A stretch of DNA of 64,000 nucleotides from Halomarina ordinaria (lineage in GTDB: Archaea > Halobacteriota > Halobacteria > Halobacteriales > Haloarculaceae). Location: positions 1,488,001-1,552,000 of the forward strand of contig NZ_JARRAH010000001.1 of NCBI RefSeq assembly GCF_030553305.1. Reading direction: 5' to 3'. Below the pieces are notes generated by a model that had not been told where the DNA came from, ran no database searches, and worked only from the letters and a program-made list of their open reading frames with translations. The translations under genes were made by a program, and so were the position numbers. Positions within the stretch are counted from its first letter, which is position 1. Every line of letters starts with the position of its first letter. Shown in pieces: positions 1-64,000 of the stretch.

Positions 1-737
1 AGCTCTATCTTGGCCTCCTCGGCGGCGTCCTTCAGGCGCTGGAGGGCCTGGCGGTCCTGGCGGAGGTCGACGCCGTGTTCGGCCTCGAACTCGTCGGCCA
101 GCCAGTCGATGACGGCCTGGTCCCAGTCGTCGCCCCCGAGGCTGTTGTCCCCGTTGGTGGCGACGACCTCGTAGACGCCCCCGCCGAGGTCGAGCAGGGA
201 GACGTCGAAGGTCCCCCCACCGAGGTCGTAGACGAGGACCGTCTTGTCGGCGTCGTCGTCGAGGCCGTAGGCCATCGAGGCGGCCGTCGGCTCGTTGACG
301 ATGCGTTCGACCTCGAAGCCGGCGATCTCGCCGGCGTCCTTCGTCGCCTGGCGCTGCTTGTCGTTGAAGTACGCCGGGACCGTGATGACGGCCTTCTCGA
401 CCTCGTCGCCGAGGTACTCCTCGGCGTCGCGCTTGATCTTCTGGAGGATCATCGCCGAGATCTGCTCGGGCGTGTACTCCTCGCCGTCGACCTCGACGGA
501 GTAGCCCTCCTCGCCCATGTGGCGCTTGATAGAGGAGATGGTGCGCTCGGGGTTCTGGATGGCCTGGTTCTTCGCGGGGCGACCGACGAGTCGTTCGTCG
601 TCGGTGAACGCGACGACCGAAGGCGTGGTCCGGTCACCCTCGCCGTTGACGATGATCTCGGGGTCGCCGCCCTCCATCACCGCGAACGCGCTGTTGGTGG
701 TACCGAGGTCGATACCGAGAATCTTGTTACTCGCCAT
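1..737 (-). CDS. dnaK: Hsp70 chaperone DnaK, N-terminal part (cut by window edge)
   Basis: ATP-dependent cytosolic Hsp70 chaperone that folds proteins together with DnaJ and GrpE. About 245 residues of the nucleotide-binding domain are visible; the rest lies left of position 1. The protein opens [16 protein letters not shown], the first Hsp70 signature and phosphate loop, and carries [13 protein letters not shown] (second signature) around residues 165-178. The ATG at 735-737 is the only sensible start because the signature begins a few residues later. grpE lies directly upstream in the same direction with a 135-nt gap that contains its own promoter, so the two genes are probably both co-transcribed and separately induced by heat. 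Identification is secure; only the C-terminal half is unseen. Confidence 0.97.
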
Positions 738-744
738 GTTGCTT

Positions 745-777
745 CCACCTACTGGCGTCTGACCGTTAAACCTTGCT
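745..777 (-). promoter_or_regulatory. Putative dnaK promoter and ribosome binding site
   Basis: On the minus strand a TTTAA-type TATA element lies at about 766-770, some 30 nt before the dnaK start codon, and a GGTGG Shine-Dalgarno-like stretch lies near 745-750. A second, stronger TATA-like tract (TTTATATC on the minus strand, 857-864) lies about 120 nt upstream and could serve a longer heat-shock transcript. Both are read from sequence only. Confidence 0.45.
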
Positions 778-872
778 GAATCTCGTCCGGGACGGCCGCG
801 GGGCGTCGGGCCGCAGTCGTGCGGTTTTGCCGAATCGACGGCGGGGGCAACCGCGAGATATAAACAGAAGTG

Positions 873-1571
873 CTAGTCCGACCCGTCGGTCCCCTCGCTC
901 ACCGTCACCTGCGCGGGCTTGATGACCTTCTCGGCCATCTCGTAGCCCGGCTGGTAGAGGTCCTCGACGGTCCCCTCGGGGTGGTCGCTCTCGACGCGCA
1001 TCAGCACCTCGTGGCGCTGGGGGTCGACCGCCTCGCCCGCTTCCGGCGCTATCTCGGTCACGTTCTCCGCCTCGAGGACGTCGTCGAACAGGCGCAGCGT
1101 GGACTCGACGCCCTCGCGGATGTCGCCGTCCTGTTCGAGACCGCGCCGGAGGTTGTCCCGGACGTCGACGAGGCGTACGACGAGGTCCTCGGTCGCGCGC
1201 CGTCGCTCCTGCTCGCGGCGGCGCTCCTGGCGCTTCTTGTAGTTCTGGAACTCCGCCTGCTTGCGCTTCAGTCGCTCCTCCAGTTCCTCGACGCGCTCCT
1301 CCGCCTCGGCGGCCGCCGCCTCGGCGTCGGCGGCACGCGAGCGCAGGGCGGCTATCTCGGTGGCCAACGTCTCCGGGTCCGCCTCCTCGACGCGGGAGAC
1401 GAGGTCCTCGTCGGCGTCGGCGCCGGCGCCGGAGTCCGACTCGGCGACACCCGACTCGGCCGCGTCGGTGGGGGCCGCGGCCGCCGACCCGTTCGACGCC
1501 TCGGCGGCCGCATCCTCGGGGTCACCCGTCGGCGCTCGCTCCGAGTTCGTGAAATCGTCGTCGTCACTCAT
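873..1571 (-). CDS. grpE: Nucleotide exchange factor GrpE
   Basis: GrpE releases ADP from DnaK and is the co-chaperone of the Hsp70 cycle in the cytosol. The 232-residue protein has an acidic Ala/Asp/Ser-rich N-terminal tail of about 85 residues, a Glu/Arg-rich coiled coil (about 90-150, containing FQNYKKRQERRREQERRR) and the compact beta domain with the familiar ending in which VMRVESDHPEGTV and YEMAEKVIKPAQVTV can be read. The start at 1571 (MSDDDDFTNSE) is preferred over an in-frame upstream ATG because a TATA element lies 30 nt before it and the extra residues are basic. It precedes dnaK in the same orientation, the usual arrangement in haloarchaea. The acidic tail is typical of halophile adaptation. 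Confidence 0.95.
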   Translation of the reverse strand: MSDDDDFTNSERAPTGDPEDAAAEASNGSAAAAPTDAAESGVAESDSGAGADADEDLVSRVEEADPETLATEIAALRSRAADAEAAAAEAEERVEELEERLKRKQAEFQNYKKRQERRREQERRRATEDLVVRLVDVRDNLRRGLEQDGDIREGVESTLRLFDDVLEAENVTEIAPEAGEAVDPQRHEVLMRVESDHPEGTVEDLYQPGYEMAEKVIKPAQVTVSEGTDGSD

Positions 1572-1595
1572 TGCTCGAATCGTCGGGCGGCGGCC

Positions 1596-1614
1596 GAGTA
1601 AACCCACCGAAATC
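1596..1614 (-). promoter_or_regulatory. Putative grpE promoter (BRE/TATA)
   Basis: The minus strand reads GGTTTACTC around 1597-1605, centred about 30 nt before the grpE start, with an ATTTCGG purine/pyrimidine element just upstream that could act as BRE. The spacing predicts a very short leader. Confidence 0.45.
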
Positions 1615-1648
1615 GCGTCGCGTCGCACCGAAGAAGAGCCGCGGACTG

Positions 1649-1664
1649 CGGGCCGAGCGGCCCG
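1649..1664. terminator. GC hairpin downstream of the cohesin/dockerin genes
   Basis: A perfect 6-bp inverted repeat (CGGGCC at 1649-1654, GGCCCG at 1659-1664, 4-nt loop) lies in the short gap between the end of the 447-aa secreted protein and grpE. It may help end transcription of the secreted cluster, but there is no T-tract, and archaeal termination relies mainly on T-runs, so this is weak. Confidence 0.2.
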
Positions 1665-1672
1665 TCAGTCGG

Positions 1673-3016
1673 TCAGTAGTCGCTTCCCGGGAGGTCGACC
1701 GTCAGCGTGTGGGTGCCGGCGCCGACCGTCTCGGTCGAGGCGTCGGTCAGTTCCTGCTGACTCGCGCTCGCGCGGTCCCAGCCGGGACCGGGCTTCTCGT
1801 AGCTGACGAGCGACATCGCCTCCTCGCAGCCGTCGGCCACGGTGAACGTCACCGTCGCCTGTCCGTCCTCGACCTGCATGGACACGTCCGAGAGGCAGGC
1901 GGCGTAGGCCGAATCGAGCGTCGAGGGGGCGCCCTGTCGCGTCACCGCGTCGTCGGAACTCCCGTGGAGGAAGTGGACGAGACGGGACTGGTCGCTGTAG
2001 AGCTGTCCCTCGCTCGCGTCGAGCTGGTCGAGGGGGTCGCCGGCGACGAAGTCCACCTGGTAGTAGGCCGTCTCGGCGGGCGCGTCCGCGTCGTCGCCGT
2101 CGGTGGCGTCGTCGGAGTCCTCCGACCCGTCGTCGGCATCGCCGTCAGCGTCATCGGACCCATCGTCGTCGGCGTCACCGTCGTCTGTGTCCGAGTCGTC
2201 GCCGTCACCCACACTGGAGTCGTCGTCCGAGTCGTCCGAGTCGTCGGTGTCGTCCGAGTCGTCCGAGTCGTCCGAGTCGTCGGTGTCGTCCGAGTCGTCC
2301 GAGTCGTCCGAGTCGTCGGTGTCGTCCGAGTCGTCCGCATCGTCACCGGCATCTCCGTCGTCACTGTCGTCGGAATCGTCGGAGTCATCGCTGTCGTCGG
2401 AGTCATCGCTGTCGTCGGAGTCACCGTCATCGCTGTCGTCGGAGTCGTCGGACCCGTCGTCCGCGTCGCCGTCGTCGCTGTCACCGTCGTCCGAGTCGTC
2501 GCCGTCGTCGGCGTCGTCGGTGACGGTCAGCGTCGCGCCGCTCGTGCTCGACACGTCGTAGTCGACACCGTCCTCGGTCCCGAGCGCGACCACGTCGAGG
2601 TCGACGTCGGTGTCGCCGGCGGCGGCACCCTGGACCGTGACGCTCCCGACGGTGACGGTCCCGTCGGCCGTCGTCGCCCCGATGGCGTAGAACCGGACCG
2701 ACGACCCGTCCTCCGCGAGGTCGGTCTCGGTCAGGAACGGGTCGCCGCCGAACCCGACCTCGGTGACGGTCGCGACGCTCGGGTCGACCGAGACGACGAG
2801 GTCGTAGGCACCGACGCCGCCGTCGGCGTTCTCGACGACCACGTCGTAGGTGACGGTGTCGTCGACTGGCGTCGACTGGTCGCTGGGGGTGAGGCTCACC
2901 GCCGTCGCGCTCGCTGCGGTGACGGCGGGGACGATACCACCGACGAGGACGAGCAGGGCCGCGGCGAGCGCGGCCGCCCGTTTCGCCGTGAGTCGGGTCG
3001 TGAGTGTCTGTTTCAT
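1673..3016 (-). CDS. Secreted single-cohesin protein with Ser-Asp repeat linker
   Basis: Exported protein of 447 residues. Residues 1-36 are a Sec-type signal peptide (basic start, Ala/Leu core, AVTAASA cleavage region). Residues 38-166 form a cohesin-like beta-sandwich: it opens AVSLTPSDQSTPVDDTVTYD, carries ENADGGVGAYDLVVSVDPS and closes GATLTVTD. Residues 167-311 are an almost pure Asp/Ser linker of SDD, TDD and GDD units. Residues 316-447 are a compact domain I do not recognise, rich in beta-strand patterns with Cys374 and Cys397 that could form a disulfide. There is no dockerin, no PGF-CTERM tail and no transmembrane anchor. The cohesin domain is closest to cohesin 2 of the 688-aa neighbour 53 nt upstream. 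I infer a terminal or surface-bound cohesin that receives the dockerins made by the two upstream genes. The cohesin call rests on fold pattern and context, not on a search. Confidence 0.75.
   Translation of the reverse strand: MKQTLTTRLTAKRAAALAAALLVLVGGIVPAVTAASATAVSLTPSDQSTPVDDTVTYDVVVENADGGVGAYDLVVSVDPSVATVTEVGFGGDPFLTETDLAEDGSSVRFYAIGATTADGTVTVGSVTVQGAAAGDTDVDLDVVALGTEDGVDYDVSSTSGATLTVTDDADDGDDSDDGDSDDGDADDGSDDSDDSDDGDSDDSDDSDDSDDSDDSDDSDDGDAGDDADDSDDTDDSDDSDDSDDTDDSDDSDDSDDTDDSDDSDDDSSVGDGDDSDTDDGDADDDGSDDADGDADDGSEDSDDATDGDDADAPAETAYYQVDFVAGDPLDQLDASEGQLYSDQSRLVHFLHGSSDDAVTRQGAPSTLDSAYAACLSDVSMQVEDGQATVTFTVADGCEEAMSLVSYEKPGPGWDRASASQQELTDASTETVGAGTHTLTVDLPGSDY
2084..2518 (-). repeat. 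Ser-Asp-encoding tandem repeat
   Basis: DNA for the acidic linker is built from 9-bp units (TCGTCCGAG read on the plus strand). Between about 2231 and 2335 these are organised in a 36-bp higher-order unit with one TCGTCGGTG variant per cycle, seen three times, so the protein shows (SDD)3-TDD periodicity. A second family of CTGTCGTCGGAGTCATCG units lies at about 2365-2440. Such arrays expand and contract easily, so linker length may differ between strains. Confidence 0.85.
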
Positions 3017-3069
3017 CTGTTTCGTGTGTCGCTGGAGTCGTGGTCGGTCACTGGCGTTCGAAAACGGTG

Positions 3070-5136
3070 CTACTCGTTGACCTCGGCGAAGAGCCGCTGG
3101 ATGTCGACGAGGTCGAACACGCCGTTGCCGGTGAAGTCGAACAGCGCGTCGTTCTCGGTCAGCGTCGGGTCGTCGCGGTTGGCGAACGCCGCCTGCACGT
3201 CGACCAGGTTGAACTCCCCGTTGCCGTTGACGTCCTCGTAGAGGCCGTCACCGTCGAGGTCCCCCGGCGGTCCCGCGTAGCTCTCGTCGAGCACCGGCAG
3301 GGTGACCGCTATCTCGCCCGTCGCGTCGTCGTCGACCGTGAACACCCCGTGGGCGTACGTGCCGAGCGCGAGGTCCGCGGGGACGGTGGCGACGAACGGG
3401 ACGGTCTCCGTCTCGCCCGGCGCGAGGGTGACCGTCTTCGACGCCACGGCCTCGTTCGCCGCGAGCGTCCCGTCGCCGTTCAGGTCGAAGCGGAACTCGA
3501 CGGTCTTCGACGTCTCGATGGACCCGTCGTTGGTGACGCTCGCGCTCACCGAGACGGTCTCACCGCGGACGACGTCCGCGGGTGCGTCGAGGTCCGAGAC
3601 GAGGAAGCTCGCCGGTTCGACGACGAGCGTCGCGCCGGCGGTGTCGGTGACGGTCACGTCCTCGCCGTCTTCCGTCCCGAGCGCGGTCACGTCGAGCGAG
3701 AGCTGTGTCGTGTCGACGGCCGCCGCGTCGACGGTGACCGTCGCGACGGTCACCGCGCCCTCGTCGGCGGTGTCCATCCCGAACGCCGAGAGGGACGCCG
3801 AGGAACCGTCCTCGGCGACCGTGGCCTCGTCGTCGACGGTCGACACCGCCGGTTCGATGGCGTCGATGGTCGCCACGCTCGCATCGTCGACCGAGACGAC
3901 GAGGTCGACCGCGCCGACGCCGCCGTCGGCGTTCTCGACGACCACGTCGTAGGTGACCGACCCGCCGACGCCCACGGTCTGTTCGGCCGGCGAGAGGCTC
4001 ACCGCCGAGGTCAGGTCGGGGGCGTCCGGTGCCGCCTCGACGTCGAGTTGCGCCGTCGCGCCGTCGTCGGCGGTGAACACGCCGTGCGTGTAGGTGCCGG
4101 GCGCGAGGTCGGCGGGGACGGTCACGTCGAAGGAGACGGTCTCCGTCTCGCCGGGCGCGAGCGTCACCTGCTGGCTCGCGACGCTCGTGCCGTCGAGCTG
4201 GAACTCGACGGTCTTCGTCCCGGCCTGCTCGCCGTCGTTGGTGACGTCGGCCGAGACGGTGATGCTCTCGCCCTGCTCCGCGCTCGCGGGCGCGTCGAGG
4301 TTCGAGACCGCGAACGTCGCCGGCGAGAGCGGTTCGACCGTCACGCTCACGGTGTCCGTGTCGCTCGCCGCGCCGTCGTCGACGGTCACCTCGAAGTCGA
4401 GCGTCGTCGCGCTCTCCACCTCCGGGGCGGTGAACGTCGGCTGGGCGGCGCTCGCGTCGTCGAGCGAGACGTCCGGGCCGTCGCCGACCTGCGCCCACGC
4501 GTAGGTCAGCGCGTCGCCGTCGGGGTCGCTCGACGCCGAGCCGTCGAGTTCGACCGTCTCACCCTCTTCGACGGTCTGGTCGGCCCCGGCGTCCGCGACC
4601 GGGGGCTGGTTCTGGGGCGTGACGGTCAGCGTCGCGTCGGTCGTGCCCGTCACGGTGTAGTCGCTCCCGTCGGCGTCGCCGAGTTCGAACGGCGCCTCGC
4701 CGAGCGTGAGGTCCGTCTCGCCGGCCGCCGTCCCGGCGACCGTGACCGTCGCGACGGTCACGCCCGCGGGGTCGTCGGCCAGGGTGTTCCCCCCGGAGGC
4801 GAACAGGAACGAGGCCGACGAGCCGTCGTCGGCTATCGAGGACTCGGGGAACGCCGGGTCGCCGGCGAGGTCGATAGCCGTTATCTCCGCGACCGACGGG
4901 TCGGTCAGCGCGACCGTCCCGCTAGCGGCGCCGACACCCCCGCTGGTGGTGTCGACGACGACGTCGAACGTCGTCGAGTCGCCGACGCCGACGGTCTGGT
5001 CGGCCGGCGCGATGGTCACCTCGGTGGCCCCCGCGGCGAGCGCGACCGACGTCGCCCCCGCCGAGAGGACGAGCGTCACCGCGAGCGCGGCGGCCGCGAG
5101 CGTCCGTACTCCGATTCGCTTCCTGTCTGCTGTCAT
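3070..5136 (-). CDS. Secreted scaffoldin-like protein: two cohesins, PKD, two CARDB-like domains, C-terminal dockerin
   Basis: Exported 688-residue modular protein. Order: signal peptide 1-35; cohesin-like 1 at 37-173 (VTIAPADQTVGVGDSTTFD opening); PKD/chitinase-type Ig domain 177-267 (DGSASSDPDGDALTYAW); CARDB-like Ig domain 273-368; cohesin-like 2 at 377-508 (ENADGGVGAVDLVVSVDD); second CARDB-like domain 510-614; dockerin 623-688. The dockerin has two EF-hand-type loops: D635-N637-N639-E641-N643-D646 and D667-T669-N671-V673-D675-D678, each followed by a LVDVQ/LVDIQ helix. Having cohesins and a dockerin in one chain is the mark of an adaptor scaffoldin. It sits between a dockerin-only protein (upstream, 135-nt gap) and a cohesin-only protein (downstream, 53-nt gap), with no obvious promoter of its own, so the three are probably one operon. 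Ligands and the complex itself are inferred. Confidence 0.82.
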   Translation of the reverse strand: MTADRKRIGVRTLAAAALAVTLVLSAGATSVALAAGATEVTIAPADQTVGVGDSTTFDVVVDTTSGGVGAASGTVALTDPSVAEITAIDLAGDPAFPESSIADDGSSASFLFASGGNTLADDPAGVTVATVTVAGTAAGETDLTLGEAPFELGDADGSDYTVTGTTDATLTVTPQNQPPVADAGADQTVEEGETVELDGSASSDPDGDALTYAWAQVGDGPDVSLDDASAAQPTFTAPEVESATTLDFEVTVDDGAASDTDTVSVTVEPLSPATFAVSNLDAPASAEQGESITVSADVTNDGEQAGTKTVEFQLDGTSVASQQVTLAPGETETVSFDVTVPADLAPGTYTHGVFTADDGATAQLDVEAAPDAPDLTSAVSLSPAEQTVGVGGSVTYDVVVENADGGVGAVDLVVSVDDASVATIDAIEPAVSTVDDEATVAEDGSSASLSAFGMDTADEGAVTVATVTVDAAAVDTTQLSLDVTALGTEDGEDVTVTDTAGATLVVEPASFLVSDLDAPADVVRGETVSVSASVTNDGSIETSKTVEFRFDLNGDGTLAANEAVASKTVTLAPGETETVPFVATVPADLALGTYAHGVFTVDDDATGEIAVTLPVLDESYAGPPGDLDGDGLYEDVNGNGEFNLVDVQAAFANRDDPTLTENDALFDFTGNGVFDLVDIQRLFAEVNE
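3181..3270 (-). repeat. Dockerin-coding DNA shared with the upstream gene (copy 1)
   Basis: This 90-bp stretch matches 5401-5490 with about five mismatches, and its last 61 bp (3210-3270) are identical to 5430-5490. It encodes the first dockerin loop. Identity at synonymous sites points to recent duplication or gene conversion between the two dockerins. Confidence 0.85.
4513..4593 (-). repeat. PKD-coding DNA shared with the upstream gene (copy 1)
   Basis: Eighty-one bases match 7204-7284 with three mismatches, the first 48 bases perfectly. It encodes the start of the PKD-type domain (ADAGADQTVEEGETVELDG region), which is identical in both proteins. Confidence 0.8.
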
Positions 5137-5148
5137 CGTGTCTGAGTC

Positions 5149-5196
5149 TCGTTGTCGTAGTCGTGGTCGTAGTCGCGGTCGCGGTCGTCGTCGCGG
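5149..5196. repeat. Hexamer tandem repeat between the two dockerin genes
   Basis: Eight consecutive 6-bp units of the form TCGNNG (TCGTTG, TCGTAG, TCGTGG, TCGTAG, TCGCGG, TCGCGG, TCGTCG, TCGCGG) fill the leader of the 688-aa gene, ending 12 nt before its start codon. No promoter element is visible in the rest of this 135-nt gap. Confidence 0.75.
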
Positions 5197-5271
5197 ACGA
5201 CCGGGTGCGACGACGCGCCCTCCGGAGTGGCAGTCGCGCGCGTCGCGGATGGGGGCCGGGAGCGGCAGTGA

Positions 5272-8200
5272 TCAGCTACCATCGGCTCCTCCGTCCTGGA
5301 ACTCGGCGAACAGCGCCTGCACGTCGACGATGGAGACGCCGCCGTTCCCGCTGAAGTCGAAGGCGTCGGGGTCGTCCTGCACGGCGTCGTCGTCGAAGTT
5401 GGCGAACAGCGCCTGCACGTCGACGATGGTGAACTCCCCGTTGCCGTTGACGTCCTCGTAGAGGCCGTCACCGTCGAGGTCCCCCGGCGGGTTCTCGAAG
5501 TCGCCGATGGGGGCGGGGCCGTCGCTCGCGCCGTCGGGGTCGAGGTCGAGGACCACCGACTGCGAGACGAGGCCCGTCTCGCCCGCGTCGTCGACCGTCG
5601 TGGCGACGAAGTAGTTCAGACCGCCGGCCTCGCTCGAATCGGTGAGCGTCACCTCGAAGGTGGCCTCGCCGTTCTCGTCGGCCGTGGCGGTGGCCGTCTC
5701 CAGCGCGAGCAGTCGGTTCGCCTCGTACGCGTCGAGGTCGTAGCCGCCGTCGGGGACGCCCTCGACGTTGAGTTCGCCCTCCGTGTGCAGCAGGGACACC
5801 GTCGCGCCGGGGGCGACGTCCGAGACCGTCACGGTCTGGGTCGCCTCGGCGACGGTGGCCGCGCCGCTCGCGTGCGCCGGGAAGTCCGTGGCGCCGAGCG
5901 CGACGCCGTCGACGCCGAGCGTCGGTGCCGCCGCGGGGGCCGAGGCGGTCGTCACCTCGGAACCGCCCGCGCTCCCGTCGCTGTACAGTTCGCCCGTCGA
6001 GGTGCCCGAGGCCGACTCGACGGTCACGGTCGCGCCGACGACGTCGTTGCCGCCGATGGGACCGGCGAGGCTGTTCTGGGTGCCCTGGGCGCCCTTGATG
6101 CTGGTCGGGTCGAGGTCCGACGAGAAGGCGAACGTCTCGCCCGGTTCGAAGTCGTCGAACTCGACCGTCAGCGTCTCGTACCCGTCGTCGGGGTCGCCGT
6201 CGTGCGGGTTCGAGAACGGGTCGAGGCAGGAGGCGTCGCCGCTCCCGCTGCCGTCGGTGAGGAGCCCGACCGCGCTCGCGCCGCTGTCGGCGACGAAGCA
6301 CTTGCCGGTCTCGTCGCCGGCGGTGCCGACGGGGTCGAACACGACGTCCGGGAGGGCCGTCGTGCCGAGGTCGAGCGTCAGCGTCTCGATGTTCTCGGTG
6401 CCGGTGTTCTCGACGACGAACGACCCGCCGCTGTAGGTGCTCGCGTCGAGGTTCCCGCTCCCGCCGTTGACCGTCACGGTCGCCTCCGTGACGGAGTCGG
6501 GGTCCTCGGCCGGGCCGACCGACTCGACCCGGATGGCGCTCACCTTCGCGTTGTCCTCGACGGTGGTGAAGTCGACGTTCAGTTCGCCGTCGGTGACCTC
6601 CGCCGTGACCGTCTCCTCGACGGCCGTCAGCGAGCCGACCTCGGCGAAGATGTCGTAGTCGTCGAGGACGGTCTCGCCCTCCACGGCGACGTCGAAGACG
6701 CGGTCACCGACGTTGCCGTCGCCGGCGCCGTCGTCGTCGGGGTCGTCGTTCGGGGAGACGCCCTGGTAGATCTCCGCGAACTGGAGCGTCACCTCGTACT
6801 CGCCGTCGGGGAGCGGGACGTCGTACGAGAAGTCGCCGTAGCGCTCGGTCTCGTAGAGCGTGTCGTCGTCCGTGCCGGCGATGTCCTCGCCGGTCGTGAG
6901 GCTGTACGTCTGGCCGCCGGAGAACTCGGTGTCCGCCTCGTAGACGGTGCCGTCGGCGGCGGTGTACTCGTCACCGCCGGCGTTGACCGCGAAGACGACG
7001 TCGCCCTCGCTCTGGGCGTCGGTGTCCTCGACGGTGACGGTCACCGTGTCGGTGGCCGTCTCGACGCCGTCGGAGACCTCGAGTTCGAAGACGAGGTCCG
7101 CGTCGCCGTCGACCTCGGGGGCGGTGAACGTGGGGTTCGGCGCGTCGAAGACGCTCAGTCCGGCGTCGGGGCCGGACAGCTGCGTCCACGAGTAGCCGAG
7201 CTGGTCGCCGTCGGGGTCGCTCGACGCCGAGCCGTCGAGTTCGACCGTCTCGCCCTCCTCGACGGTCTGGTCGGCGCCGGCGTCGGCCGTCGGCGCCGCG
7301 TTGTCGCCGGTCGAGAGGGCCCTCACGTCGATGCCCTCCCACGTCGCCGCGAACGGGCTCGCCTGGTACGACGTCGAGATGACGCCGACCGCGAGGCCGA
7401 CGTCCTGGCCGTCGACCTGGTTGTCCAGCCACTCGGCGGGGATGGTCGTCGACCCGACGAGCACCTGCTCGCCCCCGTCCGTCGCGTAGTGGGCCACCAC
7501 CGTCTCGTTCTCGGGGTGGACCGTCAGCGAGAGGTCCGTCTCGGTGCTCGTCACCGCGGGGACGTCCGGCTGTACGACGTTCTCGAAGTTCCCGTCGACC
7601 TCCTTCGCGAACTGGACGCCGCCGGCGCCGCCGTTGGCGCTGGTGACGAGTTTCACGTAGTTGTCCTGGTCGCCGGTTCCGAGGTAGATGCCGGCCGACT
7701 GGTAGTCCTCCGGCTCCTCGGGGAGGCCGGAGACGGTGGACTCGACGACGAACGAGTCGTCGGGGGCGTCCACGCCGAACTGGAACGCGTGTTGCTGGTC
7801 GTTATTCTGATTGACCGCGTCGCCGTCCTGGACCTCCTCGACGGTCAACACGGGGTTGGCCCCGCCGAAGACGACGTTACCGGGCTCGTAGAGGTCCTGG
7901 TAGTCCTCGCCGTTGCTCATCAGCCCGGTGAACCCGATGCCCTCGAGGCTGTCGGGCTGGGAGCCGCGCTCGAAGTCGTAGGAGACGGGGAGCGTCGTCG
8001 ACAGGCCGTTGTCGGGGTCGACCGCGAACGGGTCGTCCGTGTCGAGCAGGCCGTCGTTGTCGTCGTCGTCGTCGTTGACGTTCGAGACGAAGTCGCCGTC
8101 GTAGTCGGCGGGCTTGTCCGCGCTCGAACACGGGTCGGTCCCGGCGTCGAGTTCGTCGGCGTTGTCGTAGCCGTCGGAGTCCTCGTCGAGCGAGGCGTCG

Positions 8201-10590
8201 TCCGCGCCGGTGCAGGCGGGCGTGTCGCCGCCGTCACCGCCGTCGGCGTCGTAGTCGTTCGGCTCGAAGACGGTCACGTCGTTGCTACCGTAGGTGACCG
8301 CCCAGACGGAGCCCGCGAAGGGGTCGTCGTCGCCCTGTGCGGTGACGTCCAGCGGCGTGCTCCCGAAGTTCGAGAACAGCTGGGTGGTCTCCGTCGCCTC
8401 GCTCCCGTCGGCCGAGAGCTGGACGCGGTAGACGCTGCCGTCGAAGCTGGCGGTCAGCAGGTCGCCCTGCATGGCACCGCCGAAGTTCGAGGCGGTGTAC
8501 TCGGTCAGCCCGTTGGTCGACGAGCCGAACGTCGCGAGCACGGAGTCGTCGTCCGCCGGGGCGATGTACTCGCACTCGCGCGGGTCCGCCATGTCGAACG
8601 GGACGGGCGTGTCGTCCTCGGTGAACTCGACCACCAGGTCGCCGTTCTGGTCGTAGACGTTCGCGCCGTCGGGGTTGCCGCGCGTCGGGTTCGGGTGCCC
8701 GGCGTAGTAGTCCTCCGTGACGAGGTGGAGGTTGTCGGGCGACCCGCTCCCCGGGCCGTTCGGTTCGTTCGTGCACATCGCGGTGCCGTCGCCGACGGGG
8801 ACGTTCCCCCAGCCGCCGTTGGCGCCGTTGTCGACCGTGTAGAGCTGGCCGTCCTCGGTCAGCACGATGTCGTAGGCGTTGCGGTAGCCCGGCGAGTAGA
8901 CCTGTACGGGGCCGTCCTCGACGAGCGTCGCCATGTTCTGCCCGTCGAGGCCGCCGAACGGGTCGTCCCCGCCCTGCAGCGTCGGCAGGTCGTACTTGTA
9001 GGGGACGGTCGCGTCGGTCTGCGTCTCCCTCGACTCGACGTCCGCGAGGTCGATGGAGACGATGGCCGCCGAGAGCGCGTACTCGGGCAGGTAGGAGAAC
9101 TTGTCCGAGGGAGCGCCCTGGTTGGTGTGGCCGCCGACCGCGAGGTAGAGCGTGTCGGTCGCCTCGTCGTACTGCATCCCGTTCGGGGAGTGGTTCTCCT
9201 CCGAGCGCGGCAGGCCGCGCACGAGGACGACGTGCTCCCACTCGGAGCCGGTCCAGGTCAGCTTCGAGACCGTCCCGGAGTTGGTGTCGAGGCTGTCCTC
9301 GGGCGGGCTGTCGTTGCTCACCGCGATGCGGGAGTCGCTCGAGGAGACGTACAGCACCGGGTTGTCGGCGGTGCCGGCGACGACGATGCCCGTCACCTGT
9401 CGGTTGTCCGGGACGCCGTCGGTCGAGCCGTCGTCGTTGTGGTTCTGGATGTCGTTGACGAGGTCGATGGTCTCGCTGTCGACCACCTCGTAGTCGTTCG
9501 AGCCGCCGCGTTCGACCTCGTAGGCCTCGATGACGCCGCCCTGCTGGGCGACGTAGAGGCGGTCGTCGGGGCCGAACTGCAGCGACGTGGGGTTCGACAG
9601 CGAGACGCCGTCGAGACCGCTCGCGCCGAAGCCGACCGGCACGTCGCTGACGCCCTCACCCGAGAGCGACACCGACAGCGGCGAGTTCGACCCGGAGTGG
9701 GTCACGTCGAGGCTCGCCGCCTTGGCCTGGGCGTCCGAGGGGGAGAACGTCACCTGGACGGTGGCGGACTCGCCCGGCGCGAGCGTGCCGTCGCCGGCGA
9801 GGCTCGCGGAGAAGTCGTCGGCGTCAGCACCCGAGAGACTCACGTCGGAGACGGTGATGTCGGGGTCGCCGGCGTCGCCCTCGTTCGAGAGCGTGACCGA
9901 CTCGGTCGCGCTCTGGCCGGTCACGACCTCGTCGAAGTCGACGCTACCGGGTGCGCCGAGGACGTTCGGCTCGGGCGCCGACTCGACGATCTCGACCGCC
10001 GAGACCTTCGCGTTGTCCGTCACGGTGGTGAAGTCGACGTCGATGGTGCCGTCGGTCGGCGTGACCTCGAAGGACTTCATGACGCCGGTCTCCGGGCCGA
10101 CGTCCGCGACGATGTCGTAGTCGTCGAGGACGGTCTCGCCCTCGATAGCGACGTCGAACTCGCGGGCGCCCTCGCCGTTGCCGTTCTGGACGCCGTGGAA
10201 GATTTCGGCGAAGTAGAGGCGCACCTCGTAGGTCTCGCCGCTCTGGACGCCGTCGGAGAACGACCACTGCATGTCGCCGTACAGTTCGGTTCCGAAGAGT
10301 TCCGTCGGCGTCCCCGACGGGACCGACCCGTCGAGGTCGACCGTCCCGTCGTAGTTACCGAACTCGTCGGCGTCCGAAATCACGGCCGACGACTGGTCCG
10401 AGGCGACCCAGTCCGGGCCGCCGTCGGCCGCGTCGACCGTCTCACCACCGGCGTTCACCCGGTAGAGGACGTCGCCCGGCGCGGCCGCCGCGTTCGTGAC
10501 GACGCCGGACATCGATACACTGGACAACAGGAGGAGCGCGACGAGCGCAACCGCCGTCATCCGTCGTCTCAACAGCCGTTTCCTCAGCAT
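5272..10590 (-). CDS. Giant secreted dockerin protein: malectin-like domains, sugar-dehydrogenase-like beta-propeller, PKD
   Basis: Exported 1772-residue multidomain protein. Order: signal peptide 1-36; malectin-like carbohydrate-binding domain 40-203; ASH/choice-of-anchor-D-like Ig domain 208-313; glucose/sorbosone-dehydrogenase-like beta-propeller about 318-778 (PTSLQFGPDDRLYVAQQGG start, ENHSPNGMQYD and GYRNAYDIV motifs); Ca-binding thrombospondin-type-3-like stretch 795-860; LamG/DUF1349-like jelly roll 869-1093; PKD domain 1098-1188; second malectin-like domain 1196-1355; two uncharacterised beta-rich domains 1365-1680; dockerin 1702-1765 with loops D1713-N1715-N1717-E1719-T1721-D1724 and D1745-S1747-N1749-G1751-S1753-D1756. 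The two malectin domains share EGETVLDDYDI and look like an internal duplication. The propeller family uses PQQ on sugars, but catalytic residues could not be confirmed, so it may bind rather than oxidise. The dockerin should plug it into the cohesins of the two downstream genes. Confidence 0.82.
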   Translation of the reverse strand: MLRKRLLRRRMTAVALVALLLLSSVSMSGVVTNAAAAPGDVLYRVNAGGETVDAADGGPDWVASDQSSAVISDADEFGNYDGTVDLDGSVPSGTPTELFGTELYGDMQWSFSDGVQSGETYEVRLYFAEIFHGVQNGNGEGAREFDVAIEGETVLDDYDIVADVGPETGVMKSFEVTPTDGTIDVDFTTVTDNAKVSAVEIVESAPEPNVLGAPGSVDFDEVVTGQSATESVTLSNEGDAGDPDITVSDVSLSGADADDFSASLAGDGTLAPGESATVQVTFSPSDAQAKAASLDVTHSGSNSPLSVSLSGEGVSDVPVGFGASGLDGVSLSNPTSLQFGPDDRLYVAQQGGVIEAYEVERGGSNDYEVVDSETIDLVNDIQNHNDDGSTDGVPDNRQVTGIVVAGTADNPVLYVSSSDSRIAVSNDSPPEDSLDTNSGTVSKLTWTGSEWEHVVLVRGLPRSEENHSPNGMQYDEATDTLYLAVGGHTNQGAPSDKFSYLPEYALSAAIVSIDLADVESRETQTDATVPYKYDLPTLQGGDDPFGGLDGQNMATLVEDGPVQVYSPGYRNAYDIVLTEDGQLYTVDNGANGGWGNVPVGDGTAMCTNEPNGPGSGSPDNLHLVTEDYYAGHPNPTRGNPDGANVYDQNGDLVVEFTEDDTPVPFDMADPRECEYIAPADDDSVLATFGSSTNGLTEYTASNFGGAMQGDLLTASFDGSVYRVQLSADGSEATETTQLFSNFGSTPLDVTAQGDDDPFAGSVWAVTYGSNDVTVFEPNDYDADGGDGGDTPACTGADDASLDEDSDGYDNADELDAGTDPCSSADKPADYDGDFVSNVNDDDDDNDGLLDTDDPFAVDPDNGLSTTLPVSYDFERGSQPDSLEGIGFTGLMSNGEDYQDLYEPGNVVFGGANPVLTVEEVQDGDAVNQNNDQQHAFQFGVDAPDDSFVVESTVSGLPEEPEDYQSAGIYLGTGDQDNYVKLVTSANGGAGGVQFAKEVDGNFENVVQPDVPAVTSTETDLSLTVHPENETVVAHYATDGGEQVLVGSTTIPAEWLDNQVDGQDVGLAVGVISTSYQASPFAATWEGIDVRALSTGDNAAPTADAGADQTVEEGETVELDGSASSDPDGDQLGYSWTQLSGPDAGLSVFDAPNPTFTAPEVDGDADLVFELEVSDGVETATDTVTVTVEDTDAQSEGDVVFAVNAGGDEYTAADGTVYEADTEFSGGQTYSLTTGEDIAGTDDDTLYETERYGDFSYDVPLPDGEYEVTLQFAEIYQGVSPNDDPDDDGAGDGNVGDRVFDVAVEGETVLDDYDIFAEVGSLTAVEETVTAEVTDGELNVDFTTVEDNAKVSAIRVESVGPAEDPDSVTEATVTVNGGSGNLDASTYSGGSFVVENTGTENIETLTLDLGTTALPDVVFDPVGTAGDETGKCFVADSGASAVGLLTDGSGSGDASCLDPFSNPHDGDPDDGYETLTVEFDDFEPGETFAFSSDLDPTSIKGAQGTQNSLAGPIGGNDVVGATVTVESASGTSTGELYSDGSAGGSEVTTASAPAAAPTLGVDGVALGATDFPAHASGAATVAEATQTVTVSDVAPGATVSLLHTEGELNVEGVPDGGYDLDAYEANRLLALETATATADENGEATFEVTLTDSSEAGGLNYFVATTVDDAGETGLVSQSVVLDLDPDGASDGPAPIGDFENPPGDLDGDGLYEDVNGNGEFTIVDVQALFANFDDDAVQDDPDAFDFSGNGGVSIVDVQALFAEFQDGGADGS
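5305..5429 (-). repeat. Internal repeat of the dockerin (two F-hand motifs)
   Basis: A 29-bp sequence at 5305-5333 recurs without change at 5401-5429, 96 bp (32 codons) apart. It encodes the VDVQALFA helix that follows each calcium loop, so the two halves of this dockerin still show their duplication at DNA level. Confidence 0.8.
5401..5490 (-). repeat. Dockerin-coding DNA shared with the downstream gene (copy 2)
   Basis: Partner of 3181-3270: about 85 of 90 positions agree, with 61 contiguous identical bases at 5430-5490. Confidence 0.85.
7204..7284 (-). repeat. PKD-coding DNA shared with the downstream gene (copy 2)
   Basis: Partner of 4513-4593, with three mismatches in 81 bases. It encodes the N-terminal third of the PKD domain of the giant dockerin protein. 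Confidence 0.8.
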
Positions 10591-11022
10591 GAGTGTGGGC
10601 GGCTTTCCCTACCGTGGATATTGTTACCGTCCCGAAAATCACACTCAATACATCGTTTGGAACGAATGATACACCGGAAGGCGAGCTAACGGAATCCTGT
10701 CTCTCTCGGAGAGAAAAATATCACGGAAGCTAGATGGGTTCGGTTTACATCGTTTACCGCCGTTCTGACGTTCATAATCACAACTATATACAACAGAGAA
10801 TACCGGAAACCGCACGACTGGGAGGCCGTCAATATATGACGTGAATGGAAGGTCATATTCGGAATGTGGATACCGGATGGACGAAAATACATCAACCGGT
10901 TGTTACTACTCCGTGGGAGAGCGGCGGGAGAGGGGGTGGTCGAGATGAACTATCAGCGGGCGTTAACGAGGCGCGGGCGAGGAATAGGTGAATATACCAG
11001 TCGGGGCGGCGTGAGCAGGGGC
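10591..11022. other. AT-rich intergenic region with divergent promoters
   Basis: This 430-base gap separates the secreted-protein cluster (leftward) from the xpb-bax1 operon (rightward). It is far richer in A+T than its surroundings. It holds a TATA-like element for the leftward gene (10618-10623), further TATA-like tracts at 10784-10790 and 10884-10890, a short inverted repeat with 6-bp arms around 10701-10713, and a TATA element at 10991-10997 for xpb. Open frames here (for example 10686-10895 minus) lack haloarchaeal composition. I see no RNA gene. Confidence 0.7.
10612..10632 (-). promoter_or_regulatory. Putative promoter of the cohesin/dockerin operon
   Basis: The minus strand reads AACAATATCC, with the ATAT core centred near 10620, 30 nt before the start codon of the 1772-aa protein, and a GGGACGG tract just upstream. 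This is the only convincing promoter for the three-gene cluster. Confidence 0.45.
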
Positions 11023-12426
11023 GTGGAACCGGTCACCCTCTCGTTCGAGGACGGGACGGTTCGCGTCGAGGGGGCGGACGACCCGCTCCCGGGCGTCGAG
11101 GCCGACCCCCGGACGCGGACCCGGCGCGCGCCCGCCCACCGGTACGCCGCGCTCACGGCGGCCCTGGAGGCCCGCGGCGCTCCCCACGAGGACCGCGTCC
11201 TCGAGGCGGCACCCGAACTCCCCCCACTCGAGACGAGTTACGAACTCCGCGAGTACCAGCGCGAGGCGCTCGACGCGTGGCGGGACAACCGCAAGCGCGG
11301 CGTCCTCGAACTCCCGACGGGGAGCGGCAAGACGGTCATCGCGGTCGTGGCGATGGCGGCGCTCGAAGTGCCGACGCTCGTCGTCGTCCCGACGGTCGAC
11401 CTGCTCGAACAGTGGCGACGCGACCTCGAAGCCGAGTTCGACTGCCCCGTCGGCCAGATGGGCGGCGGCGAACAGCGCGTCGAGGCGCTGACCGTCTCGA
11501 CGTACGACTCGGCGTACCTCCGCGCCGACGAGGTGGGCGACCGCTTCGGCTTCGTCGTCTTCGACGAGGTCCACCACCTCGGCGGGGAGGGCTACCGCGA
11601 CATCGCGCGCCTGCTCGCGGCCCCGGCGCGCCTCGGCCTCACCGCCACCTTCGAGCGCCCCGACGGCGCCCACGAGGTGGTGACGGACCTCGTCGGACCG
11701 TGCGTCTACCGACTCGACGCCGACGACCTCGCGGGCGAACACCTCGCCGCCTACGACATCAAGCGCCTCCACGTCGACCTCACGCCCGAGGAACGCGAAC
11801 GGTACGAGGCCGCCCAGGGGACGTTCGTCGACTACCTCGCGCGCTCGAACCTCGACATGCGCTCGGGGAGCGACTACCAGAAGCTCGTGATGCGCTCGGG
11901 CACCGACCCGCGCGCGAGAGAGGCACTACTGGCGAAACAGCGCGCGCGCGACGTGGCGATGCACGCCGACGCCAAGGTCGACCTGCTCGCGGACCTCCTC
12001 GACCGCCACCGCGAGGACCGAATCATCGTCTTCACCGCCGCGACGGACCTCGTCTACCGCCTCTCCGAGCGCTTCCTCGTCCCCGCCATCACCCACCAGA
12101 CGGGGGCGAACGAGCGCCGGACCACCCTCCGACGGTTCCGGGACGGGACTTACAGCCGGGTCGTCACGGCGAACGTCCTCGACGAGGGCGTCGACGTCCC
12201 CGACGCGAACGTCGCCGTCGTCCTCTCGGGCAGCGGGAGCGAACGCGAGTTCACCCAGCGACTCGGGCGTGTCCTCCGACCGAAGGGCGACGCTGGCGGG
12301 ACCAGCGACGGCACCTCGGGGGACGACGCCGACGAGACGGCGCGCTCGCGCGCGGGACGGGCGCTCCTGTACGAGGTCGTCACCCGCGAGACCGCGGAGG
12401 AGAACGTCGCTCGGAGGCGTCGCTGA
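11023..12426 (+). CDS. XPB/Rad25-type DNA repair helicase
   Basis: ATP-dependent SF2 helicase/translocase of the XPB family, which in archaea works with the nuclease Bax1 in DNA repair. With the GTG start at 11023 it has 467 residues. Walker A (PTGSGKT) is at 98-104, the DEVHH box at 181-185, helicase motifs continue through IIVFTA and QRLGRVLRP near the C-terminus, and an N-terminal damage-recognition-like segment precedes them. A TATA element (10991-10997) fits leaderless initiation at 11023. In-frame alternatives are GTG 11011 and ATG 10945, but the extra residues are basic and poorly haloarchaeal. Its stop overlaps the start of the next gene (TGATG at 12424-12428), so helicase and nuclease are translationally coupled. 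Confidence 0.9.
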   Translation: MEPVTLSFEDGTVRVEGADDPLPGVEADPRTRTRRAPAHRYAALTAALEARGAPHEDRVLEAAPELPPLETSYELREYQREALDAWRDNRKRGVLELPTGSGKTVIAVVAMAALEVPTLVVVPTVDLLEQWRRDLEAEFDCPVGQMGGGEQRVEALTVSTYDSAYLRADEVGDRFGFVVFDEVHHLGGEGYRDIARLLAAPARLGLTATFERPDGAHEVVTDLVGPCVYRLDADDLAGEHLAAYDIKRLHVDLTPEERERYEAAQGTFVDYLARSNLDMRSGSDYQKLVMRSGTDPRAREALLAKQRARDVAMHADAKVDLLADLLDRHREDRIIVFTAATDLVYRLSERFLVPAITHQTGANERRTTLRRFRDGTYSRVVTANVLDEGVDVPDANVAVVLSGSGSEREFTQRLGRVLRPKGDAGGTSDGTSGDDADETARSRAGRALLYEVVTRETAEENVARRRR

Positions 12427-13955
12427 TGCTGACGAAGGACCTCCTGCGCGTCTCCCGGCGCGGCGGGACCTATCGTCCGCAGTTCACGACCGAGGCGGAC
12501 GAGGAACTCGCCGCGCGCGTCCTCGGCGTCTACCAGGGCCACGTCGGCGAACCGCGCGCGACGCTGGCGGAAGCGCTCACGGACCTCGAAGGCGACGTCG
12601 AGTCGTTCAAGCTCGTCCGCGGGTTCGCGAAGCTCTTAGAACGGGAGGCGACGTTCGAGGTACGCGCGGCGGCCGACCCCGAGCGCGTCCGCGACGCCGT
12701 GTTCCGTGCCGCAGAGCGGGAGGGCGTCGTCACGGCGGACGAGCGGGCGGCGGTCCTCGAACGGGTCGCCGACCGCTTCGGCGTCACCGTCGACGACATC
12801 GACACGTCGCTCTACGCCGACCTCGACTCGCGGGAGGTCCTCGTCGCGTTCGACCCGCGCTGGTCGCCGGCCGACCTCCGGGAACAGTACGACCTCTCGC
12901 TCGCGCAGACGGCGCTGTTCGACGCGACCGAGGTCAGGATACGGAGCGCCGACCCGAAGCGCCTCGTCTCGGCGGTCAAGCGCCTGCGACTTCTCTACGA
13001 GATTCGGAAGACGTCCGAGGACAGTGGGGGCGACGGTCCGCCGGTCCGCGAGGTAATCGTCACCGGTCCCGACGCGCTCTTCCGGCGGTCGCGCCGCTAC
13101 GGGACGCGCTTCGCGCGCCTCCTGCGGACGGTCGCGGCGGCGCCCGACTGGCACCTCGAGGCGACCATCGACGACCGCGGCACCGACCGCCTGCTCGAAC
13201 TCGACGGCTCGGACGTGACGGTCCCGAACGTCGAACCGCTCGCGGAACCCGCCTTCGACAGCGGCGTCGAGGCCGACTTCGCCGCGCGCTTTCGCGCGCT
13301 CGACCTCGACTGGGACCTCGTGCGCGAACCCGAACCCCTCGAGTCGGGGGCACACGTCGTCATCCCCGACTTCGCGTTCGACTGGGCGCACGGGGACTTC
13401 CGGGTCTTCTTCGAGATAATGGGCTTCTGGACGCCGGAGTACGTCGAGAAGAAGCTCTCGCGGCTCTCGACGCTCGAGGACGTCGAACTGCTCGTCGCGG
13501 TCGACGAGTCGCTCGGCGTCGGCGAGGAACTCGCGGCGCTCGACCACCGGGTCGTCACCTACACGGGAACGGTCCGGGTGAAGGACGTCCGGGACGCGCT
13601 GCGGCGCTACGAGGACGACCTCGTGGCTGCCGCGGCCGACGACCTCCCCGACGACCTCGTCCCCGAGGCCGACGTGACGACGCTCGCACGCCTCGCCGCC
13701 GACTACGGCGTCAGCGAGGCCACTGTCGAGGCGAAGGCCTTCCCCGAACACGAGCGCGTCGGGCGGACGCTCGTCCGCCCGGCCGTCCTCGACGACCTCG
13801 GCGAACGCATCGAGGCGGGGCAGTCGCTCTCGGCGGCCGAAACCGTCCTCGACGAGGTCGGCATCGACGACGCGAGCGCGGCGCTGTCGGCGCTCGGCTA
13901 CCGCGTCGAGTGGACTGGCCTCTCGGGGGGAACGGTCCGGCCGAAGGAGGAGTGA
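12426..13955 (+). CDS. Bax1-like nuclease (DUF790), XPB partner
   Basis: Predicted structure-specific endonuclease of the DUF790 family; its characterised archaeal member Bax1 binds XPB and cuts near helicase-opened junctions. The 509-residue protein has an N-terminal helical region (MLTKDLLRVSRRGG opening) and the signature nuclease core around residues 310-345, where the PDF and EIMGFWTPEY motifs supply the acidic residues and a following EKK the lysine of a PD-(D/E)XK-type site. The ATG overlaps the helicase stop codon, which fixes the start and supports stoichiometric expression. No frameshift or missing motif is seen. The partner assignment comes from known Sulfolobus work and the operon layout; activity in this organism is inferred. 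Confidence 0.88.
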   Translation: MLTKDLLRVSRRGGTYRPQFTTEADEELAARVLGVYQGHVGEPRATLAEALTDLEGDVESFKLVRGFAKLLEREATFEVRAAADPERVRDAVFRAAEREGVVTADERAAVLERVADRFGVTVDDIDTSLYADLDSREVLVAFDPRWSPADLREQYDLSLAQTALFDATEVRIRSADPKRLVSAVKRLRLLYEIRKTSEDSGGDGPPVREVIVTGPDALFRRSRRYGTRFARLLRTVAAAPDWHLEATIDDRGTDRLLELDGSDVTVPNVEPLAEPAFDSGVEADFAARFRALDLDWDLVREPEPLESGAHVVIPDFAFDWAHGDFRVFFEIMGFWTPEYVEKKLSRLSTLEDVELLVAVDESLGVGEELAALDHRVVTYTGTVRVKDVRDALRRYEDDLVAAAADDLPDDLVPEADVTTLARLAADYGVSEATVEAKAFPEHERVGRTLVRPAVLDDLGERIEAGQSLSAAETVLDEVGIDDASAALSALGYRVEWTGLSGGTVRPKEE

Positions 13956-13987
13956 GCGGCCGGCGAGCGTCGAGCGGAGTGGCGTCG

Positions 13988-14017
13988 CTGTTCAGGTAGT
14001 CCACTAGTGGCGAACAG
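13988..14017. other. Intergenic inverted repeats with a CTAG-centred palindrome
   Basis: Between convergent genes lies the 10-bp palindrome CCACTAGTGG (14001-14010) flanked by CTGTTC (13988-13993) and GAACAG (14012-14017). The outer and inner dyads are not concentric, so only one can form at a time. It could be a bidirectional terminator or a protein site. No gene is seen in the 171-nt gap. Confidence 0.35.
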
Positions 14018-14126
14018 GCGACACGCGCGCTCGGCGCAGGGGAGTGTCGCACACACGCGGACCCCCGCGCCGCGATTCGCTACGGCATGGGGTCGCTGGC
14101 CGCTCCCTCCCACTTGAACCCTCGGC

Positions 14127-14642
14127 TCAGTCGATGGCGCGGCGTCTTCCCTTGGGTATCTGCGACCGGAGTTCGTCGTAGAGGTAGAGGCCGACGCCGA
14201 GCGGCGCCGGGTTGCCAGCCAGGTCGTGAGTGACGACGAGGTAACCCCAGTCGCCGTCCCACTCGGGGTCGACGGTCTCGCCGGCGACGAACCGCCGGGC
14301 GAGGTCCTCTTCCAGGTGGACGACGTTCTTCGTCGCGTGCGGCCCGAAACGCTGGGCGGCGTCGGTCGTCGGCTTCCAGTGTTCCTGTCTGACGCGCAGG
14401 AACGTCATCCCCAGCGCCTCGACCTCGGTCGGCGCGGACACGTCGCCCGCGAACGCCCAGAGCTTCCCCGACCCTTTCTCCCAGAACGAGTACCCCTCGA
14501 AGACGTCCCTCGGGACGCCGAAACGTTCCTCCCAGAAGTCGAGGACGGCGGCCCGTGAGGGACGGCCCTCGACCTCCCGGTCGGCGGCCGTCTCGGGGAC
14601 GCGGTCGAACCGGTGGCTGACGTTCTCGCGGTGGTCGCTCAC
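14127..14642 (-). CDS. PUA-like RNA-binding partner of the m5C methyltransferase
   Basis: A 171-residue protein that resembles the C-terminal RNA-binding domain normally attached to RsmF/Nop2-type rRNA methyltransferases. Features seen: FWEERFGVPRDVFEGYSF near the start, KPTTDAAQRFGPHATKNVVHL in the middle, then WGYLVV and the ending LRSQIPKGRRRAID, a pattern shared with that domain. The GTG start at 14642 overlaps the methyltransferase stop codon (GTGA), so the two are translationally coupled and together could reconstitute a two-piece enzyme. Haloarchaeal copies are filed under a DUF (DUF7122, from memory). Function as substrate-binding subunit is inferred. Confidence 0.7.
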   Translation of the reverse strand: MSDHRENVSHRFDRVPETAADREVEGRPSRAAVLDFWEERFGVPRDVFEGYSFWEKGSGKLWAFAGDVSAPTEVEALGMTFLRVRQEHWKPTTDAAQRFGPHATKNVVHLEEDLARRFVAGETVDPEWDGDWGYLVVTHDLAGNPAPLGVGLYLYDELRSQIPKGRRRAID

Positions 14643-15544
14643 GCGCCCACCTCCAGTTTCGCACAGAAGAAGCCACCCGTGTCGTTCAGGTGCGGGTACA
14701 CCCGTTTCGCGTGGCGGACCGACCCGTCGAAGCGCTCGCCGTCCCACTCGGTGACGCCGGGACGCGTCTCCAGGTCCACCTCGAACGGGACGAGGCGGCA
14801 GTCCTCCTCGCCCAGGACGGCGTCGAGGACTGCCTCGTTCTCCTCGGGAGCGAACGTGCACGTCGAGTAGACGACGGTGCCGCCCTCGCGGGTGACCTGA
14901 ACCGCGCGCCGGAGGATGGCGCGCTGGATACCCGACACCGACCGGACGTGTCCGAGGTTCCAGTCGTCGAAGGCGTCGGGGTTCTTCCGGATGGTCCCCT
15001 CACAGGAACAGGGGACGTCCACGAGCGCGCGGTCGAACGGCTCGCCGTCGAAAGGTTTCAGCGAGAAGTTCCGCGCGTCGCCGTGCGTGACGACGAGATT
15101 GGTGACGCCGCAGCGCTCGGCGTTCGAGCGGAGCGCGGAGAGTCGCCCGAGGTTGCTGTCGTTGGCGACGAGCGTCCCGGTGTCGTCCATCCGCGCCGCG
15201 AGCTGCGTCGTCTTGCTCCCCGGGGCGGCGCAAGGGTCGAACACCCGCTCGCCGGGGTGGGGGTCACAGACCACCGCCGGGAGGGCGCTCACCTCCTCCT
15301 GCCCGTAGAGCCAGCCGTGGAAATACGGCCACGACGTGCCGGGACGGCGCGAGTCGAGGCGGAGGAGTTCGGGCAGCCAGTCGGCTCGCTCGAACTCGTA
15401 GCCCCCCTCGGCGAGGGCGTCGGTCGCGCGGGAGACGGTGGTCTTGATGGTGTTGACCCGAACCACCGACGGGAGCGGCCGCTCGCAGGCCGCCCGGAAG
15501 GCCTCGTAGTCGTCGACGAGCGGTTCGTAACGCTCCAGAACCAT
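14639..15544 (-). CDS. RsmB/NOP family RNA (cytosine-5) methyltransferase
   Basis: SAM-dependent methyltransferase acting on cytosine C5 of tRNA or rRNA in the cytosol. The 301-residue catalytic domain carries motif I (FDPCAAPGSKTTQLA), the Pro-Cys motif IV (VDVPCSCEG) and the nucleophilic Cys of motif VI (YSTCTFAPEENE). The signature GQEEVSALP is also present. It lacks a C-terminal RNA-binding extension; that part seems to be the overlapping next gene. Start at 15544 (MVLERYEPLV) is the only reasonable ATG. It is divergent from the PAC2 gene across an 83-nt promoter region. Whether the target is tRNA or rRNA cannot be told from the sequence. Confidence 0.92.
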   Translation of the reverse strand: MVLERYEPLVDDYEAFRAACERPLPSVVRVNTIKTTVSRATDALAEGGYEFERADWLPELLRLDSRRPGTSWPYFHGWLYGQEEVSALPAVVCDPHPGERVFDPCAAPGSKTTQLAARMDDTGTLVANDSNLGRLSALRSNAERCGVTNLVVTHGDARNFSLKPFDGEPFDRALVDVPCSCEGTIRKNPDAFDDWNLGHVRSVSGIQRAILRRAVQVTREGGTVVYSTCTFAPEENEAVLDAVLGEEDCRLVPFEVDLETRPGVTEWDGERFDGSVRHAKRVYPHLNDTGGFFCAKLEVGA

Positions 15545-15595
15545 GGTCGGGAATCGCCGCGGCCGCGTTTGTGCGTTTCCATCCCGGGTGGGAAT

Positions 15596-15606
15596 AGCGT
15601 TAACCC
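15596..15606 (+). promoter_or_regulatory. Putative promoter of the PAC2 gene
   Basis: The TATA-like GCGTTAACCC tract is centred at 15601, 27 nt before the ATG at 15628, which predicts a leaderless transcript. Confidence 0.4.
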
Positions 15607-15627
15607 GAATCCGACCGTGGGTCGACT

Positions 15628-16368
15628 ATGGCACATATTGCCGTCGAACCGGACATCTCGCTGTCGAACCCCACCCTCGTCGAGGGGCTCCCCGGCGTCG
15701 GCCTCGTCGGGAAGATAGCGGCCGACCACCTCGTCGAGACGCTCGACATGACCTACTACGGGGCGGTCCACTGCGACGGCCTGCCGCGCGTCGCGGTGTA
15801 CCACGGCGACTCCTCGGAACTGAAACCCCCCGTCAGGCTCTACGCCGACGAGGAACGGGACCTGCTGGTCCTCCAGAGCGACGTCCCCGTCTCCCCGCAG
15901 AACGCCACGGACTTCGCCAGTTGCATCACGGGCTGGCTGACCGACAACGACGTCACGCCGCTGTTCCTCAGCGGCCTCCCGACGGAGAAGGACGACGACG
16001 TGCCGGCGGTCTACGGCATCGCGACGGGCGACGGGGACGCGCTGCTCGACGAGGCGGGTATCGTCCCGCCGGTCGAGAGCGGCCTCGTCAGCGGGCCGAC
16101 GGGTGCGCTCCTGTACGAGGCGGGGCGACACGAACTCACCGGCGTCGGCCTCATCGTCGAGGCCGACGCACAGTTCCCCGACCCCGAGGCGGCCCGCGCC
16201 ATTCTCGAGAACGGGGTCAAACCGCTGGTCGACGTCGAGGTGAACACCGAGGAACTGGTCGACCAGGCCGAGGACATCCGCGAGGCGCGCGAGCGCCTCG
16301 CCCAGCGGATGCAGCAGGCCGAGGAGGGCGAGAGCACGCAGGCCCAGCCGCTCCGGATGTTCCAGTAG
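15628..16368 (+). CDS. PAC2 family protein (proteasome assembly chaperone-like)
   Basis: A 246-residue member of the PAC2 family, homologous to eukaryotic proteasome assembly chaperone 2 and archaeal PbaB-type proteins. Typical features are LVEGLPGVGLVGKIAADHL near the N-terminus, an acidic Rossmann-like core and SGLVSGPTGALL in the centre. The last 40 residues form a charged helix (EDIREARERLAQRMQQAEEG) and a short tail that could mimic the C-terminal hydrophobic-Tyr-type motif used to dock on the proteasome, here ending RMFQ. It lies alone between divergent and convergent neighbours. Role in 20S proteasome assembly or in another complex is inferred from the family. Confidence 0.88.
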   Translation: MAHIAVEPDISLSNPTLVEGLPGVGLVGKIAADHLVETLDMTYYGAVHCDGLPRVAVYHGDSSELKPPVRLYADEERDLLVLQSDVPVSPQNATDFASCITGWLTDNDVTPLFLSGLPTEKDDDVPAVYGIATGDGDALLDEAGIVPPVESGLVSGPTGALLYEAGRHELTGVGLIVEADAQFPDPEAARAILENGVKPLVDVEVNTEELVDQAEDIREARERLAQRMQQAEEGESTQAQPLRMFQ

Positions 16369-16378
16369 CGACCGGCGA

Positions 16379-16882
16379 CTACGACTCGACGTCGAACTCG
16401 GTCGCACACCAGGGACAGAAATCGTACTCCGCGTCGACCTCCCGCCGGCAGTTCGGACAGCGCGACCCGCGCTCGTCCCGGTCGCGACTCGTCGACGCGC
16501 CGCTCGCCGACGCGCCTGCTCCCGCGCGATCCGTCGCAGCGTCGGCGGAGTCGTACGTGACCCGGCCACCGGTCCCCGCCCCGGCACCGGAACCGCTCGC
16601 CTCGCCGTTCCGGGCGGCCAGCCAGTAGGCGTCGAGCATGCTGAACGCCGTCACGGAGACGATGGCGAGCGCCGCGGTCAGCGGGAGGTCCTGCTGTGCC
16701 CGGAGGATGGCGTCGAACCCACCGCGGCTGCCGACGAGGTCCGGCGGGACGACGACGAGCGCCGTGGCGACGGTGAGGAGGAACCAGAGGAGCGCCCGGA
16801 GCCACTCCCGGAGGTAGACGTGCCCCAGCCCCGGGTAGACGAAGGCCAGCGCGACCGCGAGCCACGGACGACGCTTGCTCAC
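16379..16882 (-). CDS. Membrane protein with C-terminal zinc ribbon
   Basis: A 167-residue protein with an N-terminal membrane part (hydrophobic segments at about 8-25, 30-48 and 70-90; the first contains the LAFVYPGLGHVYL pattern shared by small TM2-like proteins), a low-complexity Gly/Ala/Ser/Asp linker and a C-terminal zinc ribbon with two Cys pairs (CPNC and CPWC). I chose the GTG at 16882 (VSKRRPWL) because it starts just before the first membrane segment; an ATG nine codons upstream is possible. The ribbon faces the cytosol by the positive-inside rule. It ends 10 nt from the PAC2 stop, convergent. Function is unknown. Confidence 0.75.
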   Translation of the reverse strand: MSKRRPWLAVALAFVYPGLGHVYLREWLRALLWFLLTVATALVVVPPDLVGSRGGFDAILRAQQDLPLTAALAIVSVTAFSMLDAYWLAARNGEASGSGAGAGTGGRVTYDSADAATDRAGAGASASGASTSRDRDERGSRCPNCRREVDAEYDFCPWCATEFDVES

Positions 16883-16943
16883 AGTCGCCACTCTACGGGC
16901 GAGACACATGAGCGTTGTGACAGGGACGGGTCCCGAAACGGCG

Positions 16944-17615
16944 TCAGCCGAGGTCGGAGACGAGGCGCCGGAGCGTCCGGAGGTCGTACTGCCCCGGTGC
17001 GGTGGCGTCGGCGGGGTCGACCGGCGCGTAGCCGATACGCGACCCGTAGACCGGGGCGACCGCCCGCGAGTGTCGTCCCGCCTCGCCCATCGCCATCGTC
17101 GCGACGGCGTGACCCGCCTCCGTCTGGGCGTGGGTGAGCGCGAGCAGGCGCAACACGTCGCCGCGCGACCGGGCGGTCACCGCCAGCTTCCCCACGTCGC
17201 CGAACTCCCGGGCCTGCTCCAGCAGGCGGGCGAGTTCCGCACGGGGCGGCGTCTCCTCGAAGTCGTGGACCGAGACGACGGCCGTCGCGTCCTCCTCACG
17301 AGCGGCCTCGACGGCCGCGCGACCGTCGCCCGCCGCGATGGCGGCGAGTTCGACGTCGACCGCCGCCACGGCCGGGTGGGCCGCGGCGTCACAGAGCGCC
17401 TCGACACGCGCCTCGTCGTCCGCGGCCTCGCCGCCCTCCCACTCGACGCGGTTGGTCGCGAGCACCGGCAGGTCGCCGTCGTAGTCGTCGAGCGCCGCGA
17501 GCGGGTCGGCCGCGAGGTCCATGCGGAACTCGACGGCGTCGGCGTGCTCGCGGGCGTCGGCTTCGGCCGCGAGGTCCGCGATACTCGCCGCGAGGACGAA
17601 CGAGTCGAAGTCCAT
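16944..17615 (-). CDS. aroD: 3-Dehydroquinate dehydratase, type I
   Basis: Cytosolic enzyme of the shikimate pathway that converts 3-dehydroquinate to 3-dehydroshikimate through a Schiff base. The 223-residue TIM-barrel protein has the catalytic His in VVSVHDFEETP and the Schiff-base Lys in VGKLAVTARS, with the phosphate/carboxylate-binding MGEAGRHSR loop near the end. The ATG at 17615 (MDFDSFVLAAS) fits the family start; the longer open frame upstream runs into the methyltransferase gene in another frame. It lies 23 nt downstream of the DNA methyltransferase on the same strand and may be co-transcribed with it, although they share no pathway. Confidence 0.93.
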   Translation of the reverse strand: MDFDSFVLAASIADLAAEADAREHADAVEFRMDLAADPLAALDDYDGDLPVLATNRVEWEGGEAADDEARVEALCDAAAHPAVAAVDVELAAIAAGDGRAAVEAAREEDATAVVSVHDFEETPPRAELARLLEQAREFGDVGKLAVTARSRGDVLRLLALTHAQTEAGHAVATMAMGEAGRHSRAVAPVYGSRIGYAPVDPADATAPGQYDLRTLRRLVSDLG

Positions 17616-17638
17616 ACCCCACCCATCCGCCGCGGGGG

Positions 17639-18661
17639 TCAAAACTCGACCGGGGCGTGCCGGCACCGGAACCCGTCGTCGGTCCGCTCGACCGACTCGA
17701 CGTCGTACAGCCGCACGCGGCGCTCCTGGCGCGTCATCACCGGGAAGTCGTAGTGTTCGGCCTCGTAGTCGAGGTCGTCGCGGCCCGCCGCGAACGCGCG
17801 GTGGCGCTCCAGTCGGGCGCGGGCGCGCTCGCGAGAGGTCTCGGGGAGGTCGGCGAGGCGCGCCTCGAACGCCCCGACGAACGAGGCGTCGAGTTCGTAG
17901 CCGACGGAGTCGCGTGCCGCGAGCATGGCCGCGAGCGTCGTCGTCCCCGTCCCCCAGAACGGGTCGAGGACGACGTCGCCGCGCGTCGAGAACATCCGGA
18001 CGAGGCGGAGCGGGAGCGCGAGCGGGTAGGCCCCCGAGCGCTCGCGGCGGTCGTCGTCGGGCGCGAGGTCCTGCGCGGCGCCGTTGAACGTCCAGAGGTC
18101 GGAGAACCACTCGTTGCGCTCCTCCCAGAAGTACGCCGCCTCGTAGCGCTCGTCGGCCCCGGGGTCGAGGCGGCGCGGCCCGCCCTTCCGGAAGACGAGG
18201 ACGTGTTCGTGTTCGAGCGTCGGGTAGGCGTTCGGGGGGAGCATCCCCGACCCCATGAACTTCGTCGCGCGGTTGACCGGCTTGCGCCAGAGCACGCCCG
18301 GCAACTGCGCGAGGCCGTGCTCGCGCATGCGGCGGACGATTTCGACGTGGTTCGGGTAGAGCGAGAACTCCTCGACGGTCCGGGTGGCGTCGCCGACGTT
18401 GACGCAGGCGATGCCGCCCGGCGCGAGCACCCGCGCTACCTCCGCCCAGACGCCGTCGAGGACGTCGTGCATCAGGTCGAACGCCCGGTCGCCGTCGTCA
18501 GCGTCCAGCGCCTCCCCCACCGCGGGGTCGAGCGACGCGAACAGGTCGTCCCACATCTCTATCATCGGGTAGGGCGGGGAGGTGACCACGAGGTCGACCG
18601 AGCCGTCGGGGAGCGCCGACTCGCGGGCGTCGCCGACGTGGACCGCGTGCTCGGTCTGCAT
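17639..18661 (-). CDS. zim: Beta-class DNA methyltransferase, probable CTAG methylase (Zim-like)
   Basis: SAM-dependent DNA amino-methyltransferase of 340 residues. The catalytic motif IV (TSPPYPMIEMWDDL) comes near the N-terminus and the SAM-binding motif I (DPFWGTGTT) near residue 230, the beta-class order; TSPPY is typical of N4-cytosine methylases. KFMGSGMLPPNAYPTLEHEH is a conserved block of haloarchaeal orphan CTAG methylases (Zim), from memory. No restriction gene is adjacent, so it is an orphan methylase. CTAG sites are rare in the window, as in other haloarchaeal genomes. An aglD homologue lies about 1.3 kb beyond its start, similar to what I recall for Haloferax. The enzyme class is secure; the CTAG target is inferred. 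Confidence 0.8.
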   Translation of the reverse strand: MQTEHAVHVGDARESALPDGSVDLVVTSPPYPMIEMWDDLFASLDPAVGEALDADDGDRAFDLMHDVLDGVWAEVARVLAPGGIACVNVGDATRTVEEFSLYPNHVEIVRRMREHGLAQLPGVLWRKPVNRATKFMGSGMLPPNAYPTLEHEHVLVFRKGGPRRLDPGADERYEAAYFWEERNEWFSDLWTFNGAAQDLAPDDDRRERSGAYPLALPLRLVRMFSTRGDVVLDPFWGTGTTTLAAMLAARDSVGYELDASFVGAFEARLADLPETSRERARARLERHRAFAAGRDDLDYEAEHYDFPVMTRQERRVRLYDVESVERTDDGFRCRHAPVEF

Positions 18662-18816
18662 GCACGGTTCGTGCGCCGGGGAGGTCTAGTGTCTTGTGGT
18701 CGCGCGGACGGCGGAGCGGCCGACGGTCGAGAACGGAGAGGCGGGGGACGGACGACGGCAGACGACCCGCTCGACGCGACGCTCGGAGGGGTGAGAGACG
18801 AGGGGACGGCTATCGA

Positions 18817-19779
18817 CTACAGCGGGATGTCCTGTTCGGCTTCGAGCAGTTCGTGGTAGCGGTTGCGGATGGTCACCTCGGAGATGTCGGCCACCTCGCT
18901 CACCGCGGCCTGCGTCGTCTTCTCGTTGGTGAGGAGGGCGGCGGCGTAGACGGCGGCGGCGGCCAGCCCCACGGGGGACTTCCCGGAGTGGACGCCCTGC
19001 TCCTTGGCGTTACGGAGCAGCTTTCGAGCGCGGTTCTCCGCCTCGTCGCTCAGTTCGAGGGCGCTAGCGAAGCGCGGGACGTAGCTCTCGGGGTCCGCCG
19101 GCTTCACCTCGAGGCCGAGTTCCCGCACGACGTACCGGTAGGTGCGGGCGATCTCGCTCTTCTCGACGCGCGAGACGTCCGCGATTTCGTCGAGGCTGCG
19201 GGGGACGCCGGCCTGCCGGGCGGCGGCGTAGACGGCGCTGGTGGCGACGCCTTCGATGGAGCGTCCGGGCAGCAGGTTCTCGTCCAGCGCACGGCGGTAT
19301 ATCACGGAGGCCATCTCGCGGACGTTCTCGGGGAGACCGAGGGCGCTGGCCATGCGGTCGATTTCGCCGAGCGCCTGCTTGAGGTTGCGCTCCTTGGAGT
19401 CGCGCGTGCGGAAGCGCTCGTTCCACTTCCGGAGGCGCTGCATCTTCTGGCGCTGGCGCGACCCGAGCGAGTTGCCGTAGGCGTCCTTGTCCCGCCAGTC
19501 GATGTTCGTCGACAGCCCCTTGTCGTGCATCATGTTCGTGGTGGGGGCGCCGACGCGCGACTTCTGGTCCTTCTCCCTGGAGTCGAACGCGCGCCACTCC
19601 GGGCCGCGGTCGATGCTGTCCTCCTCGACGACCAGCCCGCAGTCCGAACACACGGTCTCGCCGTGTTCGGTGTCGCTGATCAGGGTGCCGCCGCACTCGG
19701 GGCAGTCGAGCCCCTCTCGTTCGTCGGACTGTTCCGATTCGTTCGTTCGCTCCCGCGTTCGGGTGTTCGAGTCACTCAT
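18817..19779 (-). CDS. tfb: Transcription initiation factor IIB (TFB), copy 1
   Basis: General archaeal transcription factor that bridges TBP-TATA complexes and RNA polymerase and reads the BRE. The 320-residue protein has an N-terminal zinc ribbon (CPECGG and CSDCG), the B-finger/linker with GAPTTNMMHDKGLSTNIDW, and two cyclin repeats (about 120-215 and 215-310; [17 protein letters not shown] and KSPVGLAAAAVYAAALL). It is one of two TFBs in the window; haloarchaea carry many, which pair with different TBPs to set gene programmes. The upstream gap of about 200 nt suggests a longer leader than usual: the clearest T/A-rich tract is near 19860-19872. Confidence 0.96.
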   Translation of the reverse strand: MSDSNTRTRERTNESEQSDEREGLDCPECGGTLISDTEHGETVCSDCGLVVEEDSIDRGPEWRAFDSREKDQKSRVGAPTTNMMHDKGLSTNIDWRDKDAYGNSLGSRQRQKMQRLRKWNERFRTRDSKERNLKQALGEIDRMASALGLPENVREMASVIYRRALDENLLPGRSIEGVATSAVYAAARQAGVPRSLDEIADVSRVEKSEIARTYRYVVRELGLEVKPADPESYVPRFASALELSDEAENRARKLLRNAKEQGVHSGKSPVGLAAAAVYAAALLTNEKTTQAAVSEVADISEVTIRNRYHELLEAEQDIPL

Positions 19780-19994
19780 TTGTGAGGGCGTCCACTATCC
19801 GGGCAGGAGAAACCCCGAAAATCCCGGACAGGTGTCTGGTACAATAGCTTCGTCCGAAAGCTTCTTAACCTTTCCGATACCGAGTGTACGGTTCGTTCAC
19901 TTCGTCCACGAGACGAATCGCCGCGTAGTCCGGCGGTTTCCCCGGTCGAGTGACGGGCGCTCACACGGGACGTACGGCGGTCCCCCACCGTCCC

Positions 19995-21788
19995 TCAGTC
20001 CATCTCGGCGGTCTCGACCTCGCGGGTCTCGTCGACGGCCGTCGTCAGCGAGACGTTGAGGGCGAACGTCGAGACGACGCCGCCGGCGACGGTGACGGCG
20101 TTCTTGACGGCGTGGTCGACGATGGCCGCGCCGAGGGCGGTGGCGAACCCGACCGGCGTGAGCGCGACGACGAGGAGGGTGAACGCCCCCTCGTAGAGGC
20201 CGACGCCGCCGGGCGAGAGCGGGAGCACCTTCGCGAGGTTGCCGACGCTCACGGCGAAGAAGCCGACGGCGACGAACAGCGTGGGGGAGAGCGCCACGTC
20301 GAAGGCGGCGAAGACGAACAGCGCGGTGACGACGTCGAGCGTCCAGATGGCGAGACTCGACGCCCCGATGCGTGCGAACGCCCGGCGGTCGTGGGCGACG
20401 CGCTGGACGTCCGCGACGAACGACTCGACGACGCCCGCGGCGGCGGCGGCGTAGGAGTCGGTGCTGACGCGGGCGAACGCCCGGCGGACGAACGAGTCGT
20501 CGCGGCGCGCACCGAGGACGATGGCCCAGACGGCGAGGAGGGCGGCGACGCCCACCGCGGCCGCCACCGTCAGGGCCGCCTCCCCGCTCCGGCGGTAGGC
20601 GGGAGGCACGCCGTCGAGCCCCGAGGGGTCAGCCGCCCCGGCGAGCGACAGGCCGAGCAGGACCGTTCCCGCGAGCGTCGTGATGGTCAGGAGGTCGAAG
20701 ACGCGCTCGACCGCCAGCGAGGCGAACCCCGAGGGGTAGGGGACCCCTCGGCGGGCCTTCACGACGTAGGCGCGGATGGCGTCGCCCGCCCGCGCGGGGA
20801 AGACGAGGTTGCCCGTCTGGCTGAGGAACACCGCGCCGGTCAGGAACCCGAGCGACGCGTCGTAGCCGAGTTCCGAGAGGATGTCGCGGTAGCGTCCGCC
20901 CCGAAGCGGCCACGAGAGCGCGTAGAGCGCCGTCCCGAGCGCGACCAGCAGGGGGTCGGCCGCGCGCATCTCCGCGAGGACGGCGCCGACGTCGATGTAC
21001 ACGGTCATCAGGAGCGCGGCGAGCGCGACCAGCAGGACGCCGCCGGCCAGCGTGACGCGGGGGGTGAGCCGCGGGGCGACGGTGAACTCCCACCAGCAGC
21101 GCGTCACCTGCGTCCCCATCCCGAGGACGTCGCGCACGAAGTGGACCTTCGTCTCCTCCGGTGAGCGCCAGCGGACGGGGAGCTCCTTCACTCGATACCC
21201 CCGGCGCTGGGCGCGCACGAGCACCTCCGTGTCCCAGAACCAGTGTTCGTCGCGGACGTCGTCGAGGAGCGAGAACAGCGCCTCGCGGTCGAACGCCTTG
21301 AACCCGCACTGGTGGTCGCGCAGCGACGACCCGAGCAGGAAGCGGACGGCGGCGTTGAACCCCCGGCTGGGGGGCGACCGCTGGGACGGACGGGTCGGTT
21401 CCCGGTCCGCTCCGAGGCGCGACCCCGTCGCGACGTCGTACCCCTCGGAGCGGACGCTCTCGACCAGCTCCTCCAGGTGGTCGATGTCGGTGGCGAGGTC
21501 GGTGTCGAAGTAGACGAGCGTCTCGCCCGCCGCGAGACGGAACGCCCGGACGAGCGCACCCCCTCGCCCCAGCCGTTCGTCGGCGTGGACGTGGCGCACG
21601 CGGCGGTCGCGCCCGGCGATGCGGGCGGCGACCTCGGGCGTGCGGTCGGCGCAGCCGTCCTCGGCGACGAGCACCTCGAAGCTCCCCTCGGGGAGGAAGG
21701 AGGCGAGGGCGTCGAGCGTCCGCTCGACGGTCCGTTCGATGGTCGCCGCCTCGTTGTAGGCGGGCAGGACGACGCTCACCTCCGTCAT
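19995..21788 (-). CDS. aglD: AglD-like glycosyltransferase with flippase-like membrane domain
   Basis: Membrane glycosyltransferase of 597 residues. Residues 1-230 are a GT-A family 2 domain (EVSVVLPAYNEAATIERTV start, LVAEDGCADRT, YFDTDLATD with the DXD metal site). From about 245 to the end there are many transmembrane segments typical of the lysylphosphatidylglycerol-synthetase/UPF0104 fold (GNLAKVLPLSPGGVGLYEGAFT). Haloferax AglD, with this layout, adds the final sugar of the S-layer N-glycan by charging dolichol phosphate. The start at 21788 (MTEVSVVLPAYN) is preferred over an ATG 13 codons upstream. It probably acts at the inner face of the membrane, supplying a dolichol-linked sugar. 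Confidence 0.87.
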   Translation of the reverse strand: MTEVSVVLPAYNEAATIERTVERTLDALASFLPEGSFEVLVAEDGCADRTPEVAARIAGRDRRVRHVHADERLGRGGALVRAFRLAAGETLVYFDTDLATDIDHLEELVESVRSEGYDVATGSRLGADREPTRPSQRSPPSRGFNAAVRFLLGSSLRDHQCGFKAFDREALFSLLDDVRDEHWFWDTEVLVRAQRRGYRVKELPVRWRSPEETKVHFVRDVLGMGTQVTRCWWEFTVAPRLTPRVTLAGGVLLVALAALLMTVYIDVGAVLAEMRAADPLLVALGTALYALSWPLRGGRYRDILSELGYDASLGFLTGAVFLSQTGNLVFPARAGDAIRAYVVKARRGVPYPSGFASLAVERVFDLLTITTLAGTVLLGLSLAGAADPSGLDGVPPAYRRSGEAALTVAAAVGVAALLAVWAIVLGARRDDSFVRRAFARVSTDSYAAAAAGVVESFVADVQRVAHDRRAFARIGASSLAIWTLDVVTALFVFAAFDVALSPTLFVAVGFFAVSVGNLAKVLPLSPGGVGLYEGAFTLLVVALTPVGFATALGAAIVDHAVKNAVTVAGGVVSTFALNVSLTTAVDETREVETAEMD

Positions 21789-21860
21789 TGCTCGGCGGTT
21801 GGCACGGAGCGACAAGTGCCTTGCCACTGCGGTCGGTCCCCGTCCGTTGGCGGGCCGGCG

Positions 21861-23585
21861 TCAGTCGGCACCTTCGGGCGTCCGGACCGTGAGGAAGTCG
21901 TCGAGGTCCACCTCCGCGCGCGCGGCGGCGTCGGCCACGGAGTCGAACGGCCGGTCGACGACGAGGTTGCCCGCGCGCTGGCGCCCCATGCCCGGAATGG
22001 CCGTCAGTTCGTCCATCGACGCCGCGTTCACGTCGAGCGGGTAGGGGACGCCCGTCACCGAGCGGTAGCCGTGGTCGGTCACCGCCACGTCGACGGTCCG
22101 GCCCAGTTCGCGCTCGCCCGGAATCCCGACCAGCAGAGGGTAGGTCCCGAGTTGCCGGCCGAAGGTCTTGCCGTCCTGGTGGTACTCCAGGTGGACGTCG
22201 TGCAGGCGCGTCCCCGCGGGCGCGACGCGCTGGAGCATCGGGTTGTCTATCTCCTCGCGCACCTCCCGCTTGTAGCGCTTGAACAGCTTCTTGTGGTCCG
22301 TCGCTATCTGCGACCCCGTCTCCGACATCTCGGTGCCGGCGAAGGCCATCACCTGCCGGATGTTCACCCGCCGAAGCATCAGCCCCTCGTCGTAGACGCG
22401 GTGGAGGAACGCCTTGTTCAGCTCGTAGGTCTCGCGGCGCTCACCCTTCAGCCCGTGGAGGAGGTTGATGCCGGGCAGGAGCTTCGGGAGGCGCTTGGTC
22501 TCCTCGCCGTGGGTGGGCGCCGCGGCGGGGTCCTCGCCGGGGCGCCACCCGGCCGCCTCGTTGACGACCCGGACCGCCTCGAAGCACTCCTCGGCGCTCA
22601 CGTTCAGGTTGTTCTCCTCCTGGACGACGGGGTCCGCGCTCTCCAGTCCGAAGGCGGCGGTGTCCCCGGGCGTGTTGTGCGCGGCGATGACCTCGATGCC
22701 CTCGCGCGCGAGGTCGGGCCACTTCACCACGGTGATGGGGTTCATGTTGTCGAGGTGGAGCGTCCCCAGTTCCGGCGCGACCTCGCGGATACCGCCGTAG
22801 AGCGCCCGGAGCGCGTCGGGATTGGGCTTCTCGCCGTCCCCGCCGTAGGCGAGGATGTCGGCCTGCCGGCCCAGTCGGAAGTGTCGCACGCCGCGCTCGT
22901 AGAGCGCCTCCACCTCCGAGACGACCGTCTCGGGCGGGCGGAAGGTGGCGTTCCCGTAGAGCGGTTCCGTGCAGAACGAACAGCGGTAGGGACAGCCCCG
23001 CCCCGTCTCGAGTTCGGCGATGAGGTAGTCGGGGTGGTTGGGGTGGTGCTCGACGACGAACGCCCCCGTTCGCGCCCAGCGCGTCACCTCCTCGACGTCG
23101 CGCATCCGGTTGTTGAACCCCTCCAACCCGCTGGCGACGAGGTCGTAGGCGGCGGCCTCGACGTCGCCCTTCGCGACGAAGTCGTAGTCGAGGTCCTTTC
23201 GCTCCATGTCGCTGCCCCCCTCGTTCTGGTCGCCCACGCCGAAGCGGACGGGGCCGCCCATCAGCGTCGTCCCGTCGGCGGTCCACGCCATGCGGCGCAC
23301 CTCGTCGGGTTCGGCGGGCGTCCCCCCGACGTACTTGCCGGGGACGGTCATCCCGCCGATGTATATCATGAGGTCGGCCTCCTCGACGTCGCGCCAGCGC
23401 GAGGGCTCCTCGCGCAGCGCGTCGATGGTGTGGTAGGTGATTCGTCCCTCGGGGACGCCGGCGTCGACGAGCGCGCCCGCCGTGTAGCGCGGGTACGTCG
23501 AGACGTAGGGCGGAACGCCGAAGTGCGCCGGCTCGTCGACGTAGCCGTCCACGAGCGTCACGTCGAGCGTCGCCGGGTCGGTCAT
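21861..23585 (-). CDS. Radical SAM protein with C-terminal helix-hairpin-helix (COG1031 type)
   Basis: A 574-residue iron-sulfur enzyme. The radical SAM cluster motif is Cys198-x3-Cys202-x2-Cys205 (RGCPYRCSFC). An N-terminal 190-residue region resembles a B12-binding-like alpha/beta domain (LVDGYVDEPAHFGVPPYVS, IYIGGMTVPGKYVGG). The SAM barrel follows with HLDNMNPITVVKWP, and a helix-hairpin-helix near residues 515-560 (VNAASMDELTAIPGMGRQRA) suggests nucleic-acid contact. The family is conserved in archaea, and I know of no proven reaction; an RNA or DNA modification role is plausible given the HhH. Start ATG 23585 (MTDPATLDVTLVDGY) fits. Confidence 0.88.
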   Translation of the reverse strand: MTDPATLDVTLVDGYVDEPAHFGVPPYVSTYPRYTAGALVDAGVPEGRITYHTIDALREEPSRWRDVEEADLMIYIGGMTVPGKYVGGTPAEPDEVRRMAWTADGTTLMGGPVRFGVGDQNEGGSDMERKDLDYDFVAKGDVEAAAYDLVASGLEGFNNRMRDVEEVTRWARTGAFVVEHHPNHPDYLIAELETGRGCPYRCSFCTEPLYGNATFRPPETVVSEVEALYERGVRHFRLGRQADILAYGGDGEKPNPDALRALYGGIREVAPELGTLHLDNMNPITVVKWPDLAREGIEVIAAHNTPGDTAAFGLESADPVVQEENNLNVSAEECFEAVRVVNEAAGWRPGEDPAAAPTHGEETKRLPKLLPGINLLHGLKGERRETYELNKAFLHRVYDEGLMLRRVNIRQVMAFAGTEMSETGSQIATDHKKLFKRYKREVREEIDNPMLQRVAPAGTRLHDVHLEYHQDGKTFGRQLGTYPLLVGIPGERELGRTVDVAVTDHGYRSVTGVPYPLDVNAASMDELTAIPGMGRQRAGNLVVDRPFDSVADAAARAEVDLDDFLTVRTPEGAD

Positions 23586-23651
23586 ACCCCGAGTGAGCGG
23601 ACGAGCGCGTAAAACGGTGACTACCCGGGGCGGCGCGTCAGACGGGTCCCG

Positions 23652-24605
23652 TCACGCCTCGGACGCGGTGACCGAGAGGACGTAGTCCTCGCCGTCGAAC
23701 CGGACGTACCACCCGCCGGCGGGGAGCGCCTCCACCTCGGCGAGTCGGTCGCGCAGGGCGAACGCGCCGTCCGCACAGCCCGCGTACGACCCCGAGACGG
23801 CCTCCTTGACGACGGCGCGCTCTTCCTCGGGGAGGCCGTCGAGGTCGAGACGGTACGCGCCGGCGACCGCCTCCTGGAGGTCGGCCTCGTCGGTCCCTAC
23901 CTCCTCGGCCTCGAAGCGGTAGACGCGCTGTTGCTGGGTCGTCGGTTCGCCGCCGTTGACCCGGTAGGTGCGCCCGTCCCACCGGACCCACACCTCCCCG
24001 GTGAACGCCGACCCCTCGTCGCCGTCGGGGTAGGACGCGGGGTAGTCCTGGACGTTCAGCGACCCCTGGGGGTGTTCGCCCTCGCCGTCCGACCCGTAGA
24101 CGATGCGCAGGAGGACGTCCTGGTCGGCCTCCGAGAGCGCCTCGAACGGCTCCATCCGGGCGTCGGCGGGCGCCTGCTGGCCCTCGGACCACGAGACGTC
24201 GAGCGGGATGACGGGCGTCTCCTCCGTCCCGATGCGGGTGCGCTCGACGGCGTAGTACGACCCGCCGACCGCGACGAAGTCGCCGCCGCCGAGCGAGGGG
24301 ACCCGGGTGGTACGGACCTCCTGGGGCCCCTCCTCGGCCGCCCGTTCGATGGCCACGGCGTCGACCACGCCGAGGTCCGAGAGGACGTCCTCGGCGGCTG
24401 GCGCGCCGGCCGTCGCCGCGACGCGGACGCGATTACCGGAGCAGTCGGGCGCGGTGTCGTTCGCGTCGGCGTCGGACGTGTCGTTCCCGTCCGACTCGTT
24501 CGACTCGTTCGGCGTGCCGTTGGCGGCGTTCGGGTCGGCGTCGGAACAGCCGGCGACGAACAGCGCTCCGGCGGCGACCAGGAAGTGACGGCGGCGAGTG
24601 GGCAT
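23652..24605 (-). CDS. Putative lipoprotein, function unknown
   Basis: A 317-residue exported protein with a lipobox (LFVAGC, Cys19) after the basic start MPTRRRHF, so it is probably lipid-anchored on the outer face of the membrane. A Ser/Asn/Asp/Thr-rich spacer (about 20-55) typical of haloarchaeal lipoproteins follows. The mature part has several WxxxxYxV-type strands (VWVRWDGRTYRVNGGEP and GGWYVRFDGEDYVL) but no family I recognise; Cys residues in SYAGCADG and APDCSGN could pair. The start at 24605 is fixed by the lipobox position and by a TATA box 30 nt upstream. It is divergent from the SnoaL-like gene. Confidence 0.78.
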   Translation of the reverse strand: MPTRRRHFLVAAGALFVAGCSDADPNAANGTPNESNESDGNDTSDADANDTAPDCSGNRVRVAATAGAPAAEDVLSDLGVVDAVAIERAAEEGPQEVRTTRVPSLGGGDFVAVGGSYYAVERTRIGTEETPVIPLDVSWSEGQQAPADARMEPFEALSEADQDVLLRIVYGSDGEGEHPQGSLNVQDYPASYPDGDEGSAFTGEVWVRWDGRTYRVNGGEPTTQQQRVYRFEAEEVGTDEADLQEAVAGAYRLDLDGLPEEERAVVKEAVSGSYAGCADGAFALRDRLAEVEALPAGGWYVRFDGEDYVLSVTASEA

Positions 24606-24628
24606 GGTCGAGCCGAGTAGTGGCAGTC

Positions 24629-24642
24629 TGATAAGTATTTCT
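24629..24642 (-). promoter_or_regulatory. Putative promoter of the lipoprotein gene
   Basis: The minus strand reads AAATACTTATC, centred near 24635, 30 nt before the start codon. Confidence 0.45.
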
Positions 24643-24775
24643 CGCATTCGGACAGATAGTGACCGGTTACCGGTTCGTCGCCGCGCCATCCGGGAGTTTC
24701 CGATGGTCTTGGCGCACGGACGTGAGGAACCGTTACGTTCTCGCGGCGCCTACCTCCCCGGGCCGAGTGGTCGAC

Positions 24776-25300
24776 ATGGCGAACGAAGTACACGAGACGG
24801 AGGAGATGAAGGGTGCCGCGATGGGGTTCGTCGAGGAGGTCTGGAACGGGCGTCACTACGAACTCATCGAGCAGAAGATAGACGAGGGGTACGCGGGCCA
24901 CTGGTTCGCGGTCGGCGAGGACGGTCCGGTCGACCGCGACGGGCTTCGCGAGTTCGTCACCGCGGTCCACCGGGGGTTCCCCGACTTCCACATGGACGTC
25001 GAGTTCGTGCTCGCGGAGGGGGACATGGTCGCCGTCGGCTACACCAGCGGGGGAACCCACCAGGGCGAGTTCATGGGAATCCCGCCGACCGGCGAGTACG
25101 GCGAGGCGACCGGCGTCTTCGTCAACCGCTTCGAGGAGGGCCGCGTGGTCGAGTCGTGGGCGTCGTGGGACGCGCTCGGCCTCTTCCAGGACGTGGGCGT
25201 CATCCCCGAGGCGTTCGGGCTGACGAACCTGCTCGGGACGGGCCTCAGCATGGCGCGGCGGAACGTGACCGAACGGGCGCGCAAACGCCGCGCCCGCTGA
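24776..25300 (+). CDS. SnoaL-like / ester cyclase family protein
   Basis: A 174-residue NTF2-like fold protein. It matches the polyketide cyclase SnoaL/ester cyclase pattern: a helical opening, FVTAVHRGFPDFHMDVEFVLAEGDMVAVGYTSGGTHQGEF with the family Gly-Thr-His-x-Gly-x-Phe loop, then a strand with the RVVESWASWD ending. Many members bind or cyclise small hydrophobic compounds, but most are uncharacterised. The start at 24776 (MANEVHETEEM) is chosen because the upstream frame overlaps the divergent promoter region. No pathway neighbours are present. A C-terminal basic tail (ARRNVTERARKRRAR) of about 15 residues is unusual for the family and for this acidic proteome. Confidence 0.8.
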   Translation: MANEVHETEEMKGAAMGFVEEVWNGRHYELIEQKIDEGYAGHWFAVGEDGPVDRDGLREFVTAVHRGFPDFHMDVEFVLAEGDMVAVGYTSGGTHQGEFMGIPPTGEYGEATGVFVNRFEEGRVVESWASWDALGLFQDVGVIPEAFGLTNLLGTGLSMARRNVTERARKRRAR

Positions 25301-25313
25301 GCGTTTTCACGGA

Positions 25314-26438
25314 TTACTCGTCCCGCGCCACGTCCATCCCCTCCACGATGTCGAAGTCCTCGTCGCCGTCGAAGCGCGCCGGCGAGAAGTGGTCGATGCC
25401 GTCGCCCCCGAGCACCTGCTCCGCGGCGACCTCCCCGAGCGCCGGCGCGCGCATGAAGCCGTGGCCCTGCCACCCGGCGGCGACGTAGACGCCGGGCGCG
25501 CACTCGCCGAGCAGCGGGTCGCCGTCGGGCGTCGCGGTGCAGAGGCCGGCCCACGCGCGGTCGACACCGAACGTGCGCCCGACGCCCGTCGCGAGGTAGT
25601 CGGCGCAGTCGGCGACGAACCAGTCGTCGGCCGCGCGGTCCCAGTCGTCCGGGTCGCGCTCGACGGGTTCGGTGCCGTCGCCGACCAGCAGGCCGCGCCC
25701 GTACGGCCGGAGGTAGTACCCGCCCGAGGCGTCGAAGAGCATCGGGAGGTCGTCCCGGAGAGGGGTCGCGCGGGTGACCAGCGCCTGTACCCGGTACGGT
25801 TTGAGGGGGACGGGAACGCCGGCGTCCGCCAGTACGTTCCCCGTGTGCGCCCCCGTCGCGACGAGGACGGCGTCGAACGACTCCTCACCGTGACCCGTCG
25901 AGACGACCGGTGACCCGTCGAGGCGGAGCGACGCGGGCGTGTGCGTCCGAATCTCCGCACCCGCCTCCCGTGCCCGGTCGGCCGTCGCCTCGGTGTAGGC
26001 GGCCGGGTCGACGTAGCCCGCGTTCTCGGCGACGGCCGCCACCGCCACGTCGTCCGTCTCGAGGAGCGGAAAGCGGGCCGCGAGCGCCCCCGAATCGAGC
26101 AGCGACACCTCTCGGCCGTGCTCGCGCATCCGGTCTACTCCCTCGCGGATGGCGTCGGCCCGGCGGTCGTCGCCCCCTCGCGCCAGCCAGACGTAGGGGC
26201 AGTCGGTGAACGCGAACCCGCTGGTGTCGGAGCGTTCCCGGAAGCGTTCGAGCGCCCGGGCGCCGACCGCGGCGTCGATCCGGTCGGCGTAGGCGTCGTA
26301 GCAGAGCCCCGAGGCGCGGCCGCTGCTCCCGGCGGCGACCGCACCGCGCTCGTAGACGACCACGCTCGCCCCGCGCGCCGCGAGGTCTGCGGCCGCGGTG
26401 ACGCCGACGGCGCCCGCGCCGAGGACGGCGGTTCTCAC
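25314..26438 (-). CDS. FAD-dependent oxidoreductase of the DAO / sarcosine oxidase type
   Basis: A 374-residue flavoenzyme with an N-terminal dinucleotide-binding motif (VLGAGAVGVTAAADLAARG) and the C-terminal DAO-fold ending GVYVAAGWQGHGFMRAPALG. It probably oxidises an amino acid or N-methyl amine (glycine, sarcosine, D-amino acid or similar); the substrate cannot be read from sequence. Translation starts at GTG 26438, preceded by GGAGG six bases away on the minus strand. That start region is copied twice more upstream at a 65-bp period (see repeat at 26423-26617), so the annotated start should be treated with care. Neighbours give no pathway context. Confidence 0.85.
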   Translation of the reverse strand: MRTAVLGAGAVGVTAAADLAARGASVVVYERGAVAAGSSGRASGLCYDAYADRIDAAVGARALERFRERSDTSGFAFTDCPYVWLARGGDDRRADAIREGVDRMREHGREVSLLDSGALAARFPLLETDDVAVAAVAENAGYVDPAAYTEATADRAREAGAEIRTHTPASLRLDGSPVVSTGHGEESFDAVLVATGAHTGNVLADAGVPVPLKPYRVQALVTRATPLRDDLPMLFDASGGYYLRPYGRGLLVGDGTEPVERDPDDWDRAADDWFVADCADYLATGVGRTFGVDRAWAGLCTATPDGDPLLGECAPGVYVAAGWQGHGFMRAPALGEVAAEQVLGGDGIDHFSPARFDGDEDFDIVEGMDVARDE

Positions 26439-26617
26439 CGGTGGCCTCCTGCGGACGCTCGTGTCCGCGGCACGTCGGAGCCGGTGCGGACGGCAGTTCT
26501 CACCGGTGGCCCTCCGGCGCGACTCGGCGCGCCGAAACAGCGGAACCGGTGTGGACGGCGGTTCTCACCGACGACCTCCTGCAAGGGGTCATGGACGACG
26601 AGTGCGGTGCGTCGGAA
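26423..26617 (-). repeat. Three tandem 65-bp-period copies of a gene-start module
   Basis: Three imperfect units (26423-26487, 26488-26552, 26553-26617) each carry, on the minus strand, GGAGG followed by a GTGAGAAC(C/T)GCCGTCC start-like motif, with GTG at 26438, 26503 and 26568, exactly 65 bp apart. About 28 bp are well conserved per unit; the remainder has diverged, though units 1 and 2 both end CGGA(G/A)CCGGTG on the plus strand. Unit 1 contains the ribosome binding site and first codons of the FAD oxidoreductase. Confidence 0.8.
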
Positions 26618-26667
26618 CGAGACATAGCCGAGAGAGGACGTGCGTCCGACGTAACTCCTCGCCCGTC

Positions 26668-27468
26668 TCAGACGTAGATGTGGCCCTCGACCGGAGTCCA
26701 GGGCTCCACCGGGGCGAAGTCGGCGCGCCACGCGCGCCAGGCGGCCAGCGCCGCGACGACGCTGTCGAGGGCGTCGCCCCCCTCGTCGGCGACGAGCGTC
26801 TCGCGCGTGTCGGCGTCGACTTCCAGCGGCGTCCGCGCGGCCAGACCGTCGACGATGCGCGCTCGGCGCCCGCGCGCGCCATCGTGTCTGGCGTCGTCCT
26901 TGTAGCGCCGGTCCGGGAGCGAGCACGAGCGCAGCGTCGCCGCGGGGTATATCTCGCAGAGCCACGGCGGGTCGCCGCGGCGCATGGGTGGAGCCGAGGC
27001 ACCCCGGTCGACGAGCGGCGCGAGGACGTCGCGCACCCCGTAGAACGTCTGGTGGGCGACGAGCCAGTGGTAGGGCGAACTGGCGCCGGTACGCTCGTCG
27101 GTGGCGCGTTTCAGGAACGTCCGGTCGCCGTCGGCGTGCGCGTGCGCCCGCTCGGTGCAGGTCGCCCGGAGGGCGTCCGGTCCCTCGTGGGCGGCGACGA
27201 TGGCGAGGCCGTCGGGCCACGTCGCGGCGGGGTCGAGGACGGCGCGCGGGAGGCCGAAGGAGAAGTCGAGGCCTGCCGGACCGTCGTGGGCGGCGAGCAG
27301 GTCGCACAGGTGCGAGAGCGCGGGTGCGCGGTCGGCCGTCCCGGCGCGCGCGGCCAGCGAGCGACAGTCGGTCACGCGGAGGGTACCGTCGCACCACGTC
27401 GCTGCCGCGACCCACGTCTTCGCGCCGGCGTCGCGCGCGCCGCTGAAGTCGACCCCGATGACGTCCAT
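26668..27468 (-). CDS. DUF429 domain protein
   Basis: A 266-residue protein of the DUF429 family, which has an RNase H-like (actin-like) fold and is predicted to be nuclease-related. It begins MDVIGVDFSGARDAGAKTW, where the first Asp of the fold sits, and carries LDFSFGLPRAVL, PWLCEIYPAATLR and the late acidic EGGDALDSVVAALAAW, each a family block with a conserved acidic residue. The ATG at 27468 is chosen because the fold starts directly there. It is divergent from the zinc-finger microprotein 51 nt away. Real activity is unknown. Confidence 0.85.
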   Translation of the reverse strand: MDVIGVDFSGARDAGAKTWVAAATWCDGTLRVTDCRSLAARAGTADRAPALSHLCDLLAAHDGPAGLDFSFGLPRAVLDPAATWPDGLAIVAAHEGPDALRATCTERAHAHADGDRTFLKRATDERTGASSPYHWLVAHQTFYGVRDVLAPLVDRGASAPPMRRGDPPWLCEIYPAATLRSCSLPDRRYKDDARHDGARGRRARIVDGLAARTPLEVDADTRETLVADEGGDALDSVVAALAAWRAWRADFAPVEPWTPVEGHIYV

Positions 27469-27519
27469 ACCTCCCCTCCGGCCCGTGGAATTGATTAGCG
27501 GCCCGCTCCAATCCCGGGT

Positions 27520-27678
27520 ATGCCGAAGACGCTGGAGGTCAAGTGTACGGAGTCGGAGTGCGAGTTGGACATGTTCGAGTTGCACTACACCTACGACATG
27601 CCCGAGGAGACCACGGTCGCCGACTTCTCCTGTCCCTACTGCGGGTCGACCGACGGTCTCGAAGAGATAGCGCTCTGA
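27520..27678 (+). CDS. 52-residue zinc-finger microprotein
   Basis: A very short gene encoding MPKTLEVKCTESECELDMF at its start and FSCPYCGSTDGLEEIAL at its end. Two Cys pairs (C9/C14 and C38/C41) should bind one zinc. Small CPxCG-related zinc-finger proteins of this kind are abundant in haloarchaea, where some affect biofilm formation or motility; this one resembles the DUF7559 type (from memory). Coding is supported by GC-rich third positions, an acidic composition and a clean ATG-TGA frame. The stop lies 45 nt before the Hsp20 start. It is shorter than common gene-finder cut-offs and could be missed. Confidence 0.82.
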   Translation: MPKTLEVKCTESECELDMFELHYTYDMPEETTVADFSCPYCGSTDGLEEIAL

Positions 27679-27685
27679 ACAGAGG

Positions 27686-27698
27686 AACCGATAAACCT
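27686..27698 (+). promoter_or_regulatory. Putative hsp20 promoter
   Basis: AACCGATAAACC has a TATA core at 27691-27696, 30 nt before ATG 27723, which favours that start over the ATG at 27714. The element begins within 15 nt of the microprotein stop codon. Confidence 0.45.
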
Positions 27699-27722
27699 GC
27701 CCCACACGAACTCATGGATACC

Positions 27723-28250
27723 ATGAAAGACCTCAGCGAGCGCGTCGAACGCGTCGTCCTCGACAACGTCGGCCGAGCGTTCAGTCGCGTCCAGGAACGG
27801 ACGCCCCTGCCGGCCGACCTGCTGGAGAGCGACGACGCCTACCTCGTCGTCTTCGACGCCCCCGGCGCCACCGGCGACGACATCGACGTCCGCTTCGACG
27901 AGAACACCGTCCGTGTCCGCATCGACCGCTTCCGTGACTACTACGAGGACTACGAGATGCGCATCCCCGGCCGCGGCCTCGCGCTCGACGGCGCCGTCAC
28001 CCTCCCCGAGGGAGCGACCGTCGACCCCCGGACGGCCGAGGCGACGCTCACGAGCAACGGCACGCTCCGCGTCCGCATCCCGAAGACCGAGGACGAACGC
28101 GACGTCCCCGTCGACGTGACGACGGAGGACGACGCGGACGCGGATGAGGACGAGCCGCGAGACCGAGACGTCGGCGACTCCCACACCGACACCGACAGTG
28201 TCGACGACGCGGAGCGCGTCGACGCCGACGACTCGGCGGACACCGCCTGA
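27723..28250 (+). CDS. Small heat shock protein, Hsp20/alpha-crystallin family
   Basis: ATP-independent holdase chaperone of 175 residues. The alpha-crystallin domain covers about 28-125: YLVVFDAPGATGDDIDVRFDENTVRVRI, then GRGLALDGAVTLPEGATVDP, and the C-terminal IPKTED region that supplies the I-x-I/P-type oligomerisation motif. A highly acidic 50-residue tail (about 125-175, mostly Asp, Glu, Thr) follows and is unusually long. The ATG at 27723 (MKDLSERVERVV) is preferred because the TATA box lies 30 nt away; ATG 27714 would add three residues. The protein probably protects cytosolic proteins during heat or salt stress. Confidence 0.88.
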   Translation: MKDLSERVERVVLDNVGRAFSRVQERTPLPADLLESDDAYLVVFDAPGATGDDIDVRFDENTVRVRIDRFRDYYEDYEMRIPGRGLALDGAVTLPEGATVDPRTAEATLTSNGTLRVRIPKTEDERDVPVDVTTEDDADADEDEPRDRDVGDSHTDTDSVDDAERVDADDSADTA

Positions 28251-28260
28251 GTTCCCGTTC

Positions 28261-29049
28261 TCACCGGAACGCCGCCGGCCCGCGGGCGGGGTAGCCGACG
28301 ACCGTCGTCGCGCCCGCCTCGTGGAGCGCGTCGACCTGCTCGCGGACCGACTCGGCCGTCCCGACGAGCGCGAAGTCGTCGGCCGCCGCGAGCAACACCT
28401 CGCGAGCGCGACCCGTCGCGGTGCGGTCGGTCGCCGCCCCGTCGGGGAGCGCCCGGCGCACCGCCCGCCGACGCGAGACGTACCCGCCCAGGGCGTCGAG
28501 GATGGCGTCCTCGTCGGCCGTGAGCACCGTCGGCGCGTAGACGGCCACCTCGCCGTCGAAGCCGACGGCCCTGAGCGCCCGGAGCTCGCGCTCCGTCGCC
28601 CGGCCGAGCAGGTCGTACTGGACGCCGCCGGCCGCCAGCGCGAGGCGTTCGATGCCCTCGGTGCCGACCCACGGTGCCGGCGCGTCCTCGTGATAGTCGG
28701 CCAGCGCGGCCCGGAGGCGCGGGGCGACGGCGCGGGCGCGTTCGGCCTCGGTGAGGTACGCCGCGTTCCCGGCGACGAGGACGCGCCCGACGTCGGGCGG
28801 CACCCGTTCGACGAGCGACCCGTCGCCGAGGGCGTCGAACCCGTCGGCCCGGACGGGCGTGGTGAGGTAGACCGTCAGGTTGTCGGCGAGCGCACGGAGC
28901 GTCGCCGCGTCGGGGAGGTGCTCGCGACCCTCGTAGTCGATGGCGACCGTCTCGACGCCGAGGTCGAGCGCCGCGCGCACGTCGCACTCCGTCGGCTTGA
29001 GCGCGATGGCGTCGATTCCCGTCGTCGAGAGCGTCCGCTCTGTCAACAT
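28261..29049 (-). CDS. Luciferase-like monooxygenase-related protein (haloarchaeal DUF)
   Basis: A 262-residue protein whose C-terminal third (DFALVGTAESVREQVDALHEAGATTVVGYP) matches the end of F420-dependent, luciferase-like monooxygenases, where this segment closes the TIM barrel. The N-terminal part is shortened and divergent compared with the usual 320-350 residues, and I see no clear F420-binding motif. Haloarchaeal copies are filed as a DUF (DUF7388, from memory). It could be a degenerate, non-catalytic relative. Start at 29049 (MLTERTLSTTGIDAIALKP). It converges on hsp20 with only 10 nt between stop codons. Confidence 0.72.
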   Translation of the reverse strand: MLTERTLSTTGIDAIALKPTECDVRAALDLGVETVAIDYEGREHLPDAATLRALADNLTVYLTTPVRADGFDALGDGSLVERVPPDVGRVLVAGNAAYLTEAERARAVAPRLRAALADYHEDAPAPWVGTEGIERLALAAGGVQYDLLGRATERELRALRAVGFDGEVAVYAPTVLTADEDAILDALGGYVSRRRAVRRALPDGAATDRTATGRAREVLLAAADDFALVGTAESVREQVDALHEAGATTVVGYPARGPAAFR

Positions 29050-29121
29050 GGTGTCACCTGTGTCATGGAGAGGTAGCTAGGGCCGGTGCGGAACTCGATC
29101 AGCCGCGTGTACGACCATTGC

Positions 29122-29140
29122 CCGAACGAGGGCAGTTCGG
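29122..29140 (-). promoter_or_regulatory. Hairpin in the leader of the luciferase-like gene
   Basis: A perfect 6-bp inverted repeat (CCGAAC, 7-nt loop, GTTCGG) overlaps a competing TGCCC...GGGCA repeat (29119-29134). A TATA-like CTTATGCG lies at about 29142-29149 on the minus strand, so the hairpin would fall within a roughly 70-90-nt leader or act as an operator. Confidence 0.25.
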
Positions 29141-29181
29141 CGCATAAGCGTGTCGCTCGGGGCGAGTGTGACCCGCCTCGC

Positions 29182-29409
29182 TCAGCGACGCGACCGGTCG
29201 AGGGCGTAGAGGACGGCCGTGACGATGCCGGTGTAGCGAACCGTAGGGACGAGGACGTCGGCGAGGGCGTCGAACGCGCCGACGTCCGGCGCGCCGAGGA
29301 GCCACGCGAGGACGGACGCGAGGAAGAAGGCCGCGAGCAGTATCGCCGCGATGCGGACCGCCTCCCGCGCTAGCCACGCCGTGTCGACGGGTCGTGTGCC
29401 GAGTGCCAT
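29182..29409 (-). CDS. Small haloarchaeal membrane protein
   Basis: A 75-residue protein with one long or two short hydrophobic segments (IAAILLAAFFLASVLAWLL, about 20-38, and VRYTGIVTAVLYALD near the C-terminus). No family is recognised with certainty. The ATG at 29409 (MALGTRPVDTAW) is preferred over one six codons upstream because a TATA element lies about 25 nt before it, which would give a leaderless message. Haloarchaeal codon use supports coding. Function is unknown. Confidence 0.7.
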   Translation of the reverse strand: MALGTRPVDTAWLAREAVRIAAILLAAFFLASVLAWLLGAPDVGAFDALADVLVPTVRYTGIVTAVLYALDRSRR

Positions 29410-29428
29410 ACACGATACTATCCGCAAG

Positions 29429-29440
29429 CAGATAAGTCAG
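29429..29440 (-). promoter_or_regulatory. Putative promoter of the small membrane protein
   Basis: CTTATC on the minus strand (29431-29436) is centred about 25 nt from the ATG at 29409. Confidence 0.4.
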
Positions 29441-29481
29441 TTTCGATAACTATGTCCCGTCCGTTACTATCTGTCGGTCGT

Positions 29482-30081
29482 TCACGAGGGGAGGTCGGCG
29501 TCCGGGTCCACCACCCGGTCGACCTCCTCGGGCATCCGCCAGTCGGTGGCGAGTTCGAGGAACTGGACGAGCATGTTGCCCGTCGCCCCCCAGACGGTGA
29601 AGCCGTCGACGTGGAAGAAGTGCAGTCGGACCTCCCCGTAGTGGGGGTGCTCGCGGCGCTCTGACTCGTAGTTCGAGCGGTCGGTGAGGTCCGCGACCGG
29701 GAGGACGGCGATTTCGGCGACCTCCCGTTCGTCGGGGACGTAGGTCGTGTCGGGGACCCAGGCGACGAACGGGCGGACCGAATAGCTGGTCACGGTCCGG
29801 ATGTCGTCGAGGCGGCCGACCACCTCGACGGTCTCCGGGTCGAGACCGATCTCCTCGTTGGCCTCCCGCAGCGCCGTCGCCAGCAGGTCCTCGTCGGTCG
29901 GTTCGCGCCCCCCGCCGGGGAAGCTCATCTGGCCGGGGTGTTCCCCGAGGTGGTCGGCGCGCTTCGTGAACAGTATCGCGGGGCCGTCGTCGCGGGCGAC
30001 CAGCGGCACCAGCACCGCCGCCTCTCGCTCCTCGTCGGTCACCTCGACCGGCCGGTGTGCGGCCACCCGCGACAGGTCCAT
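29482..30081 (-). CDS. Nudix hydrolase, CoA pyrophosphatase type
   Basis: A 199-residue Nudix enzyme. The NuBI-type motif FTKRADHLGEHPGQMSFPGG precedes a full Nudix box (GGGREPTDEDLLATALREANEEIGL is the region; catalytic REANEE is intact). That combination is typical of CoA diphosphatases, which cut CoA or acyl-CoA into 4-phosphopantetheine derivatives and 3',5'-ADP and probably clear oxidised CoA. The start at 30081 (MDLSRVAAHRPVEV) fits the family. It stands 51 nt downstream of a haloarchaeal DUF gene on the same strand, possibly the last gene of that operon (31691 to 29482). Confidence 0.88.
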   Translation of the reverse strand: MDLSRVAAHRPVEVTDEEREAAVLVPLVARDDGPAILFTKRADHLGEHPGQMSFPGGGREPTDEDLLATALREANEEIGLDPETVEVVGRLDDIRTVTSYSVRPFVAWVPDTTYVPDEREVAEIAVLPVADLTDRSNYESERREHPHYGEVRLHFFHVDGFTVWGATGNMLVQFLELATDWRMPEEVDRVVDPDADLPS

Positions 30082-30132
30082 ATCACCCCCTCGGACGCAG
30101 GTGGCTTACGTCCTGCGCCACGCGGTGTGATG

Positions 30133-30597
30133 TCACTGCTCGTCGCGCGCGGCGTCGAGGCGACGGCGCACCTCGCCCAGGTCGACCGGTCCCCACGCCT
30201 CGATGTCGTAGCTCGCGTCGACGAGGCGGGCGAGTTCCTCTCCGCTCGGGTCGGCCGCGAGCGCCCGCGCGGCCTCGGCCCGAAAGCGCTCCTCGGCCGT
30301 CCGCGCCACCGCCTCCGTGTCCGGCGTGCGCGGGGGGACGTCGAGGATGTGCGGGAGGTCGGCCGCCCCCTCGGGGAGCGTCGGGAACGCCGCCGGACCG
30401 ACCACCAGCAGGCCGTCGTGGTCGACGAGTTCGTACCGCTCCAGGGCCGTCTCGACGACCTCGTCGTCGGGCGCGTCGGCGTCGTGCTTGAACGCGAGTT
30501 CGGCGAGCGCCCGGTCGAGTTCCTCGCGGGTGAGCGCGCCGAAGAGGTCGACGACCCCCGCGAGGTCGTCGCCGTCGAGGGCGAGGTCCGCGCTCAT
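30133..30597 (-). CDS. Haloarchaeal conserved protein (DUF7109-like)
   Basis: A 154-residue acidic, largely helical protein, with a repeated helix pattern (DDLAGVVDLFGALTREELDRALAELAF) that resembles a winged-helix or four-helix fold. It is conserved next to the glycosyltransferase in haloarchaea (family number from memory). ATG 30597 overlaps the upstream stop codon (ATGA), so it is translationally coupled to the GpgS-like gene. No catalytic motif is evident; a regulatory or stabilising role for that enzyme is a guess. Confidence 0.72.
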   Translation of the reverse strand: MSADLALDGDDLAGVVDLFGALTREELDRALAELAFKHDADAPDDEVVETALERYELVDHDGLLVVGPAAFPTLPEGAADLPHILDVPPRTPDTEAVARTAEERFRAEAARALAADPSGEELARLVDASYDIEAWGPVDLGEVRRRLDAARDEQ

Positions 30598-31691
30598 CCG
30601 CCCGCCTCCGCGAGGTCCGTTCGAGTGACCTCGCGCACCGCCGCGGGGTCGAGCGGCGCCTCCTCCCACGGCGGGAGGCGACGGTCCTCGCTCGGCGGAC
30701 GGACGGCGTCGGCGTAGGCGGCCACCTGCTCGCGCTCCTCACGCGGGTCGTAGACCAGTCCGTTGAACGCCGCGTCGGTCGCGTACTGGTCGACGAGGCC
30801 GTCGGCCGCCTCGCGGTAGGCCGCCCGGAGCGCGTCGAAGTCGGGGTGGACGCCGGCGTCCGCGAGCGCCTCGAACAGCGCGGCGCCGACCTGCTCGCTC
30901 ATGTCGCCGAGGCCGCTCGGCCCCGCGACGGCGCGGTGGTCGTGCTCGTGGACGCCGAGGTCGACCTGGGCGGTGCGGGCGAACCCCGCCTCGCGATAGG
31001 CGCCGCCGAGCGTCCCGACCTCGAGGCCCCACCCGCGCGGGAGCCACAGGCGCCGGGCGAGGTCGGCGCTCGCGGCGAACTCCCCCGAGAGGGCGTACCG
31101 GAAGGCGTCGAGGTAGTCGACGACGGGGTCGTCGTGGCGGGCGGCGAGCGCCCGGAGCAGGGGGGCGTAGAACAGGCGAAAGAGCCGCCCGTAGAGCCGG
31201 TCGTCCTCGACGCGGGCGTAGTAGCCCTTCGAGAACTCGTGGCCGTGGGCGAGCGGGAAGAGCAGTCGCCGGACGTGCCGCTCGGAGTAGCGTTTCGCGT
31301 CGGCGTCGTGGACGACGACGAACGACTCGCGGGCGGCGGCGACGCCCAGCGCCAGCCAGACGTCCCGGCCCTTCCCCCGCGGGCCGTCGAGGCCGGCGCT
31401 CGCGAGCAGGTCGGTGACGCCGGGGCCGTCGCACCACAGCACCTCGCAGGGGAGGTCGTACCCCGAGAGCCACTCGTGGACCGCGCCGACCCGCCCCGCG
31501 TCCGCCCGGAGCGCGACGACCACCCGACCGGGCGCGAGGGTCTCGAGGGTCGTGAGCACGCGGTCGGCCGCCAGGCTGGCGTGTTCACGCTCGGTCATGG
31601 GGACGACGACCGCCGCCCGGTCCACCGGCGCCTCGGGGACGGGGTCGGTGAAGTCGTGGAGCGTCGTCACCCGCTCCTGTACGTATTCCAT
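30594..31691 (-). CDS. GpgS-like glycosyltransferase (GT81 family type)
   Basis: A 365-residue retaining GT-A glycosyltransferase resembling glucosyl-3-phosphoglycerate synthase. Seen: an N-terminal nucleotide-sugar fold (AAVVVPMTEREHASLAADR), GPRGKGRDVWLALG, the metal site HDADAKRYS (DXD), KGYYARVEDDRLYGRLFRLFY, AFRYALSGEFA and WGLEVGTLGGAYR, which together fit GT81. The family makes glucosylglycerate or mannosylglycerate precursors, which are compatible solutes, but haloarchaeal members are not proven and the acceptor could differ. The start at 31691 (MEYVQERVTTLHDF) is preferred. The DUF gene overlaps its end. Confidence 0.8.
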   Translation of the reverse strand: MEYVQERVTTLHDFTDPVPEAPVDRAAVVVPMTEREHASLAADRVLTTLETLAPGRVVVALRADAGRVGAVHEWLSGYDLPCEVLWCDGPGVTDLLASAGLDGPRGKGRDVWLALGVAAARESFVVVHDADAKRYSERHVRRLLFPLAHGHEFSKGYYARVEDDRLYGRLFRLFYAPLLRALAARHDDPVVDYLDAFRYALSGEFAASADLARRLWLPRGWGLEVGTLGGAYREAGFARTAQVDLGVHEHDHRAVAGPSGLGDMSEQVGAALFEALADAGVHPDFDALRAAYREAADGLVDQYATDAAFNGLVYDPREEREQVAAYADAVRPPSEDRRLPPWEEAPLDPAAVREVTRTDLAEAGG

Positions 31692-31737
31692 CGCCGGGAG
31701 GTGAGGACCGACGAGGCAAAAGTCCCGCTCTCTCCGG

Positions 31738-32922
31738 CTACTGCTCGACGGCCGCACCCGTCGTCGGGAGGCGGCCGTCGACGTAGAGACCCACCAGCGC
31801 CCCCATCACGAGCAGGAGGCCGAGCGCCGCCCCGCTGGCGATGGCGTCCCACGACAGCCCCGCGTCCCGGAGGACGCCGAAGGCGACGGAACCGCCGGCC
31901 TGCGGGAGCATCATCGTCCCGCTGAAGACGGCGTAGGTGCTGGCGCGGTGTTCGCCCGGCACCGTCGCGAGCATGTAGGTGTCGACCGCCGGGAACAGGC
32001 AGTGGATGACGAACCCGACGACGACGGTGAGGGCGACGACCGCCAGCAGGTTCGACACCGACGTGAGCGCGAGCAGGCCGAGCGCGAACGAGACGGAGAT
32101 GGAGATGACGAACGGCACCGTCGGGAGGCGCTCGGCGAGGTCGCCGCCCACGACGAACGCGGGGATACCGGCGGCGAACAGGACCGTGAGCATCGTGTTG
32201 GCCGTCGGTTCGGCGAACCCCTTCGCCTGTATCATGTAGAGGACGTAGAAGTTGAACACGCCGTTCCAGACGAAGCCGGTGAGGCTGACGAGCGCGATGC
32301 CCGAGACGATGATGCGCCACTGCGCGCGCGCCGCCCCGAGGAGGTCGCGGTCGGCCTGCCCCACCGACGGGAGGGGCGTCCGCCGGCCGACGAGGAACAG
32401 CGCGAGGGTGACGAGCGCCGTCGCCACCGCGATGACGTGGAACGTCGCCCGCCACGACCCGACCGCGAGGACGGCGACGACCAGCGGCGCGGCCCCGACG
32501 GCGGCGAACTGGCTCGCCGCGCCGTGGAGGCCGAGGGCACGCCCGACGTTCCCCGGGAACAGTTCGCTCACCAGCGGGGCGGCGGCGATGAAGTAGGGGC
32601 CGCTCGCGAGCCCCATGCAGAACGCGCCGACCAGCAGCGCCTCGACGGAGGGGGCCACCGCCGCGAGCAGCGCCGCGCCCGTCAGGACGACGCCCGCCCC
32701 GAGGATGACGACCATCCGCGAGGTCCTGGTGAGGAGGTAGCCCGCGAGGAACCGGGGGCTCGCGCTCCCGAACCAGGCGAGCGCCGTGAGGAGGCCGAGG
32801 GTGGCCTCCGTCACCCCGAAGGCCTGCTGGAGGGGCGGGAGCAGCGGCGCGTAGATGACCCGACCGAGGTTCACGAGGAAGACCATCGCGCAGAGAGAGC
32901 CGAACAGCTGACGGCGAGACAC
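31738..32922 (-). CDS. MFS transporter
   Basis: A 394-residue integral membrane protein with 12 predicted helices of the major facilitator superfamily. The opening GSLCAMVFLVNLGRVIYAPLLPPLQQAFGVTEATLGLL, including the loop 2-3 motif region LAGYLLTRTSRM, and the 6-7 loop around 195-210 are typical. The substrate is unknown; the layout resembles drug or sugar-type exporters (DHA-like). Translation starts at GTG 32922, with an AT-richer GCTTTGAACG tract about 28 nt upstream. The gene stands 46 nt upstream of the GpgS-like gene on the same strand and may be part of that transcript. Confidence 0.87.
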   Translation of the reverse strand: MSRRQLFGSLCAMVFLVNLGRVIYAPLLPPLQQAFGVTEATLGLLTALAWFGSASPRFLAGYLLTRTSRMVVILGAGVVLTGAALLAAVAPSVEALLVGAFCMGLASGPYFIAAAPLVSELFPGNVGRALGLHGAASQFAAVGAAPLVVAVLAVGSWRATFHVIAVATALVTLALFLVGRRTPLPSVGQADRDLLGAARAQWRIIVSGIALVSLTGFVWNGVFNFYVLYMIQAKGFAEPTANTMLTVLFAAGIPAFVVGGDLAERLPTVPFVISISVSFALGLLALTSVSNLLAVVALTVVVGFVIHCLFPAVDTYMLATVPGEHRASTYAVFSGTMMLPQAGGSVAFGVLRDAGLSWDAIASGAALGLLLVMGALVGLYVDGRLPTTGAAVEQ

Positions 32923-33026
32923 GACTACGACTTCGCCCCGTCGCGTTCAAAGCTTGCGAAACCGGTGGCCTCACCCCCTATCCGCGGTGACCGCTATCAC
33001 GCGGCGCGCGAGTCGTTCGCGGTCGA

Positions 33027-34118
33027 CTACTCGAACGTCCCGTCGAACGCGCGGGCGCCCATCGGCTCGAACGTCCCGGCGGCGAGGTTCTCCGCGAGGT
33101 GCTCGGGCGTGCTCGTCCCGACGAGCGAGGAGGTGACGCCGGGGGCGCTGCGCGCGAAGTTGAGCGCGCGCTGGGCCGGCGTCTCGCCCGCGAGTTTCGC
33201 CGCGACGGGGTCCGGAATCGACCCCGCCCGCGCGAGGTCGCCCTGACCGAGGGAGGCGCTGGTGAAGACGCCCAGCCCCGCGTCGTGGGCGAACCGGAGG
33301 GCGCTCTGTGGCCCCTCGACCGACTCGTGGGCCTCGACGGTGAACGCGTCGGCCATGTGGACGTTGAACGGGAGCTGAATCGCCCGGAGGTGCGTCGAGG
33401 CCGTCCCCGCCTCGTCGGAGGCGGCGCGAGCGCGGTCGACCACCGCCGGCAGCGAGAGGTAGGCGTCGTGGTCCGGCGGTACCCGGAAACACCGCCACGT
33501 CGCCACGCCGTAGTGGCGGATGTCGCCGGCGGCCGCCCGGCGTTCGAGGAGGGTGAACGTCTCCTCCAGCTGGTCGTACACCGCCTCGCGCGAGCGCTCC
33601 TCCAACTGCGTCTCCGGGTTGTGGACGTAGTAGAGGTCGACGGTGTCGACGTCGAGGTTCGACAGCGAGCGGTCGAGCTGGTCGTCGACGAACCCCGGCG
33701 CGATACAGTGGATACCGCGCACGAGGTCCTCGCGCTCGACGACGCCGGTGTCGAGGTACTGCTCGCGGACGTACGCCGCCGGGTCGGCGGGGCGCTCACC
33801 GTCGAAGGGGACGAACCCACCCTTGGTGGCGACGAGGACCGCCTCCCGGTCCACGTCGGCGTCGGCGAGCGCACGCCCCACCACGCGCTCGGAGCGCTGG
33901 GCGCGGTAGTTGACCGCGGTGTCGACGACGTTGATGCCGTTCTCGAGCGCCTTCACGACGGTCTCGTGGTAGGCGTCGTCGACGTCGTCCGTCGGCTCCC
34001 CGAGGTAGGTTCCGAGCCCGACGCTCGACACCACCCCTTCGCCGAACCGCCGGAAGTAGGTGCGCGCGAACCCGTCGAACGCGTCCCGGTAGGCCCACGT
34101 CGCGTTCTTCGTGACCAT
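33027..34118 (-). CDS. Aldo/keto reductase family oxidoreductase
   Basis: A 363-residue NADPH-dependent reductase. The TIM-barrel catalytic residues are visible: Asp in NVVDTAVNY, the following Tyr, Lys in VATKGG, and His in YYVHNPETQ. The cofactor end is VTSSLVGTSTPEHLAENL. The protein is longer than the 280-330 of most members, with an N-terminal 30-residue extension (TKNATWAYRDAFDGFARTYF) and a central insertion. The substrate is unknown; probably an aldehyde or ketone of central metabolism. Start ATG 34118 (MVTKNATWAYRD) is the only good one. Confidence 0.9.
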   Translation of the reverse strand: MVTKNATWAYRDAFDGFARTYFRRFGEGVVSSVGLGTYLGEPTDDVDDAYHETVVKALENGINVVDTAVNYRAQRSERVVGRALADADVDREAVLVATKGGFVPFDGERPADPAAYVREQYLDTGVVEREDLVRGIHCIAPGFVDDQLDRSLSNLDVDTVDLYYVHNPETQLEERSREAVYDQLEETFTLLERRAAAGDIRHYGVATWRCFRVPPDHDAYLSLPAVVDRARAASDEAGTASTHLRAIQLPFNVHMADAFTVEAHESVEGPQSALRFAHDAGLGVFTSASLGQGDLARAGSIPDPVAAKLAGETPAQRALNFARSAPGVTSSLVGTSTPEHLAENLAAGTFEPMGARAFDGTFE

Positions 34119-34143
34119 GTCCGTCCCTTCCCGACGGGGGACC

Positions 34144-35046
34144 TTACGTTGCCGTATCCGCGTCGCCGGTCTCCCGATAGGACTCGACCGCCGCGCGGTA
34201 GCCCTCGCGGTAGGTCGGGTAGGCGAACGCGTAGCCCCGTTCCCGGAGCCGGGCGTTCGAGCAGCGCTTGCTCGTCAGGACGCGTCGACGGGCCGCCTCC
34301 GAGAGGTCGCCCGCCTCCAGGCGCTCCTCCTTCGTCCGTTTCTCGGGGCGCTCGACGCCACACTCGTCGGCCAGCCAGTCGGCGAGCGCCCACTTCGAGA
34401 CGGGTTCGTCGTCGACGGCCAGCAGGAGGTCGTCCGGCGGCCGCTCCTCGACGACGAACCGGAGGACGCCGGCCGCGTCCTCGCGGTGTATCATGTTCAG
34501 GTAGCCCTCGGTGACCGGTCCCTCGACGTACCGCTCCAGCCGGTAGCGCTCGGGACCGTACAGCCCCGCGAAGCGGACGACGGTCCCGTCGATGCCTCGC
34601 TCGGTGGCCTCCTCGCGCGCGACGCGCTCCGCCTCGGCGAGCACGCGGGTCTTCTCGGTCGTCGGGTCGAGGTCGGTCTCCTCGTCGACCCAGTCGCCGC
34701 CGTGGTCGCCGTAGACGCCCGTACTGGAGGTGTACACCAGCCGCTCGGGCGGGTCCTCGCGGGCGGCGAAGTGGTCGATTGCGGTCCGGAGGCCGTCGAC
34801 GAACACCGCGCGGGCGGCGTCGGCCCCTCGACCGCCGGAACTCGCCGCGAAGACGACGACGTCGACGTCCGGGACGGCGGCGAGCGACTCGGGGTCGGTC
34901 ACGTCCGCGCGGACCGCCCGCGCGCCGGTCGCCTCGACGTCGGCGAGGCCCGACTCGGAGCGCCGGACGCCGGTCACGTCGTGGTCGGCGAGCTGCCGGC
35001 AGAGTTCGAGGCCGACGTAACCACAGCCGAGGATGGCGAGCTTCAC
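34144..35046 (-). CDS. NAD(P)-dependent epimerase/dehydratase-like SDR
   Basis: A 300-residue extended/atypical short-chain dehydrogenase. Nucleotide-binding GCGYVGLELCRQLADHD (GxGxxG) at residues 7-23, the active-site Ser/Thr block YTSSTGVYG and a substrate-side ATERGIDGTVVRFAGLYGPER are visible. The usual Tyr-x3-Lys catalytic pair is not obvious: the expected YxxxK is replaced by EKTRVLAEAERV, as in the atypical YeeZ-like SDR group. Function in nucleotide-sugar or small-molecule metabolism is unknown. It ends 25 nt before the aldo/keto reductase on the same strand. Confidence 0.85.
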   Translation of the reverse strand: MKLAILGCGYVGLELCRQLADHDVTGVRRSESGLADVEATGARAVRADVTDPESLAAVPDVDVVVFAASSGGRGADAARAVFVDGLRTAIDHFAAREDPPERLVYTSSTGVYGDHGGDWVDEETDLDPTTEKTRVLAEAERVAREEATERGIDGTVVRFAGLYGPERYRLERYVEGPVTEGYLNMIHREDAAGVLRFVVEERPPDDLLLAVDDEPVSKWALADWLADECGVERPEKRTKEERLEAGDLSEAARRRVLTSKRCSNARLRERGYAFAYPTYREGYRAAVESYRETGDADTAT

Positions 35047-35056
35047 CGGCGATACC

Positions 35057-35485
35057 TCACGGCTTTCGCGCCTCGATGGCCTGCTGGATAGCCGCCAGCT
35101 CGGAGAGCGACACGGGGAAGCGGCCCTCTATCTTCTGTTGTATCTCCTTGGCGTCCAGCTCGCCGTCGAGGTCCGCCTCCAGCGACTCGACGTCGACGAC
35201 GGCGATGGACATCCCCATCATCAACTCGTCGAGGACCTCCATCTCGATGGCGTCGGCGTCGGGCGTCTCCGCCTCGGTCGCCAGGATGGCCGCCGCCTCC
35301 TCGAGCGTGAGGTCGGGCGACTCGCCGGCGGCGAGGGCGTCGACGCTCTCGCGGCTCACGCCCGCCTCCTCGGCGACGGTGGCCGCGCCGACGGTCTCGA
35401 CGGTCTCGCGCAGGCGGTCGTCGTACTGCGCGCGCAACTCCTCCGGCGCGAGCGCGCCGGGGTCCGAAGCGACGTTCTGGAGCAT
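35057..35485 (-). CDS. Haloarchaeal conserved protein (DUF5791-like)
   Basis: A 142-residue acidic, helical protein. The middle (ETVGAATVAEEAGVSRESVDAL) looks like a helix-turn-helix, followed by LTLEEAAAILATEAETPDADAIEMEVLDELMMGMSIAV and a C-terminal helical segment (KIEGRFPVSLSELAAIQQAI). Only haloarchaeal relatives come to mind (DUF5791, from memory). It could be a small DNA-binding regulator, but no operator is visible. It lies 10 nt upstream of the SDR gene, same strand. Confidence 0.75.
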   Translation of the reverse strand: MLQNVASDPGALAPEELRAQYDDRLRETVETVGAATVAEEAGVSRESVDALAAGESPDLTLEEAAAILATEAETPDADAIEMEVLDELMMGMSIAVVDVESLEADLDGELDAKEIQQKIEGRFPVSLSELAAIQQAIEARKP

Positions 35486-35520
35486 ACACCCCGTTTCGAC
35501 CCCGCCCCGGTTAAGTGCGT

Positions 35521-38487
35521 TCAGTCGTAGCCGGGCGAGCGCTCGTCCGCGTTCCCGTCGACGTCGCCGACACCGCGCGGGCCGGCGGGGACGACCACGA
35601 CGACCGCCGTCCGCGTCTCGAAGTCGACGGGCGCGGCGCGTCCGAGACGTTCCGGAGCACCGTCCGAATCGACGTCGAGCGCGACGCTCCCGCCGTCACG
35701 CGTATAGACGGTCGCCTCGCTCCCGCGACGCGAGCGCAACGTGACGCGCTCGTACGTCCCCTGCACCTCGACGTCCCAGACGTTGAGCGTCGCGTACCAG
35801 TAGCCCGGAACCGGCGCGACCGGCAGGCCGGCCGGGACGGCCCCGAGGGTCCCGTTGAGACGGTCGGTCGCGCGGTCCGCGCCGCGTTCGGCCGCCTCCT
35901 CGACGCCGGCCTCGACGACGCGCCGGGCGGTCGCCATCGAGTCGTCGACGACCGCCTCCGGGGGGCGGGCGTCGGGGGCGGCGAGCGCGTCGGCCGTCGC
36001 GACCCGCAGTCGCGCCCGGAGCTCGGCCCGTTCGCTCGGCGGGAGGCCGGCCGCGACGGCCGTCGAGACGACGGCGTCCGTCGCGGAGCCGTTCGCCAGC
36101 GCGAGCGCCCGGGCGTCGGGCGTCCGCCACGCGGCCAGCGCCCGGTCGACGACGGTCACGGGACGCGTCCCCGAGCGACCGAGGCCCGTCCGGGCGACGC
36201 CGTCGACCAGCCGCCCGCGGACGTGGGCGTTCGCGGCGCGGACCTCCCGGTCGAGGGCGGGCGAGACCGTCCCACCGGTGGCACGGCGCTCGGCGCGCAT
36301 CGCCCCCGCCGCGGTGCGCAGCGAGACCCGCTCGCTCCCGAACAGGCCGTCCGTGACCGTGTCGGCGGCGTCGCCGTACGGGACGGTGAACAGGTTGGTG
36401 TTGCGCGCGCCGAGGGGCGTCACCTCGCCGTCGCCCGCGACGGCCAGTCGCTCCCGGTCGACCGCGTCGACGGTCAGGTAGGTGGGAGCCGTCTCGACGG
36501 AGAGCGCGAGGGGACCGCCGACGCCACCCGTCGACGGCGACTCGCTCGCCCCGACCGCGGAGCGGTCGACGCCGAGCGCGAGGAGGTCGTGGAGGCGGTC
36601 GAGCGACCCCACGCCCCGGTCGTCGAGCGCCCCGTCGAGACCGTCACGGGTGCGCTCGCGCTCGCTCGACCGCGCGTCGAGTCGCGCGACGACGCGGTCG
36701 AGGTACGCCCGGCGGACGGCGACGCGCGTGCGGTCGGCGACGCCGTCGTACCGGTCGGGGGCGTCGACCAGGTCGGCCCGTCGCTCGCGGAGTCGGTCGG
36801 CCAGTCGGGCGGCCGGGTCGACCTCGTAGGTCGCGACCTCTGTCCGGGGGACCGTGACCGACGCCTCGCGCACCCGGTCGTGGAGCCCGGCGAGGTCGCG
36901 GCGGAGCCACCCGTCCAGGGCCGCCGGACGCTCACCGGCGATGCGAACGGGTTCGGTCTCGACCCCCTCGCTGGCGGCTCGCTCGGCGAGCGCGTCGACG
37001 CCGCCGCGGTCCGTGACGAGGCGTTCGTGGGCCGTCTTCGGGACGCCCGCGAGGTTGGGGCCGTCGAGCGCGCCACCGCGGTCGTACACGCCGTCGACGC
37101 CCCGGCGCGGGAGGTCCGAGTCGGGCGCGTGGCGACCGGCGAGTGCCAGCGAGACCGCCGTTCGACGGGTCTCGACGCGGCGAGTGGTCGTCGTCTCCTC
37201 GTCGCGTCGCCATCGGGTGGTGACGGTGGTCTCGCGGACGACCTCGCGCCCGTGGCGCTCGAACGTCCGCCAGCCGTCCGGGACGGCGACCGGGGCGACC
37301 GGCGCGCGCACGACCCGGCGTTCGGTCGTCGTGTCGCGGGCGACGCGCGTCCAGTTCCCGCCCGGCGGGCGCTCCCGCCCGGTCCGCTCGGTCCCGCGCG
37401 AGCGCGTCGCGACGAACGGGCGGGCGTCGACGGCGTAGTTCCGCGCCGCCGCTTCGGCGAGGGCGACGCCATCGTCGTCGAGCAGCGAGACGAGCGCCCG
37501 GTCGGCGGTGCGGTTCGCCGCGACGACACGGTTCGAATCCCGGTTCCCACCCTCTGCGGTCGCAACCGTCCGACCGTCGAGTGCCTCCCGCTCGGCCGCA
37601 TCGAGGACGCGCTCGCTCCAGCGGCCGTCGAGGCCGCCCGCGCCGAGCAGGTCCGTCGTCGCGGTCCGGGCGCTCGCCCAGGCGGCCGCCCGCTCCCCGC
37701 CCGGCGTGGTCGCGCCGAGCACGTCGCACTGGAGACCGAGGGCGGCGACGTTCGTCGTCACCTCGACGTGGCGGTTCGCGACGACGTTCGCGACCGGCGC
37801 GCCGCCGTACTGGGCGTAGCCGCGCGCCCACGCGACGCCGTGGAGGCCGACGGTGAGGCGCCGGCCGAGCCCGTCGCCCGCCAGCGGCCCGGCGTTCAGC
37901 GACCGCTCGTAGGCGGTCGCCCGGTCGTGGAGCGCGAGGACCGGCGACGCGACGGTGACGGTCGGAGAGACCTCACGGTCCGCGACGGTGCGTCCCTCGC
38001 GCACCGCCCGGAGTCGAACGCCCTCGATGCGAACCCGGAGGGCCGTCCCGTTGGGACCGGCGCGCTCGACGCTGACGCGGGCTATCGCCTCGCGGAGGTC
38101 GGCGGGCGAGCGAACCGGGGGGAGCGATGCGCGCGCCCGGACGCCGCCGCGCGATTCGTCGAGGCGCTCGAGGTCGGCACGGGCGGCGAGGTAGACGCGG
38201 GCCCGGAGCGCGTCGCGGAACGGTTCGTCGGGGTCGAGGACGCGACCGTAGGGCGTGTCGCCCGGGACGACGACCGGGTCGGCCGCCGCCGCGCGCGCCG
38301 CGTCCGAGACGGCGGTTTCGAGTGCCGGCCGGGTGGCCGCCGCCGTCGCCTCGACGGCGCGGTCGACGGCCGGTTCGCGGGCAGGAGCGGAGCGGTCGGT
38401 GGCGACGAGCGTCGCGCTCCCGACGAGCAGGAGGACGGCCACGAGCGCGAAGGGCACCCGCCCACGGCGGTCGTCCGCCAGTCTCAT
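35521..38487 (-). CDS. Large exported protein of the pilus-like operon (DUF7286-like)
   Basis: A 988-residue protein that starts with one hydrophobic segment (RRGRVPFALVAVLLLVGSATLVA), which acts as signal anchor; the remainder (about 35-950) is a long Arg/Ala/Val/Asp-rich extracytoplasmic region, with a second hydrophobic stretch near the end (TRTAVVVVVPAGPRG). No catalytic motif is seen. Only haloarchaeal relatives are known to me. The ATG at 38487 overlaps the preceding stop (ATGA), which fixes the start and makes it the last gene of an eight-gene operon with a pilus ATPase and platform protein. It may be a large tip or adhesin-type component; this is inferred from operon position only. 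Confidence 0.75.
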   Translation of the reverse strand: MRLADDRRGRVPFALVAVLLLVGSATLVATDRSAPAREPAVDRAVEATAAATRPALETAVSDAARAAAADPVVVPGDTPYGRVLDPDEPFRDALRARVYLAARADLERLDESRGGVRARASLPPVRSPADLREAIARVSVERAGPNGTALRVRIEGVRLRAVREGRTVADREVSPTVTVASPVLALHDRATAYERSLNAGPLAGDGLGRRLTVGLHGVAWARGYAQYGGAPVANVVANRHVEVTTNVAALGLQCDVLGATTPGGERAAAWASARTATTDLLGAGGLDGRWSERVLDAAEREALDGRTVATAEGGNRDSNRVVAANRTADRALVSLLDDDGVALAEAAARNYAVDARPFVATRSRGTERTGRERPPGGNWTRVARDTTTERRVVRAPVAPVAVPDGWRTFERHGREVVRETTVTTRWRRDEETTTTRRVETRRTAVSLALAGRHAPDSDLPRRGVDGVYDRGGALDGPNLAGVPKTAHERLVTDRGGVDALAERAASEGVETEPVRIAGERPAALDGWLRRDLAGLHDRVREASVTVPRTEVATYEVDPAARLADRLRERRADLVDAPDRYDGVADRTRVAVRRAYLDRVVARLDARSSERERTRDGLDGALDDRGVGSLDRLHDLLALGVDRSAVGASESPSTGGVGGPLALSVETAPTYLTVDAVDRERLAVAGDGEVTPLGARNTNLFTVPYGDAADTVTDGLFGSERVSLRTAAGAMRAERRATGGTVSPALDREVRAANAHVRGRLVDGVARTGLGRSGTRPVTVVDRALAAWRTPDARALALANGSATDAVVSTAVAAGLPPSERAELRARLRVATADALAAPDARPPEAVVDDSMATARRVVEAGVEEAAERGADRATDRLNGTLGAVPAGLPVAPVPGYWYATLNVWDVEVQGTYERVTLRSRRGSEATVYTRDGGSVALDVDSDGAPERLGRAAPVDFETRTAVVVVVPAGPRGVGDVDGNADERSPGYD

Positions 38488-39284
38488 CGCGACCACGTCC
38501 TCACGACGAGCGTCACGTCCCGGACGGAGAGGGCGTCCCGTGCCGCCCGCGGCGAGTCGTACCGCTCGCGGAGGTCGGCCGCGACTCGCTCGCCGAGGCG
38601 CGATTCGAGGCGGTCGACCGCGACGTCGGGTGGGGCGGCGCGGCCGTCCTCGCCGTCGGTCTCGAAGTCGGCGAGCGCGCCTTCGACGCGCGCCAGGCGG
38701 GTGTCGAGAGCCGTTCGCGCCCCCTCGTCGTACGCGGCCCGCTCGACGAGCGCGGGCGGGACGACGAACCGCACCGTCGCCCGGGCGACCGTCGCGCCGA
38801 GCGCGTCGTACGTCGCGTTCGGTGGTCGCATCCGGCCGACGTCCGGGGCCGGCAGCGTCGTCACCGCGGCGTCGACGCTGCCCGACGGCGGCGGCCGCTC
38901 CCCGACCGCGACCCGTCCCGAGAGCGGGGCGTCCGGGTACGGCTCCCAGACCGCGCGTACGCGCACGCCGCTCGCACGGTGGCGGGCGACGCGGTCGGTC
39001 GCCCGGGTCAGCGCGTCACGGGAGGGGTGGTACGACGCCGCGAGCGCCTCGTCGGCGAGCGTCACGCGCGCGACCGCGCCGTGCGCGAGCAACGCCGCCG
39101 GCGTGCCGTGATGCGTCCGGCCGTCGGCCTCGACGGTGACCGTGGCCGTCTGTAGTGCGGTCGCGGTCTCGGTCGCCCGACTGTCGGTCGAGGCGGGGGC
39201 GGGGGCCGTGAGGAGGAGTCCGACGGTGGCCGAGACGACGACGAGCGCGAGCGTCCCGTCGACGACGGTGCTCTGACCCCTCAC
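38484..39284 (-). CDS. Pilin-like/DUF7284-like protein of the pilus operon
   Basis: A 266-residue protein that begins MRGQSTVVDGTLALVVVSATVGLLL, a short basic leader, then Gly-Gln and a hydrophobic helix, the layout of a type III (prepilin-like) signal. The remaining 240 residues are extracytoplasmic beta-rich sequence without recognised motifs. GTG start 39284 overlaps the previous stop, and its own stop overlaps the next start. In haloarchaea this family occurs with pilus ATPase genes (DUF number from memory). Confidence 0.72.
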   Translation of the reverse strand: MRGQSTVVDGTLALVVVSATVGLLLTAPAPASTDSRATETATALQTATVTVEADGRTHHGTPAALLAHGAVARVTLADEALAASYHPSRDALTRATDRVARHRASGVRVRAVWEPYPDAPLSGRVAVGERPPPSGSVDAAVTTLPAPDVGRMRPPNATYDALGATVARATVRFVVPPALVERAAYDEGARTALDTRLARVEGALADFETDGEDGRAAPPDVAVDRLESRLGERVAADLRERYDSPRAARDALSVRDVTLVVRTWSR

Positions 39285-39691
39285 GACCAGACCACCACCC
39301 GGAGGGTCCCCGGGACGACGCGCCCCGGCGCGAGGCGGACGCTCACTGGATGTGACGCGGTCGGCTCGCCGGGCGGCGCGGGCGGTCCGACCCGCCAGCG
39401 ACGGTCGCCCGCGACGAGCGTCGCGTTCAACCGGGCGCCCTCGGGCGCGGCGTCCAGCGCGCGCGGGAGGTCCGGGGGAGCGGCGACGCCGGTCGGGGCG
39501 ACGAGCGCGGCGGCACGGTCGGCGGCGACCGTCGGCCCCGGCTCCCCGTCGGCGAGGACGTCGGACACCACGCCGGCGTAGACGCCGACCGCGAGACAGA
39601 GGACGACGAGGGCGACGAGAGCGGCGAGCGGTTCGACCTGCCCTCGGCGACGCGCGCCGCCGGAGTGCTCACGCGCCGACGAGCGTGACAT
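39281..39691 (-). CDS. Pilin-like small protein of the pilus operon (DUF7285-like)
   Basis: A 136-residue protein with the leader MSRSSAREHSGGARRRGQVEPLA, then a 20-residue hydrophobic helix (LVALVVLCLAVGVYAGVV). The RRRGQVEP junction, Gly before a polar residue with Glu two positions later, resembles prepilin-peptidase sites of TadE- or archaeal-pilin-type proteins. The rest is a short exported domain. I chose ATG 39691; a GTG three codons upstream is possible. It overlaps the upstream gene by 23 nt and the downstream gene by 4 nt. Confidence 0.72.
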   Translation of the reverse strand: MSRSSAREHSGGARRRGQVEPLAALVALVVLCLAVGVYAGVVSDVLADGEPGPTVAADRAAALVAPTGVAAPPDLPRALDAAPEGARLNATLVAGDRRWRVGPPAPPGEPTASHPVSVRLAPGRVVPGTLRVVVWS

Positions 39692-40139
39692 CGACACCAC
39701 CCCAGCGGACGTGTCTGGCGACGAGTCGGTCGGCGTCCCGGTGGACCGCCGGCGCGCGCTCGCGGGCGGTCACGACCGCGCGAGCGAACGCCACCGGCGA
39801 GGCGAAGACGGCCTCCGGCGGCCGTCCCGCGAGCACCAGTTCGAGGCGGGTGTCGGCGGTGACGGGCGTGACCGGGCCGTACGAGAGCGTCGCGTGTGCG
39901 GTCGCCTCGTCGCGCGCGAGCGTGATTCGACGGGGGTCGAGACGGACGGTGGCGCCGTCGAGGGGGTGTTCGACGACGGCGTCGTGCTGGCTGGCGGCGA
40001 CGGCGTCGACGGTCGTCGCGGCGGCCTCGGCGTCGGGCGGCGCGGTCGTCGGGAGCGACAGCGCCACGCCGACGAGGGCGACGCTCGCGAGCGCGAGGCC
40101 GAGCCACGCGGCGGTCGAGTCGAGCGGGACGTCGAGCAT
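39669..40139 (-). CDS. Small exported protein of the pilus operon (DUF7283-like)
   Basis: A 156-residue protein with one N-terminal hydrophobic helix (AAWLGLALASVALVGVALS), then a short beta-rich extracytoplasmic domain (RITLARDEATAHATLSYGPVTPV) with no recognised family beyond haloarchaeal DUFs. It may be a minor pilin or assembly factor. Start ATG 40139. It follows the PilC-type gene with a 31-nt gap. Confidence 0.72.
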   Translation of the reverse strand: MLDVPLDSTAAWLGLALASVALVGVALSLPTTAPPDAEAAATTVDAVAASQHDAVVEHPLDGATVRLDPRRITLARDEATAHATLSYGPVTPVTADTRLELVLAGRPPEAVFASPVAFARAVVTARERAPAVHRDADRLVARHVRWGGVDVTLVGA

Positions 40140-40170
40140 GGGGTCGCTGGCCGCCTCTCCCTATATGAAC

Positions 40171-41913
40171 CTACGCGAGGAGGCGGGCGCCGGCGAACCC
40201 GGCGAGATAGACGACCGTCGCGGAGCAGAGGGCGCCGCCGACCCGGTAGCCGACGAGCGCACGGTCGAATCCGCGGTCGAGACCGGTCGCGAGCGCCGTC
40301 AGTACGCAGGCGAGGACGAGGACGTACGCGCCGACCGCGAGGCCGAGACCGTCCGTCGGAAGGGTCGACGCCCCCGCCGAGAGCGACCGACCGTCGAGCG
40401 CGGCCGCCAGCGCGACGGTCACGCCCGCGACGAGCGGGCCGAACGCGGCCGCCGTGTTCGAGAGCGTCGCGGTCAGCCGCGAGAGTTCCCGACGGGACCG
40501 GCGCTCGACGGTCCGGAGCTCCTCGACGTGGTCGGCCATCGAGACCACCGCCCGGCCGGCGGGTCGGCCCTCACGCGCGGCGACCGCGAGGAGGTCCGCC
40601 GTACTCCGCAGGCGCGTGCTCGGCGTCCGCGCGAGCGCGCCGTGCTCCCCCAGGAACGCCTCGCGGACGCCGACCCTGAGCTGTCGCTGACGACGGGCGG
40701 CCCGCGCGAGCACGTCGCCCGTCTCCCCGGAGACCTCCTCGGCGGCGAGTTCGACCGCGCGCTCGACGGACCGCCCCTCGTCGACGCGCCGTCCGACGAG
40801 GTAGAGCGCGTCGGAGAGGCCGTCCTCGGCGCGGCGGACGCGCCGACGGACGGCGACGGCCGGCCGGAACCAGACGAGGAGCGCCGCGCCCGACCCAACG
40901 CCGACGGCCGCCAGCGGGAGCGTCCAGACGGGGAGGACGGCGGCCGCCAGCGCGGTCGCCGAACCGCCGCCAGCGACGACGGCGGCGAAGGCGAGCGCCG
41001 CCCGGCGTCGGACGCCGGGGACGTCGGGGTGCGACCGGGGCACCGGGCGGGCGGGGAACGTCACGGGACGGCGCGCGAGGAGCGCGACGCAGGCCGCGAC
41101 CGTGAGCACCGGGAGGAGGACGTCGTAGAGGGCGACCACGACGGGGAGCGTGAGGCGGACGCCCGCGGCGCGGCCGGCCGGGAGGACGGCCACGAGCGCG
41201 AGTGGGAGGAACACGCCGAAGGCGTAGAGCGCCGACAGCGGCCCCGAGAGCGACGCCGTCGCGTCGGCCAGTCGCTCGCGCGTCCCGTCGAGGACGGCGC
41301 GCGTCGCGCGGTCGAGCGCCCGGGCGCGCTCGCCGGCGGGGGCGGCGCTCGCCGCCTCGATGAGGTGCGTCGCGCGCCGGAGCGCCGGGTACGCCTCGCC
41401 CCACCGCTCGCCGAAGGCGGCGAGGCCCGACCCGGGGGTTCCGCGGGCGGCCTCGACGTGCCGAGCGAGGCTCGCCGCGAGCGGACCGCGACCGGTCCGC
41501 GCGGCGAAGGCGGCGGCCGTCTCCGCCGTGGGCGTCAGGCGCATCCGGAGGACGGCGCGGCTGACGAGGTCGGGGGCGGCACCGAGCGCCGCCGTCCGCC
41601 GGGCGCGCGCGACCCACGGCGGGAGGTGACAGACGCCGACGGCGAGGAGGGTGCCGACGGCGACGGCACCGAGCGCGACGGTCACGGCCGAGCGAGGGAC
41701 GAGCAGGCCGCCGGCGACGAGGACGAGCGCCGCGCCCGTCCCGCCGAGCGCGAGCGCCCGGTCGAACACGTCGCGAAGCGTTCGGTCCGTCGGGAGCGCC
41801 CGGAGGACGGCCTCGTAGCGCTCGCGCGAGCGTCCCGCGACGGCGGGGACGAGGCGCCGGGCGAGACGGCGGCGGTCCGTGCTCGTGACCCACCCGAACG
41901 TGTCGGTCCTCAT
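40171..41913 (-). CDS. Type IV pilus platform protein, PilC/TadC/GspF type
   Basis: A 580-residue inner-membrane platform protein on which the ATPase works. It carries two T2SSF-like halves: a first cytosolic helical domain about 110-210 followed by membrane helices, and a second about 390-500 (DALYLVGRRVDEGRSVERAVELAAEEVSGETGDVL, then AAREGRPAGRAVVSMADHVEELRTVE), then a C-terminal pair of membrane helices. Seven to nine transmembrane segments are predicted. The ATG at 41913 overlaps the ATPase stop (ATGA), which fixes the start. The duplication of the platform domain is usual in archaeal PilC and FlaJ. Confidence 0.85.
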   Translation of the reverse strand: MRTDTFGWVTSTDRRRLARRLVPAVAGRSRERYEAVLRALPTDRTLRDVFDRALALGGTGAALVLVAGGLLVPRSAVTVALGAVAVGTLLAVGVCHLPPWVARARRTAALGAAPDLVSRAVLRMRLTPTAETAAAFAARTGRGPLAASLARHVEAARGTPGSGLAAFGERWGEAYPALRRATHLIEAASAAPAGERARALDRATRAVLDGTRERLADATASLSGPLSALYAFGVFLPLALVAVLPAGRAAGVRLTLPVVVALYDVLLPVLTVAACVALLARRPVTFPARPVPRSHPDVPGVRRRAALAFAAVVAGGGSATALAAAVLPVWTLPLAAVGVGSGAALLVWFRPAVAVRRRVRRAEDGLSDALYLVGRRVDEGRSVERAVELAAEEVSGETGDVLARAARRQRQLRVGVREAFLGEHGALARTPSTRLRSTADLLAVAAREGRPAGRAVVSMADHVEELRTVERRSRRELSRLTATLSNTAAAFGPLVAGVTVALAAALDGRSLSAGASTLPTDGLGLAVGAYVLVLACVLTALATGLDRGFDRALVGYRVGGALCSATVVYLAGFAGARLLA

Positions 41914-43784
41914 CGACCCCGGCGGCGGGCGTGTTCGGTCACGACGCGCTCGGCGTCGGTCAGGTCGTCGCCGACCAGTCGCTCGAACCACTCGTGCCGG
42001 GCGTCGAGGGCCGCCAGGAGGTCGGCGTAGCGCTCGTCGGGGCGCGCGAGCGCCGGAAGGAGGTCGCTCTCGCCCCGGGCGACGCGACCGGTCGGGACGA
42101 GGCCCTCCGTCCCCCGGTCGTAGAGAGGGACGAAGCCGACGCCCTCCGCGGTCGCGCGGACCTCCTCGATACCAGTCACCCGGCGACCGTCGGGCGTGGC
42201 CGCGCAGGTGACGAGCAGGTCGGTCGTACCGACGGCACCCTCGGGGACGTCGAGGTCGGAGACGAGTCGTTCCCGGACGGAGGCGCCGTCGTCGCCGTGG
42301 ATCGTCCCGAGGACGGCCGCGTCGTTCGCGCCGACGCGCATCGCCTCGAAGAGCGCGCGCGCCTCCGTCCCTCGGACCTCGCCGACGACGAGCGCGCCGT
42401 CGCCCAGTCGGAGCGCGGTCCGGACCGCGTCGGCCGGTGCGAGGCCGCCGTCGTCGGTCCGGAGTCGCTGGACGTCGCGGCCCTGCTCGCGGAGCGCGCT
42501 CACCGGAAGCTCGGGGGTGTCCTCGATGGCGACGACCCGTGTCGCGGCGGGGAGTTCCCAGCAGAGCGCCGAGAGCAGCGTCGTCTTGCCGGCGCCGCGC
42601 CCGCCGGCGACGAGGCAGGCGGCGTCGCGGTCGACCGCCAGCGAGCAGAGCGCCGCCGCGGCCGCCGGGAGCGTCCCGTTGGCGACGAGCGCGGGGAGCG
42701 TCCACGCCTCGCGCTCGTGGGCGCGGAAGGCGAAGCCGACGCCGTCGCTCACGGGGTCGGTCACGCCGGCGACGCGGACCCGACGGCCGGCGGCGGTCGT
42801 CGCCGCGTCGAGCGTCGGGGCGGCTCGGGAGAACGCCCGACCGCTCGTCCGTCGGAAGCGCGACGCGAGCGTCTCGACGCCCCGGCGGGTCAGTCGGACG
42901 TTCGTCCGGAGGGTCTCGTCGGCCACGCGGACGCGGAGCGGGGCGGCGGCGGCCGGGGCGGTCACGAACACGTCCGAGCAGTCGGGGTCGGCGAAGAAGT
43001 CGTCGAGCACGCCCACGCCGGCGGTGTGTTTCCGGAGGACGGCGACGAGGTCTTCGACGGAGACGTCCCCGTCCGCGACGGCCCTGACGGCTCGACCGGC
43101 CGCGCGGTCGCCACCCACCTCGCCGCGGGCGAGGCGCTCGGCCGCCGCGTCGAGCGTCCGGAGCGCCGCGGCGTCGAACGTGTGTTCGACCGGGACGAGG
43201 TGGTAGAGCGGGAGTTCGTCCGCCGGGCGCTCGTAGCGCCGGACGACCGCCCCGGAGTCGAGTTCCCGGCGGTCGACCAGCCGAGCGTCTGACGGCGGTC
43301 GAACGGCGACCCGCGAGCGGGCGACGGTCGGTCCCACCGCGGGACGGAGGGCGTCTTCGTACCCGTCGGCCCGGGCCGCCCCCTCGACGAGACCGCACTC
43401 GGCGGCGACGCGAGCGAGCGGGCCGGCACGCCCGGCCGCCTGTTCGGCGGCGAGCAGGGGGTCGCGCCGGGCGCGGTCGGCGAGGCGTCCGTCGTAGTGG
43501 GCGGCCGCGGCGACGAAGCGCCCGGCGGCGACGAGGAACGCGGCCGCAGCGCCGCGGTAGGCACGCTCGACGCCCGCCGCGCGGACGGTGACCCGCTCGA
43601 CGTCGCGGTCGGTCAGCGCGTCGACCACGGCCGCGCGGCAGCCGGGCGAGCGTTCGAGAACGCCGTCGGCGTCGCAGTCCGTCGCGTCGACGTGGAGCGT
43701 CTCACCCTCGACGCGAGGGAGACAGCCGCAGCCGCGGTCGGTCGCGCCGTCGGCGCGGAAGCGGTCGAGGTCGATACCGAACAT
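41910..43784 (-). CDS. Type IV pilus / type II secretion ATPase, PilB/VirB11 type
   Basis: Hexameric assembly ATPase of 624 residues. Walker A is GGRGAGKTT (394-402), the Asp box IEDTPEL (420-426), Walker B ALVVGEV (464-470) and the His box follows at TIHGDDG (494-500). The N-terminal region has four Cys (C19, C21, C37, C49) that probably form a zinc site, as in other haloarchaeal PilB-like proteins. It drives pilus assembly through the adjacent PilC-type protein. The ATG at 43784 is a good start; the stop overlaps the platform gene. The type of pilus or secretion system cannot be read from the ATPase alone. Confidence 0.87.
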   Translation of the reverse strand: MFGIDLDRFRADGATDRGCGCLPRVEGETLHVDATDCDADGVLERSPGCRAAVVDALTDRDVERVTVRAAGVERAYRGAAAAFLVAAGRFVAAAAHYDGRLADRARRDPLLAAEQAAGRAGPLARVAAECGLVEGAARADGYEDALRPAVGPTVARSRVAVRPPSDARLVDRRELDSGAVVRRYERPADELPLYHLVPVEHTFDAAALRTLDAAAERLARGEVGGDRAAGRAVRAVADGDVSVEDLVAVLRKHTAGVGVLDDFFADPDCSDVFVTAPAAAAPLRVRVADETLRTNVRLTRRGVETLASRFRRTSGRAFSRAAPTLDAATTAAGRRVRVAGVTDPVSDGVGFAFRAHEREAWTLPALVANGTLPAAAAALCSLAVDRDAACLVAGGRGAGKTTLLSALCWELPAATRVVAIEDTPELPVSALREQGRDVQRLRTDDGGLAPADAVRTALRLGDGALVVGEVRGTEARALFEAMRVGANDAAVLGTIHGDDGASVRERLVSDLDVPEGAVGTTDLLVTCAATPDGRRVTGIEEVRATAEGVGFVPLYDRGTEGLVPTGRVARGESDLLPALARPDERYADLLAALDARHEWFERLVGDDLTDAERVVTEHARRRGR

Positions 43785-43816
43785 GGACGGCGCTGGTCGC
43801 CCTCCACGTCATAAAC

Positions 43817-44257
43817 CTACGCCCGCCGGAGGACGGCGACCCCGTCCGGGTGGTCGGGTCGGCGCTCACAGGTCAGCGAGAGGCGGTGCGTGCCCGCCCC
43901 GCGCAGGACGAGCGGGTCCGCGTCGACGACCACCGGCACGTCGAACCGACGGTCGTCGGGGGGTGCGCCCCGAACCCGCCAGTGGACGCCCCCGGCGTCG
44001 ATTCGCACCCGCTCGACCCCCGCCCGCGCGAGCGACCGCTCGGGAAGCGTCACCGGGACGGACCGTCGCGCGCCGGGCGTCCCGGGGGCGACGGGTGCGC
44101 TGTCGAGGCAGACGTTCTCGGCGGCCGTCGCGAGGCCGTCGGCCCGGCGGTCGAGGGCCGCATCGCTCGCGGCCACCCCCGCGCGGTCGATGGCGGGGAG
44201 CGAGACGCCGACGAGCGCGACGGTCAGCAGGACCGCGAGGACGACCCGGAGCGTCAC
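43817..44257 (-). CDS. Small membrane-anchored protein of the pilus operon (DUF7311-like)
   Basis: A 146-residue protein with an N-terminal hydrophobic anchor (VVLAVLLTVALVGVSLPAI), then a short extracytoplasmic domain with two Cys (CLDSAP, LTCERR) that may pair. GTG 44257 overlaps the stop of the preceding coiled-coil gene. No recognised function; it resembles the accessory proteins that accompany haloarchaeal pilus ATPases (family number from memory). Confidence 0.7.
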   Translation of the reverse strand: MTLRVVLAVLLTVALVGVSLPAIDRAGVAASDAALDRRADGLATAAENVCLDSAPVAPGTPGARRSVPVTLPERSLARAGVERVRIDAGGVHWRVRGAPPDDRRFDVPVVVDADPLVLRGAGTHRLSLTCERRPDHPDGVAVLRRA

Positions 44258-44718
44258 GACAGGGCGTCCCGGAGGCGAGCGACTATCCCGCGGTCGGCGT
44301 CGTCACGAGCCCCCCCTCCGTCGGTCACCGCGGGGTCGGGGCGGTCGTCGTCCGTCACCGGCGTCGCCAACGAGGCGGCCGGTGTCGTCGCGTCGGCCGA
44401 CGCGAGCGGGGCGTCCGTTCCGGCACCGTCGAGCGTCGCCTCCAGTTCCTCGACGGCGGCCAGCGCCGCGTCGGCGCGGCGCTCGACCTCGCGGTCGGCG
44501 TGGCGAACCTGCCCGACGTACCCCCGGACCGCCCGCGTCGCGGCTTCCACGTCGGCGAGGCGGTCGTCGAGGTCGTCCAGCCGGGTTTCGACCGCCGCGA
44601 GTCGGGCCGCGCGGTCGGCCTCGGGCGCGAGGTCGGGCAGGTCGCGGCCGTCGGTGAGGGCACGTTCGAGCGCGTCGACGCGAGCGACGAGCGCGTCGGC
44701 CTTCGAGTTCGGGTCCAT
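44254..44718 (-). CDS. Coiled-coil protein, first gene of the pilus operon (DUF7310-like)
   Basis: A 154-residue soluble protein with a Leu/Val heptad pattern over the first half (ADALVARVDALERALTDG, then RLDDLDDRLADVEAATRAV), giving a long coiled coil with a Thr/Asp-rich C-terminal tail. ATG 44718 (MDPNSKADALV) has GGGACGGGACC-type spacing upstream rather than a strong Shine-Dalgarno. It is the first gene of the operon, 35 nt after the YihY gene. Function unknown; it may act as a scaffold or regulator of the ATPase. Confidence 0.72.
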   Translation of the reverse strand: MDPNSKADALVARVDALERALTDGRDLPDLAPEADRAARLAAVETRLDDLDDRLADVEAATRAVRGYVGQVRHADREVERRADAALAAVEELEATLDGAGTDAPLASADATTPAASLATPVTDDDRPDPAVTDGGGARDDADRGIVARLRDALS

Positions 44719-44753
44719 CGAGTCGAGGTGGTCCCGTCCCGGTACTTAAAGAG

Positions 44754-45533
44754 TCAGTCGCGGCCCGCGAGCACCACGTTGACCGCGGCGCCGAGCAGGA
44801 GGACGAGCGCGGAGAAGTAGAGCCAGGTGACGAAGACGACGATGCCCGTGAGCGCGCCGTAGAGCGAGGTACCGACGGTCGCGGCGTACGTCTCGAAGGC
44901 CGTCCCGAGGACGGTCCACCCGCCGGCGGCGACGACGGCCCCCGGGAGGGTCTCGCGGACCGGGAGCGACACGTCCGGCAGGACGTAGTAGAGGGGCAAC
45001 AGCGCGACGGTGAGCGCGACCAGCTGGACGAGCCCGCGGAGGACGCCCGTGTGGAGCGACTCGCTGAGACCGACGGCGAGGTCGACGCCGGCGAGGACGC
45101 CCGCCAGCGCCAGAATCGTGACGAGCACCACGACGGCGTCGACGAACTGGCCGAGGAGGTCGTCGTCCTCTGGCGTGTCGTAGACGACGGCCACCGCGGT
45201 GTCGAGCCCGCGAAAGAGCCTGACGGAACTCCACAGCAGGACGAGCGACCCGAGTGCGAACGCGCCGGTGCGGCCGCTCGCGTCGCGGACCGTCTCGCGG
45301 ATGGTGGCCCGACCGCTCGGCGACAGTATCTCGCCGGCCTGTCGGAGGACGAACGACGCCACCTCGTCGCCGGCGACGGCGGTGAGGACGACGACGGCGA
45401 GCACCAGCAGCGGAATCAGCGAGACGAGCGCGTAGTAGGCGATACCGGCGGCGGCGAGCGAGAGGCCGCGCCGACGGACGAGTACCTGAATCCGCGTGAG
45501 GGCCTCTCGCGTCGTTCGCGGGGCGGGGGGCAT
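44754..45533 (-). CDS. YihY/UPF0761 family membrane protein
   Basis: A 259-residue integral membrane protein with about six helices: GLSLAAAGIAYYALVSLIPLLVLAVVV near the N-terminus is the family hallmark, with LWSSVRLFRGLDTAVAVVYDT, and the C-terminal FVTWLYFSALVLLLGAAVNVVL. The family was once called ribonuclease BN by mistake; the true function is unknown, perhaps transport. Start ATG 45533. It could lie upstream in the same transcript as the pilus operon (35-nt gap), but nothing ties it to pili. Confidence 0.87.
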   Translation of the reverse strand: MPPAPRTTREALTRIQVLVRRRGLSLAAAGIAYYALVSLIPLLVLAVVVLTAVAGDEVASFVLRQAGEILSPSGRATIRETVRDASGRTGAFALGSLVLLWSSVRLFRGLDTAVAVVYDTPEDDDLLGQFVDAVVVLVTILALAGVLAGVDLAVGLSESLHTGVLRGLVQLVALTVALLPLYYVLPDVSLPVRETLPGAVVAAGGWTVLGTAFETYAATVGTSLYGALTGIVVFVTWLYFSALVLLLGAAVNVVLAGRD

Positions 45534-45593
45534 ACGCTCCGTTCACGCGGCGGACGGGTAACTGTGGAGGGAAGGTTCGCGGACGGGGAGCGC

Positions 45594-46940
45594 TCAGCGC
45601 GCGAGGCTGGAGCCGTCGAAGGACGTCCGGTCGTACTCGACGTCCATCAGGTCGAGGAGGGTCGGCGCGATGTCGAGGAGGTCGGCGTCGCCGACGCGGG
45701 CGTCGGGGTCGTCGATGAACAGGCAGGCGTTGTCGAAGCTGTGCATGCCGTTGCGCGGGCCGACGCCGAAGACGTCGCCCTCGCCCTTGAACCCGGACTT
45801 CAGGTCGAAACCGTGGTTCGGGACGACGGTGAGGTCGGGGGCGATGTCGTCGTGGTCGCCGCGGTACGCCTCCTCCTTGGTGACGACGCGCCAGGCGACC
45901 TCCTCGCCGTCCGGTCCCTCGAGCGCCTCCAGGTCCGCCTTCAGTTCGTCGCGGACGGCCTCGTAGTCCTCCTCGCTGACGCTCCCGCGCGGCTCGCGCC
46001 CCTCGAGGTTGATGTAGAACCGCCCGGGGATGAGCGAGTACGCGCGGGTGTCGTCGGAGATGTCCCCGAGTTCGCTCGGGTCGTCGCCCTCGAAGTCGAG
46101 CCAGCCCTCCTCTTTGAGCCACTGGTTGCAGTGGACCTCGTAGTCGAGGCTGGTGAAGCCGTGGTCGCTCGCGACGACCATCGTCGTGTCGTCGTCGAGC
46201 ATGTCGCGGAGCTGACCGAGGTAGTCGTCGACCTTGCGGTAGAACTCCATGAACAGCTCCTTGTTCTCGCCGTCGCGCTCGTAGTCCTTGAACAGGAAGT
46301 GGTTCACCCGGTCGGTCGTCATGAAGACGCCGAAGAAGAGGTCCCAGTCGTCCTCCAGGATGTAGTGCTTGAAGGCCTCGAAGCGGGCGTCGAGCGTCGC
46401 GTGGGCGTCCTCCATGAACTCCGCTTTCTCCTCCTGGTGGCCGAGTTTCGCGTTCACGTCGATGCGGTAGTCGAGGTCCTGGAGGGTGTCGCGCAGGTCG
46501 TCGGGGTACGCCGCCTTGTCGACGCTCGGCGAGAGGAACCCGCTGACCATCCGCTGGACGTTGCGCTGGGGCGGGAACGTGACGGGGACGTTCATCACCG
46601 TCGCGTCGCGGTCGGCCGTCTCGACGCGGTCCCAGACGCGCGTCGCCTGCACGTCGCGGCCCATCGGGACGTAGGTGTCGTACGAGCCGTTCTCGCGGTC
46701 CTGGAACCCGTAGACGCCCGTCTCGCCCGGGTTGACGCCCGTGGTCAGCGCCGGCCAGCACGCGCTCGACTCCGGCGGGACGATGCTGTCGATGGCCCCC
46801 GCCGTCCCCTCCGACGCGATGGACGCGAGGTTGGGGAACTCGTCTGTGTGCTCGCTCAGCAAGGAGTAGGGGACGCCGTCGATACCGAAGAAGGCGACCC
46901 GTGGCCCGTCATCGCCGCGAAGGCGGTCGAACAGTCCCAT
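45594..46940 (-). CDS. Alkaline phosphatase superfamily (type I phosphodiesterase-like)
   Basis: A 448-residue metal-dependent hydrolase of the alkaline phosphatase superfamily. Metal and active-site signatures are visible: FFGIDGVPY (first Asp), the nucleophile region PPESSACWPALTTGVNPG, MTTDRVNHF, and ASDHGFTSL (Asp-His pair), with a final His in GMHSFDNACLF. It may cleave nucleotide-sugar or phospholipid substrates; many haloarchaeal copies are annotated only at superfamily level. The ATG at 46940 (MGLFDRLRGDDG) is preferred over one nine codons upstream. It has no signal peptide, so it acts in the cytosol. Confidence 0.88.
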   Translation of the reverse strand: MGLFDRLRGDDGPRVAFFGIDGVPYSLLSEHTDEFPNLASIASEGTAGAIDSIVPPESSACWPALTTGVNPGETGVYGFQDRENGSYDTYVPMGRDVQATRVWDRVETADRDATVMNVPVTFPPQRNVQRMVSGFLSPSVDKAAYPDDLRDTLQDLDYRIDVNAKLGHQEEKAEFMEDAHATLDARFEAFKHYILEDDWDLFFGVFMTTDRVNHFLFKDYERDGENKELFMEFYRKVDDYLGQLRDMLDDDTTMVVASDHGFTSLDYEVHCNQWLKEEGWLDFEGDDPSELGDISDDTRAYSLIPGRFYINLEGREPRGSVSEEDYEAVRDELKADLEALEGPDGEEVAWRVVTKEEAYRGDHDDIAPDLTVVPNHGFDLKSGFKGEGDVFGVGPRNGMHSFDNACLFIDDPDARVGDADLLDIAPTLLDLMDVEYDRTSFDGSSLAR

Positions 46941-47030
46941 GATAGCGCGTCCGGCGCACTCACACAAGAAGCTTCTTTTCGGCGGTAACGGTTGCCCGTG
47001 GCTGTGACGCCCGCACGCCGTGTCACGCGC

Positions 47031-47210
47031 TCACTCGGACCGGTCGGTGGGGGTGTCGACGTCTCCGTCCGCGTCCGCGTCCGCGGTTTCGAGCCCGTCG
47101 GGGGCCGGCCCGGACGGCCACGCGCGCCGACGCTCGCGCCCCGCGTCGGGGTCGAAGTTCTCGGGGACGACCGTGAGGTGGTGACAGCCGAACGGTTCTC
47201 GGGTGGACAT
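47031..47210 (-). CDS. Small hypothetical protein, 59 residues
   Basis: A short acidic frame starting MSTREPFGCHHLTVVPENF and ending in an Asp/Thr-rich tail. The ATG at 47210 lies about 31 nt from a TATA-like TCTTTTGTA (47236-47248), in an AT-rich gap, which supports a real, separately expressed gene. No family is recognised; Cys-His-His could bind a metal. Coding is likely but not certain. Confidence 0.55.
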   Translation of the reverse strand: MSTREPFGCHHLTVVPENFDPDAGRERRRAWPSGPAPDGLETADADADGDVDTPTDRSE

Positions 47211-47304
47211 TACGGGTCGACCTAGCACACTCGGGTACAAAAGATTACTCATAATTATAACACATTCGGCCGTCCGTCCACGATAACCGCGAGGAATGGA
47301 CGGG

Positions 47305-47838
47305 TCAGGCGAAGTGCTCGTCGTAGAGGTCCTGGGCGTGTTCGATCGCGTCGTAGGCGGCCTGTCTGTCCTCCCAGCCGAGCGTCTCGACTTCCTTCCC
47401 CTTCTCCAGGTTCTTGTAGGTCGTGAAGAACTCGTCAATCTCGTTGCGGAGCTGGGGCGTGATGTCGTCGAGGTCCTGAACGTGGTCGAACCGGGGGTCC
47501 TCGGTCGGGACGGCGATGACCTTGTCGTCCTGTTCGCCGTCGTCGTCCATCTTCATGAGCGCGACCGGACGGGCCTCGATGATGCACCCGGGGAACGTCG
47601 CGTCCTCGACCAGCACCATCACGTCGAAGGGGTCCTCGTCGTCGTAGTACGACTGCGGGATGAACCCGTAGTCGGCGGGGTAGTGGACGTTCGAGTGCAG
47701 GACGCGGTCGAGGACGACGCCGGGGATGTCCTTGTCGTACTCGTACTTGTTACGCTCGCCCTTCAGGCACTCGACGACCGCGTAAATCGTCTCCGGCGCG
47801 TCCGGGCCGGTCTCGAGGTCTTCCCAGAGGTTAGCCAT
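47305..47838 (-). CDS. ppa: Inorganic pyrophosphatase
   Basis: Soluble family I pyrophosphatase of 177 residues that hydrolyses PPi to phosphate and so pulls biosynthetic reactions forward. The Mg-binding signature is seen as DDEDPFDVMVLVED, preceded by RNKYEYDKDIPGVVLDRVLHSNVHYPADYGFIPQ. The acidic composition and length fit haloarchaeal PPases. The ATG at 47838 (MANLWEDLETGPDA) is supported by a TATA box about 29 nt upstream; the longer open frame begins inside the promoter. It stands alone and is probably constitutive. Confidence 0.95.
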   Translation of the reverse strand: MANLWEDLETGPDAPETIYAVVECLKGERNKYEYDKDIPGVVLDRVLHSNVHYPADYGFIPQSYYDDEDPFDVMVLVEDATFPGCIIEARPVALMKMDDDGEQDDKVIAVPTEDPRFDHVQDLDDITPQLRNEIDEFFTTYKNLEKGKEVETLGWEDRQAAYDAIEHAQDLYDEHFA

Positions 47839-47861
47839 CAACGGAGGTGCGACAGTGGGCC

Positions 47862-47879
47862 AAAAAGTACTTTCGGCCT
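47862..47879 (-). promoter_or_regulatory. Putative ppa promoter (BRE/TATA)
   Basis: The minus strand reads CCGAAAGTACTTTTTGG: a BRE-like CGAAA followed by a TACTTTTT TATA element centred near 47867, 29 nt before the start codon. Confidence 0.55.
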
Positions 47880-48008
47880 CCGGACCGACATCTATTCGAA
47901 GCGACGCGTTACGGGCTACATAAATAGCCACTGAATAGCCGTCGGTCTATACACAAACCCACGTGCCGTCCGTCGAAAATGATTACAAATCCGTGGTTAG
48001 TTGAGAAC

Positions 48009-48018
48009 TTTTATGTAC
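48009..48018 (+). promoter_or_regulatory. Putative padR promoter
   Basis: TTTTATGTA is centred at 48012, 28 nt before the ATG at 48040, in an AT-rich region; a leaderless transcript is expected. Confidence 0.5.
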
Positions 48019-48039
48019 TACCGTGACATGTATCCGATT

Positions 48040-48399
48040 ATGTCAGAGGCACAGTCAGTCTCCGGCGAACCGGGCATCGGGCGTGAATTGACGGCGTTCC
48101 AGCAGAATATCCTGGTCATCCTCTCGGAGGAACCACGGTACGGCCTCGCGATCAAACGCGAACTCGAGGACTACTACGGCTCCGAGGTCAACCACGGGCG
48201 ACTCTACCCCAACCTCGACGACCTCGTCGAGATGGGGCTGGTCGAGAAGAGCGAACTCGACAAGCGGACGAACCAGTACGCGCTGACCGAGGAGGGCAAG
48301 GAGGCCGTCCTCGGCCAGCTGCGCTGGGTGTTCTCGCGGTTCGTCACCGACAGCGAGCGCGCGGACGAACTCCGCACGCTCGTCGACAGCGCCGAGTAA
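48040..48399 (+). CDS. PadR-family transcriptional regulator
   Basis: A 119-residue winged-helix regulator. The core FQQNILVILSEEPRYGLAIKRELEDYYG and the wing NHGRLYPNLDDLVEMGLVEK are the PadR hallmarks, and the C-terminal helix ending (LRWVFSRFVTDSERADELRTL) forms the dimer. Close relatives are very well conserved across haloarchaea. The start at 48040 (MSEAQSVSGEPGIG) is fixed by the TATA distance; an upstream in-frame TTG would add 13 residues with poor composition. The likely target is its own or a neighbouring promoter, but no clear operator was found. Confidence 0.9.
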   Translation: MSEAQSVSGEPGIGRELTAFQQNILVILSEEPRYGLAIKRELEDYYGSEVNHGRLYPNLDDLVEMGLVEKSELDKRTNQYALTEEGKEAVLGQLRWVFSRFVTDSERADELRTLVDSAE

Positions 48400-48400
48400 G

Positions 48401-48937
48401 TCAGGACTCGCGCGCCGTCCGTACCGTCAGGTCGAGCGACTTCTCGACCACAGCACGCTGTTCTTTCGAGGGCCACGCGTTACGCGGGTAGTACTCCGTG
48501 AGGAACTCTTCGCGCATCGACGCGGTCGCCGTCTCGATGGGCCTCGCGTAGTGATTGCCCATGAAGTCGGCGAACGCGGCGGCGTTCTCGCCGTGGGTCG
48601 ACCCGTGTACCTCGGCGACCCGTTCTGCGACGGCGCGGTTGTGCGCCTCGACCGACTCCCAGTCGGCCTCGTTCCCGGGCCCCTCGAGCGGGCGTTCGAT
48701 GGCCCGGTCGGTGTCGTCGATACACTCGATGCGGACCGTCTCCCCCTCCAGCCACTCCTCGGGGTAGAGCACGAGCGTCGCGTCCTCCTCGCGTTCGCGC
48801 GCGACGAAGTCGTGGGCCGCCACGAGGTCGTCCCGGCGCTCGCGGGCCGCCCGTGCCTCCGCCGGGTCGACGGCGTCCCGGGCGTTGCGGGTGAGTCGCG
48901 TCGCCTCCGTCACGATGTCGTCAGGAACCTCGGTCAT
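48401..48937 (-). CDS. Haloarchaeal conserved protein next to rnhA (DUF7108-like)
   Basis: A 178-residue acidic protein (PDDIVTEATRLTRNARDAVDPAEARAARERRDDLVAAHDF opening, helical), then a beta-containing core with LVLYPEEWLEGETVRIE and a helical C-terminus. It is known to me only as a haloarchaeal DUF that sits beside rnhA. Its start overlaps the 3' end of rnhA by 17 nt, so the two are co-expressed. A role with RNase HI is suggested by this linkage alone. Confidence 0.75.
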   Translation of the reverse strand: MTEVPDDIVTEATRLTRNARDAVDPAEARAARERRDDLVAAHDFVAREREEDATLVLYPEEWLEGETVRIECIDDTDRAIERPLEGPGNEADWESVEAHNRAVAERVAEVHGSTHGENAAAFADFMGNHYARPIETATASMREEFLTEYYPRNAWPSKEQRAVVEKSLDLTVRTARES

Positions 48938-49520
48938 CGAGAGCCTCGTTGGCTAGGTGGTCCGCGCGGTCGTTTATCTCTCGCGGAACGTGGCTCAGCG
49001 ACCAGTCGTCGAACCGCTCTAAGATTTCTCGGACCCGGACGCGTTTCTCGCGGAGGTCGGGGTCGTTCGTGTTCCACGCCCCGGTCACCTGCTTCACGAC
49101 GAGCTGGGAGTCGCCGCGTATCTCGACGGTGTCGAAGCCGTAGTCCGCGGCGACCTCCAGCGCGCGGACGAGCGCCTCGTACTCCGCCTGGTTGTTCGTC
49201 GCACGGCCGATGCGCTCGCCCCCCTCGGCGACGATACCGTCGCCCGTCACGATGACCCACCCGACGGAGGCCGGCCCGGGGTTGCCGCGGGCGGCGCCGT
49301 CGAAGTAGACGTGTGCACGCCCGCCGCCCCCCTCGAGGAGGCCGACGAGGCGCGCGGGGGTCCGCCCCTGGACGACGACCTTGCCGTCGTAGGCGACGGC
49401 CGTCGCGCCCCCGTGGGAGGCCCGCCAGCGCTCGTGGTCCGTGTTCCCCGGGTCGACCGCGACGCCCGCCTCGCGCAGGCGCTCCCTGGCCGCGTCCGCG
49501 TCGCACTCGATGGTCGGCAT
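48921..49520 (-). CDS. rnhA: Ribonuclease HI with N-terminal extension
   Basis: Cleaves RNA in RNA-DNA hybrids. The RNase H fold at about 68-190 holds the four acidic residues D74 (VYFDGAARGN), E113 (NNQAEYEAL), D137 (RGDSQLV) and D187 (DRADHLAN). The first 65 residues are an extra domain; residues 38-62 (GATAVAYDGKVVVQGRTPA) resemble the TBP-like substrate-binding domain found at the N-terminus of RNases HIII. ATG 49520 (MPTIECDADAARE) is chosen over an ATG 14 codons upstream. A TFB gene lies divergently 163 nt away. Confidence 0.9.
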   Translation of the reverse strand: MPTIECDADAARERLREAGVAVDPGNTDHERWRASHGGATAVAYDGKVVVQGRTPARLVGLLEGGGGRAHVYFDGAARGNPGPASVGWVIVTGDGIVAEGGERIGRATNNQAEYEALVRALEVAADYGFDTVEIRGDSQLVVKQVTGAWNTNDPDLREKRVRVREILERFDDWSLSHVPREINDRADHLANEALDDRGS

Positions 49521-49640
49521 ACCTCCGACTCCCCCCGGCCACCCCAAGTCGGTTGCGGTCACGGGTCAACACCACTGGTGAATCGCCGTCAGACGTCCCG
49601 CCGTCGTCGGTTTCGAAGCCGCCCGTTCGGACCTCCGGTG

Positions 49641-49660
49641 ACCAAAGTCATATATATTGG
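49641..49660 (+). promoter_or_regulatory. Promoter of the second TFB gene (BRE and TATA)
   Basis: CCAAAG (BRE-like, 49642-49647) followed by TATATATT (49651-49658), centred about 29 nt before the ATG at 49684. A second A/T tract, CTATAAAAAT, lies at 49671-49680, too close to the start to serve as a TATA box for it. Confidence 0.6.
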
Positions 49661-49683
49661 TCCCGTAATACTATAAAAATGCG

Positions 49684-50640
49684 ATGACACGGTCCACCCG
49701 TACCCGGGAGCGCGAGCAGGAGAATCACACAGAACGGGAAAATACGAGGGAGTGTCCCGAGTGCGGGTCCGACCACCTTGTAAAGAGCACAGACCGGGGG
49801 GAGCTCGTCTGTGACGACTGTGGGCTGGTCGTCGAGGAGGAGAAGATAGACCCCGGACCGGAGTGGCGGGCGTTCAACCACCAGGAACGACAGCAGAAGT
49901 CCCGCGTCGGGGCACCGACGACCCAGACGATGCACGACAAGGGGCTGACGACGACCATCGACTGGAAGGACAAGGACGCCTACGGCCGCTCCATCTCCTC
50001 GAAGAAGCGCAGCCAGATGCACCGCCTGCGCAAGTGGCAGGAACGCATTCGGACGAAGGACGCCGGCGAGCGCAACCTCCAGTTCGCCCTGAGCGAAATC
50101 GACCGCATGGCGAGTGCCCTCGGAGTGCCGCGCTCCGTCCGGGAGGTCGCCTCGGTCATCTACCGCCGCGCGCTCGCCGAGGACCTCATTCGCGGGCGCT
50201 CCATCGAGGGCGTCGCCACCAGCGCGCTGTACGCGGCGTGTCGCAAGGAGGGTATCCCGCGCAGCCTCGAGGAGATATCCGAGGTCTCGCGCGTCGAGCG
50301 CAAGGAGATCGGTCGGACCTACCGCTACATCTCCCAGGAACTCTCCCTGGAGATGGAACCCGTCGACCCGAAGAAGTACGTCCCGCGGTTCTGTTCGGAA
50401 CTCGACCTCAGCGAGGAGGTACAGTCGAAGGCCAACGAGATAATCACCACAACGGCCGAGAAGGGCCTGCTGTCGGGGAAGTCGCCGACGGGGTACGCGG
50501 CGGCGGCCATCTACGCCGCCTCCCTGCTCTGTAACGAGAAGAAGACCCAGCGCGAGGTCGCCGACGTCGCCCAGGTCACCGAGGTCACCATCCGCAACCG
50601 GTACCAGGAACAGATCGAAGCCATGGGCATCCACAGCTAG
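49684..50640 (+). CDS. tfb: Transcription initiation factor IIB (TFB), copy 2
   Basis: A second general transcription factor of 318 residues: zinc ribbon CPECGS and CDDCG, B-finger region [19 protein letters not shown], two cyclin folds ([17 protein letters not shown] and [17 protein letters not shown]). It is clearly similar to copy 1 at 18817-19779 throughout but not identical, with a basic N-terminus. The multiple TFBs of haloarchaea bind different promoter sets. Start ATG 49684 is supported by a strong TATA box. It lies divergently from rnhA. Confidence 0.96.
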
Positions 50641-50906
50641 TCGTCGAGTCCGCCGCTTTCTCCGCCAGTCGTCATCACTCTCGTCTCGATACCCATCTCA
50701 CCCCGAGAGCCGTCCGAACGTTCATAACCGAGGCCGGGGCCAGCGACCCCGTGTCGTGACCTTCGCCCGACGGCGCTCCGCGGGAGCGTGACGCCTCGCC
50801 GTCGGTCCGTCCTCGCGTCGCCTGTTCGCCACTCGGGTCCGCCGAGTCACGACCACTTCCGGTCCGCACCGAAGGGTCAAACCCGTTCCCCGCCAACGGT
50901 CGGTGA

Positions 50907-52175
50907 ATGCGGCTCGACGAGTACATCGACGGACTGGACGTCGACGAGTCCGTCCGGATGCGCCGGTTGGCGAAGGAGAAGTCCTACGCCATCACGGACT
51001 ACCTGAGCGACGTCGAGCGACGCTTCGAGGAGGTCGTCCAGGGGGACTCGCTGTTCGGGAGCACCGCCCCCTCCATCTTCGTCGGCCGCTCGTCGTACCC
51101 GGACGTCTCGGCGGGGGTGCTCGCCCCGGTGAGCGACGCCGAACACGCCGCCGACTACGAGACGTCGAGCGAGTGGTATCGCCGGGGCTACACCATCGAC
51201 GACGTGTTCCAGGCGCGGACGAACCTGCTCAACTCCACCCAGCGGACGAACGTCCACGTCGCCGACGAGTGGGACGGCTTCGTCGGCGTCCAGCGCGAGG
51301 TGGCCATCGCCGACCGACCGGTCGACGTCGAAGTGGGTCTCGACGGTCCGGTGAACATCGACCTCGACGTCGGCCTCACGGACATCTCGACGCCGACCGG
51401 TCCGCGAGCGACCGCCAGGGACGCCCAGCTCGCGGAGAACCCGCACGTCCCGCGCGCCGTCGAGAAGACCCTCTCGGACGACGACTGGCGCGCGGAGGGA
51501 GCGATGAACTACCTCTACAACCGCGGGTTCGACGTCTACGACATCAACCGCATCCTGTCCGCGGGGGCGCTCGGCGAGTCCCGGCAGCGAAAGCTCGTCC
51601 CGACGCGGTGGTCCATCACGGCCGTCGACGACACCGTCGGCGGGTTCCTCCGCGGGCAGATTCGGAACGCCCCGAGCGTCGACGCCGTCGAGGTGTACTA
51701 CAACGAGTACCTCGGCAACCGCTTCTGGGTAGTACTCGCACCCGGGCGCTGGGAGTACGAACTCGTCGAGATGAAGGCCCCCGGAAGCATCTGGAACTAC
51801 GACCCCGAGGCGGGCTACCTCCTCGCGACCGACTACGAGGGCTACGAGGGACGCTCGGGCTACGTCGAGGAGACCGCAGGGGCGTACTACGCCGCCCGTC
51901 TGGGTGCCCTCGAACACCTCGCGGACCGCGGCCGACAGGCGAAGGTGCTCGTCCTCCGGCACGTCACCGAGGACTACTGGGGGCCGGCCGGCGTCTGGCA
52001 GGTCCGCGAGTCGGTCCGGAAAGCCTTCACGGAGGGCGAGCCGGGCGAGGCCGAGACCTTCCACGACGCGGTCCGGACGCTCGCGCCGCGCCTGCCGGTC
52101 GACCTCGCGCGCCTCCGGCGCTCCTCGCAGATGGTCGCCGGCGTCCAGGCGACGCTCACCGACTACGGAACCTGA
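50907..52175 (+). CDS. nreA: DNA repair protein NreA
   Basis: A 422-residue archaeal Nre protein, a family involved in repair of DNA lesions in concert with PCNA. Blocks seen include RSSYPDVSAGVLAP, LNSTQRTNVHVAD and WRAEGAMNYLYNRGFDVYDINRILSAGALGESRQRKLVPTRWS regions. The C-terminus ends VQATLTDYGT, a degenerate PCNA-interacting (QxxLxxF/Y-type) motif. The Cys-rich zinc finger of some family members is missing; this is the shorter NreA type. ATG 50907 (MRLDEYIDGLDVDE) is used. A 43-aa membrane microprotein follows at one base. Confidence 0.87.
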   Translation: MRLDEYIDGLDVDESVRMRRLAKEKSYAITDYLSDVERRFEEVVQGDSLFGSTAPSIFVGRSSYPDVSAGVLAPVSDAEHAADYETSSEWYRRGYTIDDVFQARTNLLNSTQRTNVHVADEWDGFVGVQREVAIADRPVDVEVGLDGPVNIDLDVGLTDISTPTGPRATARDAQLAENPHVPRAVEKTLSDDDWRAEGAMNYLYNRGFDVYDINRILSAGALGESRQRKLVPTRWSITAVDDTVGGFLRGQIRNAPSVDAVEVYYNEYLGNRFWVVLAPGRWEYELVEMKAPGSIWNYDPEAGYLLATDYEGYEGRSGYVEETAGAYYAARLGALEHLADRGRQAKVLVLRHVTEDYWGPAGVWQVRESVRKAFTEGEPGEAETFHDAVRTLAPRLPVDLARLRRSSQMVAGVQATLTDYGT

Positions 52176-52176
52176 T

Positions 52177-52308
52177 ATGCTCGTCACACCCACGGACCTG
52201 ATGGTCGTCGGCTTGCTCGCACTCGGCGCGTTCGGCGTCCCCGGACTGCTCGCGCTCGCCTACCTCAAGTGGCGCGCCAGCGGACGTAACACGCCGGCGG
52301 AGAGCTGA
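52177..52308 (+). CDS. 43-residue single-pass membrane microprotein
   Basis: A short frame starting one base after the nreA stop (TGATATG). It encodes MLVTPTDLMVVGLLALGAFG and continues with more hydrophobic sequence, then a basic C-terminus (KWRASGRNTPAES). One transmembrane helix is predicted with the tail in the cytosol. Tight spacing and haloarchaeal composition support translation from the nreA message. Function unknown. Confidence 0.6.
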   Translation: MLVTPTDLMVVGLLALGAFGVPGLLALAYLKWRASGRNTPAES

Positions 52309-52397
52309 GACCGTCGGGGACGTCGAGGAGACCTCGAACACCGCGTCGAAGACGCCGGAGGTGGACCGTCGCGACCGGAGCTCAGCTCGTCGCGCGT

Positions 52398-52847
52398 TCA
52401 CTCCTCGCCGTCGAGGTTCCCGAAGGCCTCCTCCACGAGTTCGCCGGTGTCGTCGACGAGCGCCTGCCACGCCTCGCTATCGGGAGCGATACCGAGCAGG
52501 CGGCCGGCCTTCATGATGCTGAGGTGGTAGACGCGCTGGACGCCCGGTTCCTCCTCCCAGACGACGACGTTGCAGGGGAAGAGGCCGCCCATCCGGAGGC
52601 TCATGTCGAGGGCGCGGTCGGCCATCGCCGGGTTACACGCCCCGAGGACGTAGTAGGGGTCGCGGTCGGCGTCGACCTTCTCGTTGAGGAGTTCGGAGGG
52701 CGAGAACTCGACGGGGACGCCGAAGCCGGCGTCGGTGAACGTCTCGCGGACGTGTTCGACGGCCTCGTCGTGGTCCATGTGGAGCGTCGCCTGCTTCTCG
52801 CCGATGTCCTCGGCGTCGAGCGTCTCGGGGTCGATAGGGAGCGTCAT
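52398..52847 (-). CDS. DUF302 domain protein
   Basis: A 149-residue protein with the DUF302 fold: DEAVEHVRETFTDAGFGVPVEFSPSELLNEKV, then DRDPYYVLGACNPAMADRALD, with MRMGGLFPCNVVVWEE-type strands. The family is often found near thiosulfate or stress genes and may bind a ligand, but it is not characterised. Conserved Cys residues are in GACNPA and FPCNV. Start ATG 52847 (MTLPIDPETLDAED). The 89 nt after the preceding membrane microprotein hold nothing recognisable. Confidence 0.85.
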   Translation of the reverse strand: MTLPIDPETLDAEDIGEKQATLHMDHDEAVEHVRETFTDAGFGVPVEFSPSELLNEKVDADRDPYYVLGACNPAMADRALDMSLRMGGLFPCNVVVWEEEPGVQRVYHLSIMKAGRLLGIAPDSEAWQALVDDTGELVEEAFGNLDGEE

Positions 52848-52895
52848 CGCTCCTCGATAGGGCGGCGAGAGTAAAGTGGATAGGGGTTCCGGGGG

Positions 52896-53243
52896 TTACT
52901 CGTCGTCGGTGTCGTCGGCGTCGGCGTCCTCGTCTGCGTCGTCGTCCGGGCCTGCCGGCTCGTCGGTCGTCGGTACCGGCCCGGTACCGACGACGTCGCG
53001 CACCGTCGATTCGAGGGACTCGCGGGTGGTGAAGTACGTCTCGTCGGTGTCTCCGAGGACGCTCTCGACGGTTCGCGGGCCGTCGGGGGTTCGAATCTCG
53101 GTGTCGCCCACGCGCCGGACGACCTCGCTCTTCCCGATGCCGTAGTGGAGCCGGGAGGCGAGCCGGGCGAACGGCGTTCCCTCGACGGCGTTGCCCTCCC
53201 CGAGTTCGACGACGGGGCCGGACTCCTCTTCCTCGTCACTCAT
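52896..53243 (-). CDS. Haloarchaeal conserved protein (DUF5789-like)
   Basis: A 115-residue very acidic protein. The core (GTPFARLASRLHYGIGKSEVVRRVGDTEIRTPDGPRTVESVL region) is typical for a small haloarchaeal DUF (DUF5789, from memory); the last 25 residues are an Asp/Glu/Ala tail. No function is known. ATG 53243 is used. It is divergent from the DUF5788-like gene across 72 nt. Confidence 0.78.
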   Translation of the reverse strand: MSDEEEESGPVVELGEGNAVEGTPFARLASRLHYGIGKSEVVRRVGDTEIRTPDGPRTVESVLGDTDETYFTTRESLESTVRDVVGTGPVPTTDEPAGPDDDADEDADADDTDDE

Positions 53244-53315
53244 GTCCGAGGGTGTGACGGCCCGGCCATTACGCCTTTCGTTCGGACTTTTGGTGTCGGC
53301 GCCCCTAGACCGGGT

Positions 53316-53750
53316 ATGCAGGAGTTCGAGCGAAAACGGCTGCTCGAGCGTATCGACCGCGAGGGCGCGACGGTCGGCGCGAGCATCCCCGACACCATCA
53401 CCGTCCAGGACGAGGAGGTCGACCTCCGGACGTTCGTCTTCGAGATAAAGCGCCGCGACACCGTCCCGGAGGGCGAGCGAGAGCGCGTCGAGCAGGCCAA
53501 GCGAAACCTCCGGCGCGAACGCCTCCAGCGCAAACAGCGCATCGAGAACGACGAGGTGAGCTACGAGGAGGGCAAGACCCTCGTCCAGAGCATCATCGGT
53601 ATCGACCGGGCGCTCGAGGCGCTCGGGAGCCTCGGTCCCTCGAACATCGAGGCCGAGGCGCGCGCGCAGGAGGCCGCCGACCAGAAGCGCTGGATGCGCT
53701 TCCTGAAGCAGGCGCTCGGCAACGACGGCGGTCGACGGGGGCGCTCGTGA
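53316..53750 (+). CDS. Haloarchaeal conserved protein (DUF5788-like)
   Basis: A 144-residue, highly charged, helical protein: MQEFERKRLLERIDREGATV opening, then IKRRDTVPEGERERVEQAKRNLRRERLQRKQRIEND, suggesting a long helical or coiled-coil segment. Only haloarchaeal relatives are known to me (DUF5788, from memory). Its stop overlaps the polX start (GTGA at 53747-53750), so it is translationally coupled to the DNA polymerase X gene and may belong to a repair operon. Confidence 0.8.
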   Translation: MQEFERKRLLERIDREGATVGASIPDTITVQDEEVDLRTFVFEIKRRDTVPEGERERVEQAKRNLRRERLQRKQRIENDEVSYEEGKTLVQSIIGIDRALEALGSLGPSNIEAEARAQEAADQKRWMRFLKQALGNDGGRRGRS

Positions 53751-55495
53751 GCGTCCGCAACGACGAACTCGCCGACCTGCTCGAGGAGTTCGCCGACCTG
53801 CTCGAGGCCCAGGACGTCGAGTACAAGCCGCGGGCCTACCGGCAGGCGGCCGAGAACGTCCGCGAGCACACCACCTCGGTCGCCGACCTCGCCCGCGAGG
53901 GCGGGGCCGACGCCGTCAGCGAGGTGAACCGCGTCGGGGACGCCATCGCCGCGAAGGTCGTCGAGTACGTCGAGACCGGTGAAATCGAGGAGCTAGAGGA
54001 ACTGCGCGCCGACCTCCCCGTCGACATGGCGGGGCTGACGAGCGTCGAGGGCGTCGGTCCGAAGACGGTCGGGACGCTCTATCGCGAACTCGGCGTCCGG
54101 ACCCTCGACGACCTCGAGACCGCCGCCCGCGCCGAGGAGATACGCGAGGTGTCCGGGTTCGGCGCGAAGACCGAGGAGAACATCCTGTCGAACGTCGAGT
54201 TCGCCCGCCGCTCGAACGAACGGGAGTTGCTGGGCGACGCCCGCCCGCTGGCCGACGACATCCAGCGTCACTTCGCGGACGTGACCGCCGTCGAGCGCTG
54301 CGAGGTCGCCGGGTCGCTCAGGCGCTGGAAGCCGACCATCGGCGACGTCGACCTCCTCGTGGCGAGCGAGGACGCGGAGGCCGTCGTCGACGCGTTCACC
54401 GACTGGGAGGAAGCCGACGTCGTCATCGAGGCGGGGACCGGGAAGGCGTCCGTCCGCTCGGCGGGCATCCGCGTCGACCTCCGGGTGGTCGTCCCCGAGG
54501 AGTTCGGGGCGGCGCTGCAGTACTTCACCGGCAGTCGCGACCACAACATCCGCGTGCGCGACCGGGCCATCGAGCGGGGCCTGAAGGTCAACGAGTACGG
54601 CGTCTTCGACGTCGCCGACGTGGACGACGCGGAGGACCACCAGCGCGCCGGCGAGCGGGTCGCCGGCGCCACCGAGGAGGAGGTGTACGCGGCACTCGAC
54701 CTCCCGCTCGTCCCGCCGGAACTCCGCGAGGACCGCGGCGAGGTGCGGGCGGCCGCCGAGGGCACCCTGCCCGACCTCGTCCGCGTGGAGGACGTCCGCG
54801 GCGACCTCCACCTCCACACGACGTGGTCCGACGGGCGCCACTCGATTCGGGAGATGGTCGAGGGCGCGGCCGAGCGCGGCTACGACTACCTCAACGTCTC
54901 CGACCACGCGACCGGGCCGGGGATGGTCGGCGGCGTCGGTCTCGACGACGACGAACTGAGAGAGCAACTCGAGGAGATACGCGCGGTGGCCGACGACGTC
55001 GACATCAGGGTGTTCGCGGGCGTCGAGGCGAACATCGACGAGGAGGGCGGACTCTCGGTCGGCGACGACCTCCTCGCCGAACTGGACTGCGTCGTCGCCT
55101 CGCCGCACAGCGCGCTCGACGGCGACGGGACCGACCGCCTCGTCGGGGCCGTGGAACACCCCGAGGTGAACGTGCTGGGCCACCCCACGGGCCGGATGTT
55201 GAACCGGCGCTCGGGCCTCGACTTCGACGTCGGGACGGTCGCCGCGGCCGCGGCCGACGCGAACACGGCGCTCGAGGTCAACGCCAACCCGAACCGCCTC
55301 GACCTCCGCGGCGGCGCGGTGCAGGTCGCCGTCGAGGCGGGCGCGACCATCGCCGTCGACACCGACGCCCACCGCCCCGAGAGCTACGACCTCGTCCGCT
55401 ACGGGGTCCACACCGCCCGCCGGGGCTGGGCGACGGCCGACGACGTGCTCAACACGTGGTCGGTCGAAGCCGTCGAGGACTTCCTCGGCCTGTGA
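53747..55495 (+). CDS. polX: DNA polymerase X with PHP domain (PolX)
   Basis: A 582-residue repair polymerase. An N-terminal helix-hairpin-helix/8-kDa-type region (about 1-160, LTSVEGVGPKTVGTLYRELGV) is followed by the polymerase X palm, where the Gly-Ser and Asp-x-Asp metal site read VAGSLRRWKPTIGDVDLLV, and then a C-terminal PHP phosphoesterase (about 335-575, DLHLHTTWSDGRHS with further His/Asp at SDHATG and VDTDAHRPE). The PHP part gives 3'-5' exonuclease or AP activity in bacterial homologues. The GTG start at 53747 overlaps the preceding stop. Base excision or gap repair in the cytosol is likely. Confidence 0.92.
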   Translation: MSVRNDELADLLEEFADLLEAQDVEYKPRAYRQAAENVREHTTSVADLAREGGADAVSEVNRVGDAIAAKVVEYVETGEIEELEELRADLPVDMAGLTSVEGVGPKTVGTLYRELGVRTLDDLETAARAEEIREVSGFGAKTEENILSNVEFARRSNERELLGDARPLADDIQRHFADVTAVERCEVAGSLRRWKPTIGDVDLLVASEDAEAVVDAFTDWEEADVVIEAGTGKASVRSAGIRVDLRVVVPEEFGAALQYFTGSRDHNIRVRDRAIERGLKVNEYGVFDVADVDDAEDHQRAGERVAGATEEEVYAALDLPLVPPELREDRGEVRAAAEGTLPDLVRVEDVRGDLHLHTTWSDGRHSIREMVEGAAERGYDYLNVSDHATGPGMVGGVGLDDDELREQLEEIRAVADDVDIRVFAGVEANIDEEGGLSVGDDLLAELDCVVASPHSALDGDGTDRLVGAVEHPEVNVLGHPTGRMLNRRSGLDFDVGTVAAAAADANTALEVNANPNRLDLRGGAVQVAVEAGATIAVDTDAHRPESYDLVRYGVHTARRGWATADDVLNTWSVEAVEDFLGL

Positions 55496-55935
55496 TGGAC
55501 CTCCTCCTCGACGCCATGTGCGGCGGGCTCAGGAGTTACCTCAGGATGTGCGGCCACGACGTCGCCTACGCGCTCGACAGGGGCGTCGAGGACGACGCCC
55601 GCCTGCTCGCCGTCGCCCGCGAGGAGGGACGGACGCTCGTCACGCGCGACGTACCGTTGAGCGAGCGCGCCGACGACGCGCTTCTCCTCGGCTCGCTCGA
55701 CACCCGCGAACAACTCCGGGAACTCCGCGCGGCGGGCGTCCCCCTCACGCTGGCCGAGGAGCCGGGTCGCTGCGGGGCGTGCAACGGTCCGCTCGAACGG
55801 GTTCCGGGGGAGCCGACGCCCGACTACGCCCCCGACCCGGGTGACGAGGCGGTGTGGCGCTGTCGGGACTGCGGGCAGTGGTTCTGGAAGGGGAGTCACT
55901 GGGACGACGTCCGAAAGACCCTCGCGTCGCTGTGA
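55495..55935 (+). CDS. Mut7-C (PIN-like RNase) domain protein with zinc ribbon
   Basis: A 146-residue protein. The N-terminal Mut7-C RNase-type domain has the conserved Asp residues in LLDAMCGGLRSYLR and TLVTRDVPLSERA; the C-terminal half is a zinc ribbon (CGAC and CRDC pairs). The family is predicted to degrade or process RNA. The ATG at 55495 overlaps the polX stop (TGATG), so the nuclease is translationally coupled to a DNA repair polymerase. A nucleic-acid repair or quality-control link is plausible but unproven. Confidence 0.83.
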   Translation: MDLLLDAMCGGLRSYLRMCGHDVAYALDRGVEDDARLLAVAREEGRTLVTRDVPLSERADDALLLGSLDTREQLRELRAAGVPLTLAEEPGRCGACNGPLERVPGEPTPDYAPDPGDEAVWRCRDCGQWFWKGSHWDDVRKTLASL

Positions 55936-55936
55936 G

Positions 55937-56839
55937 TCAGTCGCGGGTGTTTCGCTCCCACTGCGGACAGGGGTCCATGTCGTCCATGACCTCGGCGTGG
56001 TAGCCACAGTACGGGCGGAGGCCGTCGTCGGTCCGCACGTAGCGGAAGTGGGTGCAGTTGCCGCAGTAAGTGTCGGGGGCGTTGCGGGGGGACGCCTCGG
56101 CGACGAGTTCCGCGCCCTCGTCCGGGGTCGGCGTCGATGCCGACCCGGGGTCCGCGGGGCGGCTCGGCGTCTCCGACGACGCCGTCCCGGTGGCTGAACT
56201 CGCGGTCGAGGCGCTCTCGCTCCCGCCGTCGCTCCGCGGGGTCGCGCGCGCGGTCTGGGTCTCGACGCTCCCGTCCGGGGGGTCGCCGAGGAAGCCGACG
56301 CCGCCGAGGCCGCCCAGCCGCGAGCGGTCCACCTCGACGATGCGCGTCTCGCCCTCGCGCGTGACCTCGAGTTTGACGGTGCCCCCGGGGTCGTTGCGCG
56401 TCTTGAAGTTGACGACGCCGAGGAACAGGCACGCGACGGTGATGGTCGTCCCGAGGAAGTAGACGGCCACGACGTGGAGGGCGTAGCTCGGTTCGCCCTG
56501 TATCCAGTTCTCGGGGTAGACGGCGTAGAACAGGCCGGCTCCGCAGAGGGTGACTGCAGCGCCGACGACGGACCAGGTGCGCAGGCGGCGGCTCGCCGGG
56601 AGTACCGCGGAGACGCCGAGGAACATCGCCGGGAGACCGACGCCAGCGAGGACGCCGGCGGCCTCGCGCTGTTGCCACCACTCCATACCGAACAACCCCG
56701 CCCGGGGGTCGGCCGTCGCGAAGACGATACCACCGATGACGAGCGCGACCCCTGTGAGAAAGAGGAGGACGCCGAGGTACAGCCGCCGGAGGTTCGTCCC
56801 GCCGCTGCCGCCCTCGTAGACCTCCGTGAGGCTGGTCAT
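55937..56839 (-). CDS. Haloarchaeal membrane protein with Cys-rich C-terminal domain (DUF7139-like)
   Basis: A 300-residue protein with four hydrophobic segments near the N-terminus (LYLGVLLFLTGVALVIGGIVFAT; VLAGVGLPAMFLGVSAVL; WSVVGAAVTLCGAGLFYAV; LHVVAVYFLGTTITVACLFLG), then a cytosolic strand-rich region, a Ser/Thr/Asp-rich linker and a C-terminal Cys-rich block (CGNCTHFRY, YCGYH, DPCPQW), probably a zinc site. Haloarchaeal DUF (number from memory). ATG 56839 is preferred over one five codons upstream. It overlaps nothing; its stop lies one base from the Mut7-C stop, so the two genes converge tightly. Confidence 0.78.
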   Translation of the reverse strand: MTSLTEVYEGGSGGTNLRRLYLGVLLFLTGVALVIGGIVFATADPRAGLFGMEWWQQREAAGVLAGVGLPAMFLGVSAVLPASRRLRTWSVVGAAVTLCGAGLFYAVYPENWIQGEPSYALHVVAVYFLGTTITVACLFLGVVNFKTRNDPGGTVKLEVTREGETRIVEVDRSRLGGLGGVGFLGDPPDGSVETQTARATPRSDGGSESASTASSATGTASSETPSRPADPGSASTPTPDEGAELVAEASPRNAPDTYCGNCTHFRYVRTDDGLRPYCGYHAEVMDDMDPCPQWERNTRD

Positions 56840-56917
56840 GCGCCGTCTTACCACTCGTCGTACTAAAGGATGCGTCAGACGAGCGTCAGACGTTACTGGA
56901 GGGACAGACGGACGTCC

Positions 56918-57718
56918 CTACGCTAACTCGACCTCGAAGTAGCCGCCCACGACGAACTCCAGGGCGTTGACGAGGTAGTGGGCGACGACGACGGCGAGGA
57001 AACTGTTGGTGACGACGAAGACGGCCGCGAGCGCGAAGCCGAGGACGCCCGTCACGACGATGCCCGCCCGGCCCTGCGCGCCGTGGCCGAACGCGAACGC
57101 CACCGACGCCCCGACGGCGAGGAGCCACGGCGAGAGGCCGAACCCGACGGCGGGGACGCCGACCAGCGCCGCCCGGAAGAGCAGTTCCTCGAAGCCCGCG
57201 ATGAGCGGGAGGACGCCCCCGAGCAGGAGCACCCATCCCCCCGGTGACTCCGGGGTGAGGAGCTCCCGGAGGGTGTCGTCGGCCTCGATGCCGAAGGCCG
57301 GCGCGCTCGCCGCGCCCAGCGCGTTGAGCAGGTAGAGGCCGACGCCGGCCGCGACGCCGACGCCGAGCGCCGGCAGGCCCGTGCTGAGGGGAACCGCGGG
57401 GTCGACGCCGAGCGCCGGGAGCGGTATCTGGGTGTACCACGCCGCGGCGACGAGCGCGGCCGCGAACACGCCCTGCGAGAGCGCGACGTTGACCAGCAGC
57501 GTCCCCGTCCCGTACTCGCTCGGCGGGGTGAGCGTCCCGCCGTCGGCGCGCGAGGCGGCGCGGTCGCTCGGCGGGTCGAACTCGGTGAGCGAGACGCTGC
57601 CGACGCTGCCGTCGGCGCGAGTGACCGTGCCGACGCTCTCCTGTGAGAGACGGGCCAGCACGAGGAGGGAACAGAGGACGACGACCGTCAGGCCGACGAA
57701 CGCCGCCCAGTCGGTCAC
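56918..57718 (-). CDS. CPBP family intramembrane metalloprotease
   Basis: A 266-residue membrane protein of the CAAX-protease/bacteriocin-processing (Abi) type. The active-site triad motifs are FEELLFRAAL (EExxxR), FAFGHGAQ (FxxxH) and HYLVNALE (HxxxN). It also has a poorly conserved soluble N-terminal part (about 25-70). It starts with GTG at 57718, only 3 nt after the LonB stop, so it is co-transcribed with that membrane protease. The substrate is unknown. Confidence 0.88.
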   Translation of the reverse strand: MTDWAAFVGLTVVVLCSLLVLARLSQESVGTVTRADGSVGSVSLTEFDPPSDRAASRADGGTLTPPSEYGTGTLLVNVALSQGVFAAALVAAAWYTQIPLPALGVDPAVPLSTGLPALGVGVAAGVGLYLLNALGAASAPAFGIEADDTLRELLTPESPGGWVLLLGGVLPLIAGFEELLFRAALVGVPAVGFGLSPWLLAVGASVAFAFGHGAQGRAGIVVTGVLGFALAAVFVVTNSFLAVVVAHYLVNALEFVVGGYFEVELA

Positions 57719-57721
57719 GGC

Positions 57722-59740
57722 TTACTGGGGACTCGGGCTGCCACCGGGGCCGACCTGACGGTCGAGCGCGTTCCCGGTGATGTTCTTCAGCCGGTCGACC
57801 AGCGAATCCTTCTCCGGTTCGCCGACGAGGGCGACCTCGAGCACCTCGCTGATGTGGCGTACCGGGATGATCTCGACTTCGTCCTTGTACTCGTCCTCGA
57901 TCATCACGTCCTGCTCGTTCGCGGCGGGAATGATGACCGTGTCGAGGCCGGCCTTCGCGGCCGCCTCTATCTTGTGGGTCACGCCCCCGACCGGGAGGAC
58001 GTCCCCGCGGACCGAGAGCGAGCCGGTCATGGCGATGCTCTGGTCGATGGGGATGTCCTCCAGCGCGCTGATGACCGCCGTGGCCATCGTCACCGACGCG
58101 GAGTCGCCCTCGACGCCCTCGTAGGACTGGACGTACTGGATGTGGATGTCCTGCTGGGAGATGTCCTCGTCGGAGAACTTCTTGATGATGGCCGAGACGT
58201 TCTGGACGGCCTCCTGGGCGATGTCCTGGAGGTTCCCCGTGGCGATGACCTGGCCCGGGCCCTGCGAGGGGGCGACCTCCGCCATGACGGGCATGACGAT
58301 GCCGGAGTCCTCGCCCATGACGGCGAGGCCGTTGACGCGGCCGACGACCTCGCCCTGCGAGACGTTCAGCTCGTAGTCCTTGCGGCGCTCGATGTAGTCG
58401 TCCGCGAGCTGCTGTTCGATGGAGCGGCTGCGGCGCTTGGCGCGCAGGACGTGTTCACGGGTGGTGAACTCGGCGTCCTCGGCGCGGGCGATGTCGCCCG
58501 CGACGCGCACCAGCCCACCCAGGTTGCGGAGTTCGAGCGTCAGGTGGCCCTTGCGCCCCGAGCGGCGCTGGGCCTCGAGGATGACCTCCTCGACGGCCTC
58601 GCGCGTGAAGTGGGGCAGGCGACCGTCCTTCTCGACTTCCTGGGCGACGAAGCGCGCGTACTTGCGGCGCATCTCGGGGTCGTCGTCGATGGTGTCGTCC
58701 ATGTACACCTCGTAGCCGTAGCCCTTGATACGCGAGCGCAGGGCGGGGTGCATGTTCTCCATCGCGTCGAGGTTCCCCGCGGCGACCATCACGAAGTCCG
58801 TCGGGACGGGTTCGGTCTGGACCATCGCGCCCGAGGAGCGCTCGGACTGGCCGGTGATGGAGAACTCGCCCTCCTGGATGGCCGTCATCAGCTTCTGCTG
58901 GCTGCGGATGTCGAGCGTGTTGATCTCGTCGACGAACAGCACGCCCTTGTTGGCCTTGTGGATGGCGCCGGCCTCGACGCGGTCGTGGCTCGGCGTCTCC
59001 ATGCCACCGGACTGGAACGGGTCGTGACGGACGTCGCCGAGCAGCGCGCCGGCGTGGGCGCCCGTCGCGTCCTCGAACGGGGCGGTCTGCTGGTCGGCCG
59101 TGTTGACCAGCAGGTTGGGAATCATCGCGTCGCTCCCCCGCGAGGAGTAGCGGAAGGCGAGGTAGATGACACCAGCCGCGAGGATACCGAGCAGGACCGC
59201 TCCCTCGATGATGAGCGCGTAGCCGATGACGATGGCGATGATGATCCACATGAGGAAGCTGCGCATCTGGTTGCGCTTTCTCGCCTCCTCCTTGTGCGCC
59301 TCGACGATCTGTTCGCCCTTGCCGGCGGGGACGGTCCGGACCTTCGGTTCGTTGCCGTCGTCCGGGTTGTGGTAGACGAGGACGTCCTGGAGTTCCTCGC
59401 GCGGGAGGAGCTGACTCATCGCCTTCGCCAGCATGGACTTGCCCGTCCCCGGCGACCCGATCATCATCACGTGGCGTCGCTGACTCGCCGCCTTCAGGAT
59501 GATGTCCCGGGCGCGGTCCTGTCCGATGACCTGGTCCACCAACCGGTCGGGGACCTCGATGTCTGCGGTACTTTCGATCTGGAGTCCCCCGAGCAGGTCG
59601 TCGGTCGCCGACTCGTCGACCTCCATGTCGTCGGCCACGTCCCTCCCCAGGTCGGACTCGGACTGGTCCCCCGGGGCGGCCGGCATCTCACCGACCTCCT
59701 CTTCTGACTGGGAGACCTCGTCTGCGTTGTTATTGCTCAT
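57722..59740 (-). CDS. lonB: Membrane-bound ATP-dependent protease LonB
   Basis: Archaeal Lon protease of 672 residues, essential in Haloferax for protein quality control and membrane-lipid homeostasis. Walker A GSPGTGKS (95-102), two transmembrane helices inserted in the AAA domain at about 161-196, Walker B GVLFVDE (266-272), and the C-terminal protease with the Ser547 (GDSAS)-Lys590 (VTHK) dyad. The acidic N-terminal tail (1-60) is expected. The ATG at 59740 (MSNNNADEVSQSE) is chosen over a longer in-frame ATG because a TATA lies 45 nt before it. It overlaps in promoter region with nadM, divergently, and heads the lonB-CPBP protease pair. Confidence 0.96.
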   Translation of the reverse strand: MSNNNADEVSQSEEEVGEMPAAPGDQSESDLGRDVADDMEVDESATDDLLGGLQIESTADIEVPDRLVDQVIGQDRARDIILKAASQRRHVMMIGSPGTGKSMLAKAMSQLLPREELQDVLVYHNPDDGNEPKVRTVPAGKGEQIVEAHKEEARKRNQMRSFLMWIIIAIVIGYALIIEGAVLLGILAAGVIYLAFRYSSRGSDAMIPNLLVNTADQQTAPFEDATGAHAGALLGDVRHDPFQSGGMETPSHDRVEAGAIHKANKGVLFVDEINTLDIRSQQKLMTAIQEGEFSITGQSERSSGAMVQTEPVPTDFVMVAAGNLDAMENMHPALRSRIKGYGYEVYMDDTIDDDPEMRRKYARFVAQEVEKDGRLPHFTREAVEEVILEAQRRSGRKGHLTLELRNLGGLVRVAGDIARAEDAEFTTREHVLRAKRRSRSIEQQLADDYIERRKDYELNVSQGEVVGRVNGLAVMGEDSGIVMPVMAEVAPSQGPGQVIATGNLQDIAQEAVQNVSAIIKKFSDEDISQQDIHIQYVQSYEGVEGDSASVTMATAVISALEDIPIDQSIAMTGSLSVRGDVLPVGGVTHKIEAAAKAGLDTVIIPAANEQDVMIEDEYKDEVEIIPVRHISEVLEVALVGEPEKDSLVDRLKNITGNALDRQVGPGGSPSPQ

Positions 59741-59777
59741 AGAACCGTTGCTTTCACTCGATACTGACGGGACGTCT

Positions 59778-59792
59778 ACTGATATACTTTCT
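59778..59792 (-). promoter_or_regulatory. Putative lonB promoter
   Basis: The minus strand reads AGAAAGTATATC, a BRE-like AGAAAG followed by a TATATC TATA core centred near 59785, 45 nt before the ATG, predicting a leader of about 18 nt. Confidence 0.5.
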
Positions 59793-59880
59793 CCCGCCCG
59801 GGAACGCCAGACCGGACCGAGAACCCTCGAAAGACCCGAATTCGAGGGCTCAGTCGGGTCGAGAGGCGACTCGCTGGGCT

Positions 59881-59890
59881 TATTAAACGT
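59881..59890 (+). promoter_or_regulatory. Putative nadM promoter
   Basis: TATTAAAC is centred near 59884, 24 nt before the ATG at 59908; a leaderless transcript is expected. Confidence 0.5.
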
Positions 59891-59907
59891 CCTGTCGAGT
59901 CTCCGGT

Positions 59908-60459
59908 ATGACACGGGGGTTCTACATCGGACGGTTCCAGCCGTACCACGAGGGCCACCACGCCATGGTCGAGCGCATCGCCGAGGACGTCGAAGAACTG
60001 GTCCTCGGCATCGGGAGCGCCGACCAGTCCCACACCGTCCACGACCCGTTCACCGCCGGCGAGCGTATCATGATGATAACGAAGTCGCTCAGCGCGGCCG
60101 ACATCGACATCATCACCTACGCCGTCCCCATCGAGGACCTGAACCGCAACGCCGTCTGGGTGAGCCACGTCCAGAGCATGTGCCCGGAGTTCGACGTGGC
60201 GTACTCGAACAACCCGCTCGTCGTCCGCCTGTTCCGGGAGGCCGGAATCGAGGTCCACTCCTCGCCCATGTTCCGTCGCGAAGTGCTGGAGGGGTCGGAG
60301 GTCAGAGAGCGCATGGCCAACGGCGGCGACTGGGAGGACCTCGTCCCCGACCCCGCAGTCAGCGTCATCGAGGAGATCGACGGCCTCGGGCGACTCAAGC
60401 AGGTCGGCAAGACCGACAGCAACGGCGAGAGCGAACCCGCCGAGGGCCCGACCGACTGA
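59908..60459 (+). CDS. nadM: Nicotinamide-nucleotide adenylyltransferase
   Basis: Archaeal NadM of 183 residues; it condenses NMN with ATP to NAD. GRFQPYHEGHHAMV is the nucleotidyltransferase (HxGH-type) signature at the N-terminus; LGIGSADQSHTVHDPFTAGERIMM and the C-terminal PMFRREVLEGSEVRERM (SxTxxR equivalent) complete the active site. Acidic tail. ATG 59908 is supported by a TATA box. It is the first gene of an operon with the SAM hydrolase and the TRIC channel gene, with short spacing. Confidence 0.95.
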   Translation: MTRGFYIGRFQPYHEGHHAMVERIAEDVEELVLGIGSADQSHTVHDPFTAGERIMMITKSLSAADIDIITYAVPIEDLNRNAVWVSHVQSMCPEFDVAYSNNPLVVRLFREAGIEVHSSPMFRREVLEGSEVRERMANGGDWEDLVPDPAVSVIEEIDGLGRLKQVGKTDSNGESEPAEGPTD

Positions 60460-60463
60460 ACCG

Positions 60464-61219
60464 ATGATAACGCTCGCCTCCGACTTCGGCACGCCCTACC
60501 CGGCGGCGATGCGGGGCGTCGTCCTCCGGGAGACGGACGCCCGCGTCGTCGACGTCGCCCACGACTTCCCCCGACAGGACGTCCGTGCCGCCGCCTTCTG
60601 GCTGCGCGAGACGCTCCCCGAGTTCCCCCCGGCGGTCCACTGCGCCGTCGTCGACCCCGGCGTCGGTACCGACCGCGCGGCGCTCGTCGTTCGGGCCGGC
60701 GACCACGCGCTGGTCGGCCCGGACAACGGTCTCCTCCTTCCCGCGGCACGGGCGCTCGCGGGGGACGGGGGCCCCGACGTCTTCGAGTGGACCGTCGACG
60801 ACCCCGCGAGTTCGACGTTCCACGGGCGGGACGTGTTCGCGCCGGCCGCCTGCGCCGTCCACGAGGCGGGTGTCGACCGGCTCGCGGACCTCGCCCGCGC
60901 GGCCCCGACCGAGTCGTTCGTCGACCTGCGCTTCCCCGCCTCCGAGGTGCGCGCCGACGGTTCCGTGGGCGAAGTCCTCGTCGTCGACGGGTTCGGCAAC
61001 GTCGTCACGAACGTCCCCGGGGACGTCCTCGACGGCCGGTCGACCCTCTCGGTGAACGGCGCGTCCGTCCCCGTCGCGCCCTCCTACGCGCATCGTGGGG
61101 AGGGCGACGCACTGGTCACCGTCGGGAGTCACGGCAACGTCGAATTCGCGGTGAATCGGGGCCGCGGCGACGAGGCGTTCGGCCTGGCGGTCGGTGACCG
61201 CGTCGAACTCGAGTTCTGA
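60464..61219 (+). CDS. SAM hydroxide adenosyltransferase (SAM hydrolase, DUF62 family)
   Basis: A 251-residue enzyme that hydrolyses S-adenosylmethionine to adenosine and methionine. The conserved loops are LASDFGTPYPAAMRG, VDPGVGT, GPDNGLL and FHGRDVFAPAA, with a C-terminal DGFGNVVTNV block. It is related to bacterial fluorinases and chlorinases but lacks halide-specific insertions as far as can be read. Starts 4 nt after the nadM stop, and its stop overlaps the start of the next gene, so it is the middle gene of the operon. Confidence 0.92.
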   Translation: MITLASDFGTPYPAAMRGVVLRETDARVVDVAHDFPRQDVRAAAFWLRETLPEFPPAVHCAVVDPGVGTDRAALVVRAGDHALVGPDNGLLLPAARALAGDGGPDVFEWTVDDPASSTFHGRDVFAPAACAVHEAGVDRLADLARAAPTESFVDLRFPASEVRADGSVGEVLVVDGFGNVVTNVPGDVLDGRSTLSVNGASVPVAPSYAHRGEGDALVTVGSHGNVEFAVNRGRGDEAFGLAVGDRVELEF

Positions 61220-61839
61220 TGGTCGTCGAAGGTGCGGACGCGTTCGGCCTGATGAACGCCGTCGGCCTGCTGGCGTTCGCCGCCGCGGGCGCGCTGAAGG
61301 GCGCCGACGCCGACCTCGACCTCTTCGGCGTGGCCGTCCTCGGGACGTCCACCGCCCTCGGCGGCGGTATCGTCCGGGACGTCCTCGTCGGGCGGGTCCC
61401 GCTCGCGCTGCGCAACACGACCGACGTGAGCCTCGTGCTCGTCGGCGTCGCCCTCGCCGTCGCGCTGTCGACGGCGCTCGGCGGGCGCGTCCGCGACCAC
61501 CCCGCGCTGGTCGTCTCGGACGCCGTCGGCCTCGCCGCCTTCGCCGCGACGGGCGCGCTCGTGGGCGTCGAGGTCGACATCTCGGGGTTCGGGGTCGTCG
61601 TACTGGCCGCGCTCACGGGCGTCGGCGGCGGGAGCATCGCGGACCTGCTCCTCGGGCGCGTGCCGGTCGTCCTCCGCGAGGACTTCTACGCGACGCCGGC
61701 CGTCGTCGGCGGGGCCGGCGTCTGGGTCGCCACCGAACTCGGCGTCCGGGCGGGCAGCGCCGGCCTCGGCTGTGCTGCGCTCGTGTTCGCGCTCAGGCTG
61801 GTCGCGCTGCGACGCGACTGGCGGCTCCCGACGGTGTGA
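61219..61839 (+). CDS. TRIC/YadS-type membrane channel family protein
   Basis: A 206-residue membrane protein with two repeated three-helix halves: the glycine-rich motifs GLLAFAAAGALKG and GLAAFAATGALVG, each followed by a GGGIVRDVLVGR- or GGGSIADLLLGR-type loop. This is the prokaryotic relative of TRIC cation channels. Ion selectivity is unknown. The ATG overlaps the SAM hydrolase stop (TGATG), so it is coupled to that gene. Its last 47 nt overlap the convergent hydrolase gene. Confidence 0.87.
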   Translation: MVVEGADAFGLMNAVGLLAFAAAGALKGADADLDLFGVAVLGTSTALGGGIVRDVLVGRVPLALRNTTDVSLVLVGVALAVALSTALGGRVRDHPALVVSDAVGLAAFAATGALVGVEVDISGFGVVVLAALTGVGGGSIADLLLGRVPVVLREDFYATPAVVGGAGVWVATELGVRAGSAGLGCAALVFALRLVALRRDWRLPTV

Positions 61840-62593
61840 ACGCCGCGTCGTACCACGCGAGGAGCGCGGCCGCGACCCGTTCGTGGGCGCGCTCGTAGCT
61901 CACCGTCCCCGGCGCGTCGCCCGACTGCCCCGTGTAGCTCCCGAGTTGCGAGTGGTTCACCCCCGCCGGTTCGGCCACTATCGCGTCCTCCGGGAGGCGC
62001 GCCAGCCCTCGGCGGTAGTTCCCCCGGTCGACGACGGTGTCGCGCTCCCCGACGACGCTCACCACCGCGAGGTCGGCCGTCGAGACGTCGACGTCGCAGT
62101 ACGCGCCGAGCAGGACCAGCCCCTCGACGCGCTCGTCTCGCTCACCTCGCTCCGCCGCGTACCGACAGGCCATCGCACCGCCGAGGGAGTGCCCGCCGAC
62201 GGCCCACCGGTCGACGGCCGGGTGCGCCTCGACGACCTCGTCGGCCGCGTCGGCGTCGAGGACCGCCAGGTTCAGCGGCATCGACGGGACGACGACGGTG
62301 ACGTTCCGCTCCGCGACGAGGGGCGCCAGGACCGGGAGGTAGCTCTCCGGGGAGACGCGCGCACCGGGGTAGAAGACGAGGGCGACGGACGACGACGCGT
62401 TCGCGGGACGCATCACCCACCCCGCCTCGGACGGCGAGACGGCGATGGCCGGGTCGGCCTCGACCGCGGCGACACCGGCCCGGTCCGGGTAGGGCGTCGA
62501 GAGGTAGACGCCGGCGGACACCCCCGCGACGAGACAGAGCGCGAGGACCGCGACGAGGAGGAGGTGCCAGCGCTCGCGGAGACGGCGGAACAT
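61793..62593 (-). CDS. Membrane-anchored alpha/beta hydrolase
   Basis: A 266-residue alpha/beta hydrolase with an N-terminal membrane anchor or signal (HLLLVAVLALCLVAGVSAGVYL). The nucleophile elbow is GGHSLGGAMA; a second catalytic Asp (GERDTVV) and His (GVNHSQLG) complete the triad. FYPGARVSPESYLPVLAPLVAERN is the oxyanion region of the dienelactone/BAAT-like group. It is probably secreted or membrane-bound with the active site outside. Converges with the TRIC gene and overlaps it by 47 nt at the 3' ends. Confidence 0.87.
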   Translation of the reverse strand: MFRRLRERWHLLLVAVLALCLVAGVSAGVYLSTPYPDRAGVAAVEADPAIAVSPSEAGWVMRPANASSSVALVFYPGARVSPESYLPVLAPLVAERNVTVVVPSMPLNLAVLDADAADEVVEAHPAVDRWAVGGHSLGGAMACRYAAERGERDERVEGLVLLGAYCDVDVSTADLAVVSVVGERDTVVDRGNYRRGLARLPEDAIVAEPAGVNHSQLGSYTGQSGDAPGTVSYERAHERVAAALLAWYDAAFTPSGAASRVAARPA

Positions 62594-62741
62594 GGGCTAC
62601 GGACGTCGGCAACCGACAAGAAGGGGAGGCGTCGCGTTCGGACGGCGTTCGCGGAGGAGTGCGGTCGCGAGGCGACCGCGCTCTGCTCAGTTCGGCGCTA
62701 CTCGCGTCGAACCGCGGTCTCGCGACGAGACGCTCGACCGT

Positions 62742-64000
62742 TCAGTTCGACGCGATGACGTCGTCGATACGGACGATCATCGTCGCGGCCTCGGTGGCGG
62801 ACTCGACGGCCTCGCGCTTGACCGCGGCGGGGTCGATGATACCGTGCTCGACGGGGTCGGCGACGACGCCGGTCTGCCCCTGGGCGACGATACCGGCGCG
62901 GCCGTCCTCCTCGAACGTCGAGCGGAGTTCGACCAGCGCGTCGATGGGGTCCATCCCGGCGTTCGTCGCGAGCGTGCGCGGGAGCACGTCGACGGCGTTG
63001 GCGAACGCCTCGACGGCGAGTTGCTTGCGGCCCGTGATGCTCGCGGCCTCGCTGCGGAGGTGGTCCGCGATGGCGATCTCCGTCGCGCCCGCGCCGGGGA
63101 CGACGCCGCCCTTGTCGAGGGCGGCGGTGACGACGTCCAGGGCGTCGTTGAGCGCGCGCTCCAGTTCGTCGGCGACGTGCTCGGTCGAGCCACGGGCGAA
63201 GACCGTGACCGACTTCGCGTTCGCGCCGCCCTCGATGAAGGCGAGTTCGTCGGTGCCGAACGTCTCGACGCGGACGAGGTCGGCGTGGCCGAAGTCGCTC
63301 TCGTCGAGGTCCTTGACGCTCCCGAGCTGCTTGGCGCCGGTCGCGCGGGCGATGGCGGTCGCCTCCTCGTCGCTGACGTCCTCGAACGCGAGGATGTCGT
63401 GTTTCGCGAGGAACGAGGCGACGCGGGCGTCGATGTCGCCGGTGACGAACGCGACGTCGATGTCGGCCTCCTTCAGCGCGTCGGCGTAGCCCCGGAGCTC
63501 GCCCTCCTCGGCGTCGAGCGCGGCGCTGAGCTGGTCGATGCTCGTGATGCTGTACTCGGCGTCGACGTTCCCCTCGCGTACCTCGAGGTCGAGGTCGAGG
63601 ACGGCGACGGTGGCGTCCTCGACGCGTCGGGGCATGGTCTCGCTGACGGGTTCCTCCTCGCTGACGACCCCGCGGACGAGTTCGGTCGCGCTGGAGCCGG
63701 CACCCGTCTGGGTTCGGACGCGGATGTCGTCGCGCTCGACGCGCTCGTCACCCCGGACCTGCTTGACGGCCTCGACGACCGTCTCGGCGAGCGGTTCGGC
63801 GCCGATGTCGCCGGTCCCCTTCCCGGTCATGCTCGACTTCGCGACCTCCACGAGCGTCTCGTCGTCGAGGTCGCCGTCGATGACCTGGGCCTCGATGGCC
63901 TCCAGGGCGAGGCGGGCGGCCTCGTTGTACCCCTCGACGATGGCCGTCGGGTGGACGTCGTCCTCGAGGAGGTCCTCGGCCTGCGCGAGCAACTCGCCGG
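62742..64000 (-). CDS. Thermosome (group II chaperonin) subunit, C-terminal part, cut by window edge
   Basis: Group II chaperonin subunit that forms double-ring folding chambers in the cytosol. About 419 residues are visible; the N-terminus lies right of 64000. Landmarks: LEDDVHPTAIVEGYNEAARLALEAI, the apical domain with LDLDLEVREGNVDAEY and the ATP-domain return ALDKGGVVPGAGATEIAIADHL. The C-terminus stops at RIDDVIASN with no Gly-Gly-Met tail; in Haloferax the Cct3 subunit lacks that tail while Cct1 and Cct2 have it (from memory), so this is a Cct3-type subunit. The stop is followed by 148 nt before the hydrolase gene. Confidence 0.95.
   Translation of the reverse strand, partial: GELLAQAEDLLEDDVHPTAIVEGYNEAARLALEAIEAQVIDGDLDDETLVEVAKSSMTGKGTGDIGAEPLAETVVEAVKQVRGDERVERDDIRVRTQTGAGSSATELVRGVVSEEEPVSETMPRRVEDATVAVLDLDLEVREGNVDAEYSITSIDQLSAALDAEEGELRGYADALKEADIDVAFVTGDIDARVASFLAKHDILAFEDVSDEEATAIARATGAKQLGSVKDLDESDFGHADLVRVETFGTDELAFIEGGANAKSVTVFARGSTEHVADELERALNDALDVVTAALDKGGVVPGAGATEIAIADHLRSEAASITGRKQLAVEAFANAVDVLPRTLATNAGMDPIDALVELRSTFEEDGRAGIVAQGQTGVVADPVEHGIIDPAAVKREAVESATEAATMIVRIDDVIASN

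Follow-up and report, generated by a model that had tools for sequence, protein, structure and literature searches.

A three-gene cohesin-dockerin cluster of Halomarina ordinaria and the haloarchaeal module system to which it belongs

A cluster of three genes in Halomarina ordinaria encodes proteins that carry cohesin and dockerin modules, and it is one member of a widespread and largely unrecognised haloarchaeal cohesin-dockerin system, as follows from the co-occurrence of the two modules among haloarchaeal genomes and from orthologues of its largest gene that lie in similar clusters. The three ORFs are on the minus strand at positions 1673-10590 of the window, by which we mean the whole 64,000-nucleotide stretch of DNA that was analysed. 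They follow one another in the order 1772 aa (the giant), 688 aa (the adaptor) and 447 aa (the terminal protein), with intergenic gaps of 135 nt between the first two genes and 53 nt between the last two. An earlier interpretation made without database searches, referred to here as the sequence-only reading, had described three adjacent secreted proteins, and each of the three does begin with an N-terminal hydrophobic, signal-like segment, as read from its sequence. The features of the locus are as follows, where own HMM refers to profiles built in this work.

5272..10590, minus strand: gene 1, the 1772-aa secreted giant (ORF list and Pfam; orthologues in several genera)
9985..10470, minus strand: first malectin domain of the giant, a carbohydrate-binding fold (Pfam Malectin; extent of this copy estimated by eye)
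8215..9654, minus strand: beta-propeller of the giant, GSDH-like (glucose/sorbosone dehydrogenase family, PF07995)
7030..7281, minus strand: PKD domain of the giant (K319L-like_PKD, E 1.8e-17)
6532..6999, minus strand: second malectin domain of the giant (best Pfam Malectin stretch, residues 1198-1353)
5290..5496, minus strand: dockerin of the giant (PF00404 over cut-off; own HMM, 93 bits)
3070..5136, minus strand: gene 2, the 688-aa adaptor, with cohesin, PKD, CARDB, cohesin, CARDB and dockerin (ORF, Pfam, own HMM)
4615..5028, minus strand: cohesin 1 of the adaptor (own HMM, 127 bits)
3613..4011, minus strand: cohesin 2 of the adaptor (own HMM, 129 bits; 56% identical to the gene 3 cohesin)
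3073..3276, minus strand: dockerin of the adaptor (PF00404 below cut-off; own HMM, 93 bits)
1673..3016, minus strand: gene 3, the 447-aa terminal protein, with cohesin, Ser/Asp linker and C-terminal domain (ORF and sequence)
2516..2908, minus strand: cohesin of the terminal protein (AlphaFold2 model; best Foldseek match 2xdh)
2081..2515, minus strand: Ser/Asp-rich linker of the terminal protein (sequence)
1676..2080, minus strand: C-terminal 'YYQVDFV' domain of the terminal protein, common to other terminal cohesin proteins and to other secreted proteins of the genus

The whole genome contains four cohesins and three dockerins of these families, three of the cohesins and two of the dockerins being within the locus. 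The cluster is flanked by a grpE-like ORF downstream and by a divergent XPB-like helicase ORF upstream (names from sequence only); a search of 14 relative loci found neither gene close to the cluster, and the neighbourhood therefore yields no functional hint. Very long plus-strand open frames also run opposite the three genes, at window positions 3004-5145 and 5785-10689, and these are probably mirror ORFs of GC-rich coding DNA.

Identity of the cohesin and dockerin modules

The cohesin and dockerin identity of these modules is secure by fold and by profile. The cohesins of the window fall below the Pfam cut-off, with PF00963 giving 20.2 bits in a genome search and 22.8 bits for the isolated domain against a cut-off of 24.1, and when 146 genomes of the family were searched with PF00963, the H. 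ordinaria genome gave nothing at E 0.001. A search with the gene 3 cohesin as query supplied the relatives from which our own profiles were made. When a profile of 28 relatives was compared with the PDB, the three best matches were solved cohesins (5m2o/5aoz, E 3.4e-4 and 5.2e-4). A wider cohesin profile matched 2xdh first, and its seven best matches were cohesin chains, counting 2ozn, which was deposited as the O-GlcNAcase NagJ and which we take to be a cohesin-like chain. An AlphaFold2 model of the same cohesin, made from an alignment of 61 sequences, had a pLDDT of 98.2, and the structures ranked 1 to 38 when it was searched against the PDB with Foldseek were all cohesins, with 2xdh at rank 1 (E 6.9e-11) and TM values up to 0.81; the first non-cohesin fold appeared at E 6.8e-6. 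By this ranking the window domain is a cohesin jelly-roll beta-sandwich, nearer to cohesins than to other folds of the Ig type, which rules out a generic Ig or invasin fold. Profile search and fold search, both returning cohesins first, thus bear out what had been called cohesin-like domains.

For the dockerins, PF00404 (Dockerin_1, cut-off 22.9) scored 24.1-24.5 bits in the giant and 18.5 bits in the adaptor, so that of the Pfam matches that the sequence-only reading had looked to, the one to the giant's dockerin was obtained while those to the adaptor's dockerin and to the cohesins were not. At E values up to 0.1, PF00404 matched all of the dockerin relatives (16/16), and a dockerin search of the PDB returned the CelS dockerin at E 1.4e-7. 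Two 12-residue loops with the 1-3-5-7-9-12 pattern that had been read from the sequence are present in each window dockerin (DVNGNGEFTIVD/DFSGNGGVSIVD in one and DVNGNGEFNLVD/DFTGNGVFDLVD in the other), and the loop alignment confirms them: residues are acidic or polar at positions 1, 3, 5 and 9, with some S/T at 3 or 9, D stands at position 12, and none of the loops has L at position 9. Type I dockerins are characterised by a recognition surface that is duplicated in both loops. Among 84 non-redundant haloarchaeal dockerins, positions 9, 10 and 11 carry the same residues in both loops far above shuffles, while the control positions 2 and 8 show no recurrence above shuffles; in the window dockerins the residue pairs across the two loops are IV/IV and LV/LV. 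The PF00404 relatives, the CelS match and this loop symmetry all agree with the dockerin assignment. Both window dockerins also have a conserved extra DxDGDGxYED stretch upstream of the loops; in the alignment, PxDxDGDGxYED precedes the canonical dockerin (columns 1-15) and is possibly a third calcium loop.

The three-gene cluster and its orthologues

The giant reads, from N to C terminus, malectin, choice-of-anchor-D/ASH, beta-propeller, TSP3-like stretch, LamG-like stretch, PKD, malectin, beta region and dockerin, which agrees with its first description as a dockerin protein with carbohydrate-binding and beta-propeller domains. Pfam Malectin matches two stretches (E 5.9e-54), the LamG-like stretch is a weak match below cut-off, and the propeller barely exceeds the cut-off of PF07995 (25.3 bits against 25.0). 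The GSDH match recurs in eight of nine orthologous propellers, and in all nine a histidine and an RN pair (H, R, N) are invariant; these may correspond to residues that serve catalysis or cofactor binding in soluble glucose dehydrogenase. A PDB search with the single propeller sequence gave no match, and a search with the nine orthologous propellers gave only a weak match, to 2ism. Two malectins, a PKD domain, a weak LamG-like stretch and a propeller that is barely GSDH-like would together make a saccharide role for the giant likely, and a role as a sugar oxidase only possible. No glycoside hydrolase domain reached its Pfam cut-off in any of the three proteins, in line with the hydrolase-free locus first proposed, and the giant as a glycoside hydrolase was ruled out on this ground.

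The division of the other two genes into an adaptor and a terminal protein also stood. Our own HMM assigns two cohesins plus a dockerin to the 688-aa protein and one cohesin to the 447-aa protein. In the latter the AlphaFold2 model and Foldseek agree on the cohesin, and a Ser/Asp linker follows it in the sequence. The C-terminal 'YYQVDFV' domain was modelled with a pLDDT of 86 and had no PDB match with E below 0.001 and none among viral models, and a known fold for it was dropped. This domain also ends various secreted proteins (as at L130:3228-3635), and one genome of the genus (G055) has up to 12 copies.

This three-part architecture is real and conserved across genera. The giant has orthologues in Haloarcula pellucida, Halomicroarcula rubra, Halobellus rarus, Halobellus captivus, Halogranum rubrum, Halorubrum salsamenti, Halorubrum sp. 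48-1-W and a genome of the same genus as the window; identity is about 46-52% across 1330-1700 aa, some ORFs being incomplete at the ends of sequence stretches. Dockerin-bearing and cohesin-only genes come after each orthologue, giving giant-containing clusters in Haloarcula, Halomicroarcula, Halobellus, Halogranum and Halorubrum. Three orthologues, the two from Halorubrum and that of Halobellus captivus, have no dockerin, and docking of the giant itself is therefore not universal. In another genome (G056:C2) the cluster is seen twice with identical scores, at 408-415 kb and 448-455 kb, about 39.9 kb apart, which is either a recent duplication or an assembly effect.

Association of the two modules in haloarchaea

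The association of cohesin and dockerin modules is strong. In a class-level sample of 292 haloarchaeal genomes, each at least 90% complete, 120 have both modules, 10 only the cohesin, 10 only the dockerin and 152 neither, so that paired modules are present in about two fifths of the sampled species; for the 146 genomes of the family the counts are 54 with both, 8 with only the cohesin and 5 with only the dockerin. Tests of such co-occurrence ignore shared ancestry, and their p-values are therefore inflated. Of the 76 genera, one module is present in 44 and the other in 45. A dockerin lies within 6 kb of the cohesin in at least 67 of 99 cohesin loci, and a cohesin lies within about 10 kb in 59 of 78 named loci picked by dockerin alone, a set that is biased towards the PxDxDGDGxYED stretch because the search pattern demanded it. 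With a stricter cohesin score (over 30 bits), 58 of the dockerin-picked loci keep a cohesin; in 39 of these the cohesin gene shares the strand and lies downstream at a distance under 400 nt, and in 2 it lies upstream. The searches in both directions rule out chance proximity, and the neighbourhood survey that had been suggested thus finds adjacency and co-occurrence across many genera. Dockerin loci were also seen in Methanospirillum, Methanoculleus and other Methanomicrobiales (L098, L105, L116, L121, L125 and L127), with a cohesin nearby in all except L116.

The sequence-only reading had suggested that the locus would be a distinct assembly; it is indeed hydrolase-free, but it is not unique, being one version of a system found across the haloarchaeal class. 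In the organism's own genome, a PhoX phosphatase with cohesin and dockerin (L137:3229-5943) lies beside PstS-like and PstC-like ORFs (transporter names from sequence), and partner domains elsewhere include a 5'-nucleotidase in Haloferax gibbonsii, a subtilase in Haloferax sp. Q22 and a GH5 in genome G063. Many other haloarchaea have a cohesin-dockerin gene of 890-1000 aa, and the cohesin gene that comes next encodes a membrane segment. Other giants, with an N-terminal dockerin and TSP3 repeats (L144-L153, e.g. L151:905-6112), are transcribed divergently from a membrane-anchored single-cohesin gene; in most of them the first 1500 residues are conserved and the last ~200 are unrelated; polymorphic toxins have a similar layout.

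Genome G046, taken to be that of Halococcoides cellulosivorans HArcel1, has at least 41 dockerins and 17 cohesins. A Pfam scan of ten proteins covered nine dockerin ORFs of this organism (loci L132, L133 and L138) and one GH10 of G063. Domains over cut-off in the nine Halococcoides ORFs were GH5 (three), GH10 (two), GH43, GH9 and GH3, and a GH39 match in L132:7991-10243 (22.0 bits against a cut-off of 26.0) is tentative only. Two cohesin genes directly adjoin the GH9 and GH3 genes, one of them with a C-terminal membrane segment. The main text of the Halococcoides paper mentions neither dockerin nor cohesin (PMC10267330); the genes listed here lead us to predict a cellulosome in H. cellulosivorans.

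A proposed surface complex and its alternatives

While domain identities, fold, architecture, cluster conservation and the class-wide association of the modules are computed observations, binding, partner choice, calcium dependence, cell retention and the saccharide role are features that we infer. We consider it likely that the three proteins form a small extracellular complex through cohesin-dockerin pairs. The dockerin of the giant would dock onto the cohesins of the adaptor, of the terminal protein, or of both; the adaptor's own dockerin would dock onto the cohesin of the terminal protein, which would be the cell-associated end; and in this way a protein that would bind saccharides, and possibly oxidise sugars, would be displayed on the cell surface.

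The complex might instead form and be released or matrix-bound, with the C-terminal domain of the 447-aa protein binding polysaccharide or another secreted protein. We hold this to be rather unlikely, though it agrees with two observations: neither a membrane segment nor a sorting motif was seen in the mature form of any of these proteins, the 447-aa protein included, and the 'YYQVDFV' domain, which ends the terminal protein of the window, of Halomicroarcula rubra and of others, also ends other secreted proteins such as a 617-aa protein of the same genome. It fits less well with the terminal genes at the equivalent position in Halobellus rarus and captivus, which encode one cohesin and a C-terminal membrane segment, or with the C-terminal hydrophobic segment of 38 among 64 cohesin-only ORFs, a count in which overlapping loci enter some ORFs twice. 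The NCBIfam PGF-CTERM model was over its cut-off in two of eight terminal cohesin proteins scanned.

It is less probable again that the adaptor's dockerin binds the adaptor's cohesins, so that chains would assemble themselves, or a polymeric surface layer would form, in place of a three-tier complex. The adaptor has both modules, and cohesin plus dockerin in one ORF is common among its relatives, but the two window dockerins differ at loop position 10 (I versus L), a conservative change that would fit separate partners. That no complex forms at all, the dockerins being calcium-stabilised substrate-binding or structural modules and the cohesin folds ordinary adhesive beta-sandwiches, we judge improbable, for although haloarchaeal dockerins have been read as substrate-binding (PMC10963439, PMC13260240) and the window cohesins are too divergent for Pfam, it leaves unexplained the tight co-occurrence and adjacency of the modules, the loop symmetry at recognition positions and the clear cohesin fold.

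Cohesins and dockerins are already known from Archaeoglobus and ANME archaea (PMC9012536, PMC5244752), and archaeal pairs have been verified to bind (PMC9012536). The non-cellulosomal cohesin of Archaeoglobus fulgidus (2xdh) is archaeal and the best structural match of the window cohesin, but identity in the fold alignment is about 20%, and the window differs in its adaptor with two cohesins and a dockerin, its conserved multi-gene cluster and its haloarchaeal host. ANME archaea have scaffoldin-like proteins with several cohesins and a dockerin, for which a surface role was proposed (PMC9012536); their lineage and partner domains are different, the window cluster having malectin, propeller and PKD, and standard domain libraries were enough to find their domains, whereas the window cohesins stay under the Pfam cut-off. 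Bacterial cellulosomes (Clostridium, Ruminococcus) show the same split into dockerin effector, adaptor scaffoldin and terminal scaffoldin, with type I dockerin loops and the cohesin fold; the window, in a high-salt organism, has no assigned glycoside hydrolase or cellulose-binding module, few cohesins and a candidate anchor only. The survey of Peer et al. 2009 is said to be the main one of non-cellulosomal cohesin and dockerin modules. Natronoglomus, whose loci are among our dockerin matches, has secreted haloarchaeal glycoside hydrolases with type I dockerins that were published as substrate-binding with no cohesin mentioned (PMC10963439), whereas a candidate partner is found here. No papers on haloarchaeal cohesins were found in the literature searched, whose scope took in few subscription papers.

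Paired modules of this kind are missed by standard annotation, and they probably assemble enzymes and sugar-binding proteins on the haloarchaeal cell surface. On the wider proposal we are evenly divided: that haloarchaea have a class-wide cohesin-dockerin system by which secreted enzymes and binding proteins are brought together on the cell surface at molar salt, that it includes a true archaeal cellulosome in Halococcoides, and that the window holds a hydrolase-free version around a sugar-binding, possibly sugar-oxidising giant. The dockerins on haloarchaeal enzymes have been annotated without a partner, and the cohesin family beside them, missed by Pfam, is a direct and testable one. If the proposal is true, cellulosome-like assembly would extend to the haloarchaea and to molar salt, calcium-dependent protein docking would have to function at extreme ionic strength, and these modules would offer salt-stable pairs for protein assembly.

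Follow-up and report, generated by a model that had tools for sequence, protein, structure and literature searches.

What does a haloarchaeon build with an operon that encodes pilus-type assembly proteins and no major pilin? The question is raised by eight genes on the minus strand at positions 35521-44718 of the window, the whole 64 000-nucleotide stretch of Halomarina ordinaria DNA that was analysed. The original prediction saw here a pilus-like operon that might form a different surface structure or a secretion machine.

Operon organization and conservation

The pilus-like operon proved real: all eight genes, in the order DUF7310-DUF7311-PilB-PilC-DUF7283-DUF7285-DUF7284-DUF7286, lie on the minus strand within these limits, and each product was named by Pfam with a score above the curated cut-off. 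No PilA-type major pilin is encoded among them, as had been noted. The packing is tight and mostly overlapping, as originally described. Five of the seven junctions overlap, four by 4 nt (DUF7310/DUF7311, PilB/PilC, DUF7285/DUF7284 and DUF7284/DUF7286) and DUF7283/DUF7285 by 32 nt; gaps of 31-32 nt separate DUF7311 from PilB and PilC from DUF7283. Starts were read from the sequence and place the PilC ATG at 41913, overlapping the PilB stop, and the DUF7286 ATG at 38487, which gives a product of 988 aa. GC3 ranges from 0.89 to 0.93 across all eight genes. The 35 nt gap upstream of the operon (44719..44753, minus strand) contains TTTAAG, which we take to be a possible TATA-like promoter element.

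Among 80 named loci of relatives, 68 have the full eight-gene set arranged identically; of the other 12, seven were interrupted by contig ends and five were not. Because this order is kept in 68/80 loci, the operon is more than a chance arrangement. The gene set, its order and its co-occurrence across genomes are conserved as a matter of direct observation.

Assembly ATPase, platform protein and match to subclade 4F

Both an assembly ATPase of the secretion-ATPase superfamily and a PilC/TadC platform are present in the operon by Pfam, and for the ATPase also by PDB profiles, in agreement with the original prediction. The PilB/TadA-type ATPase (624 aa; 41910..43784, minus strand) matched T2SSE (E 4e-20) and, in a profile search of the PDB, GspE2 (2oap, E 3e-40), CpaF (E 8e-34) and also FlaI. 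The platform protein (580 aa; 40171..41913, minus strand) has many TM segments and matched T2SSF (E 9e-7; 29.3 bits against a cut-off of 25.2). The proposed Cys-rich N-terminus of PilB holds as a four-Cys motif: C19, C21, C37 and C49 are invariant in 25/25 aligned orthologs, and the Cys motifs also occur in methanogen orthologs. Disulfides have been proposed for the Cys of 4F PilB (PMC4858521, part of the text consulted). Because PilB is cytoplasmic and the four Cys are conserved, a metal site is probably the more fitting explanation.

In a tree of 37 PilB sequences, which contained no reference sequence from the published PilB clades, the Halobacteria and methanogen orthologs (16 sequences) were monophyletic with support 1.0. 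A matching gene set had been predicted in silico as archaeal T4P subclade 4F by Makarova, Koonin and Albers in 2016 (PMC4858521). In the consulted portions of that paper it comprises a Cys-rich PilB, PilC, minor pilins, an intracellular coiled coil (a halobacterial gene) and a trans-encoded major pilin that is mostly stand-alone and linked to the system in Methanocella. We found a Cys-rich ATPase, the DUF7310 coiled coil and a stand-alone pilin that is linked in two Methanocella relatives (L199 and L200). The operon is therefore likely, as judged from its sequence, to encode most of an archaeal T4P machine of the 4F type. Since the 4F set has already been described and a major-pilin candidate, DUF7382, lies in the same genome, the suggestion of an unknown or different structure is not needed.

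Our searches of open-licence PMC papers yielded no experimental work on the system and no mention of the operon's DUFs (six of the DUFs looked for). There, DUF7382, PF24107, arCOG02981, arCOG07564 and RCIX949 gave literature matches only in PMC4858521.

Accessory and pilin-like proteins

DUF7310 (154 aa; 44254..44718, minus strand; Pfam E 6e-25) is a coiled-coil protein without a TM segment and is probably the halobacteria-specific coiled-coil gene of the 4F T4P; from the text of the 2016 paper we infer that it corresponds to arCOG07564. DUF7311 (146 aa; 43817..44257, minus strand; Pfam E 4e-36) has an N-terminal anchor (TM 1-26), a MIRVVLAVLL-like N-terminus conserved among the aligned orthologs, and no class-III site.

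Of the three small pilin-like proteins originally proposed, two stood. DUF7285 (139 aa; 39281..39700, minus strand; Pfam E 2e-28) and DUF7284 (266 aa; 38484..39284, minus strand; Pfam E 1e-46) carry the prepilin-like motifs RGQ.EPLAALVAV and R[GA][IV]STV.D in their aligned N-termini and are probable minor pilins. The third, DUF7283 (156 aa; 39669..40139, minus strand; Pfam E 3e-49), is anchored at its N-terminus without a class-III site. Class-III motifs in DUF7285, DUF7284 and DUF7382 were judged by eye, and the cleavage sites are predictions.

DUF7286 (988 aa; 35521..38487, minus strand; Pfam 1075 bits over its full length) combines an N-terminal anchor with a large ectodomain and shows a near-miss prepilin motif, D.R[GA]R[VI]PFA. 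It is a probable tip, base or surface component and the only candidate here for the S-layer-like protein gene of the 4F T4P. Foldseek searches of the PDB with AF2 models of DUF7286 (pLDDT 85.4, pTM 0.74) and DUF7284 (pLDDT 86.5) returned nothing at E<=0.001, and neither model matched a known pilus protein among the PDB matches listed. VIA aligned DUF7286 with a Cascade chain (Z 6.5, 95 aligned, rmsd 3.5) and SecB (Z 6.2, 97 aligned, rmsd 3.0), both at a common score level and rejected as folds; the best match of DUF7284, a ribosomal chain (Z 6.3, 87 aligned, rmsd 4.0), was likewise not taken as identity. Profiles of DUF7311, DUF7283 and DUF7284 matched nothing convincing in the PDB (best E 0.015-0.39), and that of DUF7285 had no match at E<=1. 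By hhalign, the pairs DUF7284/DUF7286, DUF7285/DUF7283 and DUF7311/DUF7285 appeared unrelated.

A candidate major pilin and a HerA-family ATPase outside the operon

About 137 kb from the operon, the same genome encodes a DUF7382 protein of 154 aa with a class-III signal (G000:C1:1,669,768-1,670,232). This is probably the major pilin of the system. Its homolog is the pilin that adjoins PilC in L199 and L200, and we infer that DUF7382 is the arCOG02981 pilin. The DUF7382 gene is divergent from a gene for a HerA-family ATPase (336 aa; C1:1,670,307-1,671,317) that matched DUF87 at 34.8 bits, above the cut-off. HerA looks soluble, has no TM segment and resembles DNA-translocating ATPases in sequence comparison; its Walker A, Walker B and ATQRP motifs are invariant in 26/26 sequences.

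Counting only loci taken around genuine DUF7382 matches, HerA adjoins DUF7382 in 16/20. Other DUF7382 HMM matches ran antisense to HerA (e.g. L215, L216, L249 and L251); these are probable artefacts, since the alignment had absorbed long read-through frames. In five haloarchaea (L057, L062, L065, L067 and L078) the pilin, HerA and all eight operon genes form a single ten-gene locus. The order in L199 and L200 is PilB-PilC-pilin-HerA, and in a further Methanocella relative (L246) HerA stands beside PilB-PilC, where it adjoins and overlaps the frame of a prepilin peptidase (Peptidase_A24). The genes are present and unlinked in Methanosarcina-type genomes. The consulted portions of PMC4858521 mention HerA as an ATPase superfamily and not as a component, whereas here it is linked to the system. 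Our searches of open-licence PMC papers found none naming HerA as a component, although the supplements of PMC4858521 might list it.

Co-occurrence across genomes

PilB, DUF7286, DUF7382 and HerA co-occur strongly in raw genome counts, which ignore kinship and come without a control gene. DUF7286 was present in 224/292 Halobacteria, about three quarters, so that most of those sampled carry the system; many methanogens carry it as well. All 215 Halobacteria with a PilB ortholog also had DUF7286, and none had PilB alone. DUF7382 (E<=1e-4) was found in 212/215 genomes with PilB, leaving three without, against 21/77 genomes lacking PilB; a stricter cut-off (3e-6) gave 209 and 10. HerA (E<=1e-80) was found in 205/215 and 4/77, respectively, and six of the ten PilB-positive genomes without it belong to one genus. 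In five genera of mixed state (g6, g8, g16, g22 and g28), where the comparison covers only the PilB-negative genomes listed by genus, HerA occurred in 17/17 PilB-positive and 0/11 PilB-negative genomes, and DUF7382 (1e-4) in 17/17 and 2/11. Genus g41 is a counter-case: its PilB-negative genomes G109 and G184 keep DUF7382 matches at ~1e-30, and G184 keeps HerA too.

In a phylum sample of 392 genomes, HerA was present in 105/113 genomes with DUF7286, and in 50/53 of those outside Halobacteria. The HerA total of 114/392 includes weak, paralog-level matches (E 1e-43 to 1e-68; G043, G045, G056, G068, G314 and G522). A recount without them gave 103 genomes with both genes, 10 with DUF7286 only, five with HerA only and 274 with neither.

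Predicted machine and alternative roles

The reading that we favour with some confidence is a machine for a T4P-type filament that has its own pilin and works with a HerA ATPase, the filament itself being a prediction from sequence. PilB, with a probably metal-binding N-terminal four-Cys region, would drive PilC, which would polymerize class-III prepilins after their cleavage by prepilin peptidase. DUF7382, supplied from outside the operon, would be the main filament subunit, and DUF7285 and DUF7284 minor pilins. DUF7286 may form a large tip, base or S-layer-contacting part, with DUF7311 and DUF7283 as putative anchored accessory proteins and DUF7310 probably a cytoplasmic regulator of PilB. 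As part of this likely explanation, HerA would be a further core component, for which regulation or retraction of the filament or DNA handling is conceivable. Several observations weigh against this explanation: the exceptions in the co-occurrence counts, the unlinked genes of Methanosarcina-type genomes, the absence of a known pilus protein among the matches listed for the DUF7286 and DUF7284 models, and microarrays of H. volcanii in which three of its five pilB-pilC operons showed no transcript (PMC4371748). The HerA link makes the function of the system testable, with an unexpected job possible. If HerA regulates or retracts the filament, it would be a second motor for an archaeal T4P; retraction was still an open question in a 2015 review (PMC4371748, in the part consulted). 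Whichever role is true, the genes to include in a deletion set are now defined.

DNA handling is the boldest reading of the HerA link and a rather unlikely one: the filament would contact a cell or DNA, and HerA would pump DNA in or out. The likeness of HerA to DNA-translocating ATPases and its invariant motifs speak for it. Precedents are the Ups pili and Ced DNA import of Sulfolobales, which also pair T4P-type pili with HerA/VirB4-like ATPases, and the Thermus T4P with the HerA-like TdtA (PMC9905601 and PMC11868833, consulted in part). However, the ten-gene set includes no channel gene, and HerA, at 336 aa and without TM, differs from CedD, which in the Ced literature consulted has TM and N-terminal domains and is accompanied by CedA-type membrane proteins. 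A role in mating is argued against because deletion of pibD in H. volcanii lowers adhesion and leaves mating unaffected (PMC7749143, text seen in part). The ten-part system might, at a similarly low probability, be a pilus for taking up or donating DNA by a route separate from haloarchaeal mating, which proceeds by fusion. Were HerA to handle DNA, the system would be a candidate DNA-transfer pilus in haloarchaea and Methanosarcina-type methanogens.

We consider it improbable that the system is a secretion machine in which a short DUF7284/DUF7285 pseudopilus and DUF7286 push cargo through the S-layer without a long pilus. The closest kin of PilB are TadA/GspE-type ATPases, which in some cases serve secretion, and the operon combines a minor-pilin-like set and a large anchored protein with the absence of a major pilin; yet five haloarchaea carry a pilin in the locus itself, and in Methanocella relatives a pilin adjoins PilB-PilC. 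Bacterial Tad pili and T2SS share the TadA/CpaF/GspE-type ATPase and TadC/GspF-type platform and differ in that the accessory proteins here have no convincing PDB profile match. In general, an archaeon with a single membrane would not be expected to have a secretin.

Least probable is the use of shared PilA-type pilins in trans, with DUF7382 serving another purpose: the genome has four Pilin_N matches, three above the cut-off, and trans-encoded or exchanged pilins are reported for PilB/PilC, including PilB3-C3 of H. volcanii (PMC4858521 and PMC6491452, in part), but DUF7382 is linked in the five single-locus cases and tracks the system across genomes. The adhesion pili of H. volcanii (PilB3-C3/PilA1-6, clade 2) share a PilB-PilC operon with pilins encoded elsewhere; they differ in PilB clade and in using PilA pilins, and no coiled coil, DUF7286 or HerA is named for them.

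Operon structure and distribution

The genome carrying the window (G000, haloarchaeal, 3.6 Mb; window at C1:1,488,001–1,552,000) holds eight reverse-strand genes running from 44718 down to 35521, which Pfam names DUF7310, DUF7311, T2SSE (PilB), T2SSF (PilC), DUF7283, DUF7285, DUF7284 and DUF7286. Adjacent genes overlap at five of the seven junctions and lie 31–32 nt apart at the other two, and GC3 is 0.89–0.93 in each. The complete set occurred in the same order in 68 of 80 named loci of relatives; contig ends truncate 7 of the remaining 12. These results, with a Pfam family for every gene, confirm the eight-gene operon of the original prediction. The closest named loci are from Halomarina (L089, L090; DUF7286 identity 49–51%). 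A YihY/BrkB-family membrane protein gene (44754–45533, reverse strand) ends 35 nt upstream of the operon. Directly downstream of DUF7286 lies a DUF5791 gene (35057–35485, reverse strand), which belongs to the commonest gene order (62/80 named loci) and is possibly a ninth, cytoplasmic operon member.

DUF7286 was present in 224 of 292 Halobacteria and in 113 of 392 genomes sampled phylum-wide, methanogens among them. An orthologous PilB (E≤1e-80) was found in 215 of the Halobacteria, every time with DUF7286. Nine Halobacteria genomes had DUF7286 without this PilB; at least G012, G056, G067 and G125 contain fragments only, and in G251 the match is near a contig end. The loci from G012 and G125 (L068, L069), where DUF7286 is fragmentary, the PilB ortholog is missing and the candidate pilin DUF7382 (see below) is kept, look like operon decay. 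At L058, L060, L061, L063, L064 and L066, a divergent DUF7286 has a DUF7284-type neighbour and PilB–PilC was not found in the stretch; seemingly these are separate pilin sets using a shared ATPase in trans. In two methanogen loci (L073, L080), a series of consecutive DUF7286 matches seems to represent partial tandem copies.

Operon proteins

The nearest relatives of PilB are TadA/CpaF/GspE2/FlaI-type ATPases. Four N-terminal cysteines are invariant in 25/25 orthologs, and methanogen orthologs have Cys motifs with different spacing. Because PilB is cytoplasmic, the cysteines probably form a metal site rather than disulfides. Elsewhere in the window's genome, a long frame (L083:8240–10468, forward strand) covers a fourth T2SSE-type match (E 2e-9).

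Three small pilin-like proteins had been proposed. DUF7285 and DUF7284 do have class-III-like prepilin N-termini, whereas DUF7283, like DUF7311, has a plain N-terminal anchor. DUF7286 has a conserved stretch, D.R[GA]R[VI]PFA[LI][VIL]G, which is near a class-III site but non-canonical. The AlphaFold models of DUF7286 (pLDDT 85.4, pTM 0.74) and DUF7284 (pLDDT 86.5, pTM 0.80) were confident and had no clear match among solved structures.

A candidate pilin and a HerA partner

At L199 and L200, a class-III pilin gene follows PilC and a HerA-like ATPase lies within 8 kb; a shared family and the published Methanocella layout suggest Methanocella-type genomes. With this pilin as query, the best match in the window's genome was near C1:1,670,000 (E 5e-5), a 154-aa protein with N-terminus DDRAIEGLPIRLVVALVVG and Pfam DUF7382 (89 bits). 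Divergent from its gene is that of a 336-aa HerA-family protein (36% identity to the L199 HerA, E 2e-62). Another 20 haloarchaeal loci with DUF7382 were examined, and HerA adjoins the pilin in 16. Five loci (L057, L062, L065, L067, L078) unite both with all eight genes, the pilin being divergent and followed by HerA-7310-7311-PilB-PilC-7283-7285-7284-7286. L246 belongs to the L199 family; next to PilB–PilC it has HerA overlapping the reading frame of a type IV leader peptidase. In the methanogens L236–L245, HerA is apart from PilB and DUF7286.

DUF7382 (E≤1e-4) occurred in 212/215 PilB-positive vs 21/77 PilB-negative Halobacteria (209/215 vs 10/77 at 3e-6), and HerA (E≤1e-80) in 205/215 vs 4/77. 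Fisher P-values for the co-occurrences, in Halobacteria and phylum-wide, lay between 1e-29 and 1e-75 at the various cut-offs; they ignore phylogeny and are descriptive only. Phylum-wide, HerA (E≤1e-40) was found in 114/392 genomes, including 105 of the 113 with DUF7286 (50/53 outside Halobacteria). The best-supported model is that the operon and its partners would form a filament machine of the type IV pilus (T4P) type with DUF7382 as main subunit.

Relation to published systems

Makarova et al. 2016 predicted a 4F subclade of T4P which, in the passages available, has a PilB whose N-terminus is rich in cysteines, a coiled-coil gene in halobacteria, frequently an S-layer-like gene and, in Methanocella, a linked major pilin, arCOG02981 (PMC4858521). 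The PilB cysteines, the coiled-coil gene and the pilin linked in Methanocella fit the window operon, in which DUF7286 is the only candidate for the S-layer-like gene; DUF7310 probably corresponds to arCOG07564 and DUF7382 to arCOG02981. The original interpretation, a pilus-like operon of unknown purpose, found partial support. Its eight genes belong to a kind predicted earlier, to which we add the HerA partnership. The passages found in PMC4858521 name HerA solely as an ATPase superfamily, and no paper carrying the operon's DUF names was found in the open-licence PMC literature. On these searches, the partnership marks an undescribed variant that merits testing. Haloferax volcanii has five pil operons (PMC6491452), three without detectable transcript according to the available text of PMC4371748. 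The pilB1-C1 and pilB3-C3 deletions reported in the accessible part of Legerme and Pohlschroder 2019 (PMC6491452) concern systems assigned to clades 4C and 2, other than 4F.

Possible role of HerA

Catalytic motifs were present in 26/26 aligned HerA sequences, and a scan found no transmembrane segment in the HerA of the window's genome. Ten PilB-positive Halobacteria lack HerA, six of them from one genus (g4); because this genus keeps PilB, HerA seems not to be needed for assembly as such. HerA may control or retract the filament, or it may handle DNA. In favour of a DNA task, relatives of HerA are DNA pumps, and T4P together with HerA-type ATPases take part in the DNA exchange of Sulfolobales and Thermus according to portions of PMC9905601 and PMC11868833. 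However, the gene set includes no channel gene, and the relevant passage of PMC7749143 reports that pibD deletion did not lower H. volcanii mating.
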